Source: Microbaculum marinisediminis (GTDB lineage Bacteria > Pseudomonadota > Alphaproteobacteria > Rhizobiales > Tepidamorphaceae). Taken from it: a stretch of 64,000 nucleotides of DNA. The stretch lies in the NCBI RefSeq assembly GCF_025397915.1, contig NZ_JALIDZ010000002.1:496001-560000 (forward strand). Reading direction: 5' to 3'. The position numbers and the translations under genes are program-made. The notes under the pieces are model-generated. The model made no database searches and was not told the DNA's origin. It saw nothing but the letters and a program-made list of their open reading frames with translations. Positions 1 to 64,000 of this stretch are shown here, in pieces. Position 1 is the first letter of the stretch, and each line of letters opens with the position of its first letter.

Positions 1-1
1 C

Positions 2-367
2 GTGTCGGCGATCGAATTCGCCTTCGTGTTCCCGCTGCTCATCATAGTCGTCGGCGCCTCCATCGAGTACGGCCGCGCCCTCCAGGCGCGCAACGAAATG
101 AGCCATGCCCTGAGCAAGGTGGTCCGCGTGCTCAATATCGATCCGAAGAAGAGCTCGTCGCAGATCGCGTCGCTGCTCGCCTCGGACCTGAGCACCTACG
201 GGCCGGACGATCTACAGGTCGCCGTCGCCAATGCCGAGATATCCGGCAGCCCGTACATGAAGATCTCGGTCAAGTTTCCGTTCGACCTCCTGGTGCCGTT
301 CGGCGAACTCAGCACCGTCACGCTCGGCGTCGACACGGTCGCCCCCCTTATCGCGGCAACGAAATAG
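2..367 (+). CDS. TadE-like pilus assembly protein, 5'-truncated by window edge
   Basis: Pseudopilin-like membrane protein of the TadE/TadG group, which helps assemble Flp/Tad pili. The visible part opens with the family signature SAIEFAFVFPLL, an EF(A) motif running into one hydrophobic helix (residues about 5-20). After it comes the usual short ERGRALQARN-type stretch (here EYGRALQARNEM) and a roughly 90-residue periplasmic beta-rich tail. The open frame continues to the first base of the window, so the true start and any positively charged N-terminal leader lie upstream. The GTG at base 2 is only an internal codon. No other Tad genes are visible because this is the edge. Family assignment is good; partner genes are unknown. 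Confidence 0.8.
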   Translation: MSAIEFAFVFPLLIIVVGASIEYGRALQARNEMSHALSKVVRVLNIDPKKSSSQIASLLASDLSTYGPDDLQVAVANAEISGSPYMKISVKFPFDLLVPFGELSTVTLGVDTVAPLIAATK

Positions 368-533
368 CGGGCATTCACCGGACAGACGCGCCGGTGGCGC
401 GTCGTTCCGGGCCAGGCCGGGCCGGGACGCGCACGCATGGCCCAATTCCGCATGGGGCACGATCAAACTCTCGCCACACTCCGCAAGTCTCAAGAATCTC
501 TGTAAAACGGGTGAGAGACGAGGAGATCACGGC

Positions 534-899
534 ATGCGCAATACGCGAACTTTCTGGACCATGGCCGCCATCATCGTGGCGGGCCTGGGCGTCGCCGGCT
601 GCAACACCAGCTCCGGCGGAAGCCTGAGCGGCGGCGCCATCGACGGCAACTGGACGAGCGCCGACGGCCTGACCGCCACGCGGTTCGGCGGCGGACGGTT
701 CCAGACAATGGTGCTGGCAACCGGCGAAACGGTGTCCGACGGAACCTATCGGATGGTCGACGGGCGGACGGTGCAGATCACCATGCGCTCGGCGCTGCGC
801 GACACCACCACCATCGTCAACTGCAACCTGGTGACGCCGGACAACCTGGCCTGCGCGCGCACCGACGGCGGGCAGTTCTCGCTGACGCGCCGGACCTGA
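534..899 (+). CDS. Omp10-like outer membrane lipoprotein
   Basis: Small lipoprotein, 121 residues. A signal peptide (residues 1-22) ends in the lipobox LGVAGC, so Cys23 should be lipidated. The mature part starts with a Ser/Gly-rich linker. A compact domain follows, with GNWTSADGLTATRF, a central QITMRS element, VNCNLV and LACAR cysteine positions, and a final FSLTRR. This order matches the Brucella Omp10 lipoprotein (GSWVDPNG, EINMRS, VNCALV, LNC, FSLTRR) closely, as recalled from that protein. The start is fixed by GAGGAG about 11 bases upstream. It probably has its own promoter in the 166-base gap after the TadE-like gene. Function in the outer membrane is unknown beyond surface antigenicity in Brucella. 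Confidence 0.85.
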   Translation: MRNTRTFWTMAAIIVAGLGVAGCNTSSGGSLSGGAIDGNWTSADGLTATRFGGGRFQTMVLATGETVSDGTYRMVDGRTVQITMRSALRDTTTIVNCNLVTPDNLACARTDGGQFSLTRRT

Positions 900-927
900 A
901 GCCGCAGCCTACCTGACAGCGCAACGG

Positions 928-955
928 GGCCGGCCGCCTGACGGCCGGCCGTCAG
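928..955. terminator. Palindromic GC-rich hairpin between convergent genes
   Basis: GGCCGGCC at 928-935 can pair with its copy at 943-950. Alternatively CTGACGGCCGGCCGTCAG at 938-955 is a perfect 18-base palindrome. It lies between the 3' ends of the Omp10-like and flavin monooxygenase genes and overlaps the stop region of the latter. No U-tract follows on either strand, so it may stop transcription only weakly or act as an RNA 3' stabiliser. Confidence 0.45.
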
Positions 956-2250
956 TCAGGAGATTGCGCATGTGCCCGCGCGCCCGGCGCGATGGTTGGC
1001 GGGGCGGCGTTCAGCTTTTCCATGGCAAAGCCGGCGGCGGCCTTGTAGCCGGCGACGAATTCAGCGCGTTCGCGCGGCGGGACGACGTCGTCGATGGACT
1101 CGAATTCGCCGCCACAGCGCTCCGCGACGATGTTGAGGAGCCCGAACGGCCCTGCCCCGCGGTTGCGCAGGACCACGTCGGAGATCGGGCCGCACAGCCG
1201 GTCGTCATAGGCCTTCAGCGCGTCCGGCGTGACGCCGTGCTCGACCATGCACGCGCCAAGCACGCGCGCATCGACGATCGCCTGGCTCGCCCCATTGGAG
1301 CCGGTCGGGTACATGGCGTGGGCGGCATCGCCCATCAGCGCGACGGCGCCATCGCGCCAGGTGGCGACGGGATCGCGGTCGATCATCGGGTTCTCATAAA
1401 CGATGTCTGCGGCCCGCAGCAGCGCGGGCACGTCGAGCCAGTCGTAGCGCCAGTCCTCGAAGTGGTGGATGAAGGCGTCGATATCGACCTGCTTGAACCA
1501 GCCGCTGGACTGCCAGCCCTGCGAATTGTCGACGGTGACCTCGGCGATCCAGTTGATGGTGGCGAGTCCGGTGTCCGGATCGGGGTGCGAGATCGGGTAG
1601 ATCACCATCCGCTGCCTGTGGGTGCCCAGCCCGACGAAGGACGAGCCGGTGCGGATCGGCTTGGCCCGCGTCGTGCCCCGCCACATGATCGCGCCGCCCC
1701 AGTGGATCGGCGGCTGATCGGGGTGCATCTGCGCGCGCACCGCCGAATGGATTCCGTCGGCGCCGATGAGCAGCGTACCGGCGTGGCGGGCGACGGTCCC
1801 GTCGGCGCACTCGACGACCGCCGTGACGGTGCCGTCGGCATTGGTCTCGTATCCGGTCACGCGCTCGCCGAGCCGCACGGCATGCGGCCCGATGCGCGCG
1901 CGCACCGCCTCGTGCAGCAGCACGTGGAACAGGCCGCGGTGGACGGCGTATTGCGGCCAGTTGTAGCCGGCGAGCAATCCCCTGGGCTCGGCATAGATGT
2001 CGTTGCCGTTGAGGCCGACCATCGCCCATTCCTTCGCCGGCAGGCCGACGCGGTCGAGATCGTCGGCGCCGATGCCGAGATCGTAGAGCTCGCGCACGGC
2101 GTTGGGCTGCAGGTTGATGCCGACGCCGAGCGGACGCAGCTCCCGCACGCTCTCGAACACGATGCAGGGCACGCCGATCTGATGGAACGTCAGGGCGGCG
2201 GCGAGCCCGCCGATACCGCCGCCGGCGATCAGCACGAGAGGTTCGGGCAT
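952..2250 (-). CDS. PhzS-like FAD-dependent monooxygenase
   Basis: Flavoprotein hydroxylase of the p-hydroxybenzoate hydroxylase fold, 432 residues. It uses NAD(P)H, FAD and O2 to hydroxylate an aromatic or heteroaromatic acid in the cytoplasm. Visible motifs are the FAD-binding GGGIGGLAAA (residues about 10-19), RPLGVGINLQPNAV, the DG motif GADGIHSAVR, and the GD motif GDAAHAMYPTGSNGASQA. The blocks around RPLGVGIN, EPRG, PQYAVHRG, MIDRDP and the GD motif resemble PhzS, the phenazine monooxygenase, more than salicylate hydroxylase. No phenazine genes are nearby, so the substrate is unknown. It stands alone, preceded on its strand by a terminator at 2379-2407. Confidence 0.82.
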   Translation of the reverse strand: MPEPLVLIAGGGIGGLAAALTFHQIGVPCIVFESVRELRPLGVGINLQPNAVRELYDLGIGADDLDRVGLPAKEWAMVGLNGNDIYAEPRGLLAGYNWPQYAVHRGLFHVLLHEAVRARIGPHAVRLGERVTGYETNADGTVTAVVECADGTVARHAGTLLIGADGIHSAVRAQMHPDQPPIHWGGAIMWRGTTRAKPIRTGSSFVGLGTHRQRMVIYPISHPDPDTGLATINWIAEVTVDNSQGWQSSGWFKQVDIDAFIHHFEDWRYDWLDVPALLRAADIVYENPMIDRDPVATWRDGAVALMGDAAHAMYPTGSNGASQAIVDARVLGACMVEHGVTPDALKAYDDRLCGPISDVVLRNRGAGPFGLLNIVAERCGGEFESIDDVVPPRERAEFVAGYKAAAGFAMEKLNAAPPTIAPGARAHAQSPD

Positions 2251-2378
2251 GGTCCTGTCCTTCCTGTGGGATCACGGTTCTACCGCGCCGGACCGGGTTC
2301 GCAATGTCCGCGGACGTCTCCCCGTAGCGAATGGGCCCGGAACGAACGGGTCCGGAGCGAAGGAATTCTAGCACGAAA

Positions 2379-2407
2379 GAGCCCCGGATCCTGACGATCC
2401 GGGGCTC
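2379..2407 (-). terminator. Rho-independent terminator
   Basis: A perfect 12-bp stem (GAGCCCCGGATC pairing with GATCCGGGGCTC) closes a 5-base loop. On the minus strand it is followed by TTTCGT. It lies 85 bases past the alpha/beta hydrolase stop and upstream of the monooxygenase, so it separates these two minus-strand units. Confidence 0.8.
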
Positions 2408-2491
2408 AGGTCGCGTGCCCGCGTGCCAAGGGAGAGGTTACGGGCACGACAGGGACTTCCGGGAGCGGAACCGGCTCGACCGTCAGTCCAT

Positions 2492-3340
2492 TCAGGCGGC
2501 CACGTGAACCGGTGCGCCCATCGGAACCCGAAACGGCGACCGCGGCTTGTCGAGCCAGCGCTCGATCAGCTTCAGGCTTTCCGCGCCATGGGTGAGCGGC
2601 ATCATGTGGCCGGCGCCGGCGACGGTGACGTGGTCGACGACGGGAAGCTGCGCGGCGAGCGTCCACGCGGTTGCCAGCGCGGCACCGGTCGAGTTCGCCC
2701 CGGCGACGACGAAGGTCGGGACGTCGAACTGGCGGAGCGCGTTCAGCGGCATGCCGTCGGTGGCGCCGGCGGTGAAATTGCGCGACACGGTCGGGGCTTG
2801 CGCGGCGAAGGCGCGCCGGCGCTCCTCCGGCAGGGCCTGCCAGGCGCCCGCGCCGTTCCAGTAGTCGACGAAGCGGTGCATGGCGGCGTCCGGCGTCTTC
2901 GCCCTGGCGCCGTCTCCGACCACGCGCGCGATCGCGTCGATCTCGGCCCAGGCCTCGGGCGTGCCGATGTCGGGGTCCTCGAGGATGCGGAACAGCGTCG
3001 GCTCGAACAGCATCAGGCTGCGCACGCGCGAGCGATGCTCCCAGGCGAAACGCAGGGCGACCAGGCCGCCATAGGAATGGCCGACGAGATCGAACGGCGC
3101 CTCGAGACCGGCCACCGCGCCGGCCAGCACGTCGACGTCGTCGGCGAGGCGGAACGGGCGGTCGCCGGTCCAGGCCGGACGCGCGCCGTAGCCGGTCAGA
3201 TCCGGCGTCAGGACGGCGAAGCGGTCGGCGAGCGCGCGGCGCACGCCCTTCCACATGCCGCCCGACGACAGCGAGCCATGAACGAGAACGACGGGGCGTC
3301 CGCCGGCCCGCGGCCGGACGGACTCGTCAAAAGCCACCAT
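2492..3340 (-). CDS. Alpha/beta hydrolase
   Basis: Soluble alpha/beta-hydrolase fold enzyme, 282 residues from the ATG at 3340. It has the HG oxyanion motif VLVHGSLSSGG (residues about 18-28), the nucleophile elbow GHSYGG with Ser89, and a C-terminal catalytic His in GAGHMMPL. Such enzymes hydrolyse esters, lactones or C-C bonds; nothing here fixes the substrate. I chose the start at MVAFDESV because AAGGA lies about 10 bases upstream; a longer reading frame exists but has no ribosome site. The first 14 bases overlap the end of the upstream DUF1127 gene, so the two are probably co-transcribed and translationally coupled. A strong terminator follows at 2379-2407. Confidence 0.8.
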   Translation of the reverse strand: MVAFDESVRPRAGGRPVVLVHGSLSSGGMWKGVRRALADRFAVLTPDLTGYGARPAWTGDRPFRLADDVDVLAGAVAGLEAPFDLVGHSYGGLVALRFAWEHRSRVRSLMLFEPTLFRILEDPDIGTPEAWAEIDAIARVVGDGARAKTPDAAMHRFVDYWNGAGAWQALPEERRRAFAAQAPTVSRNFTAGATDGMPLNALRQFDVPTFVVAGANSTGAALATAWTLAAQLPVVDHVTVAGAGHMMPLTHGAESLKLIERWLDKPRSPFRVPMGAPVHVAA

Positions 3341-3572
3341 GACCCCGATCCTTGAAACCGTGGACTTCGCGCGCCGCCGCATACAGCGTCGAGCGGCACA
3401 GGCCGATATCGGTCAGCATGCGATCATCGAGCTCTCTCAGCTCGACCAGCGCCCGGCGCATGCGCCACCAGCGGCGGACCGTGGCCAGCGCGTTCTGGAC
3501 GACCTGACCGGCGCTGAAGAGGCTTGGGCTCTGCGGCCGTGCCAGGCCGAAATACTCGGCGGTCGTCATCAT
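3327..3572 (-). CDS. DUF1127 small basic protein
   Basis: An 81-residue protein with the DUF1127 (YjiS-like) core at residues about 34-65: WRMRRALVELRELDDRML, then TDIGLCRSTL. The Arg-rich helix and the DIGL motif are diagnostic. Proteins with this domain in alphaproteobacteria are often induced by stress or phosphate shifts and may bind RNA; that is family knowledge. It starts with ATGATG behind AAAGGAG, a strong ribosome site. The downstream hydrolase overlaps its end, an unusual partner for this family. The hydrophobic-basic N-terminal half has no recognised motif. Confidence 0.85.
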   Translation of the reverse strand: MMTTAEYFGLARPQSPSLFSAGQVVQNALATVRRWWRMRRALVELRELDDRMLTDIGLCRSTLYAAAREVHGFKDRGHGGF

Positions 3573-3664
3573 AGTCTCCTTTCAAGGTTCAGCGCGGCAG
3601 CGGCATCCCAGATTGCATCCAAGGGGATCATCCCCGTGGCTCTGGTTGCGATGCCGTGCATCCC

Positions 3665-3691
3665 GGCCGCCTTTCTAGGGGCGGCCTTTTT
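3665..3691 (+). terminator. Orphan rho-independent terminator on the plus strand
   Basis: GGCCGCC (3665-3671) pairs with GGCGGCC (3680-3686) around an 8-base loop and is followed by TTTTT (3687-3691). The U-tract points right, but no plus-strand gene precedes it: the flanking genes (DUF1127 and the sodium channel) both read left. It may end an unannotated small RNA antisense to the DUF1127 leader, or act weakly for the channel gene on the minus strand, where no U-tract follows. Confidence 0.65.
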
Positions 3692-3763
3692 CCGGATGAC
3701 GTCCGCTGCCGGGAAAATTGTTCCAGTTGTGTGCGGTGTGTTTCAGGCCTGTAGCGGGCCGGC

Positions 3764-4558
3764 TCAGCGGCCGGCGCCCGCTTTCCCCGCCAGTTCGGCG
3801 ATTTCGGCGCGCATGGCGCGCAGCTCGGCGATGATCACCTCCTGCTCGTTCTGCAGTTCCGCGCGCGAGGCGACCGCCTCGGCCTCGTGCTCGGCCTGCA
3901 TGGCCGAGACGATGATGCCGATGAACAGGTTGAGCACGGTGAAGGTGGTACAGATGATGAAGGGCACGAAGAACGCCCAGGCCAGCGGATAGACCTCCAT
4001 GACCGGGCGGACGATGCCCATCGACCAGCTTTCCAGCGTCATGATCTGGAACAGCGAATAGGCCGACGCCGGGATGGTCCCGAACCAATCGGGGAAGGAG
4101 GGGCCGTAGAGCTTGGTGGCGATCACCGAGAAGACGTAGAAGATCAGCGCCAGCAGCACCATGATCGAGCCCATGCCCGGCAGCGCGCCGACGAGGCCGC
4201 CGACGACGCGGCGCAGCGACGGCACGACGACGATCAGGCGCAGGACACGCAGGATGCGCAGGGCGCGGAACACCGACAGGCCGGCGGTGGCCGGCACCAG
4301 CGACAGCCCCACCACGACGAGATCGAAGATGCGCCAGGGATCGCGGAAGAAGTCGGCCCGATAGACCGCGAAGCGGGCGAGCAGCTCGACCACGAACACG
4401 GTCAGGACCGCGCGATCGAGAAACACCAGCAGATCGCCGGCCTGCGCCATGGCGGCGGGCACGGTCTCCAGACCGATCGTGATCGCGTTGACGACAATGA
4501 GGACGGTGATCACCGCTTCGAAGCGGCGCGACTCGAGAAGGGACTTCAACGACGGCAT
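3764..4558 (-). CDS. NavBac-type voltage-gated sodium channel
   Basis: Six-helix ion channel subunit, 264 residues, acting as an inner-membrane homotetramer. S1-S3 lie at about residues 13-90. The S4 voltage sensor is RALRILRVLRLI (98-109), with Arg every third position. S5 spans about 130-150. The pore contains the filter TLESWS (174-179), the signature of Na-selective bacterial channels such as NaChBac and NavAb. S6 is about 193-220. A charged helical tail, QAEHEAEA to ELRAMRAEI, fits the C-terminal coiled coil that holds NavBac tetramers together. I chose ATG 4558; the upstream extension is low-complexity and not membrane-like. It stands alone. Family knowledge links such channels to motility and pH response; that role is not shown here. 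Confidence 0.9.
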   Translation of the reverse strand: MPSLKSLLESRRFEAVITVLIVVNAITIGLETVPAAMAQAGDLLVFLDRAVLTVFVVELLARFAVYRADFFRDPWRIFDLVVVGLSLVPATAGLSVFRALRILRVLRLIVVVPSLRRVVGGLVGALPGMGSIMVLLALIFYVFSVIATKLYGPSFPDWFGTIPASAYSLFQIMTLESWSMGIVRPVMEVYPLAWAFFVPFIICTTFTVLNLFIGIIVSAMQAEHEAEAVASRAELQNEQEVIIAELRAMRAEIAELAGKAGAGR

Positions 4559-4798
4559 GGGGGCTTTCGGGCAGAAAAGACGGGCGGGCAGGAACGACGG
4601 TTGGCTATTTGGGCGGCCGCCGCGCCTTCCGCAAGACGGCAACTTGCCGCCGTCTTCGAAATCTTCCGCCGGGCGTCGACCCGGCGCGTTCGCGGTGACG
4701 TCCGATTTACCCTTCCCGGCTATCGTCGCCGCCTCGCCTGCCGTAGCGGCACACTCTTTTCCCCCGCGTCCCACGCCAACCACTCAGACGAATCCATC

Positions 4799-5257
4799 AT
4801 GAAACACATCCACACGATCAGTCTCGCGCTTGCGCTGTTGTTGCCGTCCGCGACAGCGGCAATGGCGGACTCCAGCGTTCCCGGGAACGTGCTTTTCAAC
4901 GGCACCACGGCGACGACGGCCGTGCGGTCGGAGACCGGCTGGTGCGCCGTCGCCGCCGGCCCCTCGACGTTCGAGAACGAAGGCAGCAACGCGGTCAATC
5001 TGTCGTTGGACGCCGTGAGCTATCTGACCGAAGACGCCTTCTACGAGGTTTCCGGGATGGCGCGGCTCAAGTTCAAGACCGCGACGACCGGCACCGTCCG
5101 CTTCGATTTTGCCGGCGACCTCCCGAAAGGCGTACGGCAGCCGACCTTCTCGAACTACAAGGAGCGCTATTCGCGGCGCGCGGGACGGCTCAAGACCTCG
5201 TTTCAGCTGAATTTTCCGGACTGCTCGGTGCAGGTCAAAGCCATCTACCGGGACTGA
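4799..5257 (+). CDS. Secreted protein of unknown function
   Basis: A 152-residue protein with a clear signal peptide: Lys-His start, hydrophobic run at residues 6-20, likely cleavage after AMA near residue 23. The mature part of about 129 residues is beta-rich in appearance. It has one Cys early (GWCAV) and one near the end (PDCSV), which could form a disulfide in the periplasm. I recognise no family. The next gene rightward is another small exported protein about 93 bases away, so the two may be one unit. It diverges from the sodium channel gene 240 bases to the left. Confidence 0.65.
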   Translation: MKHIHTISLALALLLPSATAAMADSSVPGNVLFNGTTATTAVRSETGWCAVAAGPSTFENEGSNAVNLSLDAVSYLTEDAFYEVSGMARLKFKTATTGTVRFDFAGDLPKGVRQPTFSNYKERYSRRAGRLKTSFQLNFPDCSVQVKAIYRD

Positions 5258-5350
5258 CGCTCCCCCGCATCCCAAGCCCCGCATCGAAGGCCCGTATCGG
5301 GTGCGCCCTGTCGGACGCCCCCTCCGCGGCCGTGACACAAGGAATGAACC

Positions 5351-5683
5351 ATGAAAATCAAAGCCCTGATCGTCGCGAGCCTCGCCGGCGCGAGCACCCT
5401 CGCCGGCGCGACCACCGCACACGCCCAATCCGCCGACCCGATCGTCGGGGAGGTCCGGACCTTCGCCGCGGACTGGTGTCCGAGAGACTTCCTGCCGGCG
5501 GACGGACGCCTCCTCCCGGTCGGCGGCGTCTACGTGAAGCTGTTCAGCCTCTTCTCCAACAAATTCGGCGGCGACGGCCGGCGGACCTTCGCGCTGCCGA
5601 TGCTGAAGCCCGAGGTCGACGTCAACGGGAAGACGCTCATCCGCTGCATCGCCTACGACGGCCAATATCCGGCGCGGCCGTAA
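5351..5683 (+). CDS. Exported single-domain phage tail collar-like protein
   Basis: A 110-residue protein. The signal peptide is about 25 residues (MKIKALIV to AHAQ). It is followed by one domain with the layout of the phage tail collar / microcystin-dependent-protein family: GEVRTFAADWCP, DFLPADGRLLPV, LFSLFSNKFGGDGRRTFALP. In phages and phage-like particles this domain sits at the tail fibre base. Here it is preceded by an export signal and stands alone. No other phage genes are nearby, so it is more likely a secreted or periplasmic stand-alone protein than a prophage remnant. Two Cys (DWCP and LIRC) could form a disulfide. Function unknown. Confidence 0.72.
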   Translation: MKIKALIVASLAGASTLAGATTAHAQSADPIVGEVRTFAADWCPRDFLPADGRLLPVGGVYVKLFSLFSNKFGGDGRRTFALPMLKPEVDVNGKTLIRCIAYDGQYPARP

Positions 5684-5708
5684 TGCGGCGCTTCGGGTCG
5701 GGCGTGGC

Positions 5709-5733
5709 GCGGGGCGACCATCGATCGCCCCGC
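5709..5733. terminator. Hairpin between convergent genes
   Basis: GCGGGGCGA (5709-5717) and TCGCCCCGC (5725-5733) form a perfect 9-bp stem with a 7-base loop. It lies between the stops of the collar-like gene and the large exported repeat protein. There is no U-tract on either strand, so termination is likely but not certain. Confidence 0.5.
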
Positions 5734-5741
5734 CGGGCCGG

Positions 5742-8700
5742 TCAGTCGAGCGGAACGATCGCGCCGTAGACGTCGTCTCGCCCCTTGCTGGCGGCCTCGC
5801 CCGTCCAGGTGATGGCCAGGTCGCCGGTGGCAAGCGCGGCGGTGGCGGGCTGCCACTGATCGCCCGCGGTCGCGTCGTTGACCCGGTATTCCGCGCCATA
5901 CGGATCGCCCCCGGCGTCGAAGACCTGCCCGTAGACCCCGTGGCCGGCCCCGTCCTGCCCGGTCGACGTCCAGACGACCGCGAAACCTCCGCCGGCGAGG
6001 CCCGCCGCCGAGGGCTCGGACTGGTGGTTCGCCGCCGTGGTGTTGATCTGGACCTCGGCGCCCGCGGGTCTGCCCCGCCCGTCTAACCGCCGCGCGACGA
6101 TCCCGTAGCCGGACCCGTCCTGCTGCAGCGAGGCCCAGCTTGCCAGGACCCCACCGTCGGCCAGGGCCGCAAGCGACGGCGTGCGCTGATGCTCCGCCGT
6201 GGTGGTGTTGAGCGGGATCTCGGCGCCCTTCGGCCGTCCCCGCTTGTCGAGGCGCCGGGCGAAGAGCCCGTAGCCGGACCCGTCCTGTTTCTGGGATTCC
6301 CAGGCGACGACGAAGCCCTTGCGGCCGAGCGCGGCCACCGCCGGCGCGGCCTGGCTCCGGGCGGTGGTGCGGTTGATCAGGAGCTCACGGCCCCTCTTGC
6401 GCCCCGAGGCGGTGAACGCCTGGGCGTAGATGCCCTTGCCCGACCCGTCCTGCCGCGCCGACTCCCAGACGACGACGAAGCTGCCGTCCGCCAGGCTCGC
6501 GACCGCCGGACGGGTCTGGTTGCCGCGGGCATGCGTGTTGACCTGTATCACCCGGCCCGCCGGCTTGCCGTTGCGGCGGAAGACCTGGCCGGCGATGCCG
6601 AACCCGCCCCCGTCCACGCCCTTGGCCGCCCATACCGCGACGAAGCCGCCCCGACGCAGCGCCGCCACGGCGGGATCGGTCTCGGCGCGGCCGGTGCCGC
6701 GACTGACGGAAAAGTCTTTGCCGGCGGGCTGCCCGGACGCGCGGAACCGCCGGCCCTCGATACCCGACGCCCCGCGAGCCTGCGCCCGCCAGACCACCAC
6801 ATAGCCGGACTTCACCGCGGCCATCGCGGGCTGCTGTTGCGCCTTGCGCCGGTCCGGACTCACCGCGACCGCATCGCCCGGTTCCACCACCGGCGGCACC
6901 GATGCTGCCTCGACGGTGACGGTGATCGTGCCGGAGGTGTCGCCCAGCCAGTCGCTTGATCCGGCATAGACGACGTGGATGGCGTGCGTCCCGACGGGCA
7001 GCGTCACGTCGAGGCTCACCGCGCCGCCCGACAGGGAAATGTCGCCGGCGAGCGGGGTCGCGCCCTTGCGGAAGCTGACCATGCCGTCCGGGGTGCCGTT
7101 TGCCGGCCCGAACGCGGAAACGGTCGCCGTCAAGGTAACGGACTGGCCTTCCGCCACGATCAGGGACGCGGCGCTGATCGCCGCCGTCGCGGCCCCCTTG
7201 TTGACCGTGTGCGCGATCCCGACCGAGGCGGAACCGGCGAAATTCGCGTCACCGTCATAGTCCGCGGTGATCGAATGCGCGCCGACGGACAGCGCCGTTA
7301 CGGAGAGCGTGGCGACGCCGCCACCGTCCAATGCCGCCGTGCCGAGAACCGTCGGACCATTCCGGAAGGTGACGATGCCGCCCGGCGTTCCGGCGGCGGA
7401 CGCCACGGTGGCGGTGAAGGTCACGGCCTGGCCGGTGACCGTCGTGTTCGTCGACGATGCGATACCCGTTGACGAGACGGCCTGATCGACCTGCTGCGCA
7501 AGGCCTTCGGATACGCTGGGATCATGGCTCGCCGCTCCGGGATAGGCTGCCGTGATGGTGCGCGCCCCGCCCGACAGGGCAGTCGTGGAGACCGTCGCGA
7601 CGGAATAGCCGCGCAGATCGCCCACGGCGTAGCCGCCGGCAGCGAGGGGGACGGCGGCCGCGTTCGTGTTCCCGGTAGCGGCCTGGCCATCGTTGTTGTA
7701 GCCCCAGCATCGCGCCGTCCCATCCTGCATAATCACGCAACTATGGAACTCGCCGGTCGCAAGCGCGGCGACGCCACCGGTCAGGCCGCTCGGCGTCACC
7801 GGGACCGCGCTGCCGGTTGCCGAGCCGTGGCCGAGCTGGTCCAGGGACCCGTCACCCCAGCAGGAGACGGCGCCCGAGCCGGACAGCGCGCAGGTGTGGC
7901 CGTATCCCGCGTCGACCGCGACGATGCCGGTCAAGCCGCCGGAAACGGAAACCGGAGACGGTCTGTATGACGTCGAGCCGTCGCCCAACTGCCCCAGATT
8001 ATTGAGGCCCCAGCACGCGATACCGCCGGCCACCAGCACCGCGCAGGAATGACCCGGGCCCGCAGCGACATCCCCAGCGGGACCGCCGAGACCGGCGACC
8101 GTTATCGCGGACTCGCTGTCGTTGGGCTTGTTGCCGTCGCCGAGCTGGCCATTGGAATTGTCGCCCCAGCATTTCACCGCCCCGCCCTCGATCACGGCGC
8201 ATGCGTGATCCGCTCCGGCCGCGAGCGCGATGACGCGTTCGGTCAGATTGCCGATGGCGATGGGCGTGGAAACCGCCGCGGGCCCGGGCGTCGGGTCGCC
8301 GCTTCCCCAGCACATCACCCCGCCCGCCTGCAACGCCGCGCAGGAGAACTGAGAGCCGGTGGCGACGATCGTCGCCGGGCCGCCCAGTCCGCTCACCGTG
8401 ACCGGCGTGGCCTGATAGAAGCCGCTGGGCGCTCCGGTCTGGCGGTCGTCGTTGAGCCCCCAGCAGGCCACGCCGCCGTCGTCGAGCAGCGCGCAGGTGT
8501 GTTTGGAATGTGAGTCGATACCGCGAACGCCGGAGGCGAGACCGCTGACGTCAACCGGGGTCAGACTGTCGCCGGAAGCCGCGTCACCCAATTGGGTGTC
8601 GCTGTCGTCGCCGACGCACTGGACGCCGCCTGCGGCGGTGAGGAAGCACGAATGATAGAGGCCGGGAGCCAGGGGCGCGCCATGCCCGACCCTGTCGAGC

Positions 8701-8945
8701 GTCCCGGTGCCGAGGGTCGCGGGCCCGTCCTTGAAGGTGACGTCGCCGTCCGGCGCGCCGCCGCCGGAGACCGTGGCGGTGAAGGTCACGTTCTGGCCCA
8801 CGGTGCTCGGGTTCAGTGTGCTTTCGACCCGGGTGGCCGTCGGGCCGGCCTGGGCGGCATTGACCGCGACCATCACACCGACCAGCGCGACGGCGGCCCG
8901 GCGAACAGGATACCGCCCGCCGGCGCCAGAAATGCAAAACCGCAT
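5742..8945 (-). CDS. Large exported protein: Ig-like domains with RCC1 propeller insert and C-terminal repeat array
   Basis: A 1067-residue secreted protein from ATG 8945; a slightly longer frame lacks support. Order: signal peptide (1-33, ending AQA); first part of a Big_3-type Ig-like domain (34-84); seven RCC1-type units (about 95-440), each with an H/F-(S/T/A)-C...CWG core; remainder of that Ig-like domain (about 447-487, VATVSTTALSGGARTITAAY); two more Ig-like domains (about 490-680); then seven tandem repeats of about 55 residues (about 695-1067). The repeat pattern is PAVAAL..GGFVVVW.S..QDGSG.GI, ending in N. Each RCC1 unit has paired Cys, fitting disulfides outside the cytoplasm. The N-terminal domain is interrupted by the propeller, an unusual design. 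Function unknown; adhesion or surface binding is a guess. Confidence 0.85.
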   Translation of the reverse strand: MRFCISGAGGRYPVRRAAVALVGVMVAVNAAQAGPTATRVESTLNPSTVGQNVTFTATVSGGGAPDGDVTFKDGPATLGTGTLDRVGHGAPLAPGLYHSCFLTAAGGVQCVGDDSDTQLGDAASGDSLTPVDVSGLASGVRGIDSHSKHTCALLDDGGVACWGLNDDRQTGAPSGFYQATPVTVSGLGGPATIVATGSQFSCAALQAGGVMCWGSGDPTPGPAAVSTPIAIGNLTERVIALAAGADHACAVIEGGAVKCWGDNSNGQLGDGNKPNDSESAITVAGLGGPAGDVAAGPGHSCAVLVAGGIACWGLNNLGQLGDGSTSYRPSPVSVSGGLTGIVAVDAGYGHTCALSGSGAVSCWGDGSLDQLGHGSATGSAVPVTPSGLTGGVAALATGEFHSCVIMQDGTARCWGYNNDGQAATGNTNAAAVPLAAGGYAVGDLRGYSVATVSTTALSGGARTITAAYPGAASHDPSVSEGLAQQVDQAVSSTGIASSTNTTVTGQAVTFTATVASAAGTPGGIVTFRNGPTVLGTAALDGGGVATLSVTALSVGAHSITADYDGDANFAGSASVGIAHTVNKGAATAAISAASLIVAEGQSVTLTATVSAFGPANGTPDGMVSFRKGATPLAGDISLSGGAVSLDVTLPVGTHAIHVVYAGSSDWLGDTSGTITVTVEAASVPPVVEPGDAVAVSPDRRKAQQQPAMAAVKSGYVVVWRAQARGASGIEGRRFRASGQPAGKDFSVSRGTGRAETDPAVAALRRGGFVAVWAAKGVDGGGFGIAGQVFRRNGKPAGRVIQVNTHARGNQTRPAVASLADGSFVVVWESARQDGSGKGIYAQAFTASGRKRGRELLINRTTARSQAAPAVAALGRKGFVVAWESQKQDGSGYGLFARRLDKRGRPKGAEIPLNTTTAEHQRTPSLAALADGGVLASWASLQQDGSGYGIVARRLDGRGRPAGAEVQINTTAANHQSEPSAAGLAGGGFAVVWTSTGQDGAGHGVYGQVFDAGGDPYGAEYRVNDATAGDQWQPATAALATGDLAITWTGEAASKGRDDVYGAIVPLD

Positions 8946-9047
8946 CGACCCCCCTGCCCGCGCGGCCGCCGCAAGCACATCCGCGCGAAGTCTCGATATC
9001 AGGCGACAAAACCGGTCGGACGACCGGCGAACGAAATCATACGGTTA

Positions 9048-9077
9048 ATTGTCTGTTAATCCGAAAATACCTGTCAA
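9048..9077 (-). promoter_or_regulatory. Putative sigma70-type promoter for the RCC1/Ig protein
   Basis: On the minus strand a perfect TTGACA (9077-9072) is followed after 18 bases by GACAAT (9053-9048), in an AT-rich patch about 100 bases before the start of the large exported protein. The rest of 8946-9214 shows no gene. Confidence 0.5.
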
Positions 9078-9214
9078 GTTAAGTAGTCGGGTATGGTGAA
9101 AGCGGCAGGCGCCGATGTCGTAGGCTCCATTGCGCAGGCGGCCCTCGGACCGTCGGCCGGCAGGCGGCGTCGCGATGCGCCTTGCCGGGCGGACGGTCCG
9201 GGGCCCAGAACGGA

Positions 9215-10525
9215 TCAGGCCGCGCGGGCCTGACCCTTGGTCGCCGCATCCAGGGCCTGATCGAGATCGGCCAGGATGTCGTCAATATGCTCGATGCCCA
9301 CCGACAGGCGCACGTAGCCCGGCGTGACGCCGGCGGCGTGCTGCTCCTCGGGCGTCAGCTGCTGGTGCGTCGTCGAGGCGGGATGGATCGCCAGCGTCCG
9401 CGTGTCGCCGATATTGGCGACGTGGTAGATCATCTCGAGCGCGTCGATGAAGCGCTGGCCGGCCTCCATGCCTCCGGCCAGCTCGAAGCCGACCAGGCCG
9501 CCGTAGCCGTCGGTGAACACCGCGTCGGCGCGCCGGCGCGCCTCGCCGGTCATCCGGCCGGGGAAGATCACGGTCGAGACGGCGGGATGGTTGGCGAGAT
9601 GCTCGGCCACCGCCTCGGCGTTGCGGCAGTGCTCGCGCATCCGCAGCGGCAACGTCTCGAGCCCCTGGATGAACTGGAAGGCGTTGAACGGGCTGACCGA
9701 GGCGCCGAGGTCGCGCTGCAGGGTGACGCGGGCCTTGAGGATATAGGCGATCGGCCCCAGCGGCTTGACCGCCTCGGTCCACACCGCGCCGTGATAGCTC
9801 GGATCCGGCTGGTTGAGCATCGGGAAGCGATCGGCGTGCTTCTCCCAGTCGAAGCGGCCGGAATCGATGATGATGCCGCCGATCGAGGTGCCGTGGCCGC
9901 CGACATACTTGGTGGTGGAGTAGACGACGATGTGGGCGCCGTGGTCGATCGGACGGCACATCACCGGCGCGGCGGTGTTGTCCATGATCAGCGGTACGCC
10001 GAGTTCGTCGCCGATGGCGGCCACCTCCTTGATCGGAAAGGCGATCAGCTTCGGATTGGGCAGCGTCTCGGCATAGTAGGCGCGGGTCTGATCGTCGGTC
10101 GCCCGGCGGAACGCCTCCGGATCGGCGGGATCGACGAAGCGCACCTCGATGCCCATCGCCTTCAACGTGTTGGCGAACATGTTCCAGGTGCCGCCATAGA
10201 GGTCGGTCGAGGAGACGACGTTGTCGCCGGCGCGGGCGATGTTCAGGATCGCCAGGGCGGAGGCCGCCTGGCCGGAACTGACGGCCAGCGCCGCGGCGCC
10301 GCCCTCGAGGGCCGCCATGCGCTCCTCGAACACGGCCGTCGTCGGGTTCATGATGCGGGTATAGATGTTGCCCAGCTCCTGGAGCGAGAACAGCCGCTCG
10401 GCATGGCCGGTCGAGTCGAACTCGTAGGACGTGGTCTGATAGATCGGCACGGCGACGGCGTTGGTCGCCGGGTCCTTGCGGTAGCCGGCATGAATAGCCA
10501 GCGTCTCGGGCTTCATGGTGGTCAT
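9215..10525 (-). CDS. O-acetylhomoserine sulfhydrylase (PLP-dependent)
   Basis: Cys/Met-metabolism PLP enzyme, 436 residues. It joins O-acetylhomoserine with sulfide (or methanethiol) to make homocysteine (or methionine) in the cytoplasm. Visible features: the N-terminal HAGYRKDPATNAVAVPIYQT typical of the MetY group; YTRIMNPT; SSGQAASA phosphate-binding loop; DNT (residue about 182) and the PLP lysine Lys206 in YSTTKYVGGHGTSIGG. The length of about 430 fits MetY rather than the shorter MetZ/MetB types. ATG 10525 has AAGGGA seven bases upstream; an ATG 15 bases earlier reads through that ribosome site. I looked for a SAM-II riboswitch in the leader and saw none. Confidence 0.88.
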   Translation of the reverse strand: MTTMKPETLAIHAGYRKDPATNAVAVPIYQTTSYEFDSTGHAERLFSLQELGNIYTRIMNPTTAVFEERMAALEGGAAALAVSSGQAASALAILNIARAGDNVVSSTDLYGGTWNMFANTLKAMGIEVRFVDPADPEAFRRATDDQTRAYYAETLPNPKLIAFPIKEVAAIGDELGVPLIMDNTAAPVMCRPIDHGAHIVVYSTTKYVGGHGTSIGGIIIDSGRFDWEKHADRFPMLNQPDPSYHGAVWTEAVKPLGPIAYILKARVTLQRDLGASVSPFNAFQFIQGLETLPLRMREHCRNAEAVAEHLANHPAVSTVIFPGRMTGEARRRADAVFTDGYGGLVGFELAGGMEAGQRFIDALEMIYHVANIGDTRTLAIHPASTTHQQLTPEEQHAAGVTPGYVRLSVGIEHIDDILADLDQALDAATKGQARAA

Positions 10526-10576
10526 CGCGGTTCCCTTCATTATCTTGGGCGGAGACCGGGCGCCCCGAAAACGAAG

Positions 10577-10605
10577 ACGCCCCGGCAGTTACCGGGGCGT
10601 TTTTT
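10577..10605. terminator. Terminator hairpin between response regulator and MetY-type gene
   Basis: ACGCCCCGG (10577-10585) and CCGGGGCGT (10592-10600) form a 9-bp stem with loop CAGTTA. A T-run (10600-10605) follows on the plus strand. On the minus strand the stem is followed by CTTCGTTTTC. Only minus-strand genes flank it, so it most likely ends the kinase-regulator operon. A second perfect 8-bp hairpin (GGTTTCGG/CCGAAACC) lies at 10616-10639. Confidence 0.65.
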
Positions 10606-10674
10606 GGAGGACCGAGGTTTCGGTCGGATGTCCGAAACCCGCGACTTTGTTTCTGCGCGGTAACAGCCGGGCGA

Positions 10675-11445
10675 TTATCCCGGCAGCGCGAACATGTAGC
10701 CGGCGCCGCGCACGGTCTTGATGACCTGCGGCTTGGCCGGATCCGGCTCGATCTTGCGGCGCAGCCGGGCGATGCGGATGTCGATCGAGCGATCGAACGG
10801 CTCCCAGCCCCGGTTGTGGGCCATGTCGAGCAACTGGTCGCGGCTGAGCACCCGGTTGGGATGCTCGGCGAAGGCCCGGAGCAGGTCGAACTCCATCGCC
10901 GTGATCGGGATGTCGGCGCCGTCCGGCCCGATCAGGCGATGCGCGTTGGTATCCAGCGTGCAGTCGCCGAACATCACGCGCTGCGGCGTCTCGACTGCCT
11001 CGCTGCCGCCCTTCGCGGCCCGCCGGGCGCCCCGGCGCAGCACCGTCTTGATGCGGGCGAGCAGTTCGCGCAGGTCGACCGGCTTGGCCAGATAGTCGTC
11101 GGCGCCGAGCTCCAGCCCGACGATGCGGTCGACCACCTCGCCCGCCGCCGTCACCATGACGAAGGCGACATCGGTGTTGGCGCCGAGGTAGCGGGCGATC
11201 GACAGACCGTCCTCTTCCGGCATGGCGACGTCGAGCAGCACCAGATCGACGGTGTCCGCCTCGAGCAGGGCGCGCAGCGTCGCGCCGCCGTCGCAGCGGG
11301 ACACGCGATAGCCCTTCAGCTCGAGGTATTCGCCGACAGTGTCTCGGATATCGGCCTCGTCGTCGACGACAGCGATATGCTGCATGGCTGCCGGCGCGAG
11401 CATGGCCGAGCGCGGCGTCGCCGCGATCTCCAGTCCGGTCATCAT
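10675..11445 (-). CDS. OmpR/PhoB-family response regulator
   Basis: A 256-residue DNA-binding response regulator. The receiver domain (about 22-140) has acidic residues VVDDE (27-30), phospho-acceptor Asp72 in LLDVAMPEEDG, and the conserved Lys in ADDYLAKPVD. The winged helix C-terminal domain (about 158-252) has EFDLLRAFAEHPNRVLSRDQLL and RSIDIRIARLRRKIE, ending in the usual GAGYMF wing. The start ATGATG overlaps the stop of the upstream hybrid kinase by four bases, behind GAGGAG inside that gene. The two are therefore coupled and very likely form one signalling pair. The N-terminal 20 residues before MQHIAVVDDE are not family-typical and may not be translated if the inner ATG is used. Confidence 0.9.
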   Translation of the reverse strand: MMTGLEIAATPRSAMLAPAAMQHIAVVDDEADIRDTVGEYLELKGYRVSRCDGGATLRALLEADTVDLVLLDVAMPEEDGLSIARYLGANTDVAFVMVTAAGEVVDRIVGLELGADDYLAKPVDLRELLARIKTVLRRGARRAAKGGSEAVETPQRVMFGDCTLDTNAHRLIGPDGADIPITAMEFDLLRAFAEHPNRVLSRDQLLDMAHNRGWEPFDRSIDIRIARLRRKIEPDPAKPQVIKTVRGAGYMFALPG

Positions 11446-14348
11446 GTTGCAGTCTCCTCACGCGTCTGATCGGCTTCGCGCAGCATCTGCTGCACGAGGT
11501 CGCGTACGTCCTGGGGGACGATCGGCTTCTCGATGTAGGGCCGCTCCGATTCCTGCAGGAAGCTGCGGATCCGCGCACTCATCGTGTCGCCGGTGATGAA
11601 GGCGACGCGCGGCACCATCTCGGAGCGGGCTTCGCGGATGGCGTCGAACATGGCCGGACCGTCGATGTCGGGCATGCGCAGGTCCGACAGAATCAGGTCG
11701 AAATCCCGCAGCTCGATCCGGTCGAGCGCCTGGCTGCCGGAATGGGCGATCTCGACCTTGTGGCCGTCCTCCTCGAGGATATCGGCCAGCATCTCGGCGA
11801 CCGCGACCTCGTCGTCGACGACGAGGATGGCGGCCCGGGCGGTTTGCGCCGCGCGGGCGACCTCGCCTTCGGCCGGGACGGTGCCCATGCGCGTCACCGG
11901 CAGCCGGATGACGAAGCTGGCGCCGCCGTCGATCCCCGTTTCCACGGAGATCGTGCCGCCATGGGTGGTGATGATGCGGTGGCAGAAGGCAAGGCCGATG
12001 CCGGTGCCCGAGCCGACCTGCCGGGTGGTGAAGAACGGCTCGAAGATGCGCGAGCGGATCGGCTCGGGAATGCCGGGGCCGTTGTCCTTGATCTTGAGGA
12101 TCAGCTCGCGGGTCTGCTCGCGATAGTTGGTGATGATCTTGACGCGGCGCGGCGCCTTCGACTCCTCGAGCGCCTTCTGGGCGTTGAGGATCAGGTTGGT
12201 CAGAACCTGATTGAGCTGGTCGGCGTCGCCCCAGACCGTCGGCAACTCGCGGCTCAGCGACAGGCGCACGTCGATGTCGGCGGCGCGCAGCGAATAGCCG
12301 GTCACCTCCATGGCGAGCTCGACGACGCGGTTGAGGTCGACGGGACGGCGCTCCATCGGCTGCTGCCGGGCCATCGCCAGGAAGGTGCGGACGATGCGCG
12401 AGCAGCGGTCGGCGGCGCCGCCGATCTTGGCGGCGCGCTCGGCGATGGTCTTGTCGCTGGCGGTTTCCTTGAGCAGGAGCGCCTGGCCGACGACGACGGA
12501 GAGCGGATTGTTGAGCTCGTGGGCGACGGAGGCGAGCAGCTCGCCGAGCGCGGCCAGCTTCTCACTCTGGTGCAGCGCCTCGCGCTGGCGGGCCATCTCC
12601 TCGCGGACGATGCGCTTCTCCGTCAGGTCGTAGACCGAGGTGACGACGCAATCCTCGCCCTTGTAGTCGATCAGGCTGGCCGAGATCGATCCCCAGAACT
12701 CCTCGCCGTCCGCCCGGCGCAGCTCCACCTCGAAGCCGTCGATGCCGCCGTCCTCGCGCAGCGTATCGAGGAAGTGCTGGCGATCCTCGTGGCTGACGAA
12801 GATGCCGGCCGTGTAGCTCTCGCTATCGGCGCGCGGCCGCCGGAACAGCTCCTTGGAGGCCGGGCTCTCGTAGATGATCATGCCATCGTTGGCGCGCACC
12901 AGGCCGAGCGGCACCGGGCAGGCCTCGACGGCCATGCGGATCACCGACTCGGAGGCGTGCATGGCCTGCTCGGCCTGCTTCAGCGCGGTGATATCGGTGC
13001 GGATCGTGACCATGCCGCCGTCGGCGGTCGGGAACGACGACACGAGCCGCCATTCGCCGTTCTTCATCTCGAGCTCGGAGGGCGCCACGTCGGGATTGCC
13101 CAGGCGCTCGGCGACCATCTCGGCGTGGCGGTCGCCGCCGTCGACGTTCACGCCGTTGAAGCGGCGCAGCTTGCGGTAGAGCCGCGGGACAAGCTGGTGC
13201 CGGTCGAGCCCGATCAGTTCGTCCGGGTCGACGCCGTACGGCTCGGCGAACGCGTCGTTGCACAGCACGATGCGCTCCTCGGCATCCGAGATCGCGAAGC
13301 CGGCGGGAAGGCTGTCGACGGCATCGCGCAGCATCTGGGTGAGACGGCGGTGGGTCGCCTCGGCCTCGGCGCGCTCGGACAGGTCGCGGATCTCGGTGAC
13401 GACGAACATCTCGGCGCCCGCCAGCACGCGGCGCATGCGGACCTCGGCGGGAAAGGTCGAACCGTCACGGCGCAGAACGTCGGTCTCGAAGCAATCGGGC
13501 ATGGTCGAGCCGGCAGCGCCCCTGCGGTAGGCCGCGAAGCTCTTCTTGCGGCGCTCGCGCACCGGCTCGGGCATGGTCAGATCGCACAGCAGCACGCCCT
13601 CGGCCTCGTGGGCGCGGTAGCCCAGCATCTCCTCGGCGGCGGGATTGAAATCGATGATCAGGCCGTCGCGATCGGTGGTGATGACGGCGTCGACGGCGGC
13701 ATCGACGATGGCGCGATGGATCGCCTCGGCGCGGACCAGATCGGCCTCGGCGGCCTTCTCCGCGGTGATGTCGATGATGCAGCCGACATATTCGCCGCGC
13801 GGGTCACCCGGCGTCGTCAAGCGCTGCTGGTCGCGCATCCAGCGATAGTCTCCGTCGGGCGTCCGCAGCCGGTATTCCTGGGTCAGAACGCAGTCCTTCT
13901 GGACCCGCTCGACGGCGGCATCGTAGCCGGAAAGATCGTCGGGATGGACGCGATCGCGCCAGATCGAGGCCGGGCCGACCATCTCGGACGGCGTCCAGCC
14001 AATCACCGACTGGGCGTTGGAGCTGACGAAGCGAACCGTGTCGGACTTGGTGAAGGCGCCGAGATAGAGGACCGCCGGGGACTGCGACACCGCGAAATCG
14101 AGCAGCATGCGATTTTCGTCGCCGCCGACGCAGCCGGTGCCGGCCTTGCCGACGCCGCTATCGCAGGCGCCGCTCATGTCGCGCCCGCCCGCGTCGGGTC
14201 TGCCTGCGTCAGGTCTGCCCGCGTCGGATCCGGGCGCACGGGCCCGGGCCTCGGCGCGATCGGACGCGTCCGGTCGAAGTTCTTGCGCTTCCAAAGGTTC
14301 GAACTCCTCACACGCAAGCCTCTCGCTCACGCAATTGCCGAGCCTCAT
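11442..14348 (-). CDS. Soluble hybrid sensor histidine kinase with four PAS domains
   Basis: A cytoplasmic hybrid kinase, up to 968 residues, with no membrane helix. Order: a low-complexity N-terminus containing GRPDA repeats (about 40-56); PAS 1 (about 82-200); PAS 2 (206-328); PAS 3 (335-455); PAS 4 (465-580); HisKA with His610 in SVAHELNNPL; HATPase with N and G boxes (NLILNAQKAL, DNGPGIPE, GSGTGIGLAF); and a C-terminal receiver with Asp889 in LSDLRMPDIDG. The cue is likely intracellular, such as redox, light or a small ligand; the PAS domains show no obvious cofactor motif. It overlaps the OmpR-type regulator by four bases. The real start may be Met58 or Met81, because the first 57 codons look like repeat-rich leader. 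Confidence 0.9.
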   Translation of the reverse strand: MRLGNCVSERLACEEFEPLEAQELRPDASDRAEARARAPGSDAGRPDAGRPDAGGRDMSGACDSGVGKAGTGCVGGDENRMLLDFAVSQSPAVLYLGAFTKSDTVRFVSSNAQSVIGWTPSEMVGPASIWRDRVHPDDLSGYDAAVERVQKDCVLTQEYRLRTPDGDYRWMRDQQRLTTPGDPRGEYVGCIIDITAEKAAEADLVRAEAIHRAIVDAAVDAVITTDRDGLIIDFNPAAEEMLGYRAHEAEGVLLCDLTMPEPVRERRKKSFAAYRRGAAGSTMPDCFETDVLRRDGSTFPAEVRMRRVLAGAEMFVVTEIRDLSERAEAEATHRRLTQMLRDAVDSLPAGFAISDAEERIVLCNDAFAEPYGVDPDELIGLDRHQLVPRLYRKLRRFNGVNVDGGDRHAEMVAERLGNPDVAPSELEMKNGEWRLVSSFPTADGGMVTIRTDITALKQAEQAMHASESVIRMAVEACPVPLGLVRANDGMIIYESPASKELFRRPRADSESYTAGIFVSHEDRQHFLDTLREDGGIDGFEVELRRADGEEFWGSISASLIDYKGEDCVVTSVYDLTEKRIVREEMARQREALHQSEKLAALGELLASVAHELNNPLSVVVGQALLLKETASDKTIAERAAKIGGAADRCSRIVRTFLAMARQQPMERRPVDLNRVVELAMEVTGYSLRAADIDVRLSLSRELPTVWGDADQLNQVLTNLILNAQKALEESKAPRRVKIITNYREQTRELILKIKDNGPGIPEPIRSRIFEPFFTTRQVGSGTGIGLAFCHRIITTHGGTISVETGIDGGASFVIRLPVTRMGTVPAEGEVARAAQTARAAILVVDDEVAVAEMLADILEEDGHKVEIAHSGSQALDRIELRDFDLILSDLRMPDIDGPAMFDAIREARSEMVPRVAFITGDTMSARIRSFLQESERPYIEKPIVPQDVRDLVQQMLREADQTREETAT

Positions 14349-14510
14349 GCCCCAGCACCCGCGATACGGTCCGTCCTGTACGACAGTTTTCTTTCAGATC
14401 GGCGTCGCGGGGCTTCGGAATTGTTTCAAATGTTTCAGCGCGCGCCATCGGCGGCGCCGAAAAGGCCCGGATTAGGGCGGATTAGGGCGGATCGGCGCGG
14501 TTAACCGGGG

Positions 14511-15590
14511 TCAGTCCGCGTCGATCCTGTAGACGGGAACGGCGCCCTTGCCCTTCAGCGCAATGCCGTCGAGGCGGGTCGCGGCGGCGCGGCCGGCGAT
14601 CCGATCGAAGGCGTCCTGGCTCAGGTAGACGGCCGAGTCGTTACCCAACCCGGACAGGCGGGCGGCGACGTTCACCGGGTCTCCCCAGGCGTCGAAGCTG
14701 AACTTCGAGCGGCCGACCACACCGCCGACGACGGGGCCAAAGCTGATGCCGACGCGCATGCGCCAGCCCGCCGGGTTGTCGGCCGCGGCGGCGACCATCG
14801 CCCGCCCCGCCCGCACCGCGGCCATGACCGGGTCGCCATGCGGCACCGCCATGTTGGCGGTCGCCATCACGCCGTCGCCGACCGTCTTGATCTTGTCCAG
14901 CCCGTGCTCGGCCAGCCCCCACTCGCAGGCTTCGATCAGCCGGTCGAGATTGGCGACCACCTCCTCGGCGGGATGGGTCTCCGAGTAGCGGGTGAACTGG
15001 ACGATGTCGGAGAACAGGACGACGACGTTGTCGTAGCGGCGCGGGGCGACCGTGCCGGTGCGCTTCAGCTCGCGCAGGGCGGCCGCCGGCAGCACTACCT
15101 CCAGCAGGCTGTCGGCGCGGGCCCGCTCGCTCTCGATCTCGGCAAGCTGCCGCTCCATGCGGGCGAGATAGGTCGCCTCCTGGTCGCGCCAGCGCTTCTT
15201 CTGCAACGAGCCGGAGATCCGCGCCTTCAGCAGCACCGGATTGAACGGCTTGGGCAGATAGTCGTCGGCGCCGAGCTCAAGGCAGCGCACCACGTTGGCC
15301 ATGTCGGACAGCGCCGAGATCATCACCACCGGCAGCATGCGGCGGCGCGGATCGGCGCGCAGCCGGCGCAGCACCTCGAAGCCGTTCATCGACGGCATCT
15401 GCACGTCGAGCAGCACGACGTCGATATCCGTGGCATCGAGGACGGACAGCGCCTCCTCGCCGTTCGACGCGGCGATGCCGCGACAGCCGATGAAGTCCAG
15501 CTCGTCGAGCAACAGCTCGCGGTTCGCCTCGTCGTCCTCGACGACGAGCACGACCGGTTGGTGCCGCGGCTCCAGCGCGATGGCGTTCAT
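14511..15590 (-). CDS. Receiver-class III adenylate cyclase fusion
   Basis: A 359-residue two-domain signalling enzyme. The receiver domain (about 12-130) has EDD (18-20), phospho-acceptor Asp62 in LLDVQMPSMNG and Lys in DDYLPKPFN. A helical linker (about 135-185) joins it to a class III nucleotide cyclase domain (about 190-355). Metal-binding aspartates sit in FSDIVQFT and VGDGVMA. The Lys in KTVGDG and the Asp in DAWGDPVN are the pair that selects adenine, so the product should be cAMP. I chose ATG 15590, which has GGAGATC about 7 bases upstream. The kinase operon starts 162 bases downstream on the same strand, so that hybrid kinase may phosphorylate this receiver and switch cAMP output; this is inference. 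Confidence 0.88.
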   Translation of the reverse strand: MNAIALEPRHQPVVLVVEDDEANRELLLDELDFIGCRGIAASNGEEALSVLDATDIDVVLLDVQMPSMNGFEVLRRLRADPRRRMLPVVMISALSDMANVVRCLELGADDYLPKPFNPVLLKARISGSLQKKRWRDQEATYLARMERQLAEIESERARADSLLEVVLPAAALRELKRTGTVAPRRYDNVVVLFSDIVQFTRYSETHPAEEVVANLDRLIEACEWGLAEHGLDKIKTVGDGVMATANMAVPHGDPVMAAVRAGRAMVAAAADNPAGWRMRVGISFGPVVGGVVGRSKFSFDAWGDPVNVAARLSGLGNDSAVYLSQDAFDRIAGRAAATRLDGIALKGKGAVPVYRIDAD

Positions 15591-15919
15591 TTCCGATCTC
15601 CAAAACCAGGCCGCGCCGGCCCCGGGCGGTGGCGCCCTCAACGGGCGGCGCCTTTTCGGGTGGCCGGGACGACCATCCCGCGCGAGCCCGATCCGCAGAC
15701 CGGCGGCGGCGTGCGTGCCGGCCTTAATGGGATGGTTCGGTATCAGAAAGATTTTGTGGGTGTTTCAGTCGCGTTACAGCAAAATGGGCGGGAACGCGGG
15801 GAAATTCGGGGGGATCGCGCCGGCTGCGCGCCGCGCGACGCCGAACCGCCGCGCGAGAGCCGAAAAAGGCGGGTTGCGGCAGCCAGATCGGGCGGTTATA
15901 TAGCGGCTCACCAGCGGTA
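15591..15919. other. Intergenic region between cyclase and tRNA-Pro
   Basis: No gene is seen. It holds the leader and presumed promoter of the cyclase gene on the minus strand, and the tRNA promoter at its right end. The short frames here look like random GC-rich openings. Confidence 0.6.
15874..15902 (+). promoter_or_regulatory. Promoter of tRNA-Pro
   Basis: TTGCGG (15874-15879), a 17-base spacer and TATATA (15897-15902) lie 17 bases before the mature tRNA 5' end, a usual distance for a short tRNA leader. Confidence 0.6.
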
Positions 15920-15996
15920 CGGAGTGTAGCGCAGCCTGGTAGCGCACCTCGTTCGGGACGAGGGGGTCGCAGGTTCAAATCCTGCCACTCCGACCA
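15920..15996 (+). tRNA. tRNA-Pro (anticodon CGG)
   Basis: A 77-base tRNA with a complete cloverleaf. The acceptor stem is CGGAGTG/CACTCCG, with discriminator A and encoded CCA at 15994-15996. The D-arm includes AGCCTGGTAGCGC, the anticodon stem CCTCG/CGAGG holds loop TTCGGGA with anticodon CGG, and the T-arm has GGTTCAAATCC. It reads Pro codons CCG. The tRNA is intact. The gene on its right is a damaged sulfotransferase, and tRNA 3' ends are common integration sites, but I see no duplicated 3' end nearby. Confidence 0.97.
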
Positions 15997-16113
15997 ATCT
16001 TTCCAACACCTTAGTACATTGCGATTTCGGGTCGGCGACAGAAACGGCGACCGTCTGGCGTCGCCGTATGCGATTCCCTCATCGGTCGAATCCGGCAACG
16101 GGCGGCAGAAGGT

Positions 16114-16906
16114 CTATTCCTCCAGAAAGGCCTCGCAACCCGCCTTCTTCACCAATCTGGCAAACCGGTCATAGTTGACCACGATCTCCGAGAGCGGCTC
16201 CGGCGTGGTTCTCTTGAAAGTCGTTTCCTGCGGGATCAGGGCATCAACGCCAAGGAAGCCAAAGACCGTCTCGAAGAACGCGGCTTTGTCCTGCACCCAA
16301 TCCTCGTAGTAGACGACGATCGACGGACGCCCGTACCCAGCAAGAAAAGCGTCGTGCTGCCTTTGCTCGTCTACCGCGTTTTCAAGTCTCGCTATGACCC
16401 GCCTCATATTCAGGTCGAACCGCCTGCCGGCCTCCGGGACGTAGCTCTTCGAGTTATGAATCCCGGTCTGTCGCGCAACCTGCCCGCTGACGACCTGCCG
16501 CAACAGATTGCGTCGCCGCAAGGCTATCAGGTGAACGTCATTCGCCTCACAGTGCGGCAACAAGACATCGGCTTCCGCATGGCTGACAAGGACCTTCGCC
16601 CCGACAGCGCGGGCGTCGCCAGCTTCCACCTCCAGGTATTCCCAGTAGGCCGAAAAGCCTGCCCCTGTAATCGGATCGTCTGCCCCCCCCGGCGTGCAGC
16701 TTGTAGGGGAGCACACGATCCCGGACGCGAGACAACTTCGGATAATCCAGACCGAATTCCGCGTGCGCCGCCTTCACGTCGCTATTGGCGAGCGGGTCGG
16801 GCCGGAAAATCTCGCTATGGCATTCGATTGCCGGGTGAGCGTCGATTTCCTCGCAGATTGCAGAGGACCCGGTACGCCCCCGCGTATAGATGATGAATCT
16901 TTGCAT
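16114..16906 (-). pseudogene. Stf0-like sulfotransferase, frameshifted at a G8 tract
   Basis: A sulfotransferase gene in two frames. The N-terminal part, starting near ATG 16906 (MQRFIIYTRGRTGSSAICEE), carries the PAPS-binding loop TRGRTGSS and runs to LPYKLHAGG. The sequence then has eight G on the minus strand (16683-16690). Reading continues in another frame as ADDPITGAGFSAYWEYLE and goes to the stop at 16114. Seven G would join the two parts into about 264 residues. The enzyme would move sulfate from PAPS to a sugar or lipid acceptor; the family is related to Stf0-type carbohydrate sulfotransferases. Causes could be real decay, phase variation by slipped-strand mispairing, or a sequencing error. 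Its codon use looks less GC-biased than neighbours, and it sits next to tRNA-Pro, both hints of transfer. Confidence 0.75.
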
Positions 16907-17069
16907 GGCGCGGACTATGCGGGGCGCGGGCGACGCATGCAACCATTAGTGGTTCCAAGCAAACTCAGTGAGGCCGTCCGCGCGGCCGGCCGGTCAAATT
17001 ACGTACGCACCGTCGCCCCGGACGGTCTGATCGCAAACCACTCGAAGAGACCGGGACGCCAGCTCCGCG

Positions 17070-18218
17070 CTAGGCACCGGCAATCATGTTGCGGGCGATG
17101 ACGAGCTGCTGAATCTGGCTCGTCCCCTCGTAGATCCGGAACAACCTGACGTCGCGATAGAACCGTTCAACCGCATAGTCCGCCATGTAGCCGGCGCCGC
17201 CGTGTATCTGAACCGCCCGATCCGCGACGCGGCCGACCATCTCGGAGCAGAACAGTTTGCAACAACTGGCTTCCAGCGAGACGCTCTCGCCGCCATCGCG
17301 CCGGCGGGCCGCATCGCGGACCATGGATTGGCCGGCATAGAGTTCGGTGCGGCTATCGGCCAGCATTGCCTGGATAAGCTGGAATTCCGCGATCGGCTGG
17401 TCGAACTGCTTGCGTTCCAGCGCGAATGCGAGCGCATCGTCGAGGAGCCGCGTGGCGGCGCCCGCACAGATCGCGGAGATGTGCAGCCTTCCGCGGTCCA
17501 GTACCTTCATGGCGGTTGCGAAGCCGCGCCCGGGAACGCCACCGATGATCGCGGATGCGGGCACGCGGCAGTCCTCGAAGAAGACGTCGGCGGTCAGCGC
17601 CCCGCGCTGCCCCATCTTCCGGTCCGGCTTGCCGACGGTCAGCCCCGGCGTATCCGCTTCCACCAGGAAGGCGGAGATGCCCTTGGCGCCTTTCACATCC
17701 GGCTCGGTGCGCGCCATGACGGTGAACAGACCGGCGACCGGCGCGTTGGTGATGAAGCGCTTGGCCCCGTTGAGGACGTAGGCGTCACCGTCGCGCCGGG
17801 CGGACAGCGAGATCGACGCCGCGTCCGATCCGGCATCGGGTTCGGTGAGCGCGAACGAGCTGATCATCTCGCCGGAGGCCAGGCGCGGCAGCCAATGCGC
17901 CTTCTGCTCCGGCGTTCCGTCGATCACGATGCCCTGCGACCCGATTCCGTTGTTGGTACCGATCAGGGAGCGGAAGGCGGGGGCGGCGCGCCCCAGAACG
18001 AAGGCGATCTCCACCTCTTCGGCCATCGTCAGGCCGAGCCCGCCATGCTCCTGCGGGATCGACATGCCGAACAGGCCGAGGTGACGCATCTCCTCGACGA
18101 TCTCGGGCGGAATCGCATTCTCGGCCTCGACGCGGGGCTCAGCCGGGATCAGCCTCTCCTCCACGAAGCGCTGCATGGTGCCGGTGAGTTGCGCAAGGGT
18201 TTCGCTATCGAGTGCCAA
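17070..18218 (-). CDS. Acyl-CoA dehydrogenase (conventional Glu type)
   Basis: FAD enzyme of about 382 residues that puts a 2,3-double bond in an acyl-CoA and passes electrons to ETF. It has LGLFGMSIPQEHGGLGL near the N-terminus, the FAD/substrate loop SSFALTEPDAGSDAAS, and RKQFDQPIAEFQLIQ. The C-terminal catalytic glutamate lies in FRIYEGTSQIQQL, the position used by short- and medium-chain enzymes. I prefer the TTG at 18218, preceded by AAGGA and giving the family-normal N-terminus. An ATG at 18260 would overlap the upstream carboxylase gene by 29 bases and has no ribosome site. It is the last gene of the leftward AtuA-carboxylase operon, where an enzyme making an alpha,beta-unsaturated substrate for the carboxylase is expected. 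Confidence 0.87.
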   Translation of the reverse strand: MALDSETLAQLTGTMQRFVEERLIPAEPRVEAENAIPPEIVEEMRHLGLFGMSIPQEHGGLGLTMAEEVEIAFVLGRAAPAFRSLIGTNNGIGSQGIVIDGTPEQKAHWLPRLASGEMISSFALTEPDAGSDAASISLSARRDGDAYVLNGAKRFITNAPVAGLFTVMARTEPDVKGAKGISAFLVEADTPGLTVGKPDRKMGQRGALTADVFFEDCRVPASAIIGGVPGRGFATAMKVLDRGRLHISAICAGAATRLLDDALAFALERKQFDQPIAEFQLIQAMLADSRTELYAGQSMVRDAARRRDGGESVSLEASCCKLFCSEMVGRVADRAVQIHGGAGYMADYAVERFYRDVRLFRIYEGTSQIQQLVIARNMIAGA

Positions 18219-18231
18219 TCGCCTGTCTTCC

Positions 18232-20226
18232 TTAGCTGGCGGCCATGCCGGATTCTTCATGAAGTCGGACAAGGACCTGGCCCGCGCGCACCTGATCGCC
18301 CGCGGCGCAGCAGATTTCCCCGACGACGCCGTCGCGCGGCGCGACGACGGGATTTTCGAATTTCATGGCTTCGACCACGGCGACGACGTCGCCTCGAGAA
18401 ACCGCGGCTCCCGCGACGACCGAAAGTGCCACGACAACGCCGGGCATGGGCGATTTCGCCTCGTCGCCGCCATCGCCGGCCATGTCCTGGCCACCGGCAA
18501 TCCGGTCCACCAGCAGCCGTGTGCCGGCAAGTGTCAGATCGACCGCGCGCGGCGTCACCTGCGCGCACCAGCGCTGCCGGCCCACCGTGCCCGTAACCAG
18601 ATCGTCCTGCCGGTGCGCCATGACGACGCGACTGACGGGTTCGCCCGTGTCTTCGGGCTGGATCTCGATATTCGCGCAGTCGCCGTGGAGGGCCTTCAAG
18701 TGGGCGATCCGGCTCTTGCCCTCGACCGAAAATGCGATGCGCCCCAAAGGCGCCTGTGCATCAAGCGTCACACGGTCGAAAGGTGTGGGGCCGGTCCAGG
18801 GCGAAGACGCCGGATGCGGCTCGGCTCGTGCGGCGCAGACGACCGCGGCCGCCGCAGCGGCGATGACGTCGGCCGGATCGACTGTCGGCATGATCCGCGG
18901 CAGCCCGGAATCGATGAACCCCGTGGACGCGGTTCCCGCCACCACTTCCGGTGCTTCGAGCAACCGGCGCAGGAAGCCGAGATTGGTGGTGATGCCGGTG
19001 ATCGCCGTTGCGTCCAGTGCCGTCGTCATCGCCGCGATCGCGGCCGTCCGGTCCGCGGCATGGACAACGAGCTTCGCGATCATCGGGTCGTAGTCGGGCG
19101 GCACCGTGGTGTCGTTCTCCACGGCGCTTTCGACGCGAACGTTCGGCGGCCAGCAAAGCCGGGCGACGCGGCCGGGCGACGGACGGAAGCCCGCCGCCGG
19201 ATCCTCGGCATAGAGGCGACATTCGATTGCATGTCCGCGACTTGCGATCTGCGCTTGAGTGAGCGGCAAGGCTTCCCCCGCCGCGACGCGCAACTGCCAT
19301 TCGACGAGATCGAGGCCCGTGATTTCCTCGGTCACAGGGTGCTCGACCTGAAGGCGCGTGTTCACCTCGAGGAAATAAAACCCGCCGTCGGCGCCGACGA
19401 TGAACTCGAAGGTGCCTGCATTGCGATAGGCCAACGCGCGGGCTCCGCGAAGCGCGGCATCGATCATCGCGTCGCGCAGGTCGCCCGGCAGGTTCGCGGC
19501 CGGGGCCTCCTCGACGATTTTCTGGTGGCGGCGCTGAAGCGAGCATTCGCGCTCGAACAGGTGGACGACGTTGCCCTGGCCGTCGCCGAATATCTGCACC
19601 TCGATATGGCGCGGATCGCGCACGAACCGTTCCACCAGCAGGCGTCCGTCACCGAAGCTGGAGCACGCCGTCCGGATGGCCGATTCGATTTCGTCGCGAC
19701 CGTCACCGCTTTCGACAACCGCCATTCCCTTGCCGCCGCCACCGGCGACCGGCTTGAGAAGGGCGGGGTATCCCGTCTGCGCCAGAAGCGCGGCGATGGT
19801 ATCGGCGTCGTCGCTCGCCTCGCTGGAGCCGGGAACGACCGGCACGCCTGCCCCGGCCATGATCGCCTTCGCGGTGGCCTTGTCGCCCATGTCGGCGATC
19901 GTCTTCGGAGCCGGACCGACAAAGGCGAGCCCTGCCGACTCCACGGCGTCCGCGAATGCGGCATTCTCCGACAGGAACCCGTAGCCGGGATGCACGGCGT
20001 CGCACCCGGTATCGAGCGCTGCCCGGATCAGCTTGTCACCGGCGAGATAAGATTGGGCCGCCGGGGCGGGACCGATCGGCACGCGTCCGGCGGCACCTTG
20101 AAGATGCGGCGCGTCGCGATCGGCGTCGGAGTAAACGGCTACATAGTCGATGCCCTTCCGCCGGCAGGTACGGGCGACACGTCGGGCGATTTCGCCGCGG
20201 TTGGCGATCAGCACACGCTCGAACAT
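18232..20226 (-). CDS. Acyl-CoA carboxylase, biotin carboxylase/biotin carrier subunit
   Basis: A 664-residue alpha subunit of a biotin-dependent acyl-CoA carboxylase (methylcrotonyl-, geranyl- or propionyl-CoA type). The biotin carboxylase part (1-445) starts FERVLIANRGEIA, has the ATP-grasp loop KPVAGGGGKGM, and the active-site block FLEVNTRLQVEHPVTE. A connecting BT-like region follows (about 500-580). The C-terminal biotinyl domain has the acceptor Lys622 in VEAMKFENPV. The usual motif is AMKM, so Phe replaces Met. Its gene starts three bases after the end of the carboxyltransferase gene, so both subunits are made together. The choice between substrates cannot be made from motifs; AtuA neighbours favour an isoprenoid-type 3-methyl-2-enoyl-CoA. 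Confidence 0.9.
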   Translation of the reverse strand: MFERVLIANRGEIARRVARTCRRKGIDYVAVYSDADRDAPHLQGAAGRVPIGPAPAAQSYLAGDKLIRAALDTGCDAVHPGYGFLSENAAFADAVESAGLAFVGPAPKTIADMGDKATAKAIMAGAGVPVVPGSSEASDDADTIAALLAQTGYPALLKPVAGGGGKGMAVVESGDGRDEIESAIRTACSSFGDGRLLVERFVRDPRHIEVQIFGDGQGNVVHLFERECSLQRRHQKIVEEAPAANLPGDLRDAMIDAALRGARALAYRNAGTFEFIVGADGGFYFLEVNTRLQVEHPVTEEITGLDLVEWQLRVAAGEALPLTQAQIASRGHAIECRLYAEDPAAGFRPSPGRVARLCWPPNVRVESAVENDTTVPPDYDPMIAKLVVHAADRTAAIAAMTTALDATAITGITTNLGFLRRLLEAPEVVAGTASTGFIDSGLPRIMPTVDPADVIAAAAAAVVCAARAEPHPASSPWTGPTPFDRVTLDAQAPLGRIAFSVEGKSRIAHLKALHGDCANIEIQPEDTGEPVSRVVMAHRQDDLVTGTVGRQRWCAQVTPRAVDLTLAGTRLLVDRIAGGQDMAGDGGDEAKSPMPGVVVALSVVAGAAVSRGDVVAVVEAMKFENPVVAPRDGVVGEICCAAGDQVRAGQVLVRLHEESGMAAS

Positions 20227-20229
20227 CGG

Positions 20230-21822
20230 TTACATCCGGAACACGCCGAAGCGCGTCTCCTGCTTCGGCGACGCGGCAGCCATGGCAAGCGCGAGCGTCA
20301 GCCATTCGCGCGTGTCTTCAGGGTCGATCACTGCGTCGACCCACAGTCGGGCGGCGGCATAGACAGGATGGCTCGCGCGTTCATAGGCGTCCCGCACCGG
20401 GGCCTCGAACGTACGGCGGTCCTCCTCGCTGAAGCTGCGGCCGGCCTTATGCAATTGCGCTTCACGGACGAGGCTGAGCACCGTGGCCGCCTGCTCTCCC
20501 CCCATGACCGAGGTGCGGGCATTGGGCCACATTCCCATCAGCCGGGGACCGAAGGCACGACCACACATGGCGAAATTGCCCGCACCGTAGCTGCCACCGA
20601 TGAGGAGACTGAATTTGGGTACCCGCGCGGTGGAGACCGCATTGACGAGCTTGGCGCCGTGGCGGGCGATCCCGTCGGCCTCGTATTCCTGCCCGACCAT
20701 GAAGCCGCTGATGTCGTGCAGAAAAAGCAGCGGGACATCGCGCTGGCAGCAGAGCTCTACGAAGTTCGTGGCCTTCTGGGCGCTTTGCGAGAACAGGACG
20801 CCGTCATTCATGACGATGCCGACGGGGTAGCCGCCGATCGCGCCGGTACCGCAGATGATGGTCTGGCCGTAGCGTGCGCGATACTCGTCGAGGCATCCGG
20901 CATCGAGCAGGCGCTCGAGGATGTCGCGGCCCGGGATGCGCAGACGGCCATCCGACGGGATCAGCGCGGCCATGCCGGAGGCGGGATGGAGCGGTTCGCG
21001 GGGCGGCAGCGGCGGTGCCGGCAACGGCTGCGCGGGCTTCCGTGCAACGACCGCACGCACCAGGGCGATCGCATGGTGATCGTCCTGCGCGAGATGATCG
21101 GCAACGGCAGAGCTGGCGGTATGGACATCGGCGCCGCCCAGCGTTTCGGCATCGACGACGACGCCGGTCGCCGCCTGAACAAGCTGGGGTCCGCCGAGAA
21201 AGATGGTGCCGGTGCCGCGTACGATCACGGTCTCGTCGCACATGGCCGGGATATAGGCACCGCCCGCCGTGCACGAGCCCATGACCGCGGCAATCTGGGG
21301 CAGGCCCATCGACGACATCTCGGCGATATTGCGGAAGATACGGCCGAAATGATGCTCGTCGGGGAAGATGTCCTCCTGCATCGGCAGAAAGGCGCCGCCC
21401 GAGTCGACGAGGTAGATCGAGGCGAGCCCGTTCTCGCGCGCTATGTTCTGGGCGCGAATCTGCTTCTTCACCGTCAACGGGTAGTAGGTGCCGCCCTTCA
21501 CCGTCGCGTCGTTCGCCATGACCATGGCGAGACGGCCTTCGACCATGCCGATGCCAGTTATGATGCCCGCCGACGGCACGGCATCGTCATAGACATCATG
21601 GGCGGCAAGTTGACCGATCTCCATGAAGGGCGTGCCGGGATCGAGCAGGTGCGAAATGCGCTCGCGCGCCGTCAGCTTGCCACGCGCGCGGTGGCGGGCG
21701 ACGGCATCCGCCGGCCCGCCGGCGATGGCGGTCCGACGCGCCGTGTCGACCGCTTCGCTATGCCGCTCGTAGCCCCGCCCGATCGCGGCACCCTCGTCCG
21801 CCATGGATGCGGCGCCCGTCAT
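20230..21822 (-). CDS. Acyl-CoA carboxylase, carboxyltransferase subunit (MCC-beta-like)
   Basis: A 530-residue beta subunit that moves CO2 from biotin to an acyl-CoA. It carries two crotonase-like halves: KLTARERISHLLDPGTPFMEIG and MGSCTAGGAYIPAM in the first, and LLFLHDISGFMVGQEYE plus LLIGGSYGAGNFAMCGRAF in the second. The C-terminus FGVFRM and the overall layout match methylcrotonyl-CoA carboxylase beta (and geranyl-CoA carboxylase AtuC) better than propionyl-CoA carboxylase. It lies between the AtuA-like small gene (7-base gap) and the alpha subunit. With AtuA and hydratases nearby, the likely product is a 3-methylglutaconyl-CoA-type dicarboxylic thioester. The exact acyl chain is unknown. 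Confidence 0.9.
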   Translation of the reverse strand: MTGAASMADEGAAIGRGYERHSEAVDTARRTAIAGGPADAVARHRARGKLTARERISHLLDPGTPFMEIGQLAAHDVYDDAVPSAGIITGIGMVEGRLAMVMANDATVKGGTYYPLTVKKQIRAQNIARENGLASIYLVDSGGAFLPMQEDIFPDEHHFGRIFRNIAEMSSMGLPQIAAVMGSCTAGGAYIPAMCDETVIVRGTGTIFLGGPQLVQAATGVVVDAETLGGADVHTASSAVADHLAQDDHHAIALVRAVVARKPAQPLPAPPLPPREPLHPASGMAALIPSDGRLRIPGRDILERLLDAGCLDEYRARYGQTIICGTGAIGGYPVGIVMNDGVLFSQSAQKATNFVELCCQRDVPLLFLHDISGFMVGQEYEADGIARHGAKLVNAVSTARVPKFSLLIGGSYGAGNFAMCGRAFGPRLMGMWPNARTSVMGGEQAATVLSLVREAQLHKAGRSFSEEDRRTFEAPVRDAYERASHPVYAAARLWVDAVIDPEDTREWLTLALAMAAASPKQETRFGVFRM

Positions 21823-21829
21823 CGCTCAC

Positions 21830-22144
21830 TTACGCTTGGTCGACGACAGGCAGGCGGAGCAGGCCGTTGCCCATCGCCTTGCCGGTCTGGTCCAGCCGCA
21901 ACGTGCGCGTGGCACCGCCGCCCAGTGCGCCGCGCATGATGACGACAACGGCTTCGATGTTGTCCATCGGATAGATTTCGACCTCACCTTTGACCCAGTC
22001 GCCAAACAGCGACTTCACGCTCTGCGGCGTGAGGCTGCGCAGGAGCGCGGGATAGTGTTCCGGCGCGCGAGCGATGACGCCGACGGACGCCACGTCCCCC
22101 TTGTCGCCGGAACGCACATAAGCGATGTCGCGAAGAAGCTTCAT
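21830..22144 (-). CDS. AtuA-like C-terminal (ferredoxin-fold) domain protein
   Basis: A small 104-residue protein, starting MKLLRDIAYVRSGDKGDVAS. The RSGDKGD motif and the later VKSLFGDWVKGEVEIYPMDN mark the domain that follows AtuA either as a separate small protein or as a C-terminal fusion. Its role is unproven; it is presumed to work with AtuA. I chose ATG 22144: GGAGG inside the end of atuA is 7 bases upstream, while the ATG at 22150 is only one base from it. The stop of atuA (TGA, 22149-22147) directly precedes the start, so the two are tightly coupled. A similar small protein pairs with the second AtuA at 45564-45962. Confidence 0.8.
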   Translation of the reverse strand: MKLLRDIAYVRSGDKGDVASVGVIARAPEHYPALLRSLTPQSVKSLFGDWVKGEVEIYPMDNIEAVVVIMRGALGGGATRTLRLDQTGKAMGNGLLRLPVVDQA

Positions 22145-22146
22145 GG

Positions 22147-23511
22147 TCATGCCTCCAGGATCTCGGCGGTCTGGGTGACGAAGAATCGGGGCACCAAGGT
22201 CGGCCAAAGACCGTAGACCGGGCGCGGCTTGATCGGAGTGCCGAATGCCGTCCCGCCGGGACCCATGATCCACAGCTGGGAGCAAGCCCGGCGAACCTTT
22301 TCCGCCTCGGCCTTGGTCTCGGTGTGAACCGCGACGCGAAGGCCGATTTCCGCCGGATCGTGATCCGGTGCCGGTGAGGCAGGCCCGTGCAGCATGTCGA
22401 CGCCGACGAAGTCGAAGTGCACGGCATCGGACTTGAGCCCGAGACGCTCGAAGCGCTCCATGAGGGTCTGTTTCGCCTTTTGCGCGCGCTCCAGCGCGTA
22501 AGGCCAGGGAAAGAACAGCATGCCCTCGCCGATCCAGCCGTCTTCATAGCCCACGACGAGCTTGAGCTGATCCGGGCGGGGACGACCGGTCATGTTGGAC
22601 AGGTGGACCCGGTCGGGGCCCGCCTCCTCGATCCGGACGGTGGTGAAATCCGCGACACCGTCCGGCATGATGTAGCGCGACGGATCGCCGATTTCGTAGA
22701 CGAGATGTTCCTTGACCGTGAACGCGTCGACGCGACCGCCGGACCCATCGACTTTCGTGATTACCGCGTTGGCGTCCTCTCCGAACTCGATGATCGGGAA
22801 CCCTGCCCGGCCCATGTTGGGCATCTCGGCAAAGCGCGAGGACATGCCGCCCGTCGCTGCGGCGGCGCACTCCACGATGTGACCGACCGTGATAGCCGCC
22901 CCTATGCGATCGGAATGGGCCTCGTCGTAGCTCCAGCCGAACTCATGCATGATCGGGCCGACATACAGGGCGTTGTCGGAAACGCGACCGGCGATAACGA
23001 CATGGGCGTCCTGCTCGAGCGCCGAAGCGATAGCGGAGCTGTCCGTGTAGACGTTGGCGGCGACGACACGATTCCGGATGCCGACAAAGTTGTTCTCGCC
23101 GGTATCCAGATTGGTGAGATCGGTGCCGGAGGCGACCAACTCGTCCAGCCTCGACAGAAGATCGTCGCCTTCGATCACGGCGATGCGTGTACCGCCGAGG
23201 CCGAGCTCGCGGGCAACTTCGCGGATACGCTCGGCTGCCGCACGCGGATTCGCGCCGCCGCCATTGCAGACGATCCGCGTGCCCGACTGACGCGCGAGCG
23301 GAAGTAGGGCTCGCATGTGTTCCGGCAGATCGGGGATGTAGCCTGCCTTGGGGTTCTTCAGCTTCTGGCGCTGAAGCAGCGCCATGGTCAGCTCGGCCAG
23401 GTAGTCCATCGAGAGGTAGTCGAGATCGCCCTTCTCGAGCAGCTCGACCGCCGGATCAAGCGCATCGCCCCAAAAGCCCGAGCCTGCGCCGAGCCTTACG
23501 TGTTTCGTCAT
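22147..23511 (-). CDS. AtuA-family protein (DUF1446, acyclic terpene utilisation)
   Basis: A 454-residue protein of the AtuA family (DUF1446), required for growth on citronellol/geraniol in Pseudomonas but of unproven biochemistry. The N-terminus has KHVRLGAGSGFWGD, LDYLSMDYLAELTM, and the conserved NGGGANPR motif (about residue 90). Further along are VVIAGRVSDNALYVGP and VECAAAATGGMSSRF, then YEIGDPSRYIMPD. The start ATG 23511 gives a family-length product; the frame is open further upstream, but without signal. It is the first gene of the leftward operon AtuA, small AtuA-like, carboxyltransferase, biotin carboxylase, acyl-CoA dehydrogenase. This resembles the Atu/Liu logic of carboxylating a branched enoyl-CoA. 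Confidence 0.85.
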   Translation of the reverse strand: MTKHVRLGAGSGFWGDALDPAVELLEKGDLDYLSMDYLAELTMALLQRQKLKNPKAGYIPDLPEHMRALLPLARQSGTRIVCNGGGANPRAAAERIREVARELGLGGTRIAVIEGDDLLSRLDELVASGTDLTNLDTGENNFVGIRNRVVAANVYTDSSAIASALEQDAHVVIAGRVSDNALYVGPIMHEFGWSYDEAHSDRIGAAITVGHIVECAAAATGGMSSRFAEMPNMGRAGFPIIEFGEDANAVITKVDGSGGRVDAFTVKEHLVYEIGDPSRYIMPDGVADFTTVRIEEAGPDRVHLSNMTGRPRPDQLKLVVGYEDGWIGEGMLFFPWPYALERAQKAKQTLMERFERLGLKSDAVHFDFVGVDMLHGPASPAPDHDPAEIGLRVAVHTETKAEAEKVRRACSQLWIMGPGGTAFGTPIKPRPVYGLWPTLVPRFFVTQTAEILEA

Positions 23512-23650
23512 CCGGTGCTCCCGATTCTTCCGAATTGACCCTGACAGCCCTGTCCGAACAGGCCGGATTGCGAGCCGGCCTGCCCGTTCGGATGGGTCGT
23601 AGACAGAGCAGTTTCTTGTCATGCGAAGGATGGAGCGTCAACAGTTTTTC

Positions 23651-23676
23651 GAAAATACGTTCCGCAAGGTGGAAAT
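23651..23676 (+). promoter_or_regulatory. Candidate IclR-type operator (site A)
   Basis: GAAAATACGTTCCGCA then AGG and TGGAAAT, in the divergent gap (23512-23787) between atuA and the first enoyl-CoA hydratase gene. TTCCGC and GTGGAA make an imperfect inverted repeat. The core TTCCGCA-N3-TG recurs at 30590 and 37902 in two other promoter regions of this island. A TTGACC (23681-23686) just downstream could be a rightward -35. Confidence 0.5.
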
Positions 23677-23787
23677 TTGATTGACCCTTTCCAACCGCCT
23701 CGACTAAGTTGCTGGAAAGGGCTCGGAGGGCCTCGACGGGCCGCCACACGGTGCTGCCCTCGGAGAAGAAACGAAGGCTTGGACGGC

Positions 23788-24579
23788 ATGCAGGACGCGG
23801 AGACGAATGCGCCCGTGATATTCGGCGTTGAAGACGGAATCGCGCGCATCACGCTGAACCGGCCGGATCGACGCAACGCCATCGACGTCGAGACCGCCAA
23901 TCGTCTTACCGCCCTGTGGCGGCAGGTCGACGAGGACGCCTCCATCCTCGCCGTCGTCGTCGATGCCGCCGACTGCGGAACATTCTGTGCCGGCATGGAC
24001 CTGAAGGACATGGCCGCGATCCGCGCCGCAGGCGACGACCCGCTGAAACGCATGGAGGATCCGTTCCAGGAGCGCATGCGGGAGGTCACCAAGCCGATCG
24101 TCTGCGCGCTTGTCGGCCATTTCGCCGGAGCCGGCGTGCTGATTGCGATGGGTGCGGATATCCGGATCGGACTGTCCGGCTCGGTGGCCATGATCTCGGA
24201 GGCACGATTCGGGCGGGGCACGTCGTGGGCGGTGCCGCTCCTATGGATGCTGCCGCAGCCCGTGCTTTCGGAAATGATGCTCACCGGCGATCCCGTCGCC
24301 GTCGAGGAACTGGCTCAGCACGGCTTCGTCAATCATGTCGAGCAGAGCGTCACCGACGTCCGAGCGCGGGCAATGGCACTGGCACGACGTATCGCGGAGA
24401 ACGCGCCGCTTTCGGTGCGCGCGGCCAAGGCGAGCCTTGCAGCGGGCATGGACCTTGGCTGCGCCGGGGGCCTTGCCAGGGCTGCCGAACTCCATCGCAC
24501 GGTCTATGCCAGCGAAGACGCGGGCGAAGGCGCGCGCGCCTTCGCCAAGAAGCGCAAGCCGCGCTGGTTGGGTCGCTGA
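23788..24579 (+). CDS. Enoyl-CoA hydratase/isomerase family protein (crotonase 1)
   Basis: Crotonase-fold enzyme of 263 residues acting on a CoA thioester. It has IARITLNRPDRRNAID near the N-terminus, oxyanion-hole loops CGTFCAGMDLKDM and GHFAGAGVLIAMGAD, and the region ISEARFGRGTSWAVPLLW where a catalytic acidic residue is expected. The C-terminus with YASEDAGEGARAF is typical of hydratases. Start ATG 23788 is chosen for family length; the open frame extends 37 codons upstream without support. It leads the rightward operon hydratase, MaoC, acyl-CoA dehydrogenase, flavin reductase. It is clearly paralogous to the crotonase at 30666-31451 through most of its length. It could hydrate the unsaturated product of either acyl-CoA dehydrogenase or of the carboxylase. 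Confidence 0.85.
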   Translation: MQDAETNAPVIFGVEDGIARITLNRPDRRNAIDVETANRLTALWRQVDEDASILAVVVDAADCGTFCAGMDLKDMAAIRAAGDDPLKRMEDPFQERMREVTKPIVCALVGHFAGAGVLIAMGADIRIGLSGSVAMISEARFGRGTSWAVPLLWMLPQPVLSEMMLTGDPVAVEELAQHGFVNHVEQSVTDVRARAMALARRIAENAPLSVRAAKASLAAGMDLGCAGGLARAAELHRTVYASEDAGEGARAFAKKRKPRWLGR

Positions 24580-24607
24580 TCCAGCCCCTATCATCAAGGG
24601 AGACACT

Positions 24608-25093
24608 ATGATCGATCAGACTTTCGGCGAATTGGCGGTCGGACAGGTTCGCACCTCGCGCGGTCGTACGCTGACGGAGACCGACGTCGTCAATTTCTGC
24701 ATGCTCACCGGCAACTGGCTGGAAATCCATTCCAATGTCGAGTTCGCCCGCGAAGCGCTCTACGGCCAGCGCCTCGTGCAGGGATCGCTCGTTTTCTCGA
24801 TCGTCAACGCGCTGATGCCGTTCGACGCGGGCGTGGTCGAGGTCTTCTATGGTGTCGACCGCCTTCGCTTCCTCAAGCCCAGCTTCATCGGCGACACCGT
24901 CTGGGCACGTTCCGAGATCATCGACCTGCGCCCCAAGAAGGACGGCGCCGGCGTGGCGACCTGCGAACTGCTGGGCGTCAATCAGCGCCGCGAGACGATC
25001 CTGCGCTGCGAGTTCAGCCTACTCATCCGCGGCGAAAGGCTCGAGCCGGCCGCCTGCGATCCCTTTGCCGAAATGGAGTTTGCCAAGTCATGA
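24608..25093 (+). CDS. MaoC-like hot-dog fold dehydratase
   Basis: A 161-residue single hot-dog protein of the MaoC/R-hydratase group, which adds water to trans-2-enoyl-CoA or removes it from 3-hydroxyacyl-CoA. Visible: TFGELAVGQVRTSRGRTLTETDVVNFCMLTGNW, an ITEEDV-type opening; then EIHSNVEFAREALYGQRLVQGSL, where the usual catalytic Asp/His pair (D..P.H) is partly changed (the usual acidic residue falls near Glu, His kept in EIHSN). The start ATG has AAGGGAG upstream. The end overlaps the next acyl-CoA dehydrogenase by four bases (ATGA), so it is coupled to it. Having a MaoC and a crotonase in one operon suggests two different hydration steps or stereochemistries. Confidence 0.85.
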   Translation: MIDQTFGELAVGQVRTSRGRTLTETDVVNFCMLTGNWLEIHSNVEFAREALYGQRLVQGSLVFSIVNALMPFDAGVVEVFYGVDRLRFLKPSFIGDTVWARSEIIDLRPKKDGAGVATCELLGVNQRRETILRCEFSLLIRGERLEPAACDPFAEMEFAKS

Positions 25094-26232
25094 ACTTCCT
25101 CAACAGCGAGCAGCGCGCCTGGCACGAGACCGTCGACCGCTTCATGGAAAAGGAGGTGACGCGCGAATACATCCGCGAGCACGACATGGAGCGCGCCTAT
25201 CCCTACGAGGCCTATGAGAAGATCGCCAACGAGGGCTGGCTGAGGCTGCTGATCCCCGAGGATCACGGCGGCTACGGCGGCGACATTTTCGACTACGCGC
25301 TGATGTGCGAGGGGCTCGGCAAGTTCGGCTTCGACTTCGCCACCTCGGTGCTGGTGCCGACGTTCACCGCGATGAACATCGTGAAGTTCGGCTCCGATGC
25401 GCAGAAAGAAACCTATCTCGAGCCCTTCATGAGCGGTGCCATCCGCTTCTCGATCTCGATCTCGGAACCGAGCGCCGGCTCGGACGCGGCCTCCACCCGC
25501 ACCCGCGCGCATCGCGACGGCGACGAATACGTGATCAAGGGCCAGAAACTGTGGTGCAGCGGCGCGGCCGCGCGCGACGTCAAGATCGCGATGCTCGTAC
25601 GGACCGATCCGGAGGCGGCCAAGCACAAAGGGCTGTCCGTCCTGATCGTCCCCAACGATACGACCGGCCTCGATATCCGGAAGTTGCCGACGCTCGCGCG
25701 GCGTTCGACGGGCACGACCGAAATCTTCGTCGACGATGCCCGTGTGCCGGTTGCCAACCGGCTGGGCGACGAGGGACAGGGATGGGAAATCATCACCGAC
25801 CACCTCGAACTGGAGCGTATCGCGGTCGCGGCCGCGTATGTCGGCAATGCGCAGACCGCGGTGGATGATGCACTCGGCTATGCCCATGAACGCGTTCAGT
25901 TCGACCAGCCGATCTTCGACTTCCAGGTGATCCGCCACATGCTGGCCGACATGCAAACGCAGGTGGATGCGGCTCGGTTGCTGGTCTATCGGGCGGCGGA
26001 AGTCGCCGCGCGCGGCGAGCCTTGCGGCAAGGAAGTGGCGATGGCCAAGCTGTTCGCCTCGGAAACGCTGCAGACCGTTTCGCGCCAGGGCATGCAGATC
26101 CTGGGCGGACATTCCATGCTGCCGGAAGCGGACATGGAGCGCTACTTCCGGGAAGGCATGCAGTGCACGATCGGGGGCGGCACGTCGCAGATACAGCGCG
26201 CCATCATCAGCAAGGCCATGCGCGCCAGATGA
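25090..26232 (+). CDS. Acyl-CoA dehydrogenase lacking the C-terminal catalytic Glu
   Basis: A 380-residue acyl-CoA dehydrogenase: FLNSEQRAWHETVDRFMEKE at the start, WLRLLIPEDHGGYGGD, FSISISEPSAGSDAAS for FAD/substrate binding, and HERVQFDQPIFDFQVI. At the place where many family members have the catalytic Glu (YEGTSQI), this one reads TIGGGTSQIQRA. The Gly there is like isovaleryl-CoA and long-chain enzymes, whose base sits on another helix. A branched-chain substrate is therefore plausible. The start overlaps the MaoC gene (ATGA) and its stop overlaps the flavin reductase gene (ATGA), so three genes are translationally coupled. It differs from the dehydrogenase at 17070-18218, implying two separate oxidation steps in the pathway. 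Confidence 0.88.
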   Translation: MNFLNSEQRAWHETVDRFMEKEVTREYIREHDMERAYPYEAYEKIANEGWLRLLIPEDHGGYGGDIFDYALMCEGLGKFGFDFATSVLVPTFTAMNIVKFGSDAQKETYLEPFMSGAIRFSISISEPSAGSDAASTRTRAHRDGDEYVIKGQKLWCSGAAARDVKIAMLVRTDPEAAKHKGLSVLIVPNDTTGLDIRKLPTLARRSTGTTEIFVDDARVPVANRLGDEGQGWEIITDHLELERIAVAAAYVGNAQTAVDDALGYAHERVQFDQPIFDFQVIRHMLADMQTQVDAARLLVYRAAEVAARGEPCGKEVAMAKLFASETLQTVSRQGMQILGGHSMLPEADMERYFREGMQCTIGGGTSQIQRAIISKAMRAR

Positions 26233-27323
26233 CAGAGGGCCTGTTCCAGCCCTTCGCGCTCCGCGAGCTGCGGCTCGCCAATCGTGTCGTCGTCTCGCCC
26301 ATGCAGACCTATTCGGCACCGGACGCGGTGCCGACGGCCTGGCATCGCACACATCTGGCCCGTTTCGCCATCGGCGGAGCAGGCCTTGTCATGACGGAGG
26401 CCACAGCGGTCAGTCCGGAGGGACGCTCCACCGATGCCGATATCGGCATATGGAGCGATGGACAGGCAGAGGCTCTCTCCGAACTGGCCGAAGCGGTCCA
26501 TGGCTGCGGCGCGGCCATCGGCATCCAGCTTCAGCATGCTGGGCGCAAGGCGTCGACCGCCGCGCCGTGGCAGGGCTTCGCTCCCGCTCCGATCGCGCCA
26601 GGCATGGAGGTGATCGGGCCGAGTGCGACGCCAGCGGCCGAGGGTGGCCACGTTCCGCGCCAGATGACCGAGGCGGATATGGAGAGGCTGGTCGCGGCCT
26701 ATCGTGATGCCGCCCGACGCGCCAATGATGCCGGCTTCGACCTCGTCGAAATTCATATGGCGCACGGCTACCTGCTGCACAGCTTCCTGTCGCCGCTTTC
26801 GAACCTTCGGACGGATTCCTACGGCGGCAGCCTCGAGAACCGGGTGCGCTTTCCGCTTCGCGTGGTGGCGGCGGTTCGGGAGGCCTGGCCGGCGGAGAAG
26901 CCCCTCGCCTGCCGGATTTCCTCCGTCGACGGCGTCGATGTGGGTTGGTCGCTTGACGAGTCCCGCTATCTCGCCGGCCGGCTTCGCGAACTGGGAGTCG
27001 ATCTGGTCGATTGCTCGTCGGGCGGCATGATCCTGCCGCGCAAGGAGATGCTCGTGCCGCGCGGGCCCGGTTTCCAGGTTGGCTTCGCGGCGGACCTACG
27101 CGCCAACGCCGACATCGCCACCATCGCGGTCGGCGGCATCACGGAAGCGGCGCACGCCGACGCGATCGTTCGGACCGGCAAGGCCGATCTCGTCGCGATC
27201 GGACGACAGATGCTGGTAGAACCCAATTGGGCACTTCACGCGGCGAACGTACTCGACGATCGGCCCTTCGAGCGCTGGCCGGTCCCGTTCGGCTGGTGGC
27301 TGGCGCGCCGCCGGCGCGCCTAG
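26229..27323 (+). CDS. NADH:flavin oxidoreductase, Old Yellow Enzyme family
   Basis: A 364-residue FMN TIM-barrel enzyme of the YqjM/OYE type, which reduces activated C=C bonds (enones, enals, possibly enoyl-CoA) with NAD(P)H. Motifs: LFQPFALRELRLANRVVVSPM at the N-terminus, GIQLQHAGRKAS, EIHMAHGYLLHSFLSPLSN, RTDSYGGSLENRVRFPL, and the C-terminal phosphate loop AVGGITEAAHADAIV with DLVAIGRQMLVEPNW. The ATG overlaps the stop of the preceding acyl-CoA dehydrogenase. Its presence after two hydratases and a dehydrogenase is unlike leucine or citronellol loci. It could handle a cyclic or conjugated intermediate. It ends 40 bases from the convergent TRAP permease gene. Confidence 0.87.
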   Translation: MTEGLFQPFALRELRLANRVVVSPMQTYSAPDAVPTAWHRTHLARFAIGGAGLVMTEATAVSPEGRSTDADIGIWSDGQAEALSELAEAVHGCGAAIGIQLQHAGRKASTAAPWQGFAPAPIAPGMEVIGPSATPAAEGGHVPRQMTEADMERLVAAYRDAARRANDAGFDLVEIHMAHGYLLHSFLSPLSNLRTDSYGGSLENRVRFPLRVVAAVREAWPAEKPLACRISSVDGVDVGWSLDESRYLAGRLRELGVDLVDCSSGGMILPRKEMLVPRGPGFQVGFAADLRANADIATIAVGGITEAAHADAIVRTGKADLVAIGRQMLVEPNWALHAANVLDDRPFERWPVPFGWWLARRRRA

Positions 27324-27363
27324 CACCACCGCCGGTTCGACGGCGCCGCCAGGCTTCCTTCCT

Positions 27364-29337
27364 CTACAGTCTCTTGTCCAAAGCCGCCCGGCTCGGCGGG
27401 GGCAATGTCCTGCTGGACGTCGTCCGCCAGCGGCTCAGTGCCGCCACCACGACGACGACGGCAATCCCGGCCGCATCGCTCCAGACGGCGGGATAGAACA
27501 GCATCGCACCGCCCGCATAGAGGCCGATGCGCAACGGCCAGGCCAACAGCCCGAGCAGGTAGCCCGCCGAGGCGCCCGTGATTGCGATCACCGCGAGCGC
27601 CGTCATCGCCGTATTGTGAATGATATCGAAAGCGCTGCCTTCCATCAGCACGCCGGTTCGGAAGATGAAAAGGAACGGAATGAGATAGAGCGCGATGGCC
27701 ATCACAACGGCATGCCCGGCGACGCGCCAGAAGTTCTCGCCCGCGATGGATGCGGCGGCAAAGACACTGGCGCAAACCGGTGGTGTGATCGCCGACATGA
27801 TGGCGAAGTAGAAGATGAACATATGCGCATTGAGCGGCTCGATTCCGAGCTTGATCAGAATCGGGCCGGCGACCGCAGATGCGAGAATGTAGGAGGCCGT
27901 CGTCGGCACGTCCATGCCCAGAAGAATAGCCAGTACCGCCGTGAATATCAGCACGAGCACGAGGCTGTCGTCGGAGAAGGACAGGATGAGGCTGGAGATC
28001 TTGACGCCGATTCCGGTGGCCGTCAGCACCTTCACCACAATCGCCGCGCAGGCGAGCAGAACGGCGACCATGGCGATGGCCTTGCCGCCATCGTAGAGAC
28101 CGTTGAGTATCTCGCGCAGGAGTGTGCGATAGGTGGCGCCGAGCTTTTGCGGCTCCCCATCGATCAGGCACTTCAGCGTGCGCAGCACGAACAGGGTCCC
28201 GATCAGCACCACGACGGCTACGGAGCCGGCCAGCGTCGGCGTGAAATCGCGCGCCAGCATGACGATGAGGCTCACGACCGGCAGGTACATCGGAAGCGCG
28301 GTGAAGGGGTCAGCGAGTTCCCGCCATTGCGGCATCTCACTGCGATCCAACGGGCGGATGTCGAGGCGCCGCGCGCGCATTCCGATGCTGAACCACAGCA
28401 CCAGGAAGTACAGCAGCGCCGGGATCAGCGCGGCCGTCATGACCTGCGAGTACGGAATGTTGAGGATCTCGGCCATGATGAAGGCACCGGCGCCCATCAC
28501 CGGTGGCATGATCTGGCCTCCGGCCGACGACACGGCCTCGACGGCGGCGGCGTAGCTCCCGCTGTAGCCGGAACGTCGCATGGTCGGAATCGTGACTGGT
28601 CCCATGGCCATGACATTGGCGACGGCCGATCCGGTGACCGTGCCGAACAGGGCGGACGAAACCGTGCAGACCTTCGCCTGGCCGCCATAGCTGCGGCCGG
28701 CGATCATGGTCGCGAGCTTGATGAAGATCTCCGTTGCGCCGGTGCTGAGCAGGAGCGCCCCGAGGATGATGAAGATCGCGATTACCCGCGTCCCCATATC
28801 GACCATATAGCCGAAGATGGCTTCGGTGGAGGCGTAGTAGGTCTCCACGAACGTCAGGGTGGAGACGCGCGGCGGCTGCCATGTGCCGGAAATGACGCCA
28901 TGTCCGAAGTAGTAGTAGGCGAGACCGATAACGGCCAGCACCGGCAGGAACCACCCGATCGTGCGGCGCGCCGCTTCGAGTACGAGGGCGATCGTCGCGA
29001 TGCCGAGCACGATGTCCCAGGTGGTCAGTTCCACCATGAAGTCGGACAGGCGATTCGAACTGAAGACGATATGGAAGCAGACGTAGTAGCCGGCTGCAGC
29101 CAGGAGGACGTTGACGATGACTGCGACGGTCGGCCTGCCCTGCCCGAGCCGGTTTGCCGCCGTCAGCAGAAAGACCGATCCAAGCCCGAGGCCGAGAAAG
29201 ATGCCACGCTGGACCAGCGGCTCCATCATTCCGAAGAATGACGTGTAAATCTGGAACAGGGCATACGTTACGAGGACGACCCGCAGGAGCGCGTTGATCG
29301 CCTCGTGGAACCTGCGATCAGACCAAGCGTCGACCAT
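27364..29337 (-). CDS. TRAP transporter fused permease (TAXI type, DctQM fusion)
   Basis: A 657-residue membrane protein of the TRAP superfamily in which the small (4 helix) and large (12 helix) permeases are fused, as is usual for TAXI systems. The N-terminal part (about 15-200) has four or more helices. The large part has the DctM-like blocks GTVTGSAVANVMAMGPVTIP and AVEAVSSAGGQIMPPVMGAG, and later LLGMDVPTTASYILASAVAG. It imports organic acids using a Na+ or H+ gradient together with the periplasmic binding protein from the gene directly upstream. It presumably feeds the acyl-CoA pathway on both sides. The 95-base gap after the binding-protein gene contains a strong hairpin (29374-29409), probably reducing permease expression relative to the binding protein. 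Confidence 0.9.
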   Translation of the reverse strand: MVDAWSDRRFHEAINALLRVVLVTYALFQIYTSFFGMMEPLVQRGIFLGLGLGSVFLLTAANRLGQGRPTVAVIVNVLLAAAGYYVCFHIVFSSNRLSDFMVELTTWDIVLGIATIALVLEAARRTIGWFLPVLAVIGLAYYYFGHGVISGTWQPPRVSTLTFVETYYASTEAIFGYMVDMGTRVIAIFIILGALLLSTGATEIFIKLATMIAGRSYGGQAKVCTVSSALFGTVTGSAVANVMAMGPVTIPTMRRSGYSGSYAAAVEAVSSAGGQIMPPVMGAGAFIMAEILNIPYSQVMTAALIPALLYFLVLWFSIGMRARRLDIRPLDRSEMPQWRELADPFTALPMYLPVVSLIVMLARDFTPTLAGSVAVVVLIGTLFVLRTLKCLIDGEPQKLGATYRTLLREILNGLYDGGKAIAMVAVLLACAAIVVKVLTATGIGVKISSLILSFSDDSLVLVLIFTAVLAILLGMDVPTTASYILASAVAGPILIKLGIEPLNAHMFIFYFAIMSAITPPVCASVFAAASIAGENFWRVAGHAVVMAIALYLIPFLFIFRTGVLMEGSAFDIIHNTAMTALAVIAITGASAGYLLGLLAWPLRIGLYAGGAMLFYPAVWSDAAGIAVVVVVAALSRWRTTSSRTLPPPSRAALDKRL

Positions 29338-29373
29338 GGTGGTTTTCCGGCGTGGAGCTGTCGGTGGATGGCG

Positions 29374-29409
29374 GCGACCGCTCGGGGCGCCTGGCCCCGG
29401 AGCGGTCGC
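29374..29409 (-). promoter_or_regulatory. Intercistronic hairpin between TAXI binding protein and permease
   Basis: GCGACCGCTC (29374-29383) and GAGCGGTCGC (29400-29409) pair, with an inner GGGGC/GCCCC stem, making a 15-bp stem with one bulge. Such hairpins usually protect the upstream binding-protein mRNA and lower downstream permease expression. No U-tract is seen. Confidence 0.5.
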
Positions 29410-29432
29410 TTATGGTCGGAATCCGGGGCGGA

Positions 29433-30386
29433 CTACTCGGCCGATTCCCAGTACGACATGGCACCCGGATGCACATCGATGCCGATGTCGACCGTCGACA
29501 GGATCGAGCCCTTGAAGTCGTAGTCGGCAAGCTGCGGCCAGACATCGATCAGGATCTGCTTGTTCTCACCGATTGCCTGCGCCACCTTGCGCGCGGTCTC
29601 ATCGTCCATGAGCGAGAGGCGGGTCGCATAGACGATCGGGACGGACGGCGTGGCGACCGCCGGGTTGTCCTTGATAAACCCTGCCGGCAGGGTGGTGAAA
29701 CCGACACCGGGAATTTTCTCGGTGACGAGTTTCTGCTGCTCGGGCGTGAAGCCCAAGATGCGCATATCCACCGACGTCATCAGCTCCTGCAAGGTGGAGT
29801 CGACGCGATTGGCGGCGGCATACTTGCTGTAGCCGACCAACTGATCGTTGCGCACGCCTTCGATCGCGTCGGTGACGGTGCCGTACACGTAGTCAGGACT
29901 TATGCCGAACAGATCGAAGCTCTGCGTAATGAGAAGCTCGCCGCCGCTCCCGCGGATGCCCGGGGTGAACTTCTTGCCTTCGAGCTCTTCCAGTTTGGTG
30001 ATGCCCGAATCCGCACGCACGGCGATGTTGATGACGGAGTCGTTGTAGGGGTAGAGCGCGACGAGATCGTCGACCGCATGACCTTCAAACTGGCCGATGC
30101 CCTGCTTCGCCTGGACGAACACGTCTCCGGCGACGAGGCCGAGATCGATCTCTCCGCGCACCAGGCGGCGCACGTTATCTACGCTGGCCCCCGTCTCCAC
30201 GACAGTGGCCGTCGAGTCGGGGATGCCGGCCTCGATCGCCTGAGCCATCGCAACGGCGATCTGGTAGTGGCTCGACGTCGCGTTCGTAGAGCCCAAGCTG
30301 AACGTCTGTGCCGCTGCCGGGCTCATTGCGCCCGCAACAAGACACATCGCGGCACCCAAAAGCGTTCTGCGTAGCTTCGTCTGCAT
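29433..30386 (-). CDS. TAXI-family TRAP transporter solute-binding protein
   Basis: A 317-residue periplasmic binding protein. The signal peptide (about 1-26) has Lys-Arg-Arg, a hydrophobic stretch LLGAAMCLVAGAM and cleavage near AAAQ. The mature start FSLGSTNATSSHYQIAVAMAQ is the TAXI hallmark, where the ligand acid is gripped. Next come ATVVETGASVDNVRRLVRGEIDLGL and YPYNDSVINIAVR. It delivers an organic acid to the fused permease encoded downstream. It stands divergent to the second crotonase; the 279-base gap between them carries site B of the shared TTCCGCA element. The substrate is unknown, but co-location with acyl-CoA synthetase and CoA-transferase genes points to a carboxylic acid. 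Confidence 0.9.
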   Translation of the reverse strand: MQTKLRRTLLGAAMCLVAGAMSPAAAQTFSLGSTNATSSHYQIAVAMAQAIEAGIPDSTATVVETGASVDNVRRLVRGEIDLGLVAGDVFVQAKQGIGQFEGHAVDDLVALYPYNDSVINIAVRADSGITKLEELEGKKFTPGIRGSGGELLITQSFDLFGISPDYVYGTVTDAIEGVRNDQLVGYSKYAAANRVDSTLQELMTSVDMRILGFTPEQQKLVTEKIPGVGFTTLPAGFIKDNPAVATPSVPIVYATRLSLMDDETARKVAQAIGENKQILIDVWPQLADYDFKGSILSTVDIGIDVHPGAMSYWESAE

Positions 30387-30580
30387 TCAATCCTCCCAGT
30401 CGTAGGTGGCCGCCTGCCTGCGGCCTATCGAAAAGCGCATTACGACGCCCGAAGCCGAGCTCGCGAACCTTCCTTACGGTTTGGCCGCATACGGCATGTC
30501 AGAGCATGTGTGGCCCGGCGAAGCCTGCATTCCACGCCGCCGAAAATGGCACAGGGGACAACTACACACAAGCATATTTT

Positions 30581-30602
30581 GAAATATTGTTCCGCACTAT
30601 GA
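30581..30602 (+). promoter_or_regulatory. Candidate IclR-type operator (site B)
   Basis: GAAATATTGTTCCGCA followed by CTA and TG, in the divergent gap between the TAXI binding protein and crotonase 2. It shares TTCCGCA-N3-TG and the preceding A/T-rich bases with sites A (23651) and C (37893). An AT-rich inverted repeat (ATATTT-TG-AAATAT) overlaps its left edge. Confidence 0.5.
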
Positions 30603-30665
30603 GTTTCTGCTAGTATTGCCTCGATGGCGCCGGACCGGCGCAAGGCGATAGAGGAATGCACTCGT

Positions 30666-31451
30666 ATGCTGGCAGCGGAAACCGTGCTCTTCGAAGACTC
30701 GGAGGGCATCGCAACGATCACGCTCAACCGTCCCGAACGGCGCAACGCGCTGTCCGTGGCCGCCGCGAACCGGCTCTACGACCTGTGGGAAGAGGTGGAT
30801 CGCCGGGACGACATCCGGGTGGTGATCCTGACGGCCGCGCCTTGCGGTACCTTCTGCGCCGGCATGGATCTGAAGGAAGCGAGTGAGCTGCGTGCAGCAC
30901 GCGGTGTCGACGTTCTGACGCTGATCCGCGATCCGTTCCATGAGCGGATGCGCCGGGTGCGCAAGCCGATCATTGCGGCGATGACCGGCCATTTCGCAGC
31001 CGGGGGCTTCATGATCTCGCTCAACGCCGATTTGCGCGTCGGGCTGGCCGGAACGAGCGGAGGCATCACCGAGGCGAAGCGCGGCCGCGGGTCTCCCTGG
31101 GCGATGCCGCTGCTCTGGCAGATGCCCCAGCCGATTCTGATGGAAATGGTCCTCACCGGCGAATTGCAGACGATCGAAAGGCTGCACGCGCTGGGCTTCG
31201 TCAACCATATCGAGCCGACAGTGGAGGCCGTACTGGCGCGTGCCCGGTCTCTGGCCGCGACGATCCGGGACAATGCGCCGTTGTCGGTGGCGGCCGGGAA
31301 AGAATCAATCTTGCGAACCATGGACTTGGGTTGCGCCGAAGGCCTTGAGAGCGCAAAACGAATATACGAGCATGTCTATGCGAGCGAAGACGCGCAGGAG
31401 GGGCCACGTGCCTTCGCCGAGAAGCGCCCGCCCGTATGGAGCGGCAGATAA
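30666..31451 (+). CDS. Enoyl-CoA hydratase/isomerase family protein (crotonase 2)
   Basis: A 261-residue crotonase, paralogue of the protein from 23788-24579. Shared blocks include ITLNRPERRNALS, CGTFCAGMDLKEAS, EAKRGRGSPWAMPLLW, and YASEDAQEGPRAF. ATG 30666 is preceded by AGAGGA about 10 bases upstream; the frame starts 14 codons earlier without a ribosome site. Acting on an enoyl-CoA is certain as a family feature, the exact reaction is not. It heads a rightward run of crotonase, IclR, IclR and crotonase 3. Having this gene ahead of its likely regulators suggests that the regulators are co-induced with the pathway. Confidence 0.85.
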   Translation: MLAAETVLFEDSEGIATITLNRPERRNALSVAAANRLYDLWEEVDRRDDIRVVILTAAPCGTFCAGMDLKEASELRAARGVDVLTLIRDPFHERMRRVRKPIIAAMTGHFAAGGFMISLNADLRVGLAGTSGGITEAKRGRGSPWAMPLLWQMPQPILMEMVLTGELQTIERLHALGFVNHIEPTVEAVLARARSLAATIRDNAPLSVAAGKESILRTMDLGCAEGLESAKRIYEHVYASEDAQEGPRAFAEKRPPVWSGR

Positions 31452-31473
31452 ACGCGTGGGGAGTGGTGCGAAA

Positions 31474-32274
31474 ATGGCTGCGGTGAAGGCGAAGGACACG
31501 ACCATGGTCGTTTCTCTCGCGCGTGGCCTGAACATCCTGCGGGCCTTCCGCGCGATCGATGCGCCACTCGGCAACAAGGAAATCGCCGAGCGGACGGCGT
31601 TGCCGAAGGCGACCGTGGCGCGGCTGTCCTACACGCTGTCGCAGATGGGCTATCTGCGGCAGGTCGAGCCACACGGACAGTACCATCTCGGCGACAAGGT
31701 AACCGCGCTGGGGCATGCGCTACTGCGTTCCCTGCCGGTGCGCCGGGTCGCCGAACCGCTGATGCAGGCGCTTGCCGACAAGTACGAGATGTCGGTCGCG
31801 CTTGGTATCGGCGACGGTCCCGACATGGTCTATCTGCACTACTGCTCCGGGCCGGAGACAGTGACCATGCGTCTTCGTATCGGCTCCCTGGTGCCGATCG
31901 CGCAGTCGGCGATGGGCCGTGCCTATATGTGGGCGCTGCCGGAGGCGGAGCGTGAGCATCACATGCAGGCCATTCGCGCTGCCGCGGGCGACAAGGCCGA
32001 CACGGTTGAGGCGGAGCTGCGCGCCGAGATCGCCGAGGTCGACCGGCGTGGCTTCTCGGTGTCGTTCGGTGCCTGGCGGCGCGAGATTTTTGCCGTCGGG
32101 GCGCCGGTCTGGCTGGATCGCGGCGAGACGGTGCTGGCACTCAATTGCGGAACGCGGCGGCGTGGCCTGAACGAGGCGCATTTCCAGGAGACGCTCGGTC
32201 CCGAACTGATGGCACTCTCGAGCGAGCTCGGCCATCGCATGGATCAGCTCGGCGCAAGCTTCTGGGACGAGTGA
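31474..32274 (+). CDS. IclR-family transcriptional regulator (1 of 2 in tandem)
   Basis: A 266-residue IclR regulator. The N-terminal winged helix-turn-helix (about 10-70) reads SLARGLNILRAFRAID, NKEIAERTALPKATVARLSYTLSQMGYL. The C-terminal effector domain (about 85-260) includes GSLVPIAQSAMGRAYMWALP and CGTRRR. IclR proteins bind palindromic operators as dimers or tetramers and respond to small acids or CoA-pathway intermediates. The start ATG 31474 follows GGGGAG about 10 bases upstream and lies 22 bases after crotonase 2. The second IclR gene begins two bases after its stop. One or both are the natural readers of the TTCCGCA-N3-TG sites in this island; that link is inference. Confidence 0.88.
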   Translation: MAAVKAKDTTMVVSLARGLNILRAFRAIDAPLGNKEIAERTALPKATVARLSYTLSQMGYLRQVEPHGQYHLGDKVTALGHALLRSLPVRRVAEPLMQALADKYEMSVALGIGDGPDMVYLHYCSGPETVTMRLRIGSLVPIAQSAMGRAYMWALPEAEREHHMQAIRAAAGDKADTVEAELRAEIAEVDRRGFSVSFGAWRREIFAVGAPVWLDRGETVLALNCGTRRRGLNEAHFQETLGPELMALSSELGHRMDQLGASFWDE

Positions 32275-32276
32275 AC

Positions 32277-33194
32277 ATGACGACAAGCCGCGACGATTCC
32301 GCTGATTCAGGGCAGGAAGCCGATTCGAGTGAATCGGAGCCGTCTCCCCGTGAACGGGTCCGGCGGAGGCGCACCAGTGGCGTCGTCGCCAAAGATCGTG
32401 ATTTCGTCAATGCACTGGCGCGAGGGCTGGCCGTGCTCGAGGCCTTCAGCACCACCGAGCAGGTGTGGTTGAACGGCATGGAAGTCGCTCAGCGCGTCGA
32501 CCTGCCGAAGCCGACGACCTCGCGCCTGCTGCAGGCCCTGACCGGGCTCGGTTATCTCCATTATTCTCCGCGGCGACGCCAGTACAGACTGGGTACGTCC
32601 GTACTCAGCCTCGGCTTTGCCGCGCGTGAGCCCTTCAGCCTCGGCGACCTGGTCCGTCCCTATCTCAAGGAACTCGCCGACACGTACAATGTCCACGCCT
32701 CGCTGGCCGGGCGGGACCGGCTCGACGTGATCGAGCTGGAAGTCTGCCACAGCCTCAACACGCTGATGACGCTGCGGCTCGAGGTCGGCTCGCGTATCCC
32801 GCTCGCCGGCACCGCGACCGGCCATGCGCTGATCGCGCCGCTGCCGCAGGTCGAGCTCGATTATCTTTTCACGCATCTCAAGGTCCGTCACGAGAAGCAC
32901 TGGGACGAATTGAAGGCCAGCATCGAGAAGGGCCGAAGCGAGGTCGCCGACCACGGCTACACAACGGCGTCTGCTAGCTGGAATACGGATATCAACGGTG
33001 TGGCGGCGCCTCTGATCTTTCCGGGCGGCTCGCCGGTCTATGCCTTGGCCTGCGGGGCCCCGGCGCGGCACCTGTCCGCCGTCAAGCAGCGCGCCATAGG
33101 ACAGCGCCTCGTCGCAGTGGCGCGCGCCATCGAAAAGCAGCTCCGCGACGGCGGTGCAGTCATCGAACCCATCGTTGCGGAGAAGCAGTCGTGA
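32277..33194 (+). CDS. IclR-family transcriptional regulator (2 of 2 in tandem)
   Basis: A 305-residue IclR regulator with a long acidic/basic N-terminal tail (about 1-40, Ser/Glu/Asp-rich then RERVRRRRTSG) before the winged helix: FVNALARGLAVLEAFSTTEQVW, EVAQRVDLPKPTTSRLLQALTGLGYL. The effector domain contains LRLEVGSRIPLAGTATGHALI and ALACGAPARHLS. It is clearly different from the first IclR (only the fold and the common family motifs match), so the pair is not a recent duplication. The charged tail is unusual and might mediate DNA or partner contacts. It starts two bases past the first IclR and its stop overlaps the GTG start of crotonase 3. Confidence 0.88.
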   Translation: MTTSRDDSADSGQEADSSESEPSPRERVRRRRTSGVVAKDRDFVNALARGLAVLEAFSTTEQVWLNGMEVAQRVDLPKPTTSRLLQALTGLGYLHYSPRRRQYRLGTSVLSLGFAAREPFSLGDLVRPYLKELADTYNVHASLAGRDRLDVIELEVCHSLNTLMTLRLEVGSRIPLAGTATGHALIAPLPQVELDYLFTHLKVRHEKHWDELKASIEKGRSEVADHGYTTASASWNTDINGVAAPLIFPGGSPVYALACGAPARHLSAVKQRAIGQRLVAVARAIEKQLRDGGAVIEPIVAEKQS

Positions 33195-33988
33195 GTGAAC
33201 CACGTGTATTGATCGACAGACGTTCAGACGGTGTCGTGGTGCTCACGCTCAATGACCCTGAGCGTCGCAATCCGATGTCGGACGCAGAGATGATCGAGGC
33301 TCTCATTGCCGCACTGCAGGGCGTGGAAAGCGATCGTGATGCCCGCGTGCTGGTGATCACCGGTGCGGGGCCGGTCTTCTCCGCTGGCGGCAACGTCAAG
33401 GAGATGCACCAGAAGACAGGCATCTTCGGCGGGTCGCCTTCCGATATCGCCGAGGCCTATCGCGCCGCCGTGCAGCAATTGCCGATGATCCTGTCGCGAA
33501 TCGACATTCCCACCATTGCCGCCGTGAACGGGCCGGCGATGGGCGCGGGATGCGACCTGACGCTGATGTGCGACCTCCGGCTCGCCTCTACCAAGGCCGT
33601 CTTCGGCGAGGTGTTCGTCGATCTCGGTCTCGTGTCCGGTGACGGCGGCGGCTGGTTCCTCGTGCGCCATCTGGGCTATCAGCGCGCGGCCGAAATCAGT
33701 TTTCGTGCCCGCCCCGTCGAAGCGGCCGAGGCGCTGACCTTGGGCCTGGTACTGGACGTTCACGAGCCGGAAGACCTGATGGACCGCACGCTTGAGCTCG
33801 CCGCCGAGATTGCAGCCAAACCGGTGCCGGCAATTCGCATGACGAAGCGCTTGCTGCGCATGGCGGAGCGCGCGCATCTCCAGGACTATCTCGCCGCGGT
33901 CGGCGCCATGCAGGCGGCTGCCCACGGCACGGACGAGCACGCGGCCGCCGTCGCGGCTTTCGTCGAAAGGCGCAGCCGGCCACGCTGA
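33191..33988 (+). CDS. Enoyl-CoA hydratase/isomerase family protein (crotonase 3)
   Basis: A 265-residue crotonase with GTG start, overlapping the stop of the second IclR gene by four bases; GGAG lies about 9 bases upstream. Motifs: VVLTLNDPERRNPMSD, the oxyanion loop GAGPVFSAGGNVKEM, GPAMGAGCDLTLMCDLRLAS, and FGEVFVDLGLVSGDGGGWFL, where the acidic residues sit at typical catalytic positions. The C-terminal half has ALTLGLVLDVHEPEDL. It is a more typical hydratase than crotonases 1 and 2 and is not their close paralogue. It ends 14 bases before the convergent CoA-transferase beta gene. Confidence 0.87.
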   Translation: MSEPRVLIDRRSDGVVVLTLNDPERRNPMSDAEMIEALIAALQGVESDRDARVLVITGAGPVFSAGGNVKEMHQKTGIFGGSPSDIAEAYRAAVQQLPMILSRIDIPTIAAVNGPAMGAGCDLTLMCDLRLASTKAVFGEVFVDLGLVSGDGGGWFLVRHLGYQRAAEISFRARPVEAAEALTLGLVLDVHEPEDLMDRTLELAAEIAAKPVPAIRMTKRLLRMAERAHLQDYLAAVGAMQAAAHGTDEHAAAVAAFVERRSRPR

Positions 33989-34001
33989 CGGGCCGGCTTC
34001 A

Positions 34002-34769
34002 CTATTCGCGCAGCAGGCCCTTCGGGTCCACGGTTTCACGCAGCAGGGAGAGTTCGCGATCGCTCGGCAGGGCAGTCGTGACCACTTCGTCTTCCGTGAG
34101 AAGGTCGAAACCGGTATTGGCGGCAACCTCTTCCGGCGAGCTCCACGGATGAACCGACTTCAGGCGCATGCGCAACGTGTCGGGATGGAAGTCCATCACC
34201 GCAAGTGGCGTGACGCAAAGGCGCGGACCGCCGGTAAGCCCGGCCGCCCGAAAGCTGTCCGGTCCGTCGAGATAGCCCGGCGAGGTAATGAAATCGACGC
34301 GCGGCACAAATGTGCGAGACGAGTGGTTCCCGGTGCAGATGTAGAAGCGACGTGACGTCGCCGCGTAGGAAATATTGGCCGCACCGGGGCCCCGCATCTT
34401 CGGTTTGTCGATGGTGCCGCCAATATGATGCAGGTTGATATTGCCGTAGGCATCCACCTGCATGCCGTTGTGGAAGAAGAAGTCGAGGCCCCGGTGCGAA
34501 TGGCCAAAAAGCTCCAGAAAGGTCTCAGCGGCTTCGCAGGCGCCGAGCGCGCGGTCGTCCAGCATCGAGTTCCAAAGCTGCTTCGGCCTCGGATTGACGA
34601 ACATCTCACCGGCGATCTGCAGATCGGGTGCATGTATCAGCCGCGCCAGCATCATGGCGGCCATGGGGATCGCGGCCGACGCCCCGGCGGCGCCCAGTTC
34701 GCCATCCTGCAATTCGCGCGACAGGACAACCGCCTGCAACTCGGCAGGGGTGCAGGGACGTTCGGTCAT
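34002..34769 (-). CDS. CoA-transferase family I, beta subunit (GctB/IpdB-like)
   Basis: A 255-residue beta subunit of a class I CoA-transferase. The likely active-site Glu is Glu55 in QIAGEMFVNPRP, at the place of the catalytic Glu of glutaconate CoA-transferase B. Other blocks are GLDFFFHNGMQVDAYGNINLHHIGG and PRVDFITSPGYLDG. The same fold also includes IpdB, which hydrolyses a ring carbon-carbon bond in steroid breakdown rather than transferring CoA. Both readings stay open. The start overlaps the alpha gene by four bases, so the two subunits are translated together. It is the last gene of the leftward synthetase, alpha, beta operon. Confidence 0.85.
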   Translation of the reverse strand: MTERPCTPAELQAVVLSRELQDGELGAAGASAAIPMAAMMLARLIHAPDLQIAGEMFVNPRPKQLWNSMLDDRALGACEAAETFLELFGHSHRGLDFFFHNGMQVDAYGNINLHHIGGTIDKPKMRGPGAANISYAATSRRFYICTGNHSSRTFVPRVDFITSPGYLDGPDSFRAAGLTGGPRLCVTPLAVMDFHPDTLRMRLKSVHPWSSPEEVAANTGFDLLTEDEVVTTALPSDRELSLLRETVDPKGLLRE

Positions 34770-35707
34770 AGTTCGGCCGCCTCGTTTTCCAGTTCCTTCA
34801 TGCGCGCGGCCCCGCCGACGCTATCGACATAGGCCTGCGGATCCCGCGTGCCACGCACGTGGCGGTCGAGATAGGCCTGGAGCTGGGGGCGCGCTGCATC
34901 ACCGCCCCGGCGCACGGCTTCGGCCACCGTCGCATAGTGTTCGATGTGGGCCTCGTCGATGCTGTAGAGCGGAAAACTGCCCGTCGGATGGGCGCCATAG
35001 GGCAGCTCCACGATCGCATCGACATAGATGCACGGGATCGTCGTCTCTCGCGATCGCTCAACGATATTCTCGGTCGAGACGATGCGATCCACGCTGACGA
35101 TCACCCTTTCCGCCGCCCGCGCGATCATCTGGTCGGCATAGGTCATCGTCGAGAGATGCCGCACATTGCCATAGACATCGCCTTCCTGCGCATGAAGCAG
35201 CGCCAGCTTCGGCCGGATCGCCTTTGTGGCAAACAGCTTCTCGCCGGAGAAGGGACACTCGATCGGAGCGATCAGCGGGTTGTTGGCTGGTACGTCGGAG
35301 CCTTTCCAGGCCGCGACCGGCTGAAACGGAACACCGTTTGCCGCCGCCAGGAATCCGCCCACGACCGACAATGCGTCGACGCAGTGCGCCGTGATGGTGC
35401 CGGCTTCCGCTGCCGCGCGGAACGACGGGCACATGCGGTCCTCCAGCGTGACCGCCGGCAGGAACGTCTCCGCCACGCAGCCCGCGGCGATCATAAGATC
35501 GGCATCGAAACCGGAGCCCGGCGAGGAGATGAGTTTCAGCTCCTTGCGGCCCGATCGGATCACTTCGCGGACCAGCGCCATCGGCCGGCCCTGTTTGAAG
35601 AGGCCGCCAAGCGCGAGCAGATCCCCGTCGCCGAGCCATTCGCCGATGAGCGCTGCGGCCGCGTCGGTTTCGACGAGTTTGCGTCGCCGTTGCATCGTCT
35701 CGTTCAT
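34766..35707 (-). CDS. CoA-transferase family I, alpha subunit (GctA/IpdA-like)
   Basis: A 313-residue alpha partner of the CoA-transferase. The N-terminal part has GDGDLLALGGLFKQGRPMALVREVIRSG, the Gly-rich CoA-binding opening. After it come SSPGSGFDADLMIAAGCV and VPFQPVAAWKGSDVPANN, then LALLHAQEGDVYGNVRHLS. ATG 35707 overlaps the stop of the acyl-CoA synthetase by four bases (ATGA); its own stop overlaps the beta start by four bases. The synthetase next door activates a free acid with ATP, so a second activation by CoA transfer would be redundant. That favours either a dicarboxylate transfer step or an IpdAB-like ring-cleavage role. This is inference. Confidence 0.85.
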   Translation of the reverse strand: MNETMQRRRKLVETDAAAALIGEWLGDGDLLALGGLFKQGRPMALVREVIRSGRKELKLISSPGSGFDADLMIAAGCVAETFLPAVTLEDRMCPSFRAAAEAGTITAHCVDALSVVGGFLAAANGVPFQPVAAWKGSDVPANNPLIAPIECPFSGEKLFATKAIRPKLALLHAQEGDVYGNVRHLSTMTYADQMIARAAERVIVSVDRIVSTENIVERSRETTIPCIYVDAIVELPYGAHPTGSFPLYSIDEAHIEHYATVAEAVRRGGDAARPQLQAYLDRHVRGTRDPQAYVDSVGGAARMKELENEAAEL

Positions 35708-37851
35708 GCGCTGCACCGTGCCTTGAACACGCTCGCATCGAGCGGCCACGCGCCTTCGCCGGCCAGCCCGACGCCCACGGGATTCAACTCCAGGCCGGCG
35801 AAATCGGGCCCGAGCCTAGGGGCCAGCGCGGCGACGCCGGATACCATCGCCACGAGCGCGTCGACATCGAGTAGAGGACGGCCGCGCGCGCCCTGAAGAA
35901 TGCGCGAGATGCGGCAGCTTTCGATCATGCCGCGGACCTCGTCCTCATCGAGCGGCAACACGCGTGTCGCCACATCCTGCATGATCTCGGTGTAGATGCC
36001 GCCGGCACCGAAAGTCAGGGTTGGGCCGAACTCCGGATCGAGACCGAGACCGACGATCACTTCCGCCTGCGGACGGACCGTCTCGGCCACCAGGAAGCCT
36101 TCGAACTCGAGGTTGTTCCGGTCGGCGCTTTCGAGCATGGCAGCCGCACGTGTCTCAAGCGCTTCCGTGTCCGGCAGCGCGACGGCCACCAGGCCGAACT
36201 CGGACTTGTGGACGACGCCACGCGCGATCCCCTTCAGGGTTACCGGATAGCCGATCGTTTCTGCGGCCTCCCGCACCTTTGCCATATCCATCCCGGACAC
36301 GAAGGTCTCGGCCGGAAAAGGAAGGCCTGCAAGCTTCAGGAAGGACTTGCTTGCGGCTTCGTCGAGCGTTTCCAGATCGACATCAAGGCTCGGCGTGCTG
36401 TTGCTGCGCCCTTCGCGGAGAAGCCGCGACGGCTTGTCCCGCGCCGTCGCCAGCGCGGCGGCCCCCGCGACGGCAGCGGTGAAGGTATCGACACGGGTGA
36501 ACGTGGGCGTCCCGGCCGCGCGAAGGTCGCGCAAGGCCTCGCCATTGAAGATCTCGGACGGCCAGATCACCGAGACGGGCTTTCCGGTGCGCGCGTGCGT
36601 CGCCTTCACCGCCTCGGCCACGTCGGCGCCCCAAGGCGGCACGATCGGCGTGTTGGCTACCGCAATGGCGTTGAGAGCGGGATCGTCGGCGAAGGCGTCC
36701 AGACATTCCGCGAAGCCACCGGGCCTGCGGAATGGCGTACCGCCGATGTCGACGGGGTTGTTGGCAGACAGAAAGGCGGGCACGTCGTTTCGCATGCGTT
36801 CGACGGTGGCAGGGCCAGGCGTCGGCAGGCTGACCGCGCCGGTCTCTTCCAGAGCATCGGCGACGCAGCCGCCAAAGCCACCGGAGACGGTGATGATGCC
36901 CATCGTACGCGCCGCCGCGCCGGGCTGCGCCACGTAGTGGGCGACGGGCAGCAGATCCTCAATCGAGCGCACATCAATCCAGCCGAGCTGGCGGACGGCG
37001 GCTTCATAGCTGCCGCGTGCTCCGACCAACGCGCCCGTATGACCGGCGGCGGCTCTGCGCCCCGCATCGGAGCGGCCCGTCTTGTACACGACAATCGGCT
37101 TGCCCGCGGCATGGGCCCGCCGCGCCGCTTCCAGCATCCGGTCGGGCTGGCGAAACCCCTCGACATACAGGGCGATCACGCGCGTCGCGGGATCGTCCAC
37201 CAGATAGTCGACGCAATCGGCCAGGGTGGTCACCGCTTCGTTCCCGGTCGAGATGAGATGGCTGAGGCCGATGCCGCCGCGTGCCGCTTCCTCCAGAAGC
37301 GCGCTGCCAAGCGCGCCGCTCTGAACGACGATGCCGATCTCGCCTATCGGCGCCAGCGCGGCACTGATGCGGCTCGTCGAGCTCATCGCCACGCGCTCTG
37401 CAAAGTTCACAAAACCCGTGGTGTTGGGGCCCAGCATCGCCCCGCGATGCGCGGCAACCAATTCCGCCAGTTTGGCCTGACGCGCCGCACCATCGGATCC
37501 TGATTCCGAAAAACCGCCGGTGATGACCACGAAGGAACGGCAGCCGAGCCCCAGTGCCTTCTCCACAACCGGAAAGACGTCGTCGGCGGGCACCGATACC
37601 AGAACGCAATCAGGCGTGTGCTCAAGCATGGCCAGATCGGTAACGCTCTCCACGCCGTCTATCACCGCCGGTTCACGGGTAACGAGGTCTATCCGACCCG
37701 GATACTCGTGCAGGCGCAAATGATCGAAGACGGCGCGTCCCCCGACCTGAAAAATGGCCTTCTTGGTGGAGACACCGACGATGGCGATGGACCGGGGGTT
37801 GAACAGCTTATCTAGAGACACGGTTCTGACTTCGTTTGATGATGCGGACAC
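35704..37851 (-). CDS. ADP-forming acyl-CoA synthetase (acetate-CoA ligase family, alpha-beta fusion)
   Basis: A 715-residue enzyme making acyl-CoA from a carboxylic acid, CoA and ATP with ADP as product. The CoA-binding domain (about 15-110) opens LFNPRSIAIVGVSTK. The two succinyl-CoA ligase-like flavodoxin domains (about 140-450) contain the phospho-His segment AAAGHTGALVG. The C-terminal ATP-grasp part (about 490-715) has KSFLKLAGLPFPAETFV, PVTLKGIARGVVHKSE and FGPTLTFGAGGIYTE. The start is GTG; no good ribosome site is visible, so it may be slightly off. It heads the operon with the CoA-transferase pair and has site C of the shared TTCCGCA element about 40 bases upstream. It likely activates the acid that the TAXI transporter imports. 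Confidence 0.87.
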   Translation of the reverse strand: MSASSNEVRTVSLDKLFNPRSIAIVGVSTKKAIFQVGGRAVFDHLRLHEYPGRIDLVTREPAVIDGVESVTDLAMLEHTPDCVLVSVPADDVFPVVEKALGLGCRSFVVITGGFSESGSDGAARQAKLAELVAAHRGAMLGPNTTGFVNFAERVAMSSTSRISAALAPIGEIGIVVQSGALGSALLEEAARGGIGLSHLISTGNEAVTTLADCVDYLVDDPATRVIALYVEGFRQPDRMLEAARRAHAAGKPIVVYKTGRSDAGRRAAAGHTGALVGARGSYEAAVRQLGWIDVRSIEDLLPVAHYVAQPGAAARTMGIITVSGGFGGCVADALEETGAVSLPTPGPATVERMRNDVPAFLSANNPVDIGGTPFRRPGGFAECLDAFADDPALNAIAVANTPIVPPWGADVAEAVKATHARTGKPVSVIWPSEIFNGEALRDLRAAGTPTFTRVDTFTAAVAGAAALATARDKPSRLLREGRSNSTPSLDVDLETLDEAASKSFLKLAGLPFPAETFVSGMDMAKVREAAETIGYPVTLKGIARGVVHKSEFGLVAVALPDTEALETRAAAMLESADRNNLEFEGFLVAETVRPQAEVIVGLGLDPEFGPTLTFGAGGIYTEIMQDVATRVLPLDEDEVRGMIESCRISRILQGARGRPLLDVDALVAMVSGVAALAPRLGPDFAGLELNPVGVGLAGEGAWPLDASVFKARCSA

Positions 37852-37892
37852 GACGAATTGATAGCGGCCACATCCGGAAAATCAAGAAAAAT

Positions 37893-37911
37893 AAAAATGC
37901 ATTCCGCATAG
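37893..37911 (+). promoter_or_regulatory. Candidate IclR-type operator (site C)
   Basis: AAAAATGCATTCCGCA then TAG and TG, upstream of the ADP-forming synthetase operon (which reads left from 37851). Third copy of TTCCGCA-N3-TG in this island; the reverse strand reads CACTATGCGGAAT, so the half-site orientation relative to the gene is opposite to that at sites A and B relative to the rightward genes. Confidence 0.5.
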
Positions 37912-38545
37912 TGATTTGATATCGATGACAAGCGATCCTCTCTTCACAGAGATTTTGTCCCGTCACCGCTCGCAGATTGTACGACATGCGCTGGCAAACG
38001 TGGCGCCCCGGGACAACACCGTGGCCGGATCAAGCGCCTCGCTCGCGACCGCAGGCGCATTTCGTGGCTTCGCCATGCAGCCAGACGTGCTGTCGCCACG
38101 CCCCTCGATGGGCGACCGCCCTCTTCCGCATGTCGTCAGCGCAGACCGCGCCACCCCACGCATCCGGCTTCGCAAGCGACATGGGGCCGCGATCGGATAA
38201 AGCGGCTCATCTTGGGAGACGGGGCAGCGTGCGAGATCGCATGCCTTCGGAGTGCCGAAGGGTGCGGAAAAGCACGTGGCATTGCGTGCCAGCTTCCACG
38301 GTCGCGCCTTCGAGGCGTCGAGCCCGAACCGAAAGGGAATTGCAGCCTATTGCTAAAGCTGTGTCGTTTTGGATTGACGCGTCCGCGCGATCCGAATGCC
38401 GAGGACGTTGATGTTCCCCAGAGCCGGTCAGCCAGTCAGTCCGATAGCCGCGTCCATACGGAGCGGCTGCGTTGCGCCGGGATGGCCCGTTTCGCCTGCG
38501 ATGGCGGTCGCCATCGTGCGGGGGGCATGCGGGCGTCGATGATGA

Positions 38546-38599
38546 CCCGCGCTATTCAGGCAGTCGGCGGATCGCGTCCGACTGCCTGAATAGCGCGGG
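38546..38599. repeat. Perfect 22-bp inverted repeat with 10-base loop
   Basis: Arms 38546-38567 (CCCGCGCTATTCAGGCAGTC then GG) and 38578-38599 are exact reverse complements around CGGATCGCGT. It lies about 50 bases past the stop of the SDR gene at 38647 and next to a second hairpin. It could be a strong transcript end for the leftward operon or a relic of a mobile element end. No U-tract follows on the minus strand. Confidence 0.75.
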
Positions 38600-38629
38600 G
38601 GCTCCGAGCGTGTGAGCGCCGGAGCCCCC
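38597..38629 (-). terminator. Hairpin downstream of the SDR-BKACE operon
   Basis: GGGGGCTCCG (38597-38606) pairs with CGGAGCCCCC (38620-38629) around a 13-base loop, 18 bases past the stop of the leftward SDR gene. Its left edge touches the 22-bp inverted repeat. The position suggests transcription termination; no U-run is present. Confidence 0.5.
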
Positions 38630-38646
38630 GGGCAAGTCCGGGACGG

Positions 38647-39378
38647 TCAGTCCATGTACAGGCCGCCGTTCACGTCGAGGATGCTGCCACACATATAGTT
38701 GGATGCCTCGCCGAGCAGGAACACGATCGGCCAGGCGATTTCCTCGGCCGTGGCCATCCGCCCCAGCGGCACCTTGTCGGAGGCGAAGGGCTGGCCGTCG
38801 AGAAGCCCGGTGTCGGCGCTGCCCGGCGCGATCGCGTTGACGCGCACGCCGTGGCGCGCGCCCTTGAGCGCCAGCCACTTGGTCACGGCGTGGATGCCGC
38901 CCTTGGAGCCGACGTAGTGCGGCCCGGCCTGCAGCCCGCCCATCTTGCCGGACGCCGAGCCAACGAACACGATACGCCCCTGCCCCGCCTCGCACATCCG
39001 GCCGAACCAGGCCCGCGCCGTGTTGATGGCGCCGCGCAGGTTGACGTCGATCACGCGGTCGAAGGCGCTGTCCCAGTCGGGCGCTTCCCAATCGTCGAAG
39101 GGCAGCACGCCGGCATTGACGACGAGCCCGTCGACGGGGCCGATCTCGGCGGCCAGGCGCTCGACGCCCTGGCGGTCGCAGACGTCGCAGGCATGGAAGC
39201 TGACCTGATCGCCATAGGCCTCGAGCCGCGCCATCGCCTCCGGCCGCTCCTCACGGTCGAGCAGGAAGACCCGCGCGCCCATGCCGAGGGCGGCCTGCGC
39301 GGTGGCGAAGCCGAAGCCGCCCAGTCCGCCGGTCACGACGATACGCTGCCCCTGCAGCGAGAAGGGGTTGTCTTTCAT
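38647..39378 (-). CDS. Short-chain dehydrogenase/reductase
   Basis: A 243-residue classical SDR. The NAD(P)-binding motif is VVTGGLGGFGFA (residues about 14-25); NAG is in VVNAGVLPFDD; the catalytic Ser lies in VGSASGKMGG and the Tyr/Lys pair in HYVGSKGG. The acidic residue after beta-strand 2 (LLDREERPE) suggests NAD preference. It would interconvert a hydroxy and a keto group. It is the last gene of the leftward run: AtuA, small AtuA-like, DctP, DctQ, DctM, aldehyde dehydrogenase, BKACE, SDR, SDR. A hydroxyacid-to-keto-acid oxidation before beta-keto acid cleavage is a sensible role, but the substrate is unknown. Confidence 0.88.
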   Translation of the reverse strand: MKDNPFSLQGQRIVVTGGLGGFGFATAQAALGMGARVFLLDREERPEAMARLEAYGDQVSFHACDVCDRQGVERLAAEIGPVDGLVVNAGVLPFDDWEAPDWDSAFDRVIDVNLRGAINTARAWFGRMCEAGQGRIVFVGSASGKMGGLQAGPHYVGSKGGIHAVTKWLALKGARHGVRVNAIAPGSADTGLLDGQPFASDKVPLGRMATAEEIAWPIVFLLGEASNYMCGSILDVNGGLYMD

Positions 39379-39393
39379 TGTCTCGACCTTTCG

Positions 39394-40125
39394 TCAGAGC
39401 ATGCTGAAACCGCCATTGACGTGGATCGTTTCGCCGGTGACGAAACTCGCCCAGTCGCTGGCCAGGAATGCAATCGCGCGGGCGATGTCCTCGGGCTCGC
39501 CGCGGCGCTTCATCGGGGTGGCGTCTTCCATCGCCGTGCCGATCTTCTCCAGAAGCGAGGCGACGAAGCCGGTGTCGACGAGGCCCGGCGAGACGCAGTT
39601 CACGCGCACGCGCGGCGCGAGTTCCGCGGCAAGGCTGCGCGAGAAGCTCAGCACGGCGCCCTTGGCGGCGGCGTAGTGGGCATGCTCGCGCGATCCCTTG
39701 TGGCCGGCCAGCGAGGCGATGTTGACGATCGCTCCGCCCTCGCCCATGGCATCGCCGAAAGCGCGGCAGGCGCGGAACACGCCGTCGACGTTGACGGCCA
39801 TCATCGTCGCCCATTCCGCGTCGGTCATCTCGGCCACCATCCGGTCGCGATAGAGCCCGGCGGCCGTCACCAGCACGTCGCAGCGGCCATATCGCTCCAT
39901 GACCGCGGCCTTGAAGCTGTCGAACGACGTCGTGCTGGTGACGTCGAGCGCGTGGCACAGCACCCGGTCGCCATCCATGGCGGCGGTTGCGCCGGTGATC
40001 TTGTCGACGTCCAGGTCGCCGAGCGCCAGGCTGGCACCGAGATCATAAAAGAGCTTCGCCGTCGCGGTCGGAATGCCGCCGGCGGCCCCGGTGATGACGA
40101 CGATCTTGTTTTCAAAGCTGAACAT
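39394..40125 (-). CDS. Short-chain dehydrogenase/reductase (FabG-like)
   Basis: A 243-residue SDR starting MFSFENKIVVITGAAGGIPTA. The usual TGxxxGIG is here TGAAGGIP, with Pro in place of the last Gly, an odd substitution in the cofactor loop. Other motifs: DLDV after strand 2, TAAGLYRDRMV in place of NNAG, catalytic Ser in NIASLAGHKG, Tyr and Lys in HYAAAKGA, and VSPGLVDTG. The C-terminus VTGETIHVNGGFSML is typical. It lies 15 bases before the next SDR gene. Two SDRs with one BKACE suggest two hydroxyl or keto centres in the substrate or opposite stereochemistry. Confidence 0.87.
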   Translation of the reverse strand: MFSFENKIVVITGAAGGIPTATAKLFYDLGASLALGDLDVDKITGATAAMDGDRVLCHALDVTSTTSFDSFKAAVMERYGRCDVLVTAAGLYRDRMVAEMTDAEWATMMAVNVDGVFRACRAFGDAMGEGGAIVNIASLAGHKGSREHAHYAAAKGAVLSFSRSLAAELAPRVRVNCVSPGLVDTGFVASLLEKIGTAMEDATPMKRRGEPEDIARAIAFLASDWASFVTGETIHVNGGFSML

Positions 40126-40193
40126 TCAGCGCCTCGTTGTCTGCTTTTCGAATAGGCGGTTCGGGGGGCCGTCCCGGAAGACGGCCCGTCCCG

Positions 40194-41066
40194 TCACAAC
40201 CCCAGGAGCGTTCTGGCCTGCGTGGCCGATGCCGGGCTCGCGCCAAGGCTGGCCAGGATATCGACGGCACGCCTGACCAGCTGCGCATTGCTGTCGGCCA
40301 GTTCGCCGCGGGCGATATAGAGATTGTCCTCCAGCCCCACGCGCACATGCCCACCCGCGAGCCAGCTCTGCGCCACCATGGGGAACTGCATGGCACCAAT
40401 TCCGAAGGCGGACCACTCGACGTCCTGCGGCAAGCGGTCGCGCATCTGCAGGAGCGTCGCCGGGTCGGCCTCCGCACCCCACGGCACGCCCAGGCAGAGC
40501 TGGAAAATCGGCCTGGTGTGGAACACGCCCTCGTCCAACAGGCGCCGTGCCAGCCGAATGTGGCCGAGATCGAACACCTCGGCCTCGATGGTGACGCCGG
40601 CCTTGGTGATCTCGCTGGCCATCGTCCGCAGGTGGCCGGGCGTGTTGACGAAGACATGCTCGCCGAAGTTCATGCTGCCGACATCCAGGGTGCAGATGTC
40701 GGGGCGGATCTTCAGCACATGCTCCATGCGCTTGGCCGTGCCCTCGAGCGTCGTTCCCGGCGCGCCGACCTGCGGACGGGCCTCGTCGGGAACGAAGCGC
40801 GCGCCGGCGCCGGTCGTCAGGTTGACGATGACCTCCTGATTGCGCTCACGGATCAGCGCAACCGTCTCCTCGTAGAGATCGAGCCGCATCGAAGGCTGCC
40901 CGGTCTCGGGCTCGCGCACATGCAGGTGCACGATCGCCGCGCCGGCCTCGGCCGCCGCGAGCGCCGAGTCCGCGATCTGCGCCGGCGAAACCGGCACGGC
41001 CGGGCTCTTGTCGACGGTATCGGCCGAACCGGTGATGGCGCAGGTAATGATCGGGTTCTGTCTCAT
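40194..41066 (-). CDS. Beta-keto acid cleavage enzyme (BKACE, DUF849)
   Basis: A 290-residue Zn-dependent TIM-barrel enzyme of the 3-keto-5-aminohexanoate cleavage (Kce) family. It condenses a beta-keto acid with acetyl-CoA and cleaves it to acetoacetate and a new CoA ester. Metal ligands expected at His47 and His49 (AAIVHLHVREP) and Glu246 (VRVGLEDN) are present; NLTTGAGAR and TLDVGSMNFG are typical. The start ATG 41066 lies 12 bases past the aldehyde dehydrogenase stop, so they are one operon. Family members act on very different beta-keto acids. The context (two SDRs, semialdehyde-type dehydrogenase, AtuA pair, TRAP) does not match the carnitine or lysine loci I know. Confidence 0.9.
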   Translation of the reverse strand: MRQNPIITCAITGSADTVDKSPAVPVSPAQIADSALAAAEAGAAIVHLHVREPETGQPSMRLDLYEETVALIRERNQEVIVNLTTGAGARFVPDEARPQVGAPGTTLEGTAKRMEHVLKIRPDICTLDVGSMNFGEHVFVNTPGHLRTMASEITKAGVTIEAEVFDLGHIRLARRLLDEGVFHTRPIFQLCLGVPWGAEADPATLLQMRDRLPQDVEWSAFGIGAMQFPMVAQSWLAGGHVRVGLEDNLYIARGELADSNAQLVRRAVDILASLGASPASATQARTLLGL

Positions 41067-41077
41067 GACGCCGCTTC

Positions 41078-42517
41078 TCAGACCGCCGGGCCTTCGGACA
41101 CGTATTTCGTGACCAGGAACTCTTCCAGGCCTTCGGCCCCGCCCTCGCGGCCGTCGCCGCTCTGCTTGACGCCGCCGAACGGCGTCTCGGCCATCGATGC
41201 GATGACGTGGTTGATGGTGACGACGCCGGCCTCGATCTCCTCGGCTGCCTGGCGCGCGGTGTCCATCGCATTGGTGAAGACGTAGGAGGCGAGCCCGACG
41301 GGCAGCCGGTTGGCCTCGGCGAGGGCGGCATCCAGGCTGTCGACGGGCATGATCGGCGCCAGCGGTCCGAACGGCTCGTCGTTCATGATCTGGCATTCGG
41401 TCGTGACGTCGGCGATCACGGTCGGGGCCCAGAAATTGCCCTGGTTGCCGACCCGGTTGCCACCGGCCGTGATCTTGGCGCCGCGCGCGCGGGCGTCGGC
41501 GACCAGTTCCTCCATAACGTCGAGGCGGCGCGGATTGGCGAGCGGCCCCATCTCGGTGCCCTCGACGGCGCCGTCGCCGACCTTCACGCTGTTGGCGATC
41601 GTCGTCATCTCCTCGACGAAGGCGTCGTAGACTGGCGCCTCGACCAGGAACCGGGTCGGCGACACGCAGACCTGGCCGGCATTGCGATAGAACTTGCCGG
41701 TCGCCGCGACACGGGCCGCCTTGCGCACGTCGGCATCCTTCAACACGATGACGGGGGCGTGACCGCCCAGCTCCAGCGTGCAGCGGATCAGGTTGTCGCT
41801 GGCCAGCCGGGCCAGATGTTTGCCGACGGGGATCGAGCCGGTGAAGGAGACCTGCCGGATGACGTCGGACGCGATCAGGTAGGACGAGATCTCGGCGGGA
41901 ACGCCGAACACCATGTTGACCACACCGGCAGGGATGCCCGCGTCATGGCAGGCGCGCACGATCTCGACGCAGGTGCCCGGCGTTTCCTCGGCGGCCTTGA
42001 TGATCGACACGCAGCCGGCGGCCAGCGCCGCACCGATCTTGCGGGCGGGCACGATGCCCGGGAAGTTCCAGGGCGACAGGCCGAGCGCGGGGCCGATCGG
42101 CTCCTTCAGCACCATCTGGCGATGGGTGGTGTTGCGCGCGGGGATGATGTGACCGTAGGTGCGGCGCGCTTCCTCGGCGTACCATTCGAACACGTCTGCC
42201 GTGTAGACCATCTCGACGCGGGCTTCCGGCAGCGGCTTGCCCTGCTCCAGCGTCAGCACCTGCGAGATCTGTTCGCTGCGCTCGCGCAGCAGCGCGGCCA
42301 CTTTCTTCAGGTAGGTCGAGCGCTCGTGGGCCGAAACCTTCTTCCACTTGGCGAAGGCCGCGCGCGACGATGCCAGGGCGTCATCGAGGTCGGCCCGGCT
42401 GGCATGCGGCAGCGTGGCGATCACTTCGCCCGTCGCCGGATTGTAGACCGGCTCGGACGCGCCCTCGGAGCCGTCGCGCCAGACACCATCGATGTACAGT
42501 TTCAACGTCGGATACAT
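41078..42517 (-). CDS. NAD(P)-dependent aldehyde dehydrogenase, succinate-semialdehyde type
   Basis: A 479-residue aldehyde dehydrogenase oxidising an aldehyde or semialdehyde to its acid. Catalytic Glu249 lies in TLELGGHAPV and Cys284 in NAGQVCVSPTRF; the cofactor loop is SFTGSIPVGKHLA. The N-terminal PTLKLYIDGVW and the FGVPAEISSYL stretch place it near GabD and glycolaldehyde/lactaldehyde types. ATG 42517 has AGAGGG nine bases upstream; the ATG at 42526 is directly against it, so the inner start is better. It sits 62 bases after the TRAP large permease gene and just before BKACE. It may oxidise an aldehyde released or imported in this pathway. Confidence 0.88.
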   Translation of the reverse strand: MYPTLKLYIDGVWRDGSEGASEPVYNPATGEVIATLPHASRADLDDALASSRAAFAKWKKVSAHERSTYLKKVAALLRERSEQISQVLTLEQGKPLPEARVEMVYTADVFEWYAEEARRTYGHIIPARNTTHRQMVLKEPIGPALGLSPWNFPGIVPARKIGAALAAGCVSIIKAAEETPGTCVEIVRACHDAGIPAGVVNMVFGVPAEISSYLIASDVIRQVSFTGSIPVGKHLARLASDNLIRCTLELGGHAPVIVLKDADVRKAARVAATGKFYRNAGQVCVSPTRFLVEAPVYDAFVEEMTTIANSVKVGDGAVEGTEMGPLANPRRLDVMEELVADARARGAKITAGGNRVGNQGNFWAPTVIADVTTECQIMNDEPFGPLAPIMPVDSLDAALAEANRLPVGLASYVFTNAMDTARQAAEEIEAGVVTINHVIASMAETPFGGVKQSGDGREGGAEGLEEFLVTKYVSEGPAV

Positions 42518-42579
42518 AGAGTTCATCCCTCTAGTCGCAGGTCACAGGTCGTTGTTAGGGGAAACCGCCCGGGCGCCGG

Positions 42580-43911
42580 CTACATCAGGCTCGGCAGCCA
42601 CAGGATGATCCCGGGGAACAGGATCGTCGCCGTCAGGGCGATCAGCTGGATGAGCACGAAGGGGATCGCGCCCTTATAGATGTTCTTGACGCTGATCGTC
42701 TGCTTGGCGATGCCCTTCAGGTAGAACAGGGCAAAGCCGAAGGGCGGCGTCAGGAACGAGGTCTGCAGGCAGACAGCCAGCAGCACGCCGAACCACAGCG
42801 CGATGTCCTGCGGCTCCACGCTTGCACCGAAATCCAGACCGACGATCACCGGCAGGAAGATCGGCACGACGATGTAGGTGATCTCGATCCACTCCAGGAA
42901 GAAGCCGAGGACGAACACGAGCGCCAGCACGGCGATCATCGTGCCGTAGGGCCCAAGTCCCATCGCGTCGGTGGCCGAGGCCACCAGGTCGTTGCCGCCA
43001 AGGCGGGTGAAGACAAGAGAGAAGCACGTCGCTCCGACCATCAGCCAAAGCACCATCGCCGTGGTGGTCACGGTCGAGCGGGTCGCCTCGCCGAGGATAC
43101 GCCGGTTGAGCCCGCCATGCATCGCCGCCAGGACCATCGCGCCAGCCGCACCTATCGCGGCGGCTTCCGTCGGCGTAGCGATGCCGGCCAGGATCGATCC
43201 GAGTACGATGGTGATCAGCACCAGCGGCTCGACGAAGCCGCGCAGCTGCGTCAGGAAGCTGAGCTCCTCCCAGTCCTTGTCGACATAGGCGGGCGCGGCC
43301 TGGGGCCTGAGAAAGCAATAGGACAGGATCGTCACGAACATCAGGCCGGCGATGACCAGGCCCGGCATGATGGCGCCGGCGAACAGCTTGCCGACCGACA
43401 CCTGCATCTGGTCGCCGATCAGCACGAGCATGATGCTCGGCGGAATGAGGATGCCCAGCGTGCTCGATGCCATGACGACGCCGGCGGCAAGCTCCTGGCG
43501 GTAGCCGGCCGCGTGCATGGCCGGCAGCGCGATGATGCCCAGCAGCACGACGGAGGCCCCGATGACGCCGGTCGCGGCGGCGAAGATCACGCCGATGATC
43601 ACCACCGAAAGCGCGATGTTGCCGGGAAAGCGTCCCATCATGCGCGCCGACGACAGCAACAGCGTGCGCACGATGCCGGAGCGTTCCAGCACCAGCCCCA
43701 TGAAGATGAACAGCGGGATGGCCAGAAGCAGCCAGTTCATCATGACGTTCACGTAGATGCGCGACACCACGATGTTGAAGAAGCCCAGCGGCAGGCCGGC
43801 CAGCAGGCCGACGCCAATACCGACGCCGCCGAGCACAAAGGCGACCGGAAAGCCGAGGAAGATGAAGACGATCAGAAGCCCGATCATCACCAGGGGCAGC
43901 AATTCAGTCAT
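42580..43911 (-). CDS. TRAP transporter large permease (DctM)
   Basis: A 443-residue inner-membrane protein with about 12 hydrophobic helices. DctM hallmarks: GFPVAFVLGGVGIGVGLLAG at the start, MNWLLLAIPLFIFMGLVLERSG, the re-entrant loop region AATGVIGASVVLLGIIALP, SSTLGILIPPSIMLVLIGD, and SFLTPPFGFALFYLKG near the end. It forms the transport core for the adjacent DctQ and DctP and imports an organic acid using a Na+ or H+ gradient. Its start overlaps the DctQ stop by eight bases. The operon order P-Q-M places the transporter between the AtuA pair and the catabolic enzymes. Confidence 0.92.
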   Translation of the reverse strand: MTELLPLVMIGLLIVFIFLGFPVAFVLGGVGIGVGLLAGLPLGFFNIVVSRIYVNVMMNWLLLAIPLFIFMGLVLERSGIVRTLLLSSARMMGRFPGNIALSVVIIGVIFAAATGVIGASVVLLGIIALPAMHAAGYRQELAAGVVMASSTLGILIPPSIMLVLIGDQMQVSVGKLFAGAIMPGLVIAGLMFVTILSYCFLRPQAAPAYVDKDWEELSFLTQLRGFVEPLVLITIVLGSILAGIATPTEAAAIGAAGAMVLAAMHGGLNRRILGEATRSTVTTTAMVLWLMVGATCFSLVFTRLGGNDLVASATDAMGLGPYGTMIAVLALVFVLGFFLEWIEITYIVVPIFLPVIVGLDFGASVEPQDIALWFGVLLAVCLQTSFLTPPFGFALFYLKGIAKQTISVKNIYKGAIPFVLIQLIALTATILFPGIILWLPSLM

Positions 43912-44446
43912 GGCGGACAGGCTCCCCCTTGATCAGGAAGACGATGTTGCCGCACAGCCGCGACAGGCTTTCCAGAGCGAGCAGGAAAAGCCCGACCGGA
44001 ATGGCCGCCTTGAACAGGAAGATGTGCGTCAGGCTGCCCGAATGCGACGTCTCGGCGGCGAACCACGAGCGCTCGACGAAGCCGATCGACGCCCAGCCGG
44101 CAACCGCCAGGAAGGGCAGCATCAGGAACAGGATGGCGAGGCTGTCGATCACGGCGCGCGTTCTGTCCGAGAACGTCCCGCTCAGCATGTCGACCATCAC
44201 ATGCTCGCCGCGGCGCAAGGCACTCGCCCCGGCGAACAGGAACATGATGCCGAACAAGAAGGACTGCAGCTCGATCAGTGTGTTGGCGGTGACGCCGCTG
44301 CCTATGACGGGCAGCGACACTGGCCACGACACGACCTCGTTGAACCCGAGCAGGCGGGCGCCGATGCCGATCAGAACCAGAGCGATCAGCGGCAGGAGGA
44401 GGGCGGCGCTCAGCCGCCCTGCCCCGTTTACGAGATATCCAATCAC
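43904..44446 (-). CDS. TRAP transporter small permease (DctQ)
   Basis: A 180-residue four-helix membrane protein. Helices lie near residues 10-30, 45-68, 80-105 and 130-155. The middle contains the DctQ-typical segment RRGEHVMVDMLSGTFSDRTR. It starts with GTG; GGAGG lies 7 bases upstream (a GTG one codon earlier is possible). Longer upstream frames are Ser/Arg-rich shadow sequence. The stop overlaps the DctM start by eight bases. It bridges the binding protein and the large permease. Confidence 0.85.
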   Translation of the reverse strand: MIGYLVNGAGRLSAALLLPLIALVLIGIGARLLGFNEVVSWPVSLPVIGSGVTANTLIELQSFLFGIMFLFAGASALRRGEHVMVDMLSGTFSDRTRAVIDSLAILFLMLPFLAVAGWASIGFVERSWFAAETSHSGSLTHIFLFKAAIPVGLFLLALESLSRLCGNIVFLIKGEPVRHD

Positions 44447-44492
44447 CACAAGTCCTCCTTGCAGCGTCCGCCTGGGGCGGGCAACCGTCGCC

Positions 44493-45533
44493 TTACTTGC
44501 GCGGCAGAACCTTCGCGTTCCACACGTCGACACTCGCCACGTAGGCGTTGATGGAGTCGAGCGCGCGCTTGAAGAGCTCGTCCTGCTCGGCCTGCTCGGC
44601 AAGCGTCTCGTCGGTCGCCGTCTTGAGCGCGGCCATCACGGTCTCGGGGAACTCCCGGACCTCGACGCCCTCTTTCTCCAGCTCGACCAGAATGTCGCCC
44701 TGGAGGGCGTTGATGGCGTAGAGCGACCACAGCACGTTCGCCTGGCAGGTGGTCTCGATCGCCGCGCGCTGCGCGTCGGTCAGGCCCTCCCACGTGGTCT
44801 TGTTGACCAGCAGCGAGTTCCAGCTGCCCGGCTGATGCCAGCCCGGGAAGTAATAGTACTTGCCGACTTCCGGCAAGCCGAGCTGACGGTCGAGCGAGGG
44901 GTGGGAGAACTCGGCCGCGTCGATGCGACCGCGCTCCAGCGCCAGGTACACCTCGCCACCGGGGATGAGCAGCGGCGTGACACCGAGCTTCTCCACCACC
45001 TTGGCGCCCAGGCCGCCGATACGCATCGACAGGCCCTTCAGGTCGCCCGGCTCGTTGATCTCGACATTGAACCAGCCACCCGGCTCCGGCGCGGTCAGGT
45101 GGCAGGGCACCGGAACGACGTCGTAGGGAGCATACGCCTCGCGCAGCAGCTCCAGGCCGCCGCCCTGGTACATCCAGCCGACGAACACCTCGCCCTGCGG
45201 GCCGAAGGGCATCGCGCCGATGAGATTGGCAACCGGAATCTTCGAACCCCAGTAGGAGGTCCAGTCCCAGCCGGCCTCGATGGCGCCGGAGCTGACGGCG
45301 TCGAACACCTCGAAGGACGGGACCAGCTCGTTGGCCGAGAACACCTTGACCTTGAGGTCGCCACCGGTGACGGCTTCGAGCTGCTCGGCGAAGCGCAGCG
45401 AGGATTCGCCCTGATACAGCATGTTGTTCGGATAGACGCTCTGAACCTCAAGCGTCTTGGCATAGGCCGGCGTCAACGCGGTCGCACCGCAGATCGCCAT
45501 CGTGATTGCGAGCGCCTTCGTGCTCTTGGACAT
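44493..45533 (-). CDS. TRAP transporter substrate-binding protein (DctP)
   Basis: A 346-residue periplasmic binding protein. The signal peptide (about 1-26) ends AYA before KTLEVQSVYPNNML. Mature motifs: GDLKVKVFSANELVPSFEVFDAVSSGAIEAGW, and LKGLSMRIGGLGAKVVEKLGVTP, where the family Arg that pairs with the ligand carboxylate sits (Arg in MRIGG). The C-terminal third has WEGLTDAQRAAIETTCQA. ATG 45533 is eight bases after GGAGG. The long N-lobe text resembles binders of larger acids rather than C4-dicarboxylates. It is followed 47 bases later by DctQ. Confidence 0.9.
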   Translation of the reverse strand: MSKSTKALAITMAICGATALTPAYAKTLEVQSVYPNNMLYQGESSLRFAEQLEAVTGGDLKVKVFSANELVPSFEVFDAVSSGAIEAGWDWTSYWGSKIPVANLIGAMPFGPQGEVFVGWMYQGGGLELLREAYAPYDVVPVPCHLTAPEPGGWFNVEINEPGDLKGLSMRIGGLGAKVVEKLGVTPLLIPGGEVYLALERGRIDAAEFSHPSLDRQLGLPEVGKYYYFPGWHQPGSWNSLLVNKTTWEGLTDAQRAAIETTCQANVLWSLYAINALQGDILVELEKEGVEVREFPETVMAALKTATDETLAEQAEQDELFKRALDSINAYVASVDVWNAKVLPRK

Positions 45534-45563
45534 CGGTATTTCCTCCATTTTACAGCTAGGTGA

Positions 45564-45962
45564 CTATTTGGAACTGGTGTCTTCGGCGCGCCGGTCTTCC
45601 GCGTTCCGGGCGGCGGCGGGATGGTCCTGCGGGACCTCGACCGTCATCGCCAGCAACGTGCCGCTCTTGGCCTTGCCGTGGGTGTCGAGCGTCAGCGCCT
45701 TGCTGACGCCGCCCGCCAGGGCCTGTTCGAGTACGAAATTGTAGGCACCGAGGCGCGGCAGGTCGTAGCGCCGCACGGCCCCTTTGACGTCGTCGCCGAA
45801 ATGCGCGGCCACCCGTTCCGGCGTGGCCTGCTCGCCGATCAGCGCGTAGTCGGCCCGGTCGTAGGCGATCACGCAGATGCTCAGCGTGTCGCCCTTGTCG
45901 CCGGCGCGCGCATGGGCCAGGTCGTAGAGCGGCAGTGCAACCTTGGACTCTGTCTCAGGCAT
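45564..45962 (-). CDS. AtuA-like C-terminal (ferredoxin-fold) domain protein
   Basis: A 132-residue protein that pairs with the second AtuA. It has PLYDLAHARAGDKGDTLSICVIAY, the (R/H)xGDKGDT motif of the domain also seen at 21830-22144. Then come VAAHFGDDVKGAVRRYDLP and ALTLDTHGKAKSGTLLAM. The C-terminal 20 residues are charged and unlike the family. The start overlaps the AtuA stop by eight bases. Its biochemical role is unknown; it always travels with AtuA. Confidence 0.8.
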   Translation of the reverse strand: MPETESKVALPLYDLAHARAGDKGDTLSICVIAYDRADYALIGEQATPERVAAHFGDDVKGAVRRYDLPRLGAYNFVLEQALAGGVSKALTLDTHGKAKSGTLLAMTVEVPQDHPAAARNAEDRRAEDTSSK

Positions 45963-47292
45963 CGATCATCTCCACGGAGACGGACACGGTGTCGCGGGGG
46001 ATAAGGGTGCTGACGATCTCGAGGGACCGGCGGACCACGGCGCGGGCACCGCCGCCACCGGCCGGGCCGTTGGTGTAGAGCGCCTCGACCTCGGCGGCGA
46101 GAATGTCGGCCTGCTGGGTATCGCGCACCCGCGCGCACATGTGCAGCCGCACGTCGTCGGTTCCGTATCGCGTGAACCAGATATCCCGCGCCTTGCCGCG
46201 AAGGATCAGCTTGAAGCGCTTGCGCAGGATGTCTTCGGCCAGCGCGGCGCGCTCGAGCGCGCCGGGACCGTGATAGGAAATGCCGCCTTCGACGAGATAG
46301 CCGTTCTCCAGCGCCACCAGAACCTTCAGCGTCTCCGGCGCGGGCCGGCCGGCGATACCGGTGACGTGGACGCCGTCCTGCGCCTCGTCGACTTCCGCCT
46401 GGCTCAGGTCGATGACGGCGTCGGGCGTCAGGTACTGCGAGGGGTCGTGCACCTCGTAGAGGAGCTGCTCGGTCACCGTGCGGCGATCGACGATGCCACC
46501 GGTCTCCGACGGCTTGGAAATGACGATGCGGCCGTCGCGATGGACTTCGGCGATCGGGTAGCCGACGGTCTCGAGATCCGGCACGGTCTTGTTGACGGCA
46601 TCGGCGAAATAGCCGCCGGTCGCCTGGGCGCCGCATTCGACGAGATGGCCGGCGACGAGGCCGCGCGCGGCCAGATCGAAGTCCGTGGGCGACCAGCCGA
46701 GCGCGTGGCGCACCGGGCCGAGCACCAGCGCCGGATCGGCGACGCGGCCGGTAATCACGACATGCGCCCCGTCGGCGAGGCAGCGCTCGATGCCCTCGGA
46801 GCCGAGATAGGCATGCGCGGAAATGCAGCCGCGGCCGATCTCGCTGAGCCGCACGCCATACTCCGGGATCATGACGTCGTCGCGCAGGATCGCCGCGCGC
46901 ACGTCGTCACCGGTCACCACGCCGATACGGCACGGAATGTCGCGGCGCGCCCGGGTCTCGGCGACGCGCTTCGCCGCCCCGAGCGGGTCCACACCGCCGC
47001 CATTGGTGATGATGCCGATGCCCTTTTCGAGGCATTCGGGAAGATAGCGGTCCAGGCGGTGCAGCAGGCTGGGAAAAAAGCCGTCGCGGCCGATTTCCTG
47101 GGCGCCCTGCAGGATGGCGAGCGTCCGCTCGGCCAGCATTTCCAGAATGATGTAATCGACGGAGCCATTCCTGATCAGGGGCCCCAACGCGTCGATCCGG
47201 TCGGACGCAAACCCCGCGCCGCCACCGATACGTACCGAATTGCGCACTCTCAAGCCATCCGCTTCGGGTTTCAGGTGGCGGGAAATTGACAT
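45955..47292 (-). CDS. AtuA-family protein (DUF1446)
   Basis: A 445-residue AtuA-type protein, second in the window. Blocks: VRIGGGAGFASDRID, VDYIILEMLAERTLAILQ, the NGGGVDP motif (about residue 97), VVITGRVADPALVLGP, VECGAQATGGYFAD, YEVHDPSQYLTPD, and a Gly-rich C-terminus YTNGPAGGGGARAVV. It differs strongly from the first AtuA outside these motifs. No carboxylase gene is near it; instead it is with a TRAP transporter, aldehyde dehydrogenase and BKACE. So AtuA in this setting cannot be tied to geranyl-CoA carboxylation. It reads left from a 54-base divergent gap with the LysR gene, which likely controls it. Confidence 0.85.
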   Translation of the reverse strand: MSISRHLKPEADGLRVRNSVRIGGGAGFASDRIDALGPLIRNGSVDYIILEMLAERTLAILQGAQEIGRDGFFPSLLHRLDRYLPECLEKGIGIITNGGGVDPLGAAKRVAETRARRDIPCRIGVVTGDDVRAAILRDDVMIPEYGVRLSEIGRGCISAHAYLGSEGIERCLADGAHVVITGRVADPALVLGPVRHALGWSPTDFDLAARGLVAGHLVECGAQATGGYFADAVNKTVPDLETVGYPIAEVHRDGRIVISKPSETGGIVDRRTVTEQLLYEVHDPSQYLTPDAVIDLSQAEVDEAQDGVHVTGIAGRPAPETLKVLVALENGYLVEGGISYHGPGALERAALAEDILRKRFKLILRGKARDIWFTRYGTDDVRLHMCARVRDTQQADILAAEVEALYTNGPAGGGGARAVVRRSLEIVSTLIPRDTVSVSVEMIDA

Positions 47293-47346
47293 AGCCGCCT
47301 TTACAAGTTAACGCCATGAATATCGATATATTGATAGGTAAAGCCT
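47293..47346. promoter_or_regulatory. Divergent promoter region, probable LysR binding site
   Basis: The 54-base gap between atuA2 (left) and lysR (right) is AT-rich. It holds a palindromic core ATATCGATAT within AATATCGATATATTGATAG, which fits the T-N11-A LysR pattern loosely. LysR genes usually control the divergent neighbour from such a site. Confidence 0.45.
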
Positions 47347-48297
47347 ATGAGCCTGAGCGTTCAGCACATGCGATGGGTGGTCGCAGCCGCGGACTTCGGC
47401 GGATTCAGCCGGGCGGCCCGGCATCTGGGCATCAGCCAGCCGTCGCTGAGCGCCGTCATACAGGCCACCGAGGAGAAGTTCGGGGCACGGCTATTCGACA
47501 GAACCACGCGCTACATCGGCCCCACTGCCTTCGGCGACCTGATCGTGTCGCGCATGCGGGCTGTAATCGCGGAATATGACGCGATGTTGAAGGACATCGA
47601 AGCGTTCCGCGACAGCCGGCTCGGCAATCTCGAAATCGCGTGCCTGTCGTCGCTGGCCATCTCGGTGGTGCCGCACGCCGTCCGGCGGCTGAAGGAGCGC
47701 TATCCGTCGATCCGGCTCGTGATCAACGAGGCCAATTCCGGCGGCGTCGCCCAGCAGGTCCGTGAGGGGACCGTGGACATGGGCATCTGCGCCGACACGC
47801 TGGCCTACGACGACCTGCTGTTCACGCCGCTCGCGGTCGAACGACTGGGCGTCTTCTATTCGCGGATCCACTTTCCGGAAATCCGCAGGCTGACCTGGCG
47901 AAAGGCGCTGACGCTGCCGCGCATCGCGATGACCGAGCGCACCGGCATCCCATCCCTGCTCGACAAGCATCTGCCAAAGTATCCCGACACCATTCCACCG
48001 GTCGTCGAGGTGACCAATCTCGCGACGATGCACACCATGGTGCGCGACGGCATCGGCATCGGCATCCTGCCGTCCTTCGCGCTGCGCGTGGATGACGGCG
48101 ACGGCCTCGCCGTCCAGTACCTGGAGGATCCGGTCATCGACCGCAGGATCGGCGCGGTGAGCCGCCGCGGGCGAACCCGTTCGCCGAGCGCGCAGGTCTT
48201 CGCCGACATCCTGCATGGCCTGCTGAAGGAAACGCAGCCGGCCTTCGACCCGCCCGGGCCGGGTCAGCGCGTCGCCATGCTGAGGGCCGGCGATTAG
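47347..48297 (+). CDS. LysR-family transcriptional regulator
   Basis: A 316-residue LysR regulator. Winged helix-turn-helix at residues 1-60: MRWVVAAADFGGFSRAARHLGISQPSLSAVIQ. Effector domain (about 90-300) with two lobes: LEIACLSSLAISVVPHAVRRLKERYPS, EGTVDMGICADTLAYDDLLFTPL, and VTNLATMHTMVRDGIGIGILPSFALR. It starts 54 bases from the divergent atuA2 gene, so it most likely activates the leftward AtuA-TRAP-ALDH-BKACE-SDR operon in response to the imported acid or an intermediate. No signal of any defect. Confidence 0.9.
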   Translation: MSLSVQHMRWVVAAADFGGFSRAARHLGISQPSLSAVIQATEEKFGARLFDRTTRYIGPTAFGDLIVSRMRAVIAEYDAMLKDIEAFRDSRLGNLEIACLSSLAISVVPHAVRRLKERYPSIRLVINEANSGGVAQQVREGTVDMGICADTLAYDDLLFTPLAVERLGVFYSRIHFPEIRRLTWRKALTLPRIAMTERTGIPSLLDKHLPKYPDTIPPVVEVTNLATMHTMVRDGIGIGILPSFALRVDDGDGLAVQYLEDPVIDRRIGAVSRRGRTRSPSAQVFADILHGLLKETQPAFDPPGPGQRVAMLRAGD

Positions 48298-48616
48298 GGC
48301 CGGCGGACCTAACGCCGCGGCCCCGCTTCGGCCGTGACAGCGGCCGCGTTTCGCGCATCGCCCGGATGCGCTCTCGACGGCGCCTCGACGAACGCCCCGA
48401 TCCCCCGGATCTCACCGGCGTCCTTCCCCGTCCATTTGCGACAGACCTCCCGCACGATATGGCTGGTTCCAGTGGCCTTCGGCGCAAGCCGGGAGGACAC
48501 GACGCGCCGGACACGCCACTGTTGATTTGGACCCCGTAAGATGATATATGAAATTTAATTCATATATGAACGCCCATGAACGGGCGCAGCTGCTGGACAG
48601 CAAGTGGGAGGAAGCC
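48298..48616. other. Intergenic region between LysR and second TRAP operon
   Basis: No gene is supported. The left part, just after the LysR stop, is GC-rich with small hairpins such as GCGGCC/GGCCGC that may end the LysR transcript. The right end holds a promoter-operator (48522-48571). Confidence 0.6.
48522..48571 (+). promoter_or_regulatory. Promoter with inverted-repeat operator for the second TRAP operon
   Basis: TTGATT (48522-48527), 17-base spacer, TATATG (48545-48550). Over the -10 lies ATATATGAA-N6-TTCATATAT (48544-48567), a perfect 9-bp inverted repeat, and TTCATATATGAA (48559-48570) is itself a palindrome. The element TTCATATATGAAC recurs with one change at the ABC-operon promoter (61353-61365, minus strand). 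A repressor bound here would block the start site. Confidence 0.6.
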
Positions 48617-49627
48617 ATGAAGTCACGTCGGAGTGCAGCGTGCGGAGCGCTGTTTGCATTGGCCTGGAGCGCCGCGACAGTCCTGTCCGCACCCGCGGCA
48701 CAAGCCGAAACACTGCGATTGGCCCATATCTACCAGCCGGATTCACCCAGCGGCGTCGGCTTCGCGAAATTTGCCGAACTGGCCAAAACCTACACCGACG
48801 GAAACATCGAAATTAAGCTGTTCCCGGCAGGTCAGATGGGGGGCATGCGGGATATCTTCACCAGCCTCAAATCGGGCGCCCTGGACCTTTCCGTGGTGGC
48901 GTTCCCCATCCTGGCCGACGCGGTTCCCGAATACGCGGTCATCACATCGGGCTATACCTTCCGCGACAAGGATCACCTGAACGCGGTTCTGAACAATGCC
49001 GATCTCGGCGGTGCGTGGAAGGCCAAGCTGGAGGAGAAAACGGGCGTAAAGCTCCTCGGCTCCTACTACTACGGGACGCGCGTCGTCAGCGTCGCCGACA
49101 AGCCGTTCAGCACCCCCGCCGAGGCGGCCGGTCTGAAGATCAGGGCCGTGCCCAATCCGATGTCTCTGGCGGTCATTCGCGGCCTGGGTGCGAACCCCAC
49201 TCCGATGCCGTTCTCGGAAGTCTTCATCGCATTGAACCAAGGCGTGATCGACGGGCAGGAAAATCCCTATCCGACGATCTGGGCGCAGAAATTCTACGAA
49301 GTGCAGAACTACATCGTCGAAACCAATCACCAGATCAATTTCGCTGGATTCGGAGTCACGGCCCGCAAATGGAATGCGCTGTCTGCCGAAGATCAACAGG
49401 CGCTACAGCGCGCGGCAGACGAAGCACTGGTCCTGGCGAGCGAGACCGCGGAAGAGTACGAAACCCAGCTCCGTGAGCAACTGACCGAGAAGGGCGTGAC
49501 AATCATCCCGGCCAGCGACCTGGACCTCGACACGTTCCGGGATTCGGTTCTGATCGAAGTCGCGAAAGAGTTCGAAGGCAAGGTGTGGCCCGAAGGACTT
49601 CTCGAGCAGATTTCCGCTGTACAGTAG
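48617..49627 (+). CDS. TRAP transporter substrate-binding protein (DctP)
   Basis: A 336-residue periplasmic binding protein. The signal peptide (about 1-31) is MKSRRSAACGALFALAWSAA to AAQA. Mature part: LRLAHIYQPDSPSGVGFAKFAEL, FPAGQMGGMRDIFTSLKSGALDLS, and AGLKIRAVPNPMSLAVIRGLG, with the ligand-carboxylate Arg in KIRAVPN, then NQGVIDGQENPYPTI, the DctP/SiaP signature. ATG 48617 follows GGAGG by five bases. The frame is open for 23 more codons upstream, but those lie in the operator. It is the first gene of the rightward run DctP, DctQ, DctM, GMC, SMP-30. The layout suits import of a sugar acid or similar hydroxy-acid. Confidence 0.92.
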   Translation: MKSRRSAACGALFALAWSAATVLSAPAAQAETLRLAHIYQPDSPSGVGFAKFAELAKTYTDGNIEIKLFPAGQMGGMRDIFTSLKSGALDLSVVAFPILADAVPEYAVITSGYTFRDKDHLNAVLNNADLGGAWKAKLEEKTGVKLLGSYYYGTRVVSVADKPFSTPAEAAGLKIRAVPNPMSLAVIRGLGANPTPMPFSEVFIALNQGVIDGQENPYPTIWAQKFYEVQNYIVETNHQINFAGFGVTARKWNALSAEDQQALQRAADEALVLASETAEEYETQLREQLTEKGVTIIPASDLDLDTFRDSVLIEVAKEFEGKVWPEGLLEQISAVQ

Positions 49628-49723
49628 TCCGATCCACGCCGCGGCAGCCCTGCATGCAGGACGTCAGGAACGGGCTGCCGCCCTCCAGATCCGGACCTTC
49701 CCCCAGCGATGCAGAGATCAAGT

Positions 49724-50194
49724 ATGATTGCAGCGGCAAAGGATTTTGCCGGCAAATGCGACAGGGCGTTCCTGCGTCTGTCGGTGGCGGCGTTTGTTCT
49801 TCTGGCCTTCCTTCAGATTACGACACGCTACTTCTTCAACGCCCCCCTGCAATGGACCGAGGAAGTCGCGGTCATCGTGCTCACATGGATGACCTATGTC
49901 GGCGCCTGGGTGTTGCTGCGGACGGACAGCCACGTCCGGCTCGAGATCGTCGACAGCGTCCTGCCGGCGCGCGCGGTGCGGGTCGTCCACCTGGTGTGTG
50001 ACGTCGTGGTCCTCGCGACACTGCTTGTGGTCATTTATGCCGGCTTTCAACTCCTTCCGAATCTTGTCTACGACAAGACGCCCGCCCTTCAGCTCTCCTA
50101 TGCCGTCGTCTTCTCGATAATCCCGATCTCGTGCGTCGTCATGGCGGTGCAGACGACCGCCAAGATCGTCTCGACCCTCAGCGGGCGTCGCTAG
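49724..50194 (+). CDS. TRAP transporter small permease (DctQ)
   Basis: A 156-residue four-helix membrane protein. It has LRLSVAAFVLLAFLQITTRYFFNAP, the family motif ITTRYF, then LQWTEEVAVIVLTWMTYVGA and DSHVRLEIVDSVLP. I chose ATG 49724 with a weak GAG seven bases upstream; ATG 49709 is possible. It partners the binding protein upstream and the DctM that begins two bases after its stop. Confidence 0.87.
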   Translation: MIAAAKDFAGKCDRAFLRLSVAAFVLLAFLQITTRYFFNAPLQWTEEVAVIVLTWMTYVGAWVLLRTDSHVRLEIVDSVLPARAVRVVHLVCDVVVLATLLVVIYAGFQLLPNLVYDKTPALQLSYAVVFSIIPISCVVMAVQTTAKIVSTLSGRR

Positions 50195-50195
50195 A

Positions 50196-51488
50196 ATGGT
50201 GCTCGACTATCAACTTGTCCTCCTTGTCGGCGCCAGCCTCGTCGTCATCCTGTTGGGCCTGCCCGTCGCGTTTTCGATGCTGGCATGCTCTATCGTCTAT
50301 CTCTGGATGAACGACTTCCCGCTCAGCGTCACTGTGCAGCAGCTGGGCTACTCCCTGGACAAGTTCACCTTCCTCGCCGTGCCCCTGTTCATGCTGGCCG
50401 GCCTTTTGATGAACGCCGGAAAGGTCACCGACCGGATCTTCGATTTCGCCAATGCCCTGGTCGGGCGCGTGCCCGGCGGTCTGGGTCACGTCAATGTCGT
50501 GGCCAGCCTGATCTTCTCCGGCATGTCCGGGTCGGTTCTCGCCGATGTCGCGGGACTGGGCGCGATGGAAGTCAAAGCCATGCGCGACAAGGGCTATGAC
50601 ACGAACTACTCCGTGGGGATCACGCTGGCGTCCTCGGCAATCGGGCCAATGTTTCCGCCCAGCGTGTCGATGGTCCTGTTCGGCGTTGTCGCCAACGTCT
50701 CGATCACCGGCATGTTCCTGGGCGGCGTGCTGCCGGGCATCCTGATCGCCCTCTGCCTCATGGTGTACATCTTCGCCGTCGCTATCCGTCGCAACTACTA
50801 CACCAGCCGATGGGCCGGCTGGCCGGTGCTTACCCTCACCTTTCTGGGTGCCGTGCCGGCCCTGCTGACGCCGGTGATCGTCGTCGGCGGCATGATCCTG
50901 GGTATCTTCAGCCCGACCGAGGCCGCGACGGTCGCCGCGCTCTATGCCCTGTTTCTCAGCGGGCTGTTCTACCGCGAGCTCAGCTTCGCCGCGCTCTCCA
51001 CGGTGCTGCTGGAAACAGCCCTGTCCACGGCCAAGCTGATGTTCATCATCGCATCCGCCCTCCTGTTTGGTTGGGTGCTGACGATCGGCGAACTGCCGCA
51101 GTTCCTGGCCAACACGCTTCAGCACCTGTTTCCCCAGCAGTGGGCATTCGTCCTCGCCATCATCGTCGTGTTTCTGGTGCTCGGCGCCGTGATGGAAAAC
51201 GCGATCCTGCTGCTTGTCCTCGCGCCGATGCTGTTGCCGATCGCCCGCGACGGCTACGGAATGGATCCGATCCATATCGGCGTGGTGATGGTTTTCGCCA
51301 ATATGATTGGCCAGTACACGCCGCCGCTCGGCCTGTCCCTGTTCGTCATGCGCGACGTAACGGGACTGAGCCTGGCGCAGATCTCGCGGGCGGTCGCGCC
51401 ATTCCTCGTTCCGCTCGTCGCGGCGCTTGTCCTGATGGCCTACATCCCGCAGATCGTGGTCTGGCTTCCCCATCGGCTGGGATACTGA
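50196..51488 (+). CDS. TRAP transporter large permease (DctM)
   Basis: A 430-residue membrane protein of about 12 helices. Diagnostic blocks: FTFLAVPLFMLAGLLMNAGKVTDRI, FSGMSGSVLADVAGLGAMEVKAM, ASSAIGPMFPPSVSMVLFGVVAN, and NMIGQYTPPLGLSLFVMRD. These match the sugar-acid and sialic-acid style DctM group (YiaN/SiaM-like) better than the one at 42580-43911. It is directly coupled with DctQ (start just past its stop). The GMC gene begins eight bases after its stop, so transporter and oxidoreductase form one operon. Confidence 0.92.
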   Translation: MVLDYQLVLLVGASLVVILLGLPVAFSMLACSIVYLWMNDFPLSVTVQQLGYSLDKFTFLAVPLFMLAGLLMNAGKVTDRIFDFANALVGRVPGGLGHVNVVASLIFSGMSGSVLADVAGLGAMEVKAMRDKGYDTNYSVGITLASSAIGPMFPPSVSMVLFGVVANVSITGMFLGGVLPGILIALCLMVYIFAVAIRRNYYTSRWAGWPVLTLTFLGAVPALLTPVIVVGGMILGIFSPTEAATVAALYALFLSGLFYRELSFAALSTVLLETALSTAKLMFIIASALLFGWVLTIGELPQFLANTLQHLFPQQWAFVLAIIVVFLVLGAVMENAILLLVLAPMLLPIARDGYGMDPIHIGVVMVFANMIGQYTPPLGLSLFVMRDVTGLSLAQISRAVAPFLVPLVAALVLMAYIPQIVVWLPHRLGY

Positions 51489-51495
51489 CCGCGCG

Positions 51496-53100
51496 ATGAC
51501 GGAGAGCTTCGACTACATCGTTATCGGCGGCGGGACCGCGGGCTGTGTTCTCGCCAACCGGCTGAGCGCCGACCCAGGGACGACGGTTCTCCTGCTGGAA
51601 GCGGGGAAACGATCCCGCAGCATCTGGACCAGAATACCGGCGGGATATTTCAAGACGGTCTTCAACCGCTCGCTCGGCTGGGGTTATCGGACGCAGCCGG
51701 AAGGCGCGCTCAACGACCGGGAACTGTCGTGGCCGCGCGGCAAGCTGCTGGGCGGCACGGGCGCGATCAACGGCATGGTCTATATCCGCGGCCAGGCCGA
51801 AGACTTCGACGGCTGGGCACGCGCGGGAAACACGGGATGGGCCTACGAAGACCTGTTGCCCTATTTCCGCCGGAGCGAACGGCAGGCTAGCCGAAACCGG
51901 CCCCTGGCGGACTGCTGGCATGGACGGGGCGGCGAGATGACGGTGTCCGACTATCCCGACCGCCACCCGCTATGCGCCGCGTTCATCGCGGCAGCCGGAG
52001 ACTGCGGCATTCAGGAAACCACCGATTTCAACGGCGCCGACCAGCTCGGCGCGGGATACTATCAGATCACCACACGGCATGGCCTGCGCGCCGACACGGC
52101 CGCGGCGTTCCTGCGGCCGGTCGAGGCCCGCAAGAACCTGACGGTGCGATGCAACAGGACCGTCACGCGCATCGTGACGGAAGACGGCACGGCCAGAACG
52201 GTGATCTACCGCCAGGCTGGCGGCGCGGTACGCGTCAACGCCAGGAAGGAAATCATTCTGGCCGCGGGGGCGATCAATTCACCGCAGATCCTTCAGCTAT
52301 CCGGGATCGGCGAGCCGGCGCATCTGAAGTCCGCCGGCGTCGGCGTCGTCAAGGCGCTGCCCGGCGTCGGGCGCAACCTTCAGGATCACCTGCAGGCGCA
52401 GCTGGTGTATCGCTGCCTGCGCCCCGTCAGCCTGAATGACGAGATAAACAGGTTCTGGGGCAAGGCCCGCCTCGCCGCACGCTACCTGCGAACGCGCAGC
52501 GGCCCCATGGCGGGCGGCCCGGCGCCGGCGGGCGCCTTCGCCTGCTCGGAAACAGGACGCGACCGGCCGGACGTGCAGTTCCATTTCCTGCCCGTCAGCA
52601 TGGCCCGGCCCGGGATCATAGACCGGTTCTCCGGGTTCTCCTTCAATGTCTGCCAATTGCGCCCGCAAAGCCGCGGCAGCGTCCGGATCGGCTCGGCGAA
52701 CCCGCTCGAACCACCGCTGATCCAGGCGAACTATCTGACGGAGGAGATAGATCGGGTCACGCTGATCGCGGGCCTTCGCCTGGGCCGGCGCATCGCATCG
52801 GCACCAGCCCTCTCAGACTTTTGCGGCGAAGAAGTCAGGCCCAGTCGGGACGCCGACACGGATCAACGACTGCTCGATTACATCAGATCGACGGCCAGCA
52901 GCCTCTATCATCCCGCCGGGACCTGCCAGATGGGCAACGGGCCCGATGCTGTCGTCGACGGCGAACTCAGGGTGCATGGTGTCGGGGGATTGCGGGTCGC
53001 GGACGCATCGATCATGCCGACGCTGACATCCGGCAACACCAATGCGCCCACCGTGATGATCGCCGAAAAGGCCGCGGACCTGATCCTGGCGACCCATTGA
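51496..53100 (+). CDS. GMC-family FAD-dependent oxidoreductase
   Basis: A 534-residue glucose-methanol-choline oxidoreductase. The N-terminal ADP-binding loop is DYIVIGGGTAGCVLANRLS (6-24). Others: LSWPRGKLLGGTGAINGMVY, the second GMC signature GAINSPQILQLSGIG, and the catalytic His in SLYHPAGTCQMG with the final NTNAPTVMIAEKAAD. It oxidises an alcohol group to aldehyde or ketone, with an unknown electron acceptor. No signal peptide is visible, so it is probably cytoplasmic. It starts eight bases after DctM and precedes the SMP-30 lactonase gene. Such a pair fits oxidation of a sugar or sugar alcohol followed by lactone opening. Confidence 0.87.
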   Translation: MTESFDYIVIGGGTAGCVLANRLSADPGTTVLLLEAGKRSRSIWTRIPAGYFKTVFNRSLGWGYRTQPEGALNDRELSWPRGKLLGGTGAINGMVYIRGQAEDFDGWARAGNTGWAYEDLLPYFRRSERQASRNRPLADCWHGRGGEMTVSDYPDRHPLCAAFIAAAGDCGIQETTDFNGADQLGAGYYQITTRHGLRADTAAAFLRPVEARKNLTVRCNRTVTRIVTEDGTARTVIYRQAGGAVRVNARKEIILAAGAINSPQILQLSGIGEPAHLKSAGVGVVKALPGVGRNLQDHLQAQLVYRCLRPVSLNDEINRFWGKARLAARYLRTRSGPMAGGPAPAGAFACSETGRDRPDVQFHFLPVSMARPGIIDRFSGFSFNVCQLRPQSRGSVRIGSANPLEPPLIQANYLTEEIDRVTLIAGLRLGRRIASAPALSDFCGEEVRPSRDADTDQRLLDYIRSTASSLYHPAGTCQMGNGPDAVVDGELRVHGVGGLRVADASIMPTLTSGNTNAPTVMIAEKAADLILATH

Positions 53101-53131
53101 AAGCGAGCAGGCATAGAGTTCGGCAGCGCCA

Positions 53132-54016
53132 ATGACACAAGATAGATCCGACGCATGGCCGGTGCTTCGCACACAGGCCCAGCTGGGCGAGGGACCGGTC
53201 TGGTGCGGGCGGCGAAACCGGCTGTTCTGGACGGATATCCTGGGTCAGAGCTTCAGCCAGTTTGACCCGACAACCGGACAGAACACCACAATCACACTGG
53301 ACGATCCGCTGTGCGCTTTCGCGCTGATGGCCGATGGCCGGTTTCTTTGCGCCTTTGCACACTGCATCGCGATCATGGACGCCACCGGGGGCCGCGAGCC
53401 GGCCTTGTACAGATTGACCGGCGAAGATCCCGCCAACCGTTTCAACGACGGGAAATGCGATGCGCGCGGACGGTTCTGGATCGGAACGATGAATACGCAG
53501 GGCAAGCGAGGCCTGGGCGCCCTCTATCGTTTCGATCCGGATGGAACGCTGCATCGCATGTGGGACGGCCTGAGCACATCGAACGGGCTGGGATGGAGCC
53601 CCGATGGGCACGTCTTCTATCTGACCGACAGTCCGACCGGACAGATTCACGCCTTCGATTTCGATCCCGACCAGGGGCGGATCTCGCGCCAGCGCTGCTT
53701 CGCCAGGATACCGGCCGATATCGGCCGCCCCGACGGGCTGTGCGTGGATACGCGGGGCTACGTCTGGAGCGCGATTTGGGACGGCGCCCGCGTTCTGCGT
53801 TTCGCACCTGACGGCACCATCGACCGGGAAATCCATCTCCCTGTCCCCCGCCCTACCAGCGTGGCGTTCGGTGGCCCCGGGCTGACGCGGCTCTACGTGA
53901 CGTCGTGCCGTGGCGGACTGGACGCCGCGACGTTGGAACGCCATCCGCTGTCGGGGTCCCTCTTCGCCCTCGATCCCGGCGTGCAAGGCAGGCCGGAGCC
54001 GCTGGCCGCGTTCTGA
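53132..54016 (+). CDS. SMP-30/gluconolactonase family protein
   Basis: A 294-residue six-bladed beta-propeller lactonase. Metal and catalytic positions expected for the family can be seen: Glu in LGEGPVW, Asn and Asp in NRFNDGKCDARGRFW, Asn in LSTSNGLGWSPDG and Asp in FYLTDSPTG. Hydrolyses sugar lactones (or similar) to aldonic acids in the cytoplasm. It follows the GMC oxidoreductase by 31 bases, so it is likely the next step for that oxidation product. It is the last gene of the rightward TRAP unit; the neighbour on its right reads left. The substrate is not determined by motifs. Confidence 0.87.
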   Translation: MTQDRSDAWPVLRTQAQLGEGPVWCGRRNRLFWTDILGQSFSQFDPTTGQNTTITLDDPLCAFALMADGRFLCAFAHCIAIMDATGGREPALYRLTGEDPANRFNDGKCDARGRFWIGTMNTQGKRGLGALYRFDPDGTLHRMWDGLSTSNGLGWSPDGHVFYLTDSPTGQIHAFDFDPDQGRISRQRCFARIPADIGRPDGLCVDTRGYVWSAIWDGARVLRFAPDGTIDREIHLPVPRPTSVAFGGPGLTRLYVTSCRGGLDAATLERHPLSGSLFALDPGVQGRPEPLAAF

Positions 54017-54082
54017 TCCGGCGGCCACATGTCCATCCATCGACCGGAAACCGGCACCGGCTCTTCGCCGCGCCTGGAAATC

Positions 54083-54835
54083 CTATCTGCGGGCGAGCGA
54101 ATAGACCTGGCTGTTGGGGCCTTTGCCGGGATAGGCGGCCAGAAAGACGAGCATCTCCGTCACATCCTCCGGGTCCTTGACCCACTCGGCCGGGTTGTTG
54201 AACGGCGAGTTCGGGTCGGCGGGATCGTAATTGGCCTGTGTCTGCCTGGTTCTGACCGGTCCGGGAATGAACTCATTCACGGTGATGTTGTCGTCGACAA
54301 GTTCCAAAGCCGCGGTCTTCGCGACAATGCGTGCCGCCGCCTTTCCCGCACAGTACGAGGCGTTGTTTCTGGACGGATAGTGCGCCATCGCCGATCCGGT
54401 ATAGATGATCCGCCCGCCGCCCCGTTTGCGCATCAACGGCACAACGGTCTGAATGCCCAGAAAGACCGGTAGCACGTTCAGATCCAGCGCCGCACGCCAG
54501 TCGCCGACGTCGCTGTCCACAAGGCTTGCCTGCTGCACGTTCCCGCCGGCGTTCAGAAAGGCGAGATCGAGCCCGCCGAACTCACGGTCGACCACCCGAC
54601 CAAGCGCGGCCATCTGGTCGGCATCGGTGCCATCCGCGGGCACGGACAGAGCCGACCCACCGGCCCCGGTAATTCGCTCAACAACGGCGTCCAGATCGTG
54701 CCGGCCGCGTGCCGAGCAGATGACCCTGCACCCCAGTTGGCCAAGCCGCAGCGCCAACGCGGCGCCGATACCCGAACTCGCTCCGGTCACGAGGGCGATC
54801 TTGCCCCTCAAGGATTCAAACATGGTCTCTGTCAT
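54083..54835 (-). CDS. Short-chain dehydrogenase/reductase
   Basis: A 250-residue SDR with ALVTGASSGIGAALAL at the N-terminus, NAGGN in place of NNAG, catalytic Ser in IYTGSAMAHY and Tyr/Lys in ASYCAGKAA. The strand-2 end reads SARGRHD, suggesting NADP preference. The C-terminal region (LAAYPGKGPNSQVYSLARR) is shorter and unlike most SDRs, and may bind a special substrate. It is probably the last gene of the leftward ABC-sulfatase operon, 53 bases after the sulfatase stop. A sugar or sugar-acid dehydrogenase role is reasonable. Confidence 0.85.
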   Translation of the reverse strand: MTETMFESLRGKIALVTGASSGIGAALALRLGQLGCRVICSARGRHDLDAVVERITGAGGSALSVPADGTDADQMAALGRVVDREFGGLDLAFLNAGGNVQQASLVDSDVGDWRAALDLNVLPVFLGIQTVVPLMRKRGGGRIIYTGSAMAHYPSRNNASYCAGKAAARIVAKTAALELVDDNITVNEFIPGPVRTRQTQANYDPADPNSPFNNPAEWVKDPEDVTEMLVFLAAYPGKGPNSQVYSLARR

Positions 54836-54888
54836 TTTGGGCTTCTGCCGTACTTGGGTGGCGATCCTGGGTGACGAGCGCTGTCGGG

Positions 54889-56364
54889 CTATCGGGCAGG
54901 CAGGGCCTCGAAACTGTGAAGCGGATCGTCGATGGTCCGACGATCGTGCTCGACACTCTCGAACCAGGTTTCCAGTTCACCTAGGAGGCGATGAACGATA
55001 CCCGGCTGCTCGTCCGCCAGATTGAACTGCTCTGCGGGATCCTGCGAAAGATTGTACAACTCCGGTTTCTCACCGGCGGGATGCCTCAGGTTCGGCACCG
55101 GCAGGATGTCCCGAACGGATCCCGGCGCCTCGCGCTCGGCGATGTCTGCCTCGATGAAGGCCCGCGTACGCCGCTCGTCTTCGTCCGACACATAGAGGTC
55201 GGGGTTCTGGTAGTACCGGGTCCCGGAGATCATCGGCCGGACGAGCTTCCAGTCGCCGTCGCGGACGGCCGCGTTGGTCTCGATGTTCGGGTAATAGAAA
55301 TTCCACTGCCAGAACCGGCGCGGCGGCGTTTGCAGGCTTTGCCCGCTCAACTGATCCGTCAGGTCATGCCCGTCCAGCGGACATCGTCCGACGTTGTCGA
55401 TGCCGCACATGCGCAGCAGAGTCGGATACCAGTCGGTGAAATGCGCGAGTTCGTGGTTCATCCGATCGGCCGGCAGCTTCGCTGGATGCCGGATCACCAT
55501 CGGCACGCGTATTCCGCCCTCGTATACCCAGCCCTTGGACCCTCTCAATCCGGCATTGAACCTCTCGTTGAACGTCGGCTCACCAGGTTTCATCATGAAC
55601 GGCGGATTGAAGAAGGCCGGGCCGTTGTCGCTTGTGAACAGGACGATCGTATTCTCCGCGAGCCCCGTGGCATCCAGCTTGTCCAGGACGCGGCCGATCC
55701 CCCGGTCCATGACCTCGATCATCGCGTAGGTGGTCGCCGTGATCCGGCCGAAGCCACGCTCGAGATAGCGATCGATGATGTCCTGCGGCGCCTGAAACGG
55801 CGAATGCGGCGCGGTATAGGCCAGCATCAGGAAGAACGGGTCCGCCTGATGCCGGTCGACGAAATCGCAGGCCTCCCTCGTCAGAACGTCGGTCAGGTAC
55901 TCTCCGGTACCCTTGAGGGTCCCGTCGTTCTGGCGCAGGTGCCAGTCATAGTAGTCCGACCAGCCGCCGCAGAAGCCGGTGAATTCCTGGAACCCGCGTG
56001 CGGTGGGTTCGAACCGGCGATCGAGCGATCCGTTATGCCATTTGCCGACCAGACCGGTGCGATAGCCCGCGGCCGTGAAGCAATCGGCGATGGTGGTTTC
56101 GCGCAGGGCGATCCGGTCGAGCCCGAACAGGTCATGCTGGGTGATGGCTCCTGACCGGTGCGGGTACCGCCCGGTCAGGAGCGCAGCACGAGACGGCGAG
56201 CAGATGGGCGAACCCGAGTAGTGCTGCTGCATGCAGACGCCGTCCTCAACCAGTCGGTCCAGATTCGGCGTCGACACACGACCCTCACTAAAGAGCCCGA
56301 AATCCCCGTACCCCATGTCATCCGCAACGATGAGGAGCACGTTAGGCTTCTGGGGTGCATTCAT
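54889..56364 (-). CDS. Type I sulfatase without signal peptide
   Basis: A 491-residue arylsulfatase-fold enzyme that hydrolyses a sulfate ester. The N-terminus NVLLIVADDMGYGD supplies metal ligands (Asp15/Asp16). The active-site Cys55 lies in SGSPICSPSRAALLTGRYP, the C-x-P-S-R motif that is converted to formylglycine. Later: LVGKWHNG, TAPHSPF, FTSDNGPA (metal Asp/Asn) and LRGSKGWVYEGGIRVP. No signal peptide is visible, so desulfation should occur in the cytoplasm after import, which is not the usual periplasmic pattern. It lies 13 bases after the ABC binding-protein gene. A formylglycine-generating enzyme gene at 62431-63381 supplies the needed maturation. Confidence 0.93.
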   Translation of the reverse strand: MNAPQKPNVLLIVADDMGYGDFGLFSEGRVSTPNLDRLVEDGVCMQQHYSGSPICSPSRAALLTGRYPHRSGAITQHDLFGLDRIALRETTIADCFTAAGYRTGLVGKWHNGSLDRRFEPTARGFQEFTGFCGGWSDYYDWHLRQNDGTLKGTGEYLTDVLTREACDFVDRHQADPFFLMLAYTAPHSPFQAPQDIIDRYLERGFGRITATTYAMIEVMDRGIGRVLDKLDATGLAENTIVLFTSDNGPAFFNPPFMMKPGEPTFNERFNAGLRGSKGWVYEGGIRVPMVIRHPAKLPADRMNHELAHFTDWYPTLLRMCGIDNVGRCPLDGHDLTDQLSGQSLQTPPRRFWQWNFYYPNIETNAAVRDGDWKLVRPMISGTRYYQNPDLYVSDEDERRTRAFIEADIAEREAPGSVRDILPVPNLRHPAGEKPELYNLSQDPAEQFNLADEQPGIVHRLLGELETWFESVEHDRRTIDDPLHSFEALPAR

Positions 56365-56377
56365 CTGCCCAAGCTCC

Positions 56378-57649
56378 TCAGTCTCTCGACAGCAGGCGGT
56401 CGATAGACTTGTCGGCGGCCGCCAGCGCCTCGGACACGTCGCCGCCGTCGACGACATTCTGCAGCTGTGGCGCGATCTGGCTCATGACCGCGTTGAACTT
56501 GGCGTTCTTCCACGGATTGTCGTGGGTGTAGCTCAGCGCATTCACGAAAAGCTGCGAATACGGATCGGCACCCACGGCCCCCTGCTTCAGCAAGGGCACG
56601 CTGCCCGTGGGCAGCTGGCCATTGATGTCGTAGTACATGGTGGTGATCTCATCGTTGAAGATCAGGAGCTGCAGCAGCTTGGCCGTGAGTTCCTTGTCCT
56701 TGGCCTGCGACGACATCGCAATTTCGTGAGGGTTGCCGATGGTCTTGCGGGTGCCGTCCGGCGCCTTGGGCATTTCCATCACCCAGACGTCGCCATCCGG
56801 TGCGACCTCGAGCGCGCCGCCCGAGATGTTCTTGATCAGTCCGCGACCCCACGGGCCCTCGAGGATGAAGCCCGCGTGGCCGGTGCCGAACGTGTTGCGC
56901 GACTCGCTGTAGCCGTGCCCCTTGGGGCTGCATCCGGCCTCGGTTATGTCCTGGATCCACTCGAAAGCGGCCTTCGCCTCGGGCGTATTGATGTCGATCT
57001 CGCCGTCTTTATGGATGTCGCCACCAAATCCGTAGATGACCGGAATGGCCCATTGCGCCGAGTTCGGGCTCTGGTTGGTCCGCAGGGCAATGCCATAGAT
57101 CTTGGCGCCGTTCTTGTCCGGCAACGCGCAGATCTTCATGATCGCGTCCTTGAACTCGGGCCAGGTCTGCGGCGGATTCTCCGGGTCGAGCCCGGCCTCG
57201 ATCATCAGGTTGCGATTGAAGTGCGGCTGGATCGGTCCCGGCACCCAAGGCAGGGCGTATAGCTTGCCGTCGACCGAAACGGCATCGCGCAGAGCCTCGG
57301 GGATGGTGGCGAGCTGCTCTTCGGTGAAGTAGTCGTTCAGCGGCTCGAGCCCGCCGATCTCCTGCATTGCGGGCACCCAACCGGCAACGAGATGCAGCGC
57401 GTCGGCGGGGTTGCCGGCCAGCGTCGTCACGGTCGCCTGGTTCAGCGCCTCGCTGTACTGCGTATCCACGACCTTGAGTTCGGCGCCGGTGCGGGCCTTG
57501 AATTCGTCCTGCAACCGCTGGACCAGGTCCGCGTTCTTGTCGTACGTGCCCAGCCAGCCCGAATAGGTGACGGAGTCTTCGGCAGACGCCGGGGCCGCCA
57601 GCCCTGCCGCCACGACGGCAGCCATCATCATCGTCCTATGCATCGTCAT
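56378..57649 (-). CDS. ABC transporter extracellular solute-binding protein (CUT1 type)
   Basis: A 423-residue periplasmic sugar-binding protein of the MalE/UgpB group. Signal peptide about 1-23 (MMMAAVVAAGLAAPASA). Then VTYSGWLGTYDKNADLVQRLQDEF, DALHLVAGWVPAMQEIGGLEPLNDYF, and LYALPWVPGPIQPHFNRNLM. A Trp/Tyr-rich stretch (GYSESRNTFGTGHAGFILEGPWG) fits carbohydrate stacking. AAGGAGG lies just upstream of ATG 57649. Strand order is ATPase, SDR, permease, permease, binding protein, sulfatase, SDR, so this is one operon. The ligand is probably a sulfated sugar given the adjoining sulfatase; inference. Confidence 0.9.
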   Translation of the reverse strand: MTMHRTMMMAAVVAAGLAAPASAEDSVTYSGWLGTYDKNADLVQRLQDEFKARTGAELKVVDTQYSEALNQATVTTLAGNPADALHLVAGWVPAMQEIGGLEPLNDYFTEEQLATIPEALRDAVSVDGKLYALPWVPGPIQPHFNRNLMIEAGLDPENPPQTWPEFKDAIMKICALPDKNGAKIYGIALRTNQSPNSAQWAIPVIYGFGGDIHKDGEIDINTPEAKAAFEWIQDITEAGCSPKGHGYSESRNTFGTGHAGFILEGPWGRGLIKNISGGALEVAPDGDVWVMEMPKAPDGTRKTIGNPHEIAMSSQAKDKELTAKLLQLLIFNDEITTMYYDINGQLPTGSVPLLKQGAVGADPYSQLFVNALSYTHDNPWKNAKFNAVMSQIAPQLQNVVDGGDVSEALAAADKSIDRLLSRD

Positions 57650-57677
57650 AGTTCCCCTCCTTCGAAGCTGAAGATCC

Positions 57678-58535
57678 TCACTTAAGGGCTCCGGTGGTCA
57701 TGCCCTTCAGAACCGCTTTCTGCGTCACGGCAAACAGCAGGAACACAGGCAGCGTCACCAGCACGGCGAGCGCCATCATCTCCGACCAATCCCCTTCGAA
57801 TTCGCCGAGGAAGGTAAGCGTGATGCCGGCCGGCAAGGTTCGCAGTTCGGGGGAAGACACGAAGGTCATCCCCATGATGAGCTCGTTCCAGGATGTGACG
57901 AAGACAAAGATGCCGGAGGCCGCCAGTCCAGGCCGGATGATCGGCAGGACCACGTGCATCAACACCTTGAACGGGCTCGCGCCATCCAACAGCGCGGCCT
58001 CTTCCATGTCCTCCGGGATCTGGTTGATGAAGTTGGTCAGCAACCACACCGAGATCGGCAAACCGGTGGCCGCGGTGCCCAGGATCAACGCCCAATAGGT
58101 GTCCAGCAGCCCGAGTTTGAGGAACGTGCCGTACATGGTGATCATGAGCAGGGGCACGGGGAACGCCATGGCCGCCAGAAAGAACAGCAGCAGGAGGTTC
58201 TTGTTTCGGAACGCGAACCGTGAGATCGCGTAGGCGCACAAGGCCCCGGCAAACGTCGACAGAACCGCCGAGCCCGCGCTGACGATGATGCTGTTGAGGA
58301 AGAACCGGAACAGCCTCGGGTCGGACTGGCTGTAATAGTTTTCCAGCGTGAAGCGCTCGGGCCAGAATTGCGGCGGGACGACGAAGATATCCTCGAGCGG
58401 CTTGAACGAGGTCACGACCAGCCAGTAGATCGGCAGCAGGAGAAGACCGAAGGCGGCGACGGCCAGCGTGTAGGTTGCCAGCGTGCTTATGACCTTGCCG
58501 CCGTCGAACCGCGCGGATATCGCAGGCGCGCTCAT
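57678..58535 (-). CDS. ABC sugar transporter permease (MalG-like)
   Basis: A 285-residue inner-membrane permease with about six helices. The EAA loop EEAALLDGASPFKVLMHVVLP, where the ATPase docks, is present near residue 200. Segments LTFLGEFEGDWSEMMALAVL and the C-terminal TQKAVLKGMTTGALK are typical of MalG-type. It begins with an ATG overlapping the stop of the other permease by four bases. It forms a heterodimer with that protein and pairs with the binding protein 28 bases downstream. Confidence 0.92.
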   Translation of the reverse strand: MSAPAISARFDGGKVISTLATYTLAVAAFGLLLLPIYWLVVTSFKPLEDIFVVPPQFWPERFTLENYYSQSDPRLFRFFLNSIIVSAGSAVLSTFAGALCAYAISRFAFRNKNLLLLFFLAAMAFPVPLLMITMYGTFLKLGLLDTYWALILGTAATGLPISVWLLTNFINQIPEDMEEAALLDGASPFKVLMHVVLPIIRPGLAASGIFVFVTSWNELIMGMTFVSSPELRTLPAGITLTFLGEFEGDWSEMMALAVLVTLPVFLLFAVTQKAVLKGMTTGALK

Positions 58536-59422
58536 TTCCCGTACTCTTTCTTGATTCCGAATTTCAGGAACGCCCACGCGATCAGCATCAGGAACGCGAG
58601 CCAAAGCGTCCCGGCCGCAGAGGCGAGCGCGAAATCCCAGTTCTCGAAGGCCAGCTTGTAGGTGAAAAGGCTCAGCACCATCGTGGCGTTGGACGGCCCG
58701 CCCTGCGTCAGCACGAGGGGCATCGTCATCTCCTGGAAAAAGCGGACCGCATCCAGAAGCAGCGCCACCATCAGGACATTGCGCACCATCGGCACGACGA
58801 CATGGCGCAGCCGGCTGAAGAACCCGGCGCCGTCCAGTTCGGCCGCATCAAGAACTTCCTTCGAGATCGACTGCAGCGCGGCAAGCGCGATGACCATGAG
58901 GAAGGGAATGGACCGCCACGTGAACCCGGCGATGATCACCCATTTCGCGCCGGTCGCATCGAACAGCAGGTCCGCGTTGCGCTCGGTCAGGCCCGACGCC
59001 GTGATCAGCGAATTGACCAGCCCGTAATCCTTGTTGAACATCCACCCCCACAGCAGGGTGATGCAGATCCACGGGACGACCCAAATCTGGAAGACCAGAG
59101 AGCGCAGGACCGTTGCGCCGCGCCTGATGCCGAAGTGCAGCAGCAGCGCCATCATGAATCCGAGCATTACCGCGAGCACGGATGAGACGAAGACGATATA
59201 GCTGGTGCTGAAGGCCGAGGCGAAAAACACATCGTCTTCAAGAAGATAGGTATAGTTCTCGAAGCCCACGAACTGCGGCACCGAGCGACGCAGGGGACTG
59301 GCATCGGTGAAGCTGAGATAAACGCCGTTGATCACAGGGTAGATGATCAGCAGGCCGACGATCGTCACGGCTGGAAGGACCAGTGCCAGGAAGAAGCCGA
59401 AATCGCGCTTGATCTGGTACAT
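58532..59422 (-). CDS. ABC sugar transporter permease (MalF-like)
   Basis: A 296-residue permease with about six helices, starting MYQIKRDFGFFLALVLPAVT. Family blocks: INGVYLSFTDASPLRRSVPQ, WRSIPFLMVIALAALQSI, and the EAA loop VLDAAELDGAGFFSRLRHVV (about residue 200). I chose ATG 59422, which is two bases beyond the SDR stop at 59425; the frame upstream is shadow sequence inside the SDR gene. It works with the MalG-like partner in one CUT1 transporter. Confidence 0.92.
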   Translation of the reverse strand: MYQIKRDFGFFLALVLPAVTIVGLLIIYPVINGVYLSFTDASPLRRSVPQFVGFENYTYLLEDDVFFASAFSTSYIVFVSSVLAVMLGFMMALLLHFGIRRGATVLRSLVFQIWVVPWICITLLWGWMFNKDYGLVNSLITASGLTERNADLLFDATGAKWVIIAGFTWRSIPFLMVIALAALQSISKEVLDAAELDGAGFFSRLRHVVVPMVRNVLMVALLLDAVRFFQEMTMPLVLTQGGPSNATMVLSLFTYKLAFENWDFALASAAGTLWLAFLMLIAWAFLKFGIKKEYGK

Positions 59423-59424
59423 GC

Positions 59425-60243
59425 CTACTCGTCCCAGAGAGCCGTCATGGCCAATCGGCAGGACATCCCGCCGTCGACCAGGATCTCGGTACCCGTGATG
59501 AAACCGGCCTCGTCGCCGACCAGAAACATCACGGCACTGGCGACATCCTCGGGCGTGCCGATGCGGCCGCAGGGATGCAGGGCGCCTGCCTTTGCTTTCA
59601 GCGTCTCGGGATCGGCGTCGGGGGCTTTGACAGCCCATCCGCGCAACAGCATCGGCGTTTCGATTGCGCCTGGCGACACCAGGTTGATGCGAATCCGATC
59701 GGGAGCCAGATCGAGGGCGAGCGCCCGCGTCGCCCCGACCAGCGCCGACTTCGACGCGACATAGTCCGACCGTCCCGCCGTGGTGATGTGTCCATGGATG
59801 GACCCGATGGTGACGATCGAAGCGGACCGGGCCGCCCGCAGCAGCGGCAACACTTGCGAGATCACGAGGAAGACGGATGTCACGTTGACATCCATCACCT
59901 TTCCGAAGCGCTCGGGCGAGAACGCGTCGAGCCGCTGGAAGCTGTCGATGCCGGCATTGTTGACGAGGATATCGAGATGGCCGAACCGCTCCTGCAGGAT
60001 TTCACCGGCCCGCGCGATATCCGTCTGCGAGGAGACATCCGCCTCCAGCGCCAACATGCCCGCAAGGCCGTTGTCGGATATACGTGCCCGCGCGCGCTCC
60101 AGCCCGTCGCCCGCCCGACCGCATATCGCGACCCGAGCGCCGGCATCGTGCAGGGCCAGGGCGGTCGACCAGCCGATGCCGCCGGTGCCGCCGGTCACAA
60201 ACGCGGTCTTGCCCGCAAAACCCGATGACATCCGACGCGCCAT
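59425..60243 (-). CDS. Short-chain dehydrogenase/reductase
   Basis: A 272-residue SDR: AFVTGGTGGIGWSTALAL for NAD(P) binding, the NNAGID motif, catalytic Ser in TIGSIHGHIT and Tyr/Lys in SDYVASKSA, SPGAIETPM, and a final GTEILVDGGMSC. It is embedded in the ABC transporter operon between ATPase and MalF-like permease, so it must act on the imported sugar or its products. In oxidative deoxysugar routes an SDR oxidises the sugar or the 2-keto-3-deoxyaldonate; either could apply here. The ATG at 60243 overlaps the ATPase stop (TGATG); an ATG 12 bases later is possible. Confidence 0.88.
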   Translation of the reverse strand: MARRMSSGFAGKTAFVTGGTGGIGWSTALALHDAGARVAICGRAGDGLERARARISDNGLAGMLALEADVSSQTDIARAGEILQERFGHLDILVNNAGIDSFQRLDAFSPERFGKVMDVNVTSVFLVISQVLPLLRAARSASIVTIGSIHGHITTAGRSDYVASKSALVGATRALALDLAPDRIRINLVSPGAIETPMLLRGWAVKAPDADPETLKAKAGALHPCGRIGTPEDVASAVMFLVGDEAGFITGTEILVDGGMSCRLAMTALWDE

Positions 60244-61310
60244 CACAGTCGCTCACCGGTGGCTTCGTCGAACAAGAGGATGTCTTCGGGATCGGCCGAT
60301 AGCCGGATGGTCTCATCAAGCGCGGGACGGATCGTTCGCGGCAACTGGCAGACCAGATCCTGCCCCCCGAAACTGGTGAACAGAATGGTTTCGACACCGG
60401 TCGGCTCGACCACTTTGACCGTCGCCGACACTGCACCTTCGGGATCGATGCGCAGATGATGCGGGCGGATGCCGAGTACGACGCCCCGACCATCCAGGTC
60501 ATCGGACAGCGCCGGCAGTTCCAGCATGGCCCCGTCAGGCAACCGCACACACATGCCCTGTGCCTGACGCGTGGCCTGCCCCTCGATCAGATTGATGGCG
60601 GGCGAGCCGAGGAACCCCGCCACGAAGGCGTTTCTGGGGTTGTCGAATAGTTCAAGCGGCGGCCCGGCCTGTTCGATCTTGCCGCCGTTCAAGACGATGA
60701 TCCGGTCCGCCATCGTCATCGCTTCGATCTGGTCATGCGTCACATAGACCGTCGTTGCCCCGATGCGCTGATGCAGATCACGGATTTCGGCGCGCATCTG
60801 CACGCGCAGCTTCGCGTCCAGGTTCGACAGGGGTTCGTCGAACAGGAACACGCTTGGGTCGCGGACCATCGCCCGCCCCATCGCAACCCGTTGGCGCTGG
60901 CCGCCGGATAGTTGGGCCGGATACCGGTTCAGCAGCTCCTGCAGCCCCAGGGTCCTGGCCACCTGTTCGATCAGGCTGACAGCATCGGCCTTCCTGACCC
61001 CGTGCATCTTCAGGCTGAAGCCCAGATTGTCGCGAACGGTCTTGTGCGGATAAAGCGCGTAGCTTTGGAAAACCATCGCCAGATCACGCTCGCCGGGACG
61101 CTTGTGCGTCACATCGTTGCCGCCGATGTGTATTGAGCCGCGATTGACGGTTTCCAGGCCCGCGAGCATGCGCAGCAAGGTTGACTTGCCGCAGCCGGAC
61201 GGCCCGACGAGCACACAGAACTCGCCATTCTCGATCGTGAGATCGATGGAAGAAATGACCTCCAGGTTTCCAAAGCTCTTGGAAACCCCCCGTATTTCAA
61301 TGCCCGCCAA
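60243..61310 (-). CDS. ABC transporter ATP-binding protein (MalK/UgpC-like)
   Basis: A 355-residue ATPase of a CUT1 sugar importer. Walker A GPSGCGKST (about 37-45), Q-loop VFQSYALYPH, signature LSGGQRQRVAMGRA, Walker B VFLFDEPLSNLDA, H-loop VYVTHDQIEAM. A C-terminal TOBE-like regulatory part (about 235-355) contains LGIRPHHLRI. Start is TTG with GGGGGG upstream; no ATG fits better. It is the first gene of the leftward operon. The promoter-operator lies just upstream (61334-61386). Confidence 0.93.
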   Translation of the reverse strand: MAGIEIRGVSKSFGNLEVISSIDLTIENGEFCVLVGPSGCGKSTLLRMLAGLETVNRGSIHIGGNDVTHKRPGERDLAMVFQSYALYPHKTVRDNLGFSLKMHGVRKADAVSLIEQVARTLGLQELLNRYPAQLSGGQRQRVAMGRAMVRDPSVFLFDEPLSNLDAKLRVQMRAEIRDLHQRIGATTVYVTHDQIEAMTMADRIIVLNGGKIEQAGPPLELFDNPRNAFVAGFLGSPAINLIEGQATRQAQGMCVRLPDGAMLELPALSDDLDGRGVVLGIRPHHLRIDPEGAVSATVKVVEPTGVETILFTSFGGQDLVCQLPRTIRPALDETIRLSADPEDILLFDEATGERL

Positions 61311-61333
61311 ACGTAGCCCCCCGGATACTCTTG

Positions 61334-61386
61334 AGTTCGTATACGAACTTTTGTTAATATATGAAGCAAGGCGTCAGGCGGGTCAA
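61334..61386 (-). promoter_or_regulatory. Promoter and palindromic operator of the ABC-sulfatase operon
   Basis: On the minus strand TTGACC (61386-61381) is followed after 19 bases by TATATT (61361-61356), or after 17 by CATATA. Just past the -10, near the expected start of transcription, lies the perfect 16-base palindrome AGTTCGTATACGAACT (61334-61349), a form known for IclR-family operators (GTTCG...CGAAC). The -10 itself lies in TTCATATATTAAC (61365-61353), matching the TRAP operator at 48559 in 12 of 13 bases. Confidence 0.65.
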
Positions 61387-61604
61387 TAGTCTTGGGAACC
61401 GAAAACTAGATGCAGGGGTGGATGGACGTTCGTCCCGCATCCCCGGCCCCGCATAACCACGGCGATGGCGGGCCAGACGCGGCTGGACAGAACCAAGGAT
61501 CGCGGGCAGAAAGAGGAACGTTTCCGAGAGGCTTTTGCGACCAGACCGGCGTGGCAATCGACGCGCTCTTCGGAATGCTGCCCTGGGAAGAAGCGGATTA
61601 CGGC

Positions 61605-62381
61605 ATGACAGCAAAAAGCAGTTCGACCGCTCCGAAGTACACCGCACCGGCCCTTGAGAAGGGGCTTGATATCATCGAGTTCCTGGCCGGCTATTCGGAA
61701 CCCAGGAACACAAAGGAAATCGCGCAGGGGCTGAACCGCTCGCGCAGCGAGATCTTCAGGATGATCTGTGTGCTGGAGCGGCGCGGGTATCTCGAGAAGG
61801 CACCGAACGGCGATACCTACGAGATCACCGATAAGCTTTTCTCACTCCGGCGCAAACGCTCGTTTGCCGAGCAGATCGCGGAGATCGCGTTGGCGAAAAT
61901 GGAAAGTTTCTGCCAAGCGACCGGCCTTTCCTGTCACCTGTCCCTGCGAACCGGAAACGAGATCATCGTAATCCTCAGGGTCGAACATCCCGAAAACCTG
62001 AACGTATCCGTTCCGATCGGGCATCGTCGGCGGCTGATCGATTCACCATCGGGCTGCTGCATTCTCGCCTACTCGGACCCGTCCGTTCTGGAGGCGGCGA
62101 TCGAAGGAAACCGCTCCAGCCTGGCCAAGAAGGATATCGCTGCGCTGGAGCAGAGATTGGCCCAGATCCGGAAGGTTGGATATGCGGTGGTCGAGGACAG
62201 CTTTGCTGTCGGTGTAAGCGGCATATCCGCGCCGATCGTCAACCAGGTGACGGGCCGATGCGACCTGGCTTTGACCACGACCATTCTGCAAAAAGTGTCG
62301 GACCCTTCCACCGACCTGAAGCATGTCGCGGGCGAGCTGGCGCGCACGGCCAGAGAAGTCTCACAAGAGCACTACGTCTGA
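61605..62381 (+). CDS. IclR-family transcriptional regulator
   Basis: A 258-residue IclR regulator. Winged helix-turn-helix (about 10-75): YTAPALEKGLDIIEFLAGYS, TKEIAQGLNRSRSEIFRMICVLERRGYL. Effector domain (about 90-255) with LNVSVPIGHRRRLIDSPSG and LALTTTILQKVSD. It is divergent to the ABC operon; the palindrome at 61334-61349 is its most likely operator. The start ATG 61605 has no strong ribosome site; ATG 61575 is an alternative, adding ten residues. Sugar-locus IclR proteins commonly repress and are released by a sugar acid such as a 2-keto-3-deoxyaldonate; here that is inference. Confidence 0.87.
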   Translation: MTAKSSSTAPKYTAPALEKGLDIIEFLAGYSEPRNTKEIAQGLNRSRSEIFRMICVLERRGYLEKAPNGDTYEITDKLFSLRRKRSFAEQIAEIALAKMESFCQATGLSCHLSLRTGNEIIVILRVEHPENLNVSVPIGHRRRLIDSPSGCCILAYSDPSVLEAAIEGNRSSLAKKDIAALEQRLAQIRKVGYAVVEDSFAVGVSGISAPIVNQVTGRCDLALTTTILQKVSDPSTDLKHVAGELARTAREVSQEHYV

Positions 62382-62430
62382 TCGGGGCATTCGAAGGACG
62401 GCCGGCGCGGGCTGCGGCCTGGCGGCAATT

Positions 62431-63381
62431 TCAGGCGGGCCAGACCAGACGGAACCCCTGGTGTGGCGTCGCCGTGTCCGGCGAGGTGCCCGAACGGGCC
62501 GCGATCCTGTACCGATAGCAGTAACTGCGGTGGCACAGAAAGGAGCCGCCTTTCAGGAGCTTGTATCCCTGCATCTCCGCCAGCCGCTTTTTCACGGAAG
62601 ACTTGAGCGACCTGATCTGGAACGTGTCCTGCGTCCACTCCCAGACATTGCCGACCACGTTGTACAGCCCGTATCCGTTGGCTTCGAACGACCGCGCGGG
62701 CGCTGTGGCAAGATAGCCATCCGCCGCGGTGTTGGAATGCGGAAACGGCCCCTGCCAGATGTTGCAGGGAAAGTATCCCGTATCATCCGGCTGCCGCGTC
62801 CCCCAGGGAAAGGGAACATCGCCCTGCCCTCCGCGCGCCGCATGTTCCCATTCGGCTTCCGTCGGCAGCCGGCCTCCGGCCCAGGCCGCAAACGCCTGCG
62901 CGTCGTTCCAGGACACCTGAACAACCGGATGATCGGGGTGCCAGCATGACGTCCGGGACCCCGGCCCATTGATATCGCGCCAGTTCGCTCCCGCGACGAT
63001 GCGCCACCACCCGAGACCGGGCACGGGTTCCGACTGCTCCTTCGGCGCGAGGGTGTGAAACACGAACGACCATCCAATCCGTTCGGCTTCCGTCCGGAAA
63101 CCGGTCGCGGCCACAAAGGCCTCGAACTCGGCGTTGGTCACCGTCGTGGCACCAATCAGGTACGGCGCGACCGTCCGCCGGCGAACCGGCCCTTCGCCAT
63201 CATTCGGGATCCCTTCGGAGGCGGTCCCGACGAGCGCGCGTCCACCCGGGATCGCAACGCGCTCCATCCGGTCCGGCGGGCCGACCTGACCGGACCGCTC
63301 TCCCGCCGGTTCCATTCGGGCCGCACCCGCCCGCGACGGGCTGCAACAGGGCCTGACGTCTTTCGGAGCATTTCTGATCAT
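62431..63381 (-). CDS. Formylglycine-generating enzyme (sulfatase-modifying factor)
   Basis: A 316-residue aerobic FGE. It oxidises the active-site Cys of type I sulfatases to formylglycine, using copper and O2. The core starts IPGGRALVGTASEGIPNDGEGP; next are IGATTVTNAEFEAFVAATG, QVSWNDAQAFAAWAGGRLPT, EAEWEHAARGG and YNVVGNVWEW. The two catalytic cysteines are visible as Cys283 and Cys288 in FLCHRSYCYRYR, matching human FGE Cys336/Cys341 by motif. No signal peptide, so it acts in the cytoplasm, fitting the signal-less sulfatase at 54889-56364. The first 30 residues are poorly conserved. It is probably in one unit with the dehydratase gene upstream. Confidence 0.93.
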   Translation of the reverse strand: MIRNAPKDVRPCCSPSRAGAARMEPAGERSGQVGPPDRMERVAIPGGRALVGTASEGIPNDGEGPVRRRTVAPYLIGATTVTNAEFEAFVAATGFRTEAERIGWSFVFHTLAPKEQSEPVPGLGWWRIVAGANWRDINGPGSRTSCWHPDHPVVQVSWNDAQAFAAWAGGRLPTEAEWEHAARGGQGDVPFPWGTRQPDDTGYFPCNIWQGPFPHSNTAADGYLATAPARSFEANGYGLYNVVGNVWEWTQDTFQIRSLKSSVKKRLAEMQGYKLLKGGSFLCHRSYCYRYRIAARSGTSPDTATPHQGFRLVWPA

Positions 63382-63614
63382 GCGTGAATCCGATCTCCGT
63401 TCCGCATCGCGGTGACGTTCATCAGACGCCGAGCCTGCGGAGCCAGCCGCTCCAGCCCCCTACCCGGGTCCCGCGTATGCGCCGCAACGGTTTGCGGCAG
63501 ACTTGCCCGGGAACGTCAGCCCCCCATCCCTGCCGTCGAAAAGACAAGCGCCGGTTTCGTCGCCGCCAAGGCCGGCGGGGAGCCTGGTCCGGGGAGACCT
63601 CCTCTCGTCCTTGC

Positions 63615-64000
63615 CTACTCCGCACCGACGCGACGGGACGCGCCGCACTCTGTGACCACGGTCGGCTGGAACCGGAAATCACGCATCGTTTCGGGCTTCA
63701 TCTCGATCGAGAAGCCGGGCGCGTCGGGCGCCCGGTATGCCCCGTTCGTCACCACGCAGGGCGTTACGAAGTGCTCGTGGAGGTGGTCGACATATTCGAT
63801 GCGCCTGTCGTCCTTCTCGCCGGTGATCGCCACATAGTCGATCATCGATAAGTGCTGCACGTATTCGCACAGCCCCACCCCGCCGGCGTGCGGCCAGACC
63901 GGCAGGCCGAACTTGGCCGCCATCAGCTGCACCGCCAGGACCTCGTTCAGGCCGCCAAGCCGGCAACTGTCGATCTGAACGAAGTCGATCGCCTGGTTGG
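63615..64000 (-). CDS. L-fuconate dehydratase-like enolase-superfamily enzyme, 5'-part beyond window
   Basis: C-terminal 128 residues of a mandelate-racemase/enolase superfamily protein. The visible frame reads through the window edge: QIDSCRLGGLNEVLAVQLMA, then FGLPVWPHAGGVGLCEYVQH, and PCVVTNGAYRAPDAPGFSIE. The block WPHAGGVGLCE(Y/M)VQHL is diagnostic of L-fuconate dehydratase (FucD), with the catalytic His in PHAGG. It would turn L-fuconate (or a related aldonate) into its 2-keto-3-deoxy product with Mg2+. It reads toward the FGE gene 233 bases downstream. This is the key clue that the sulfatase locus deals with a fucose-like deoxysugar acid; isofunctional relatives on other aldonates exist. 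Confidence 0.85.
   Translation of the reverse strand, partial: NQAIDFVQIDSCRLGGLNEVLAVQLMAAKFGLPVWPHAGGVGLCEYVQHLSMIDYVAITGEKDDRRIEYVDHLHEHFVTPCVVTNGAYRAPDAPGFSIEMKPETMRDFRFQPTVVTECGASRRVGAE

Follow-up and report, generated by a model that had tools for sequence, protein, structure and literature searches.

The protein of 1067 aa that is encoded at positions 5742 to 8945 on the minus strand of the window carries an RCC1 propeller that is nested inside an Ig-like domain and does not stand as an in-line domain. The window is the whole stretch of 64,000 nucleotides from Microbaculum marinisediminis that was analysed. The gene starts with ATG at 8945 and stops at 5742, and a purine stretch (AGGGGGG) lies directly 5' of the ATG. 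The features of the gene are as follows.

5742..8945, minus strand: whole gene of the multidomain protein of 1067 aa, a stop-free open frame.
8847..8945, minus strand: predicted Sec-type signal peptide, residues 1-33 (RR, hydrophobic stretch, AQA-G), from reading of the sequence.
8694..8843, minus strand: front half of the first Ig-like domain (Ig1), residues 35-84, strands A, B, C and C' (Big_3_5 positions 3-49; model strands 5-11, 22-32, 37-42 and 45-51).
7620..8675, minus strand: RCC1 propeller, residues 91-442, seven units (RCC1_2 and RCC1 profiles, Foldseek and Cys co-occurrence).
7473..7604, minus strand: back half of Ig1, residues 448-491, strands E, F and G (Big_3_5 positions 49-87; model strands 413-423, 429-437 and 451-456).
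7188..7472, minus strand: Ig2, a continuous Ig-like domain, residues 492-586 (Big_3_5 84.8 bits; seven model strands that pair one-to-one with those of Ig1).
6876..7187, minus strand: Ig3, a continuous Ig-like domain, residues 587-690 (Big_3_5 61.3 bits).
5745..6875, minus strand: second array, residues 691-1067, seven units of 51-55 residues (unit profile and alignment).

The Pfam search of the protein identified RCC1_2 (PF13540; E=4e-45, 151 bits against a cut-off of 22) in seven stretches, RCC1 (PF00415; E=5e-26, 91.3 bits against a cut-off of 21.7), the RCC1-like domain (E=3e-54), and Big_3_5 (PF16640; E=7e-47) in four stretches. Ig3 is a third Ig-like domain between Ig2 and the C-terminal array that is added here to the layout given by an earlier note on this DNA. 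The protein is probably exported, judging from the Sec-type signal peptide that was read from its sequence, and similar N-termini in its paralogues and in the proteins of congeners are also read as signal peptides. No LPxTG, PEP-CTERM, or RTX signature was found in the protein. Adjoining the 3' end of the gene, the plus strand of the window encodes a small signal-peptide protein (5351-5683) with a phage tail collar domain (PF07484, E=5e-13), which is unusual in an exported protein.

The Ig pieces of the protein were scanned separately against Pfam. The front half of Ig1 matches positions 3-49 of Big_3_5 (38.5 bits) and the back half matches positions 49-87 (30.2 bits). When both halves are joined without RCC1, they give a single match over positions 3-87 that is above the Pfam cut-off (67.1 bits), while the reversed joining exhibits two half matches only (53.4 bits). 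Ig2 and Ig3, the uninterrupted domains used for comparison, also score above the cut-off. The complementary half-profiles, the single match of the joined halves, and the fallback to two matches in the wrong order therefore denote a break that is exact and complementary. The interruption spans about 363 residues and contains a complete propeller. The claims of the earlier note that Ig1 is split into halves resembling the continuous Ig2, and that seven RCC1 units lie between them, are both borne out by these profile matches.

The structure of the nested unit was predicted with AlphaFold2 (AF2) for residues 32-586, since a whole-chain alignment placed relatives of the second array onto RCC1. For the input alignment, the window protein was combined with four proteins of congeners and with 29 RCC1 stretches taken from elsewhere. 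The model (pLDDT 92.5, pTM 0.86) exhibits strands A-B-C-C' of Ig1, then 28 RCC1 strands in seven groups of four, then strands E-F-G of Ig1, and finally the seven strands that form Ig2. The RCC1 strands are located between C' and E, and the predicted insertion site is therefore the C'-E loop of Ig1. The two halves of Ig1 would pair in space, as suggested by strands of high confidence that follow the Ig order. Foldseek with this model identified UVR8 (6xzm; E=6e-30, TM 0.87 by target length) as well as HERC2 and RCC1, and the predicted fold of the RCC1 part is that of a seven-bladed propeller. The usual Ig topology has the B-C, C'-E, and F-G loops at the pole opposite to the C-terminal end of the domain. 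The C'-E loop would thus be remote from the domains that follow, and the propeller would form the head of an Ig stalk.

The opposite reading is that RCC1 is an independent in-line domain and that the Ig halves are a chance resemblance or the remains of two decayed domains. An in-line order of RCC1 followed by Ig does exist elsewhere, in a protein (L014) with 14 RCC1 units and an Ig domain about 105 residues downstream. However, the halves of Ig1 are complementary at Big_3_5 position 49, the strand order of the model places RCC1 inside Ig1, and a search of other proteins for this insertion found the junction again in 20 more units. Shuffled controls also argue against chance in the two outlying cases described below (G204 and G073). 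We consider the in-line reading highly improbable. An in-line domain, which the earlier note had set against its own proposal, was looked for in the half-profiles, the model, and the further units and was not obtained, and sequence and prediction support the nested insertion of RCC1 in Ig1.

Each of the seven RCC1 units has one pair of cysteines at positions i and i+10 (100/110, 151/161, 202/212, 249/259, 301/311, 352/362, and 403/413). Both positions are aligned in 1047 RCC1 units, of which 884 have the two cysteines, 161 have neither, and two have a single one (Fisher p of about 1e-190, for units that are not independent of one another). The co-occurrence counts inside the genus are 158 and 1. 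In the model, the two cysteines are on adjacent strands in every blade hairpin. The almost perfect co-occurrence makes disulfides very likely, and this covariation supports the suggestion that the paired cysteines stitch the blades. The RCC1-domain tree exhibits deep forks that are mostly unsupported, and its nested and plain labels missed several nested rows.

The C-terminal 377 residues consist of a second array with the unit consensus PavAaL.dGGFvVvWeS..QDGSGyGiyaqrfda.G.p.G.e..vNttta. The count of seven units with a spacing of 51-55 residues agrees with the previous description of this third of the protein as seven repeats of about 55 residues. Residues 691-1067 do not match any Pfam or NCBIfam family above cut-off or any solved PDB structure. 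Seven units were also counted with the unit profile in about 13 further, distinct arrays from the order, one of which makes up nearly all of a 412-residue frame. Some divergent relatives have fewer detectable units. A constant seven-fold count is expected of a seven-bladed propeller. The array also begins with a lone first strand and ends with a short last unit, which is consistent with ring closure by the N-terminal strand. On this reading of the repeats, the second array is likely a seven-bladed propeller of an unclassified family.

Relatives of the second array exhibit marginal matches to GH43 (E=5e-4, in one of four arrays scanned), to the endo-arabinase 5c0p (E=0.46), and to the delta-60 repeat (E=0.016). 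These matches agree with the propeller reading and prove nothing. We rejected the assignment of the second array to the GH43/endo-arabinase propellers because the array of the window is unmatched and the single relative that matches does so marginally and below the Pfam cut-off. GH43 propellers are five-bladed, unlike the seven units seen here, and the likeness of the array to the GH43/endo-arabinase-type propellers and the delta-60 repeats is confined to these marginal profile matches.

Many proteins from the order contain the 'GGFVVVWES..QDGSG.GIYAQRF' repeat, mostly in seven units, and neither Pfam nor NCBIfam has a model of it. One of these proteins (L068, G000:C10, 2343 aa) has the putative propeller N-terminal to an N,N-dimethylformamidase-like domain, DUF4082, and cadherin-like repeats. 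The search of viral contigs identified one relative of the second array by profile and two more by DNA pattern. A putative viral contig (L193, IMGVR_UViG_2718218026_000003) has a 1936-aa frame with five blocks of the second-array type, 363 residues apart, which is apparently a chain of propellers.

The window genome has eight nested genes at five loci. The seven paralogues of the window gene are located at four other places, with one tandem of three and one of two. Their layout consists of a signal peptide, the front half of an Ig domain, six to seven RCC1 units, the back half, and one further Ig domain; the second array is absent from all seven. No conserved neighbour genes were seen at the four paralogue loci examined. 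Two congeners have at least 13 more intact nested units, and the 21 intact units in the three genomes of the genus are all at the same site, with junctions that match column by column in the alignment. The nested units have diverged, with 36-43% identity to that of the window. Nested units have seven RCC1 repeats each, except for one with 14 and two with six. One congener protein of at least 3252 aa, which ends at the contig edge (L089, G004:C45:1-10600, minus strand), consists of five nested units with 14, 7, 7, 7, and 7 RCC1 units and plain Ig domains between some of them. The same genome (G004) also encodes Ig domains with a seven-unit second array and without RCC1 (L090 and L091), so the protein of the window may have arisen by fusion of the nested-RCC1 and the Ig plus second-array gene types.

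A profile built from 19 nested units was run on 297 genomes of the order, 398 of the phylum, and 385 of the class, where the three sets overlap. End-to-end matches were identified only in the genus and in one genome of another family (G204). The remaining matches cover the RCC1 part alone or nearly so, with the exception of G073, and about 1,000 other genomes searched exhibit plain RCC1 propellers at most. In the genomes of 84,980 species, a pattern-based scan that is far from exhaustive yielded 51 RCC1 or Ig loci, and only one of them is nested. That locus (L013) is a 'Tepidamorphus sp.' MAG contig that is one of the congener contigs.

The G204 protein (1189 aa) exhibits nesting at the same site, followed by HYR and RTX repeats, and its joined halves score 44.5 bits. 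The G073 protein (L151, G073:C5:43000-51000, minus strand, 1643 aa) has RCC1 inserted in the B-C loop of a Big_3_5 domain. Its front half matches Big_3_5 positions 1-21 and its back half positions 29-81, and the joined halves score 66.4 bits over positions 1-81. The C-terminal end of this protein, which comes from another family, is an NHL propeller, in parallel to the window protein. Both arrangements were not found in the other sampled members of their respective families. Chance likeness of the Ig halves was ruled out by shuffling for the joined halves of both proteins, while the front half of G204 alone is weak. By these profile positions, the insertion in G073 is at another site of the Big_3_5 family and is most simply explained by a separate event.

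Every member examined has an acidic RCC1 part (net charge of -4 to -33), and the terminal Ig domains of ten paralogues carry +21 to +34 in about 95 residues. A strongly basic C-terminal Ig domain against an acidic RCC1 head was observed in the paralogues L064, L065, L066, and L067 of the window genome. The window protein has a net charge of -19 in RCC1 and +14 in the second array. From the probable export, divergent heads, gene multiplication, and charge polarity, our best guess, which we hold with modest confidence, is that the protein is an exported binding protein held at the surface or in the matrix, with a ligand-recognising head and a basic end on an anionic polymer. A disulfide-stitched acidic propeller with both ends fixed in the C'-E loop would be presented as the head on the Ig stalk and would bind a protein or glycan ligand. 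A positively charged C-terminal module would take the place of an anchor, namely the Lys/Arg-rich Ig domain in the paralogues, and Ig3 together with the net-positive, putatively seven-bladed second propeller in the window protein. This basic end may attach the molecule to anionic polymers of the envelope or matrix. Precedents for such a protein are BLIP-II, which is a secreted binder of the RCC1 type (PMC9218822), and the propeller adhesins Bap1 and RbmC (PMC10102183). The protein could also stay in the periplasm.

We regard it as unlikely that the protein is instead a secreted inhibitor or decoy, in which a BLIP-II-like head blocks a periplasmic or extracellular enzyme of competitors or phages and the Ig domains are a spacer. 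The many paralogues would then each have different targets, which the divergence of the nested units would suit. To our knowledge, BLIP-II lacks both an Ig stalk and a basic anchor, and a basic C-terminus, as in the paralogues, points to a protein that is retained and does not diffuse away. This alternative does draw on the fact that RCC1 and BLIP-II belong to one propeller group in which BLIP-II is a secreted binder of the RCC1 type (PMC9218822).

We give a similarly low probability to a structural envelope or matrix protein without a specific ligand, in which propellers and Ig domains are bulky, protease-resistant, disulfide-hardened blocks of a surface or biofilm layer. The chain of five nested units in the long congener protein, the disulfides, and the many copies per genome would fit such a role. 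However, it leaves unexplained the divergence of the RCC1 heads and the pairing of two different propeller families in one protein.

Neither RCC1 propellers nor Big_3_5 domains are new, and domain insertion is in itself a known phenomenon. A literature search of mainly open-access papers identified no published case of RCC1 nested in an Ig domain; an RCC1 insertion in Ig loops that occupies two sites and is expanded in one genus is new relative to that literature. The insertion of a complete propeller, apparently on two independent occasions, into loops at one pole of a single Ig family is a clear natural example of domain insertion, and it suggests that the Big_3_5 family tolerates and orients large inserts. 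The pole of the B-C and C'-E loops is where the CDRs of antibodies lie. We tentatively propose that Big_3_5 is a general docking scaffold whose loops at the CDR pole (C'-E in the genus and G204, B-C in G073) took a whole RCC1 propeller more than once, and that the genus may have built diversified propeller-headed receptors from it, with eight genes in the window genome, as many as five heads on one chain of a congener, and one case with a second, unclassified family of seven-bladed propeller. These cases may be of use for understanding the diversification of bacterial surface receptors and for the design of display scaffolds. The second array is apparently a widespread repeat family for which Pfam and NCBIfam hold no model.

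Comparing the window protein to known systems, its RCC1 part is similar to the RCC1/BLIP-II propellers (PF13540, PF00415, and PF25390; UVR8, RCC1, the HERC2 RLD, and BLIP-II) in having seven RCC1 units, the same profile, and the same predicted fold. It differs from them in its probable export by a signal peptide, in the cysteine pair of each blade, and in its location inside an Ig loop, and the eukaryotic function is not implied. The joined Ig1, Ig2, and Ig3 are all similar to the bacterial Big_3_5 proteins, whereas Ig1 is unlike them in being interrupted by a complete propeller. In integrins, too, a loop of a host domain carries an inserted binding domain. The integrin beta I-like domain is inserted in the Ig-like hybrid domain. 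The host of the integrin alpha-I domain is a seven-bladed propeller, in which it follows blade 2 and precedes blade 3 (PMC10518620). In contrast, the propeller of the window protein is the insert and not the host, and there is no sequence relation between the two systems. The Vibrio cholerae biofilm adhesins Bap1 and RbmC combine a propeller with a positively charged sticking part and act as 'double-sided tape' (PMC10102183), as the head and the basic end of the window protein would. Both Bap1/RbmC and the window protein are modular, with export being predicted for the latter, and both combine a propeller with a positive module; the likeness is an analogy only, since Bap1 and RbmC have an eight-bladed propeller of another family and beta-prism lectin domains where the window protein has Ig domains.
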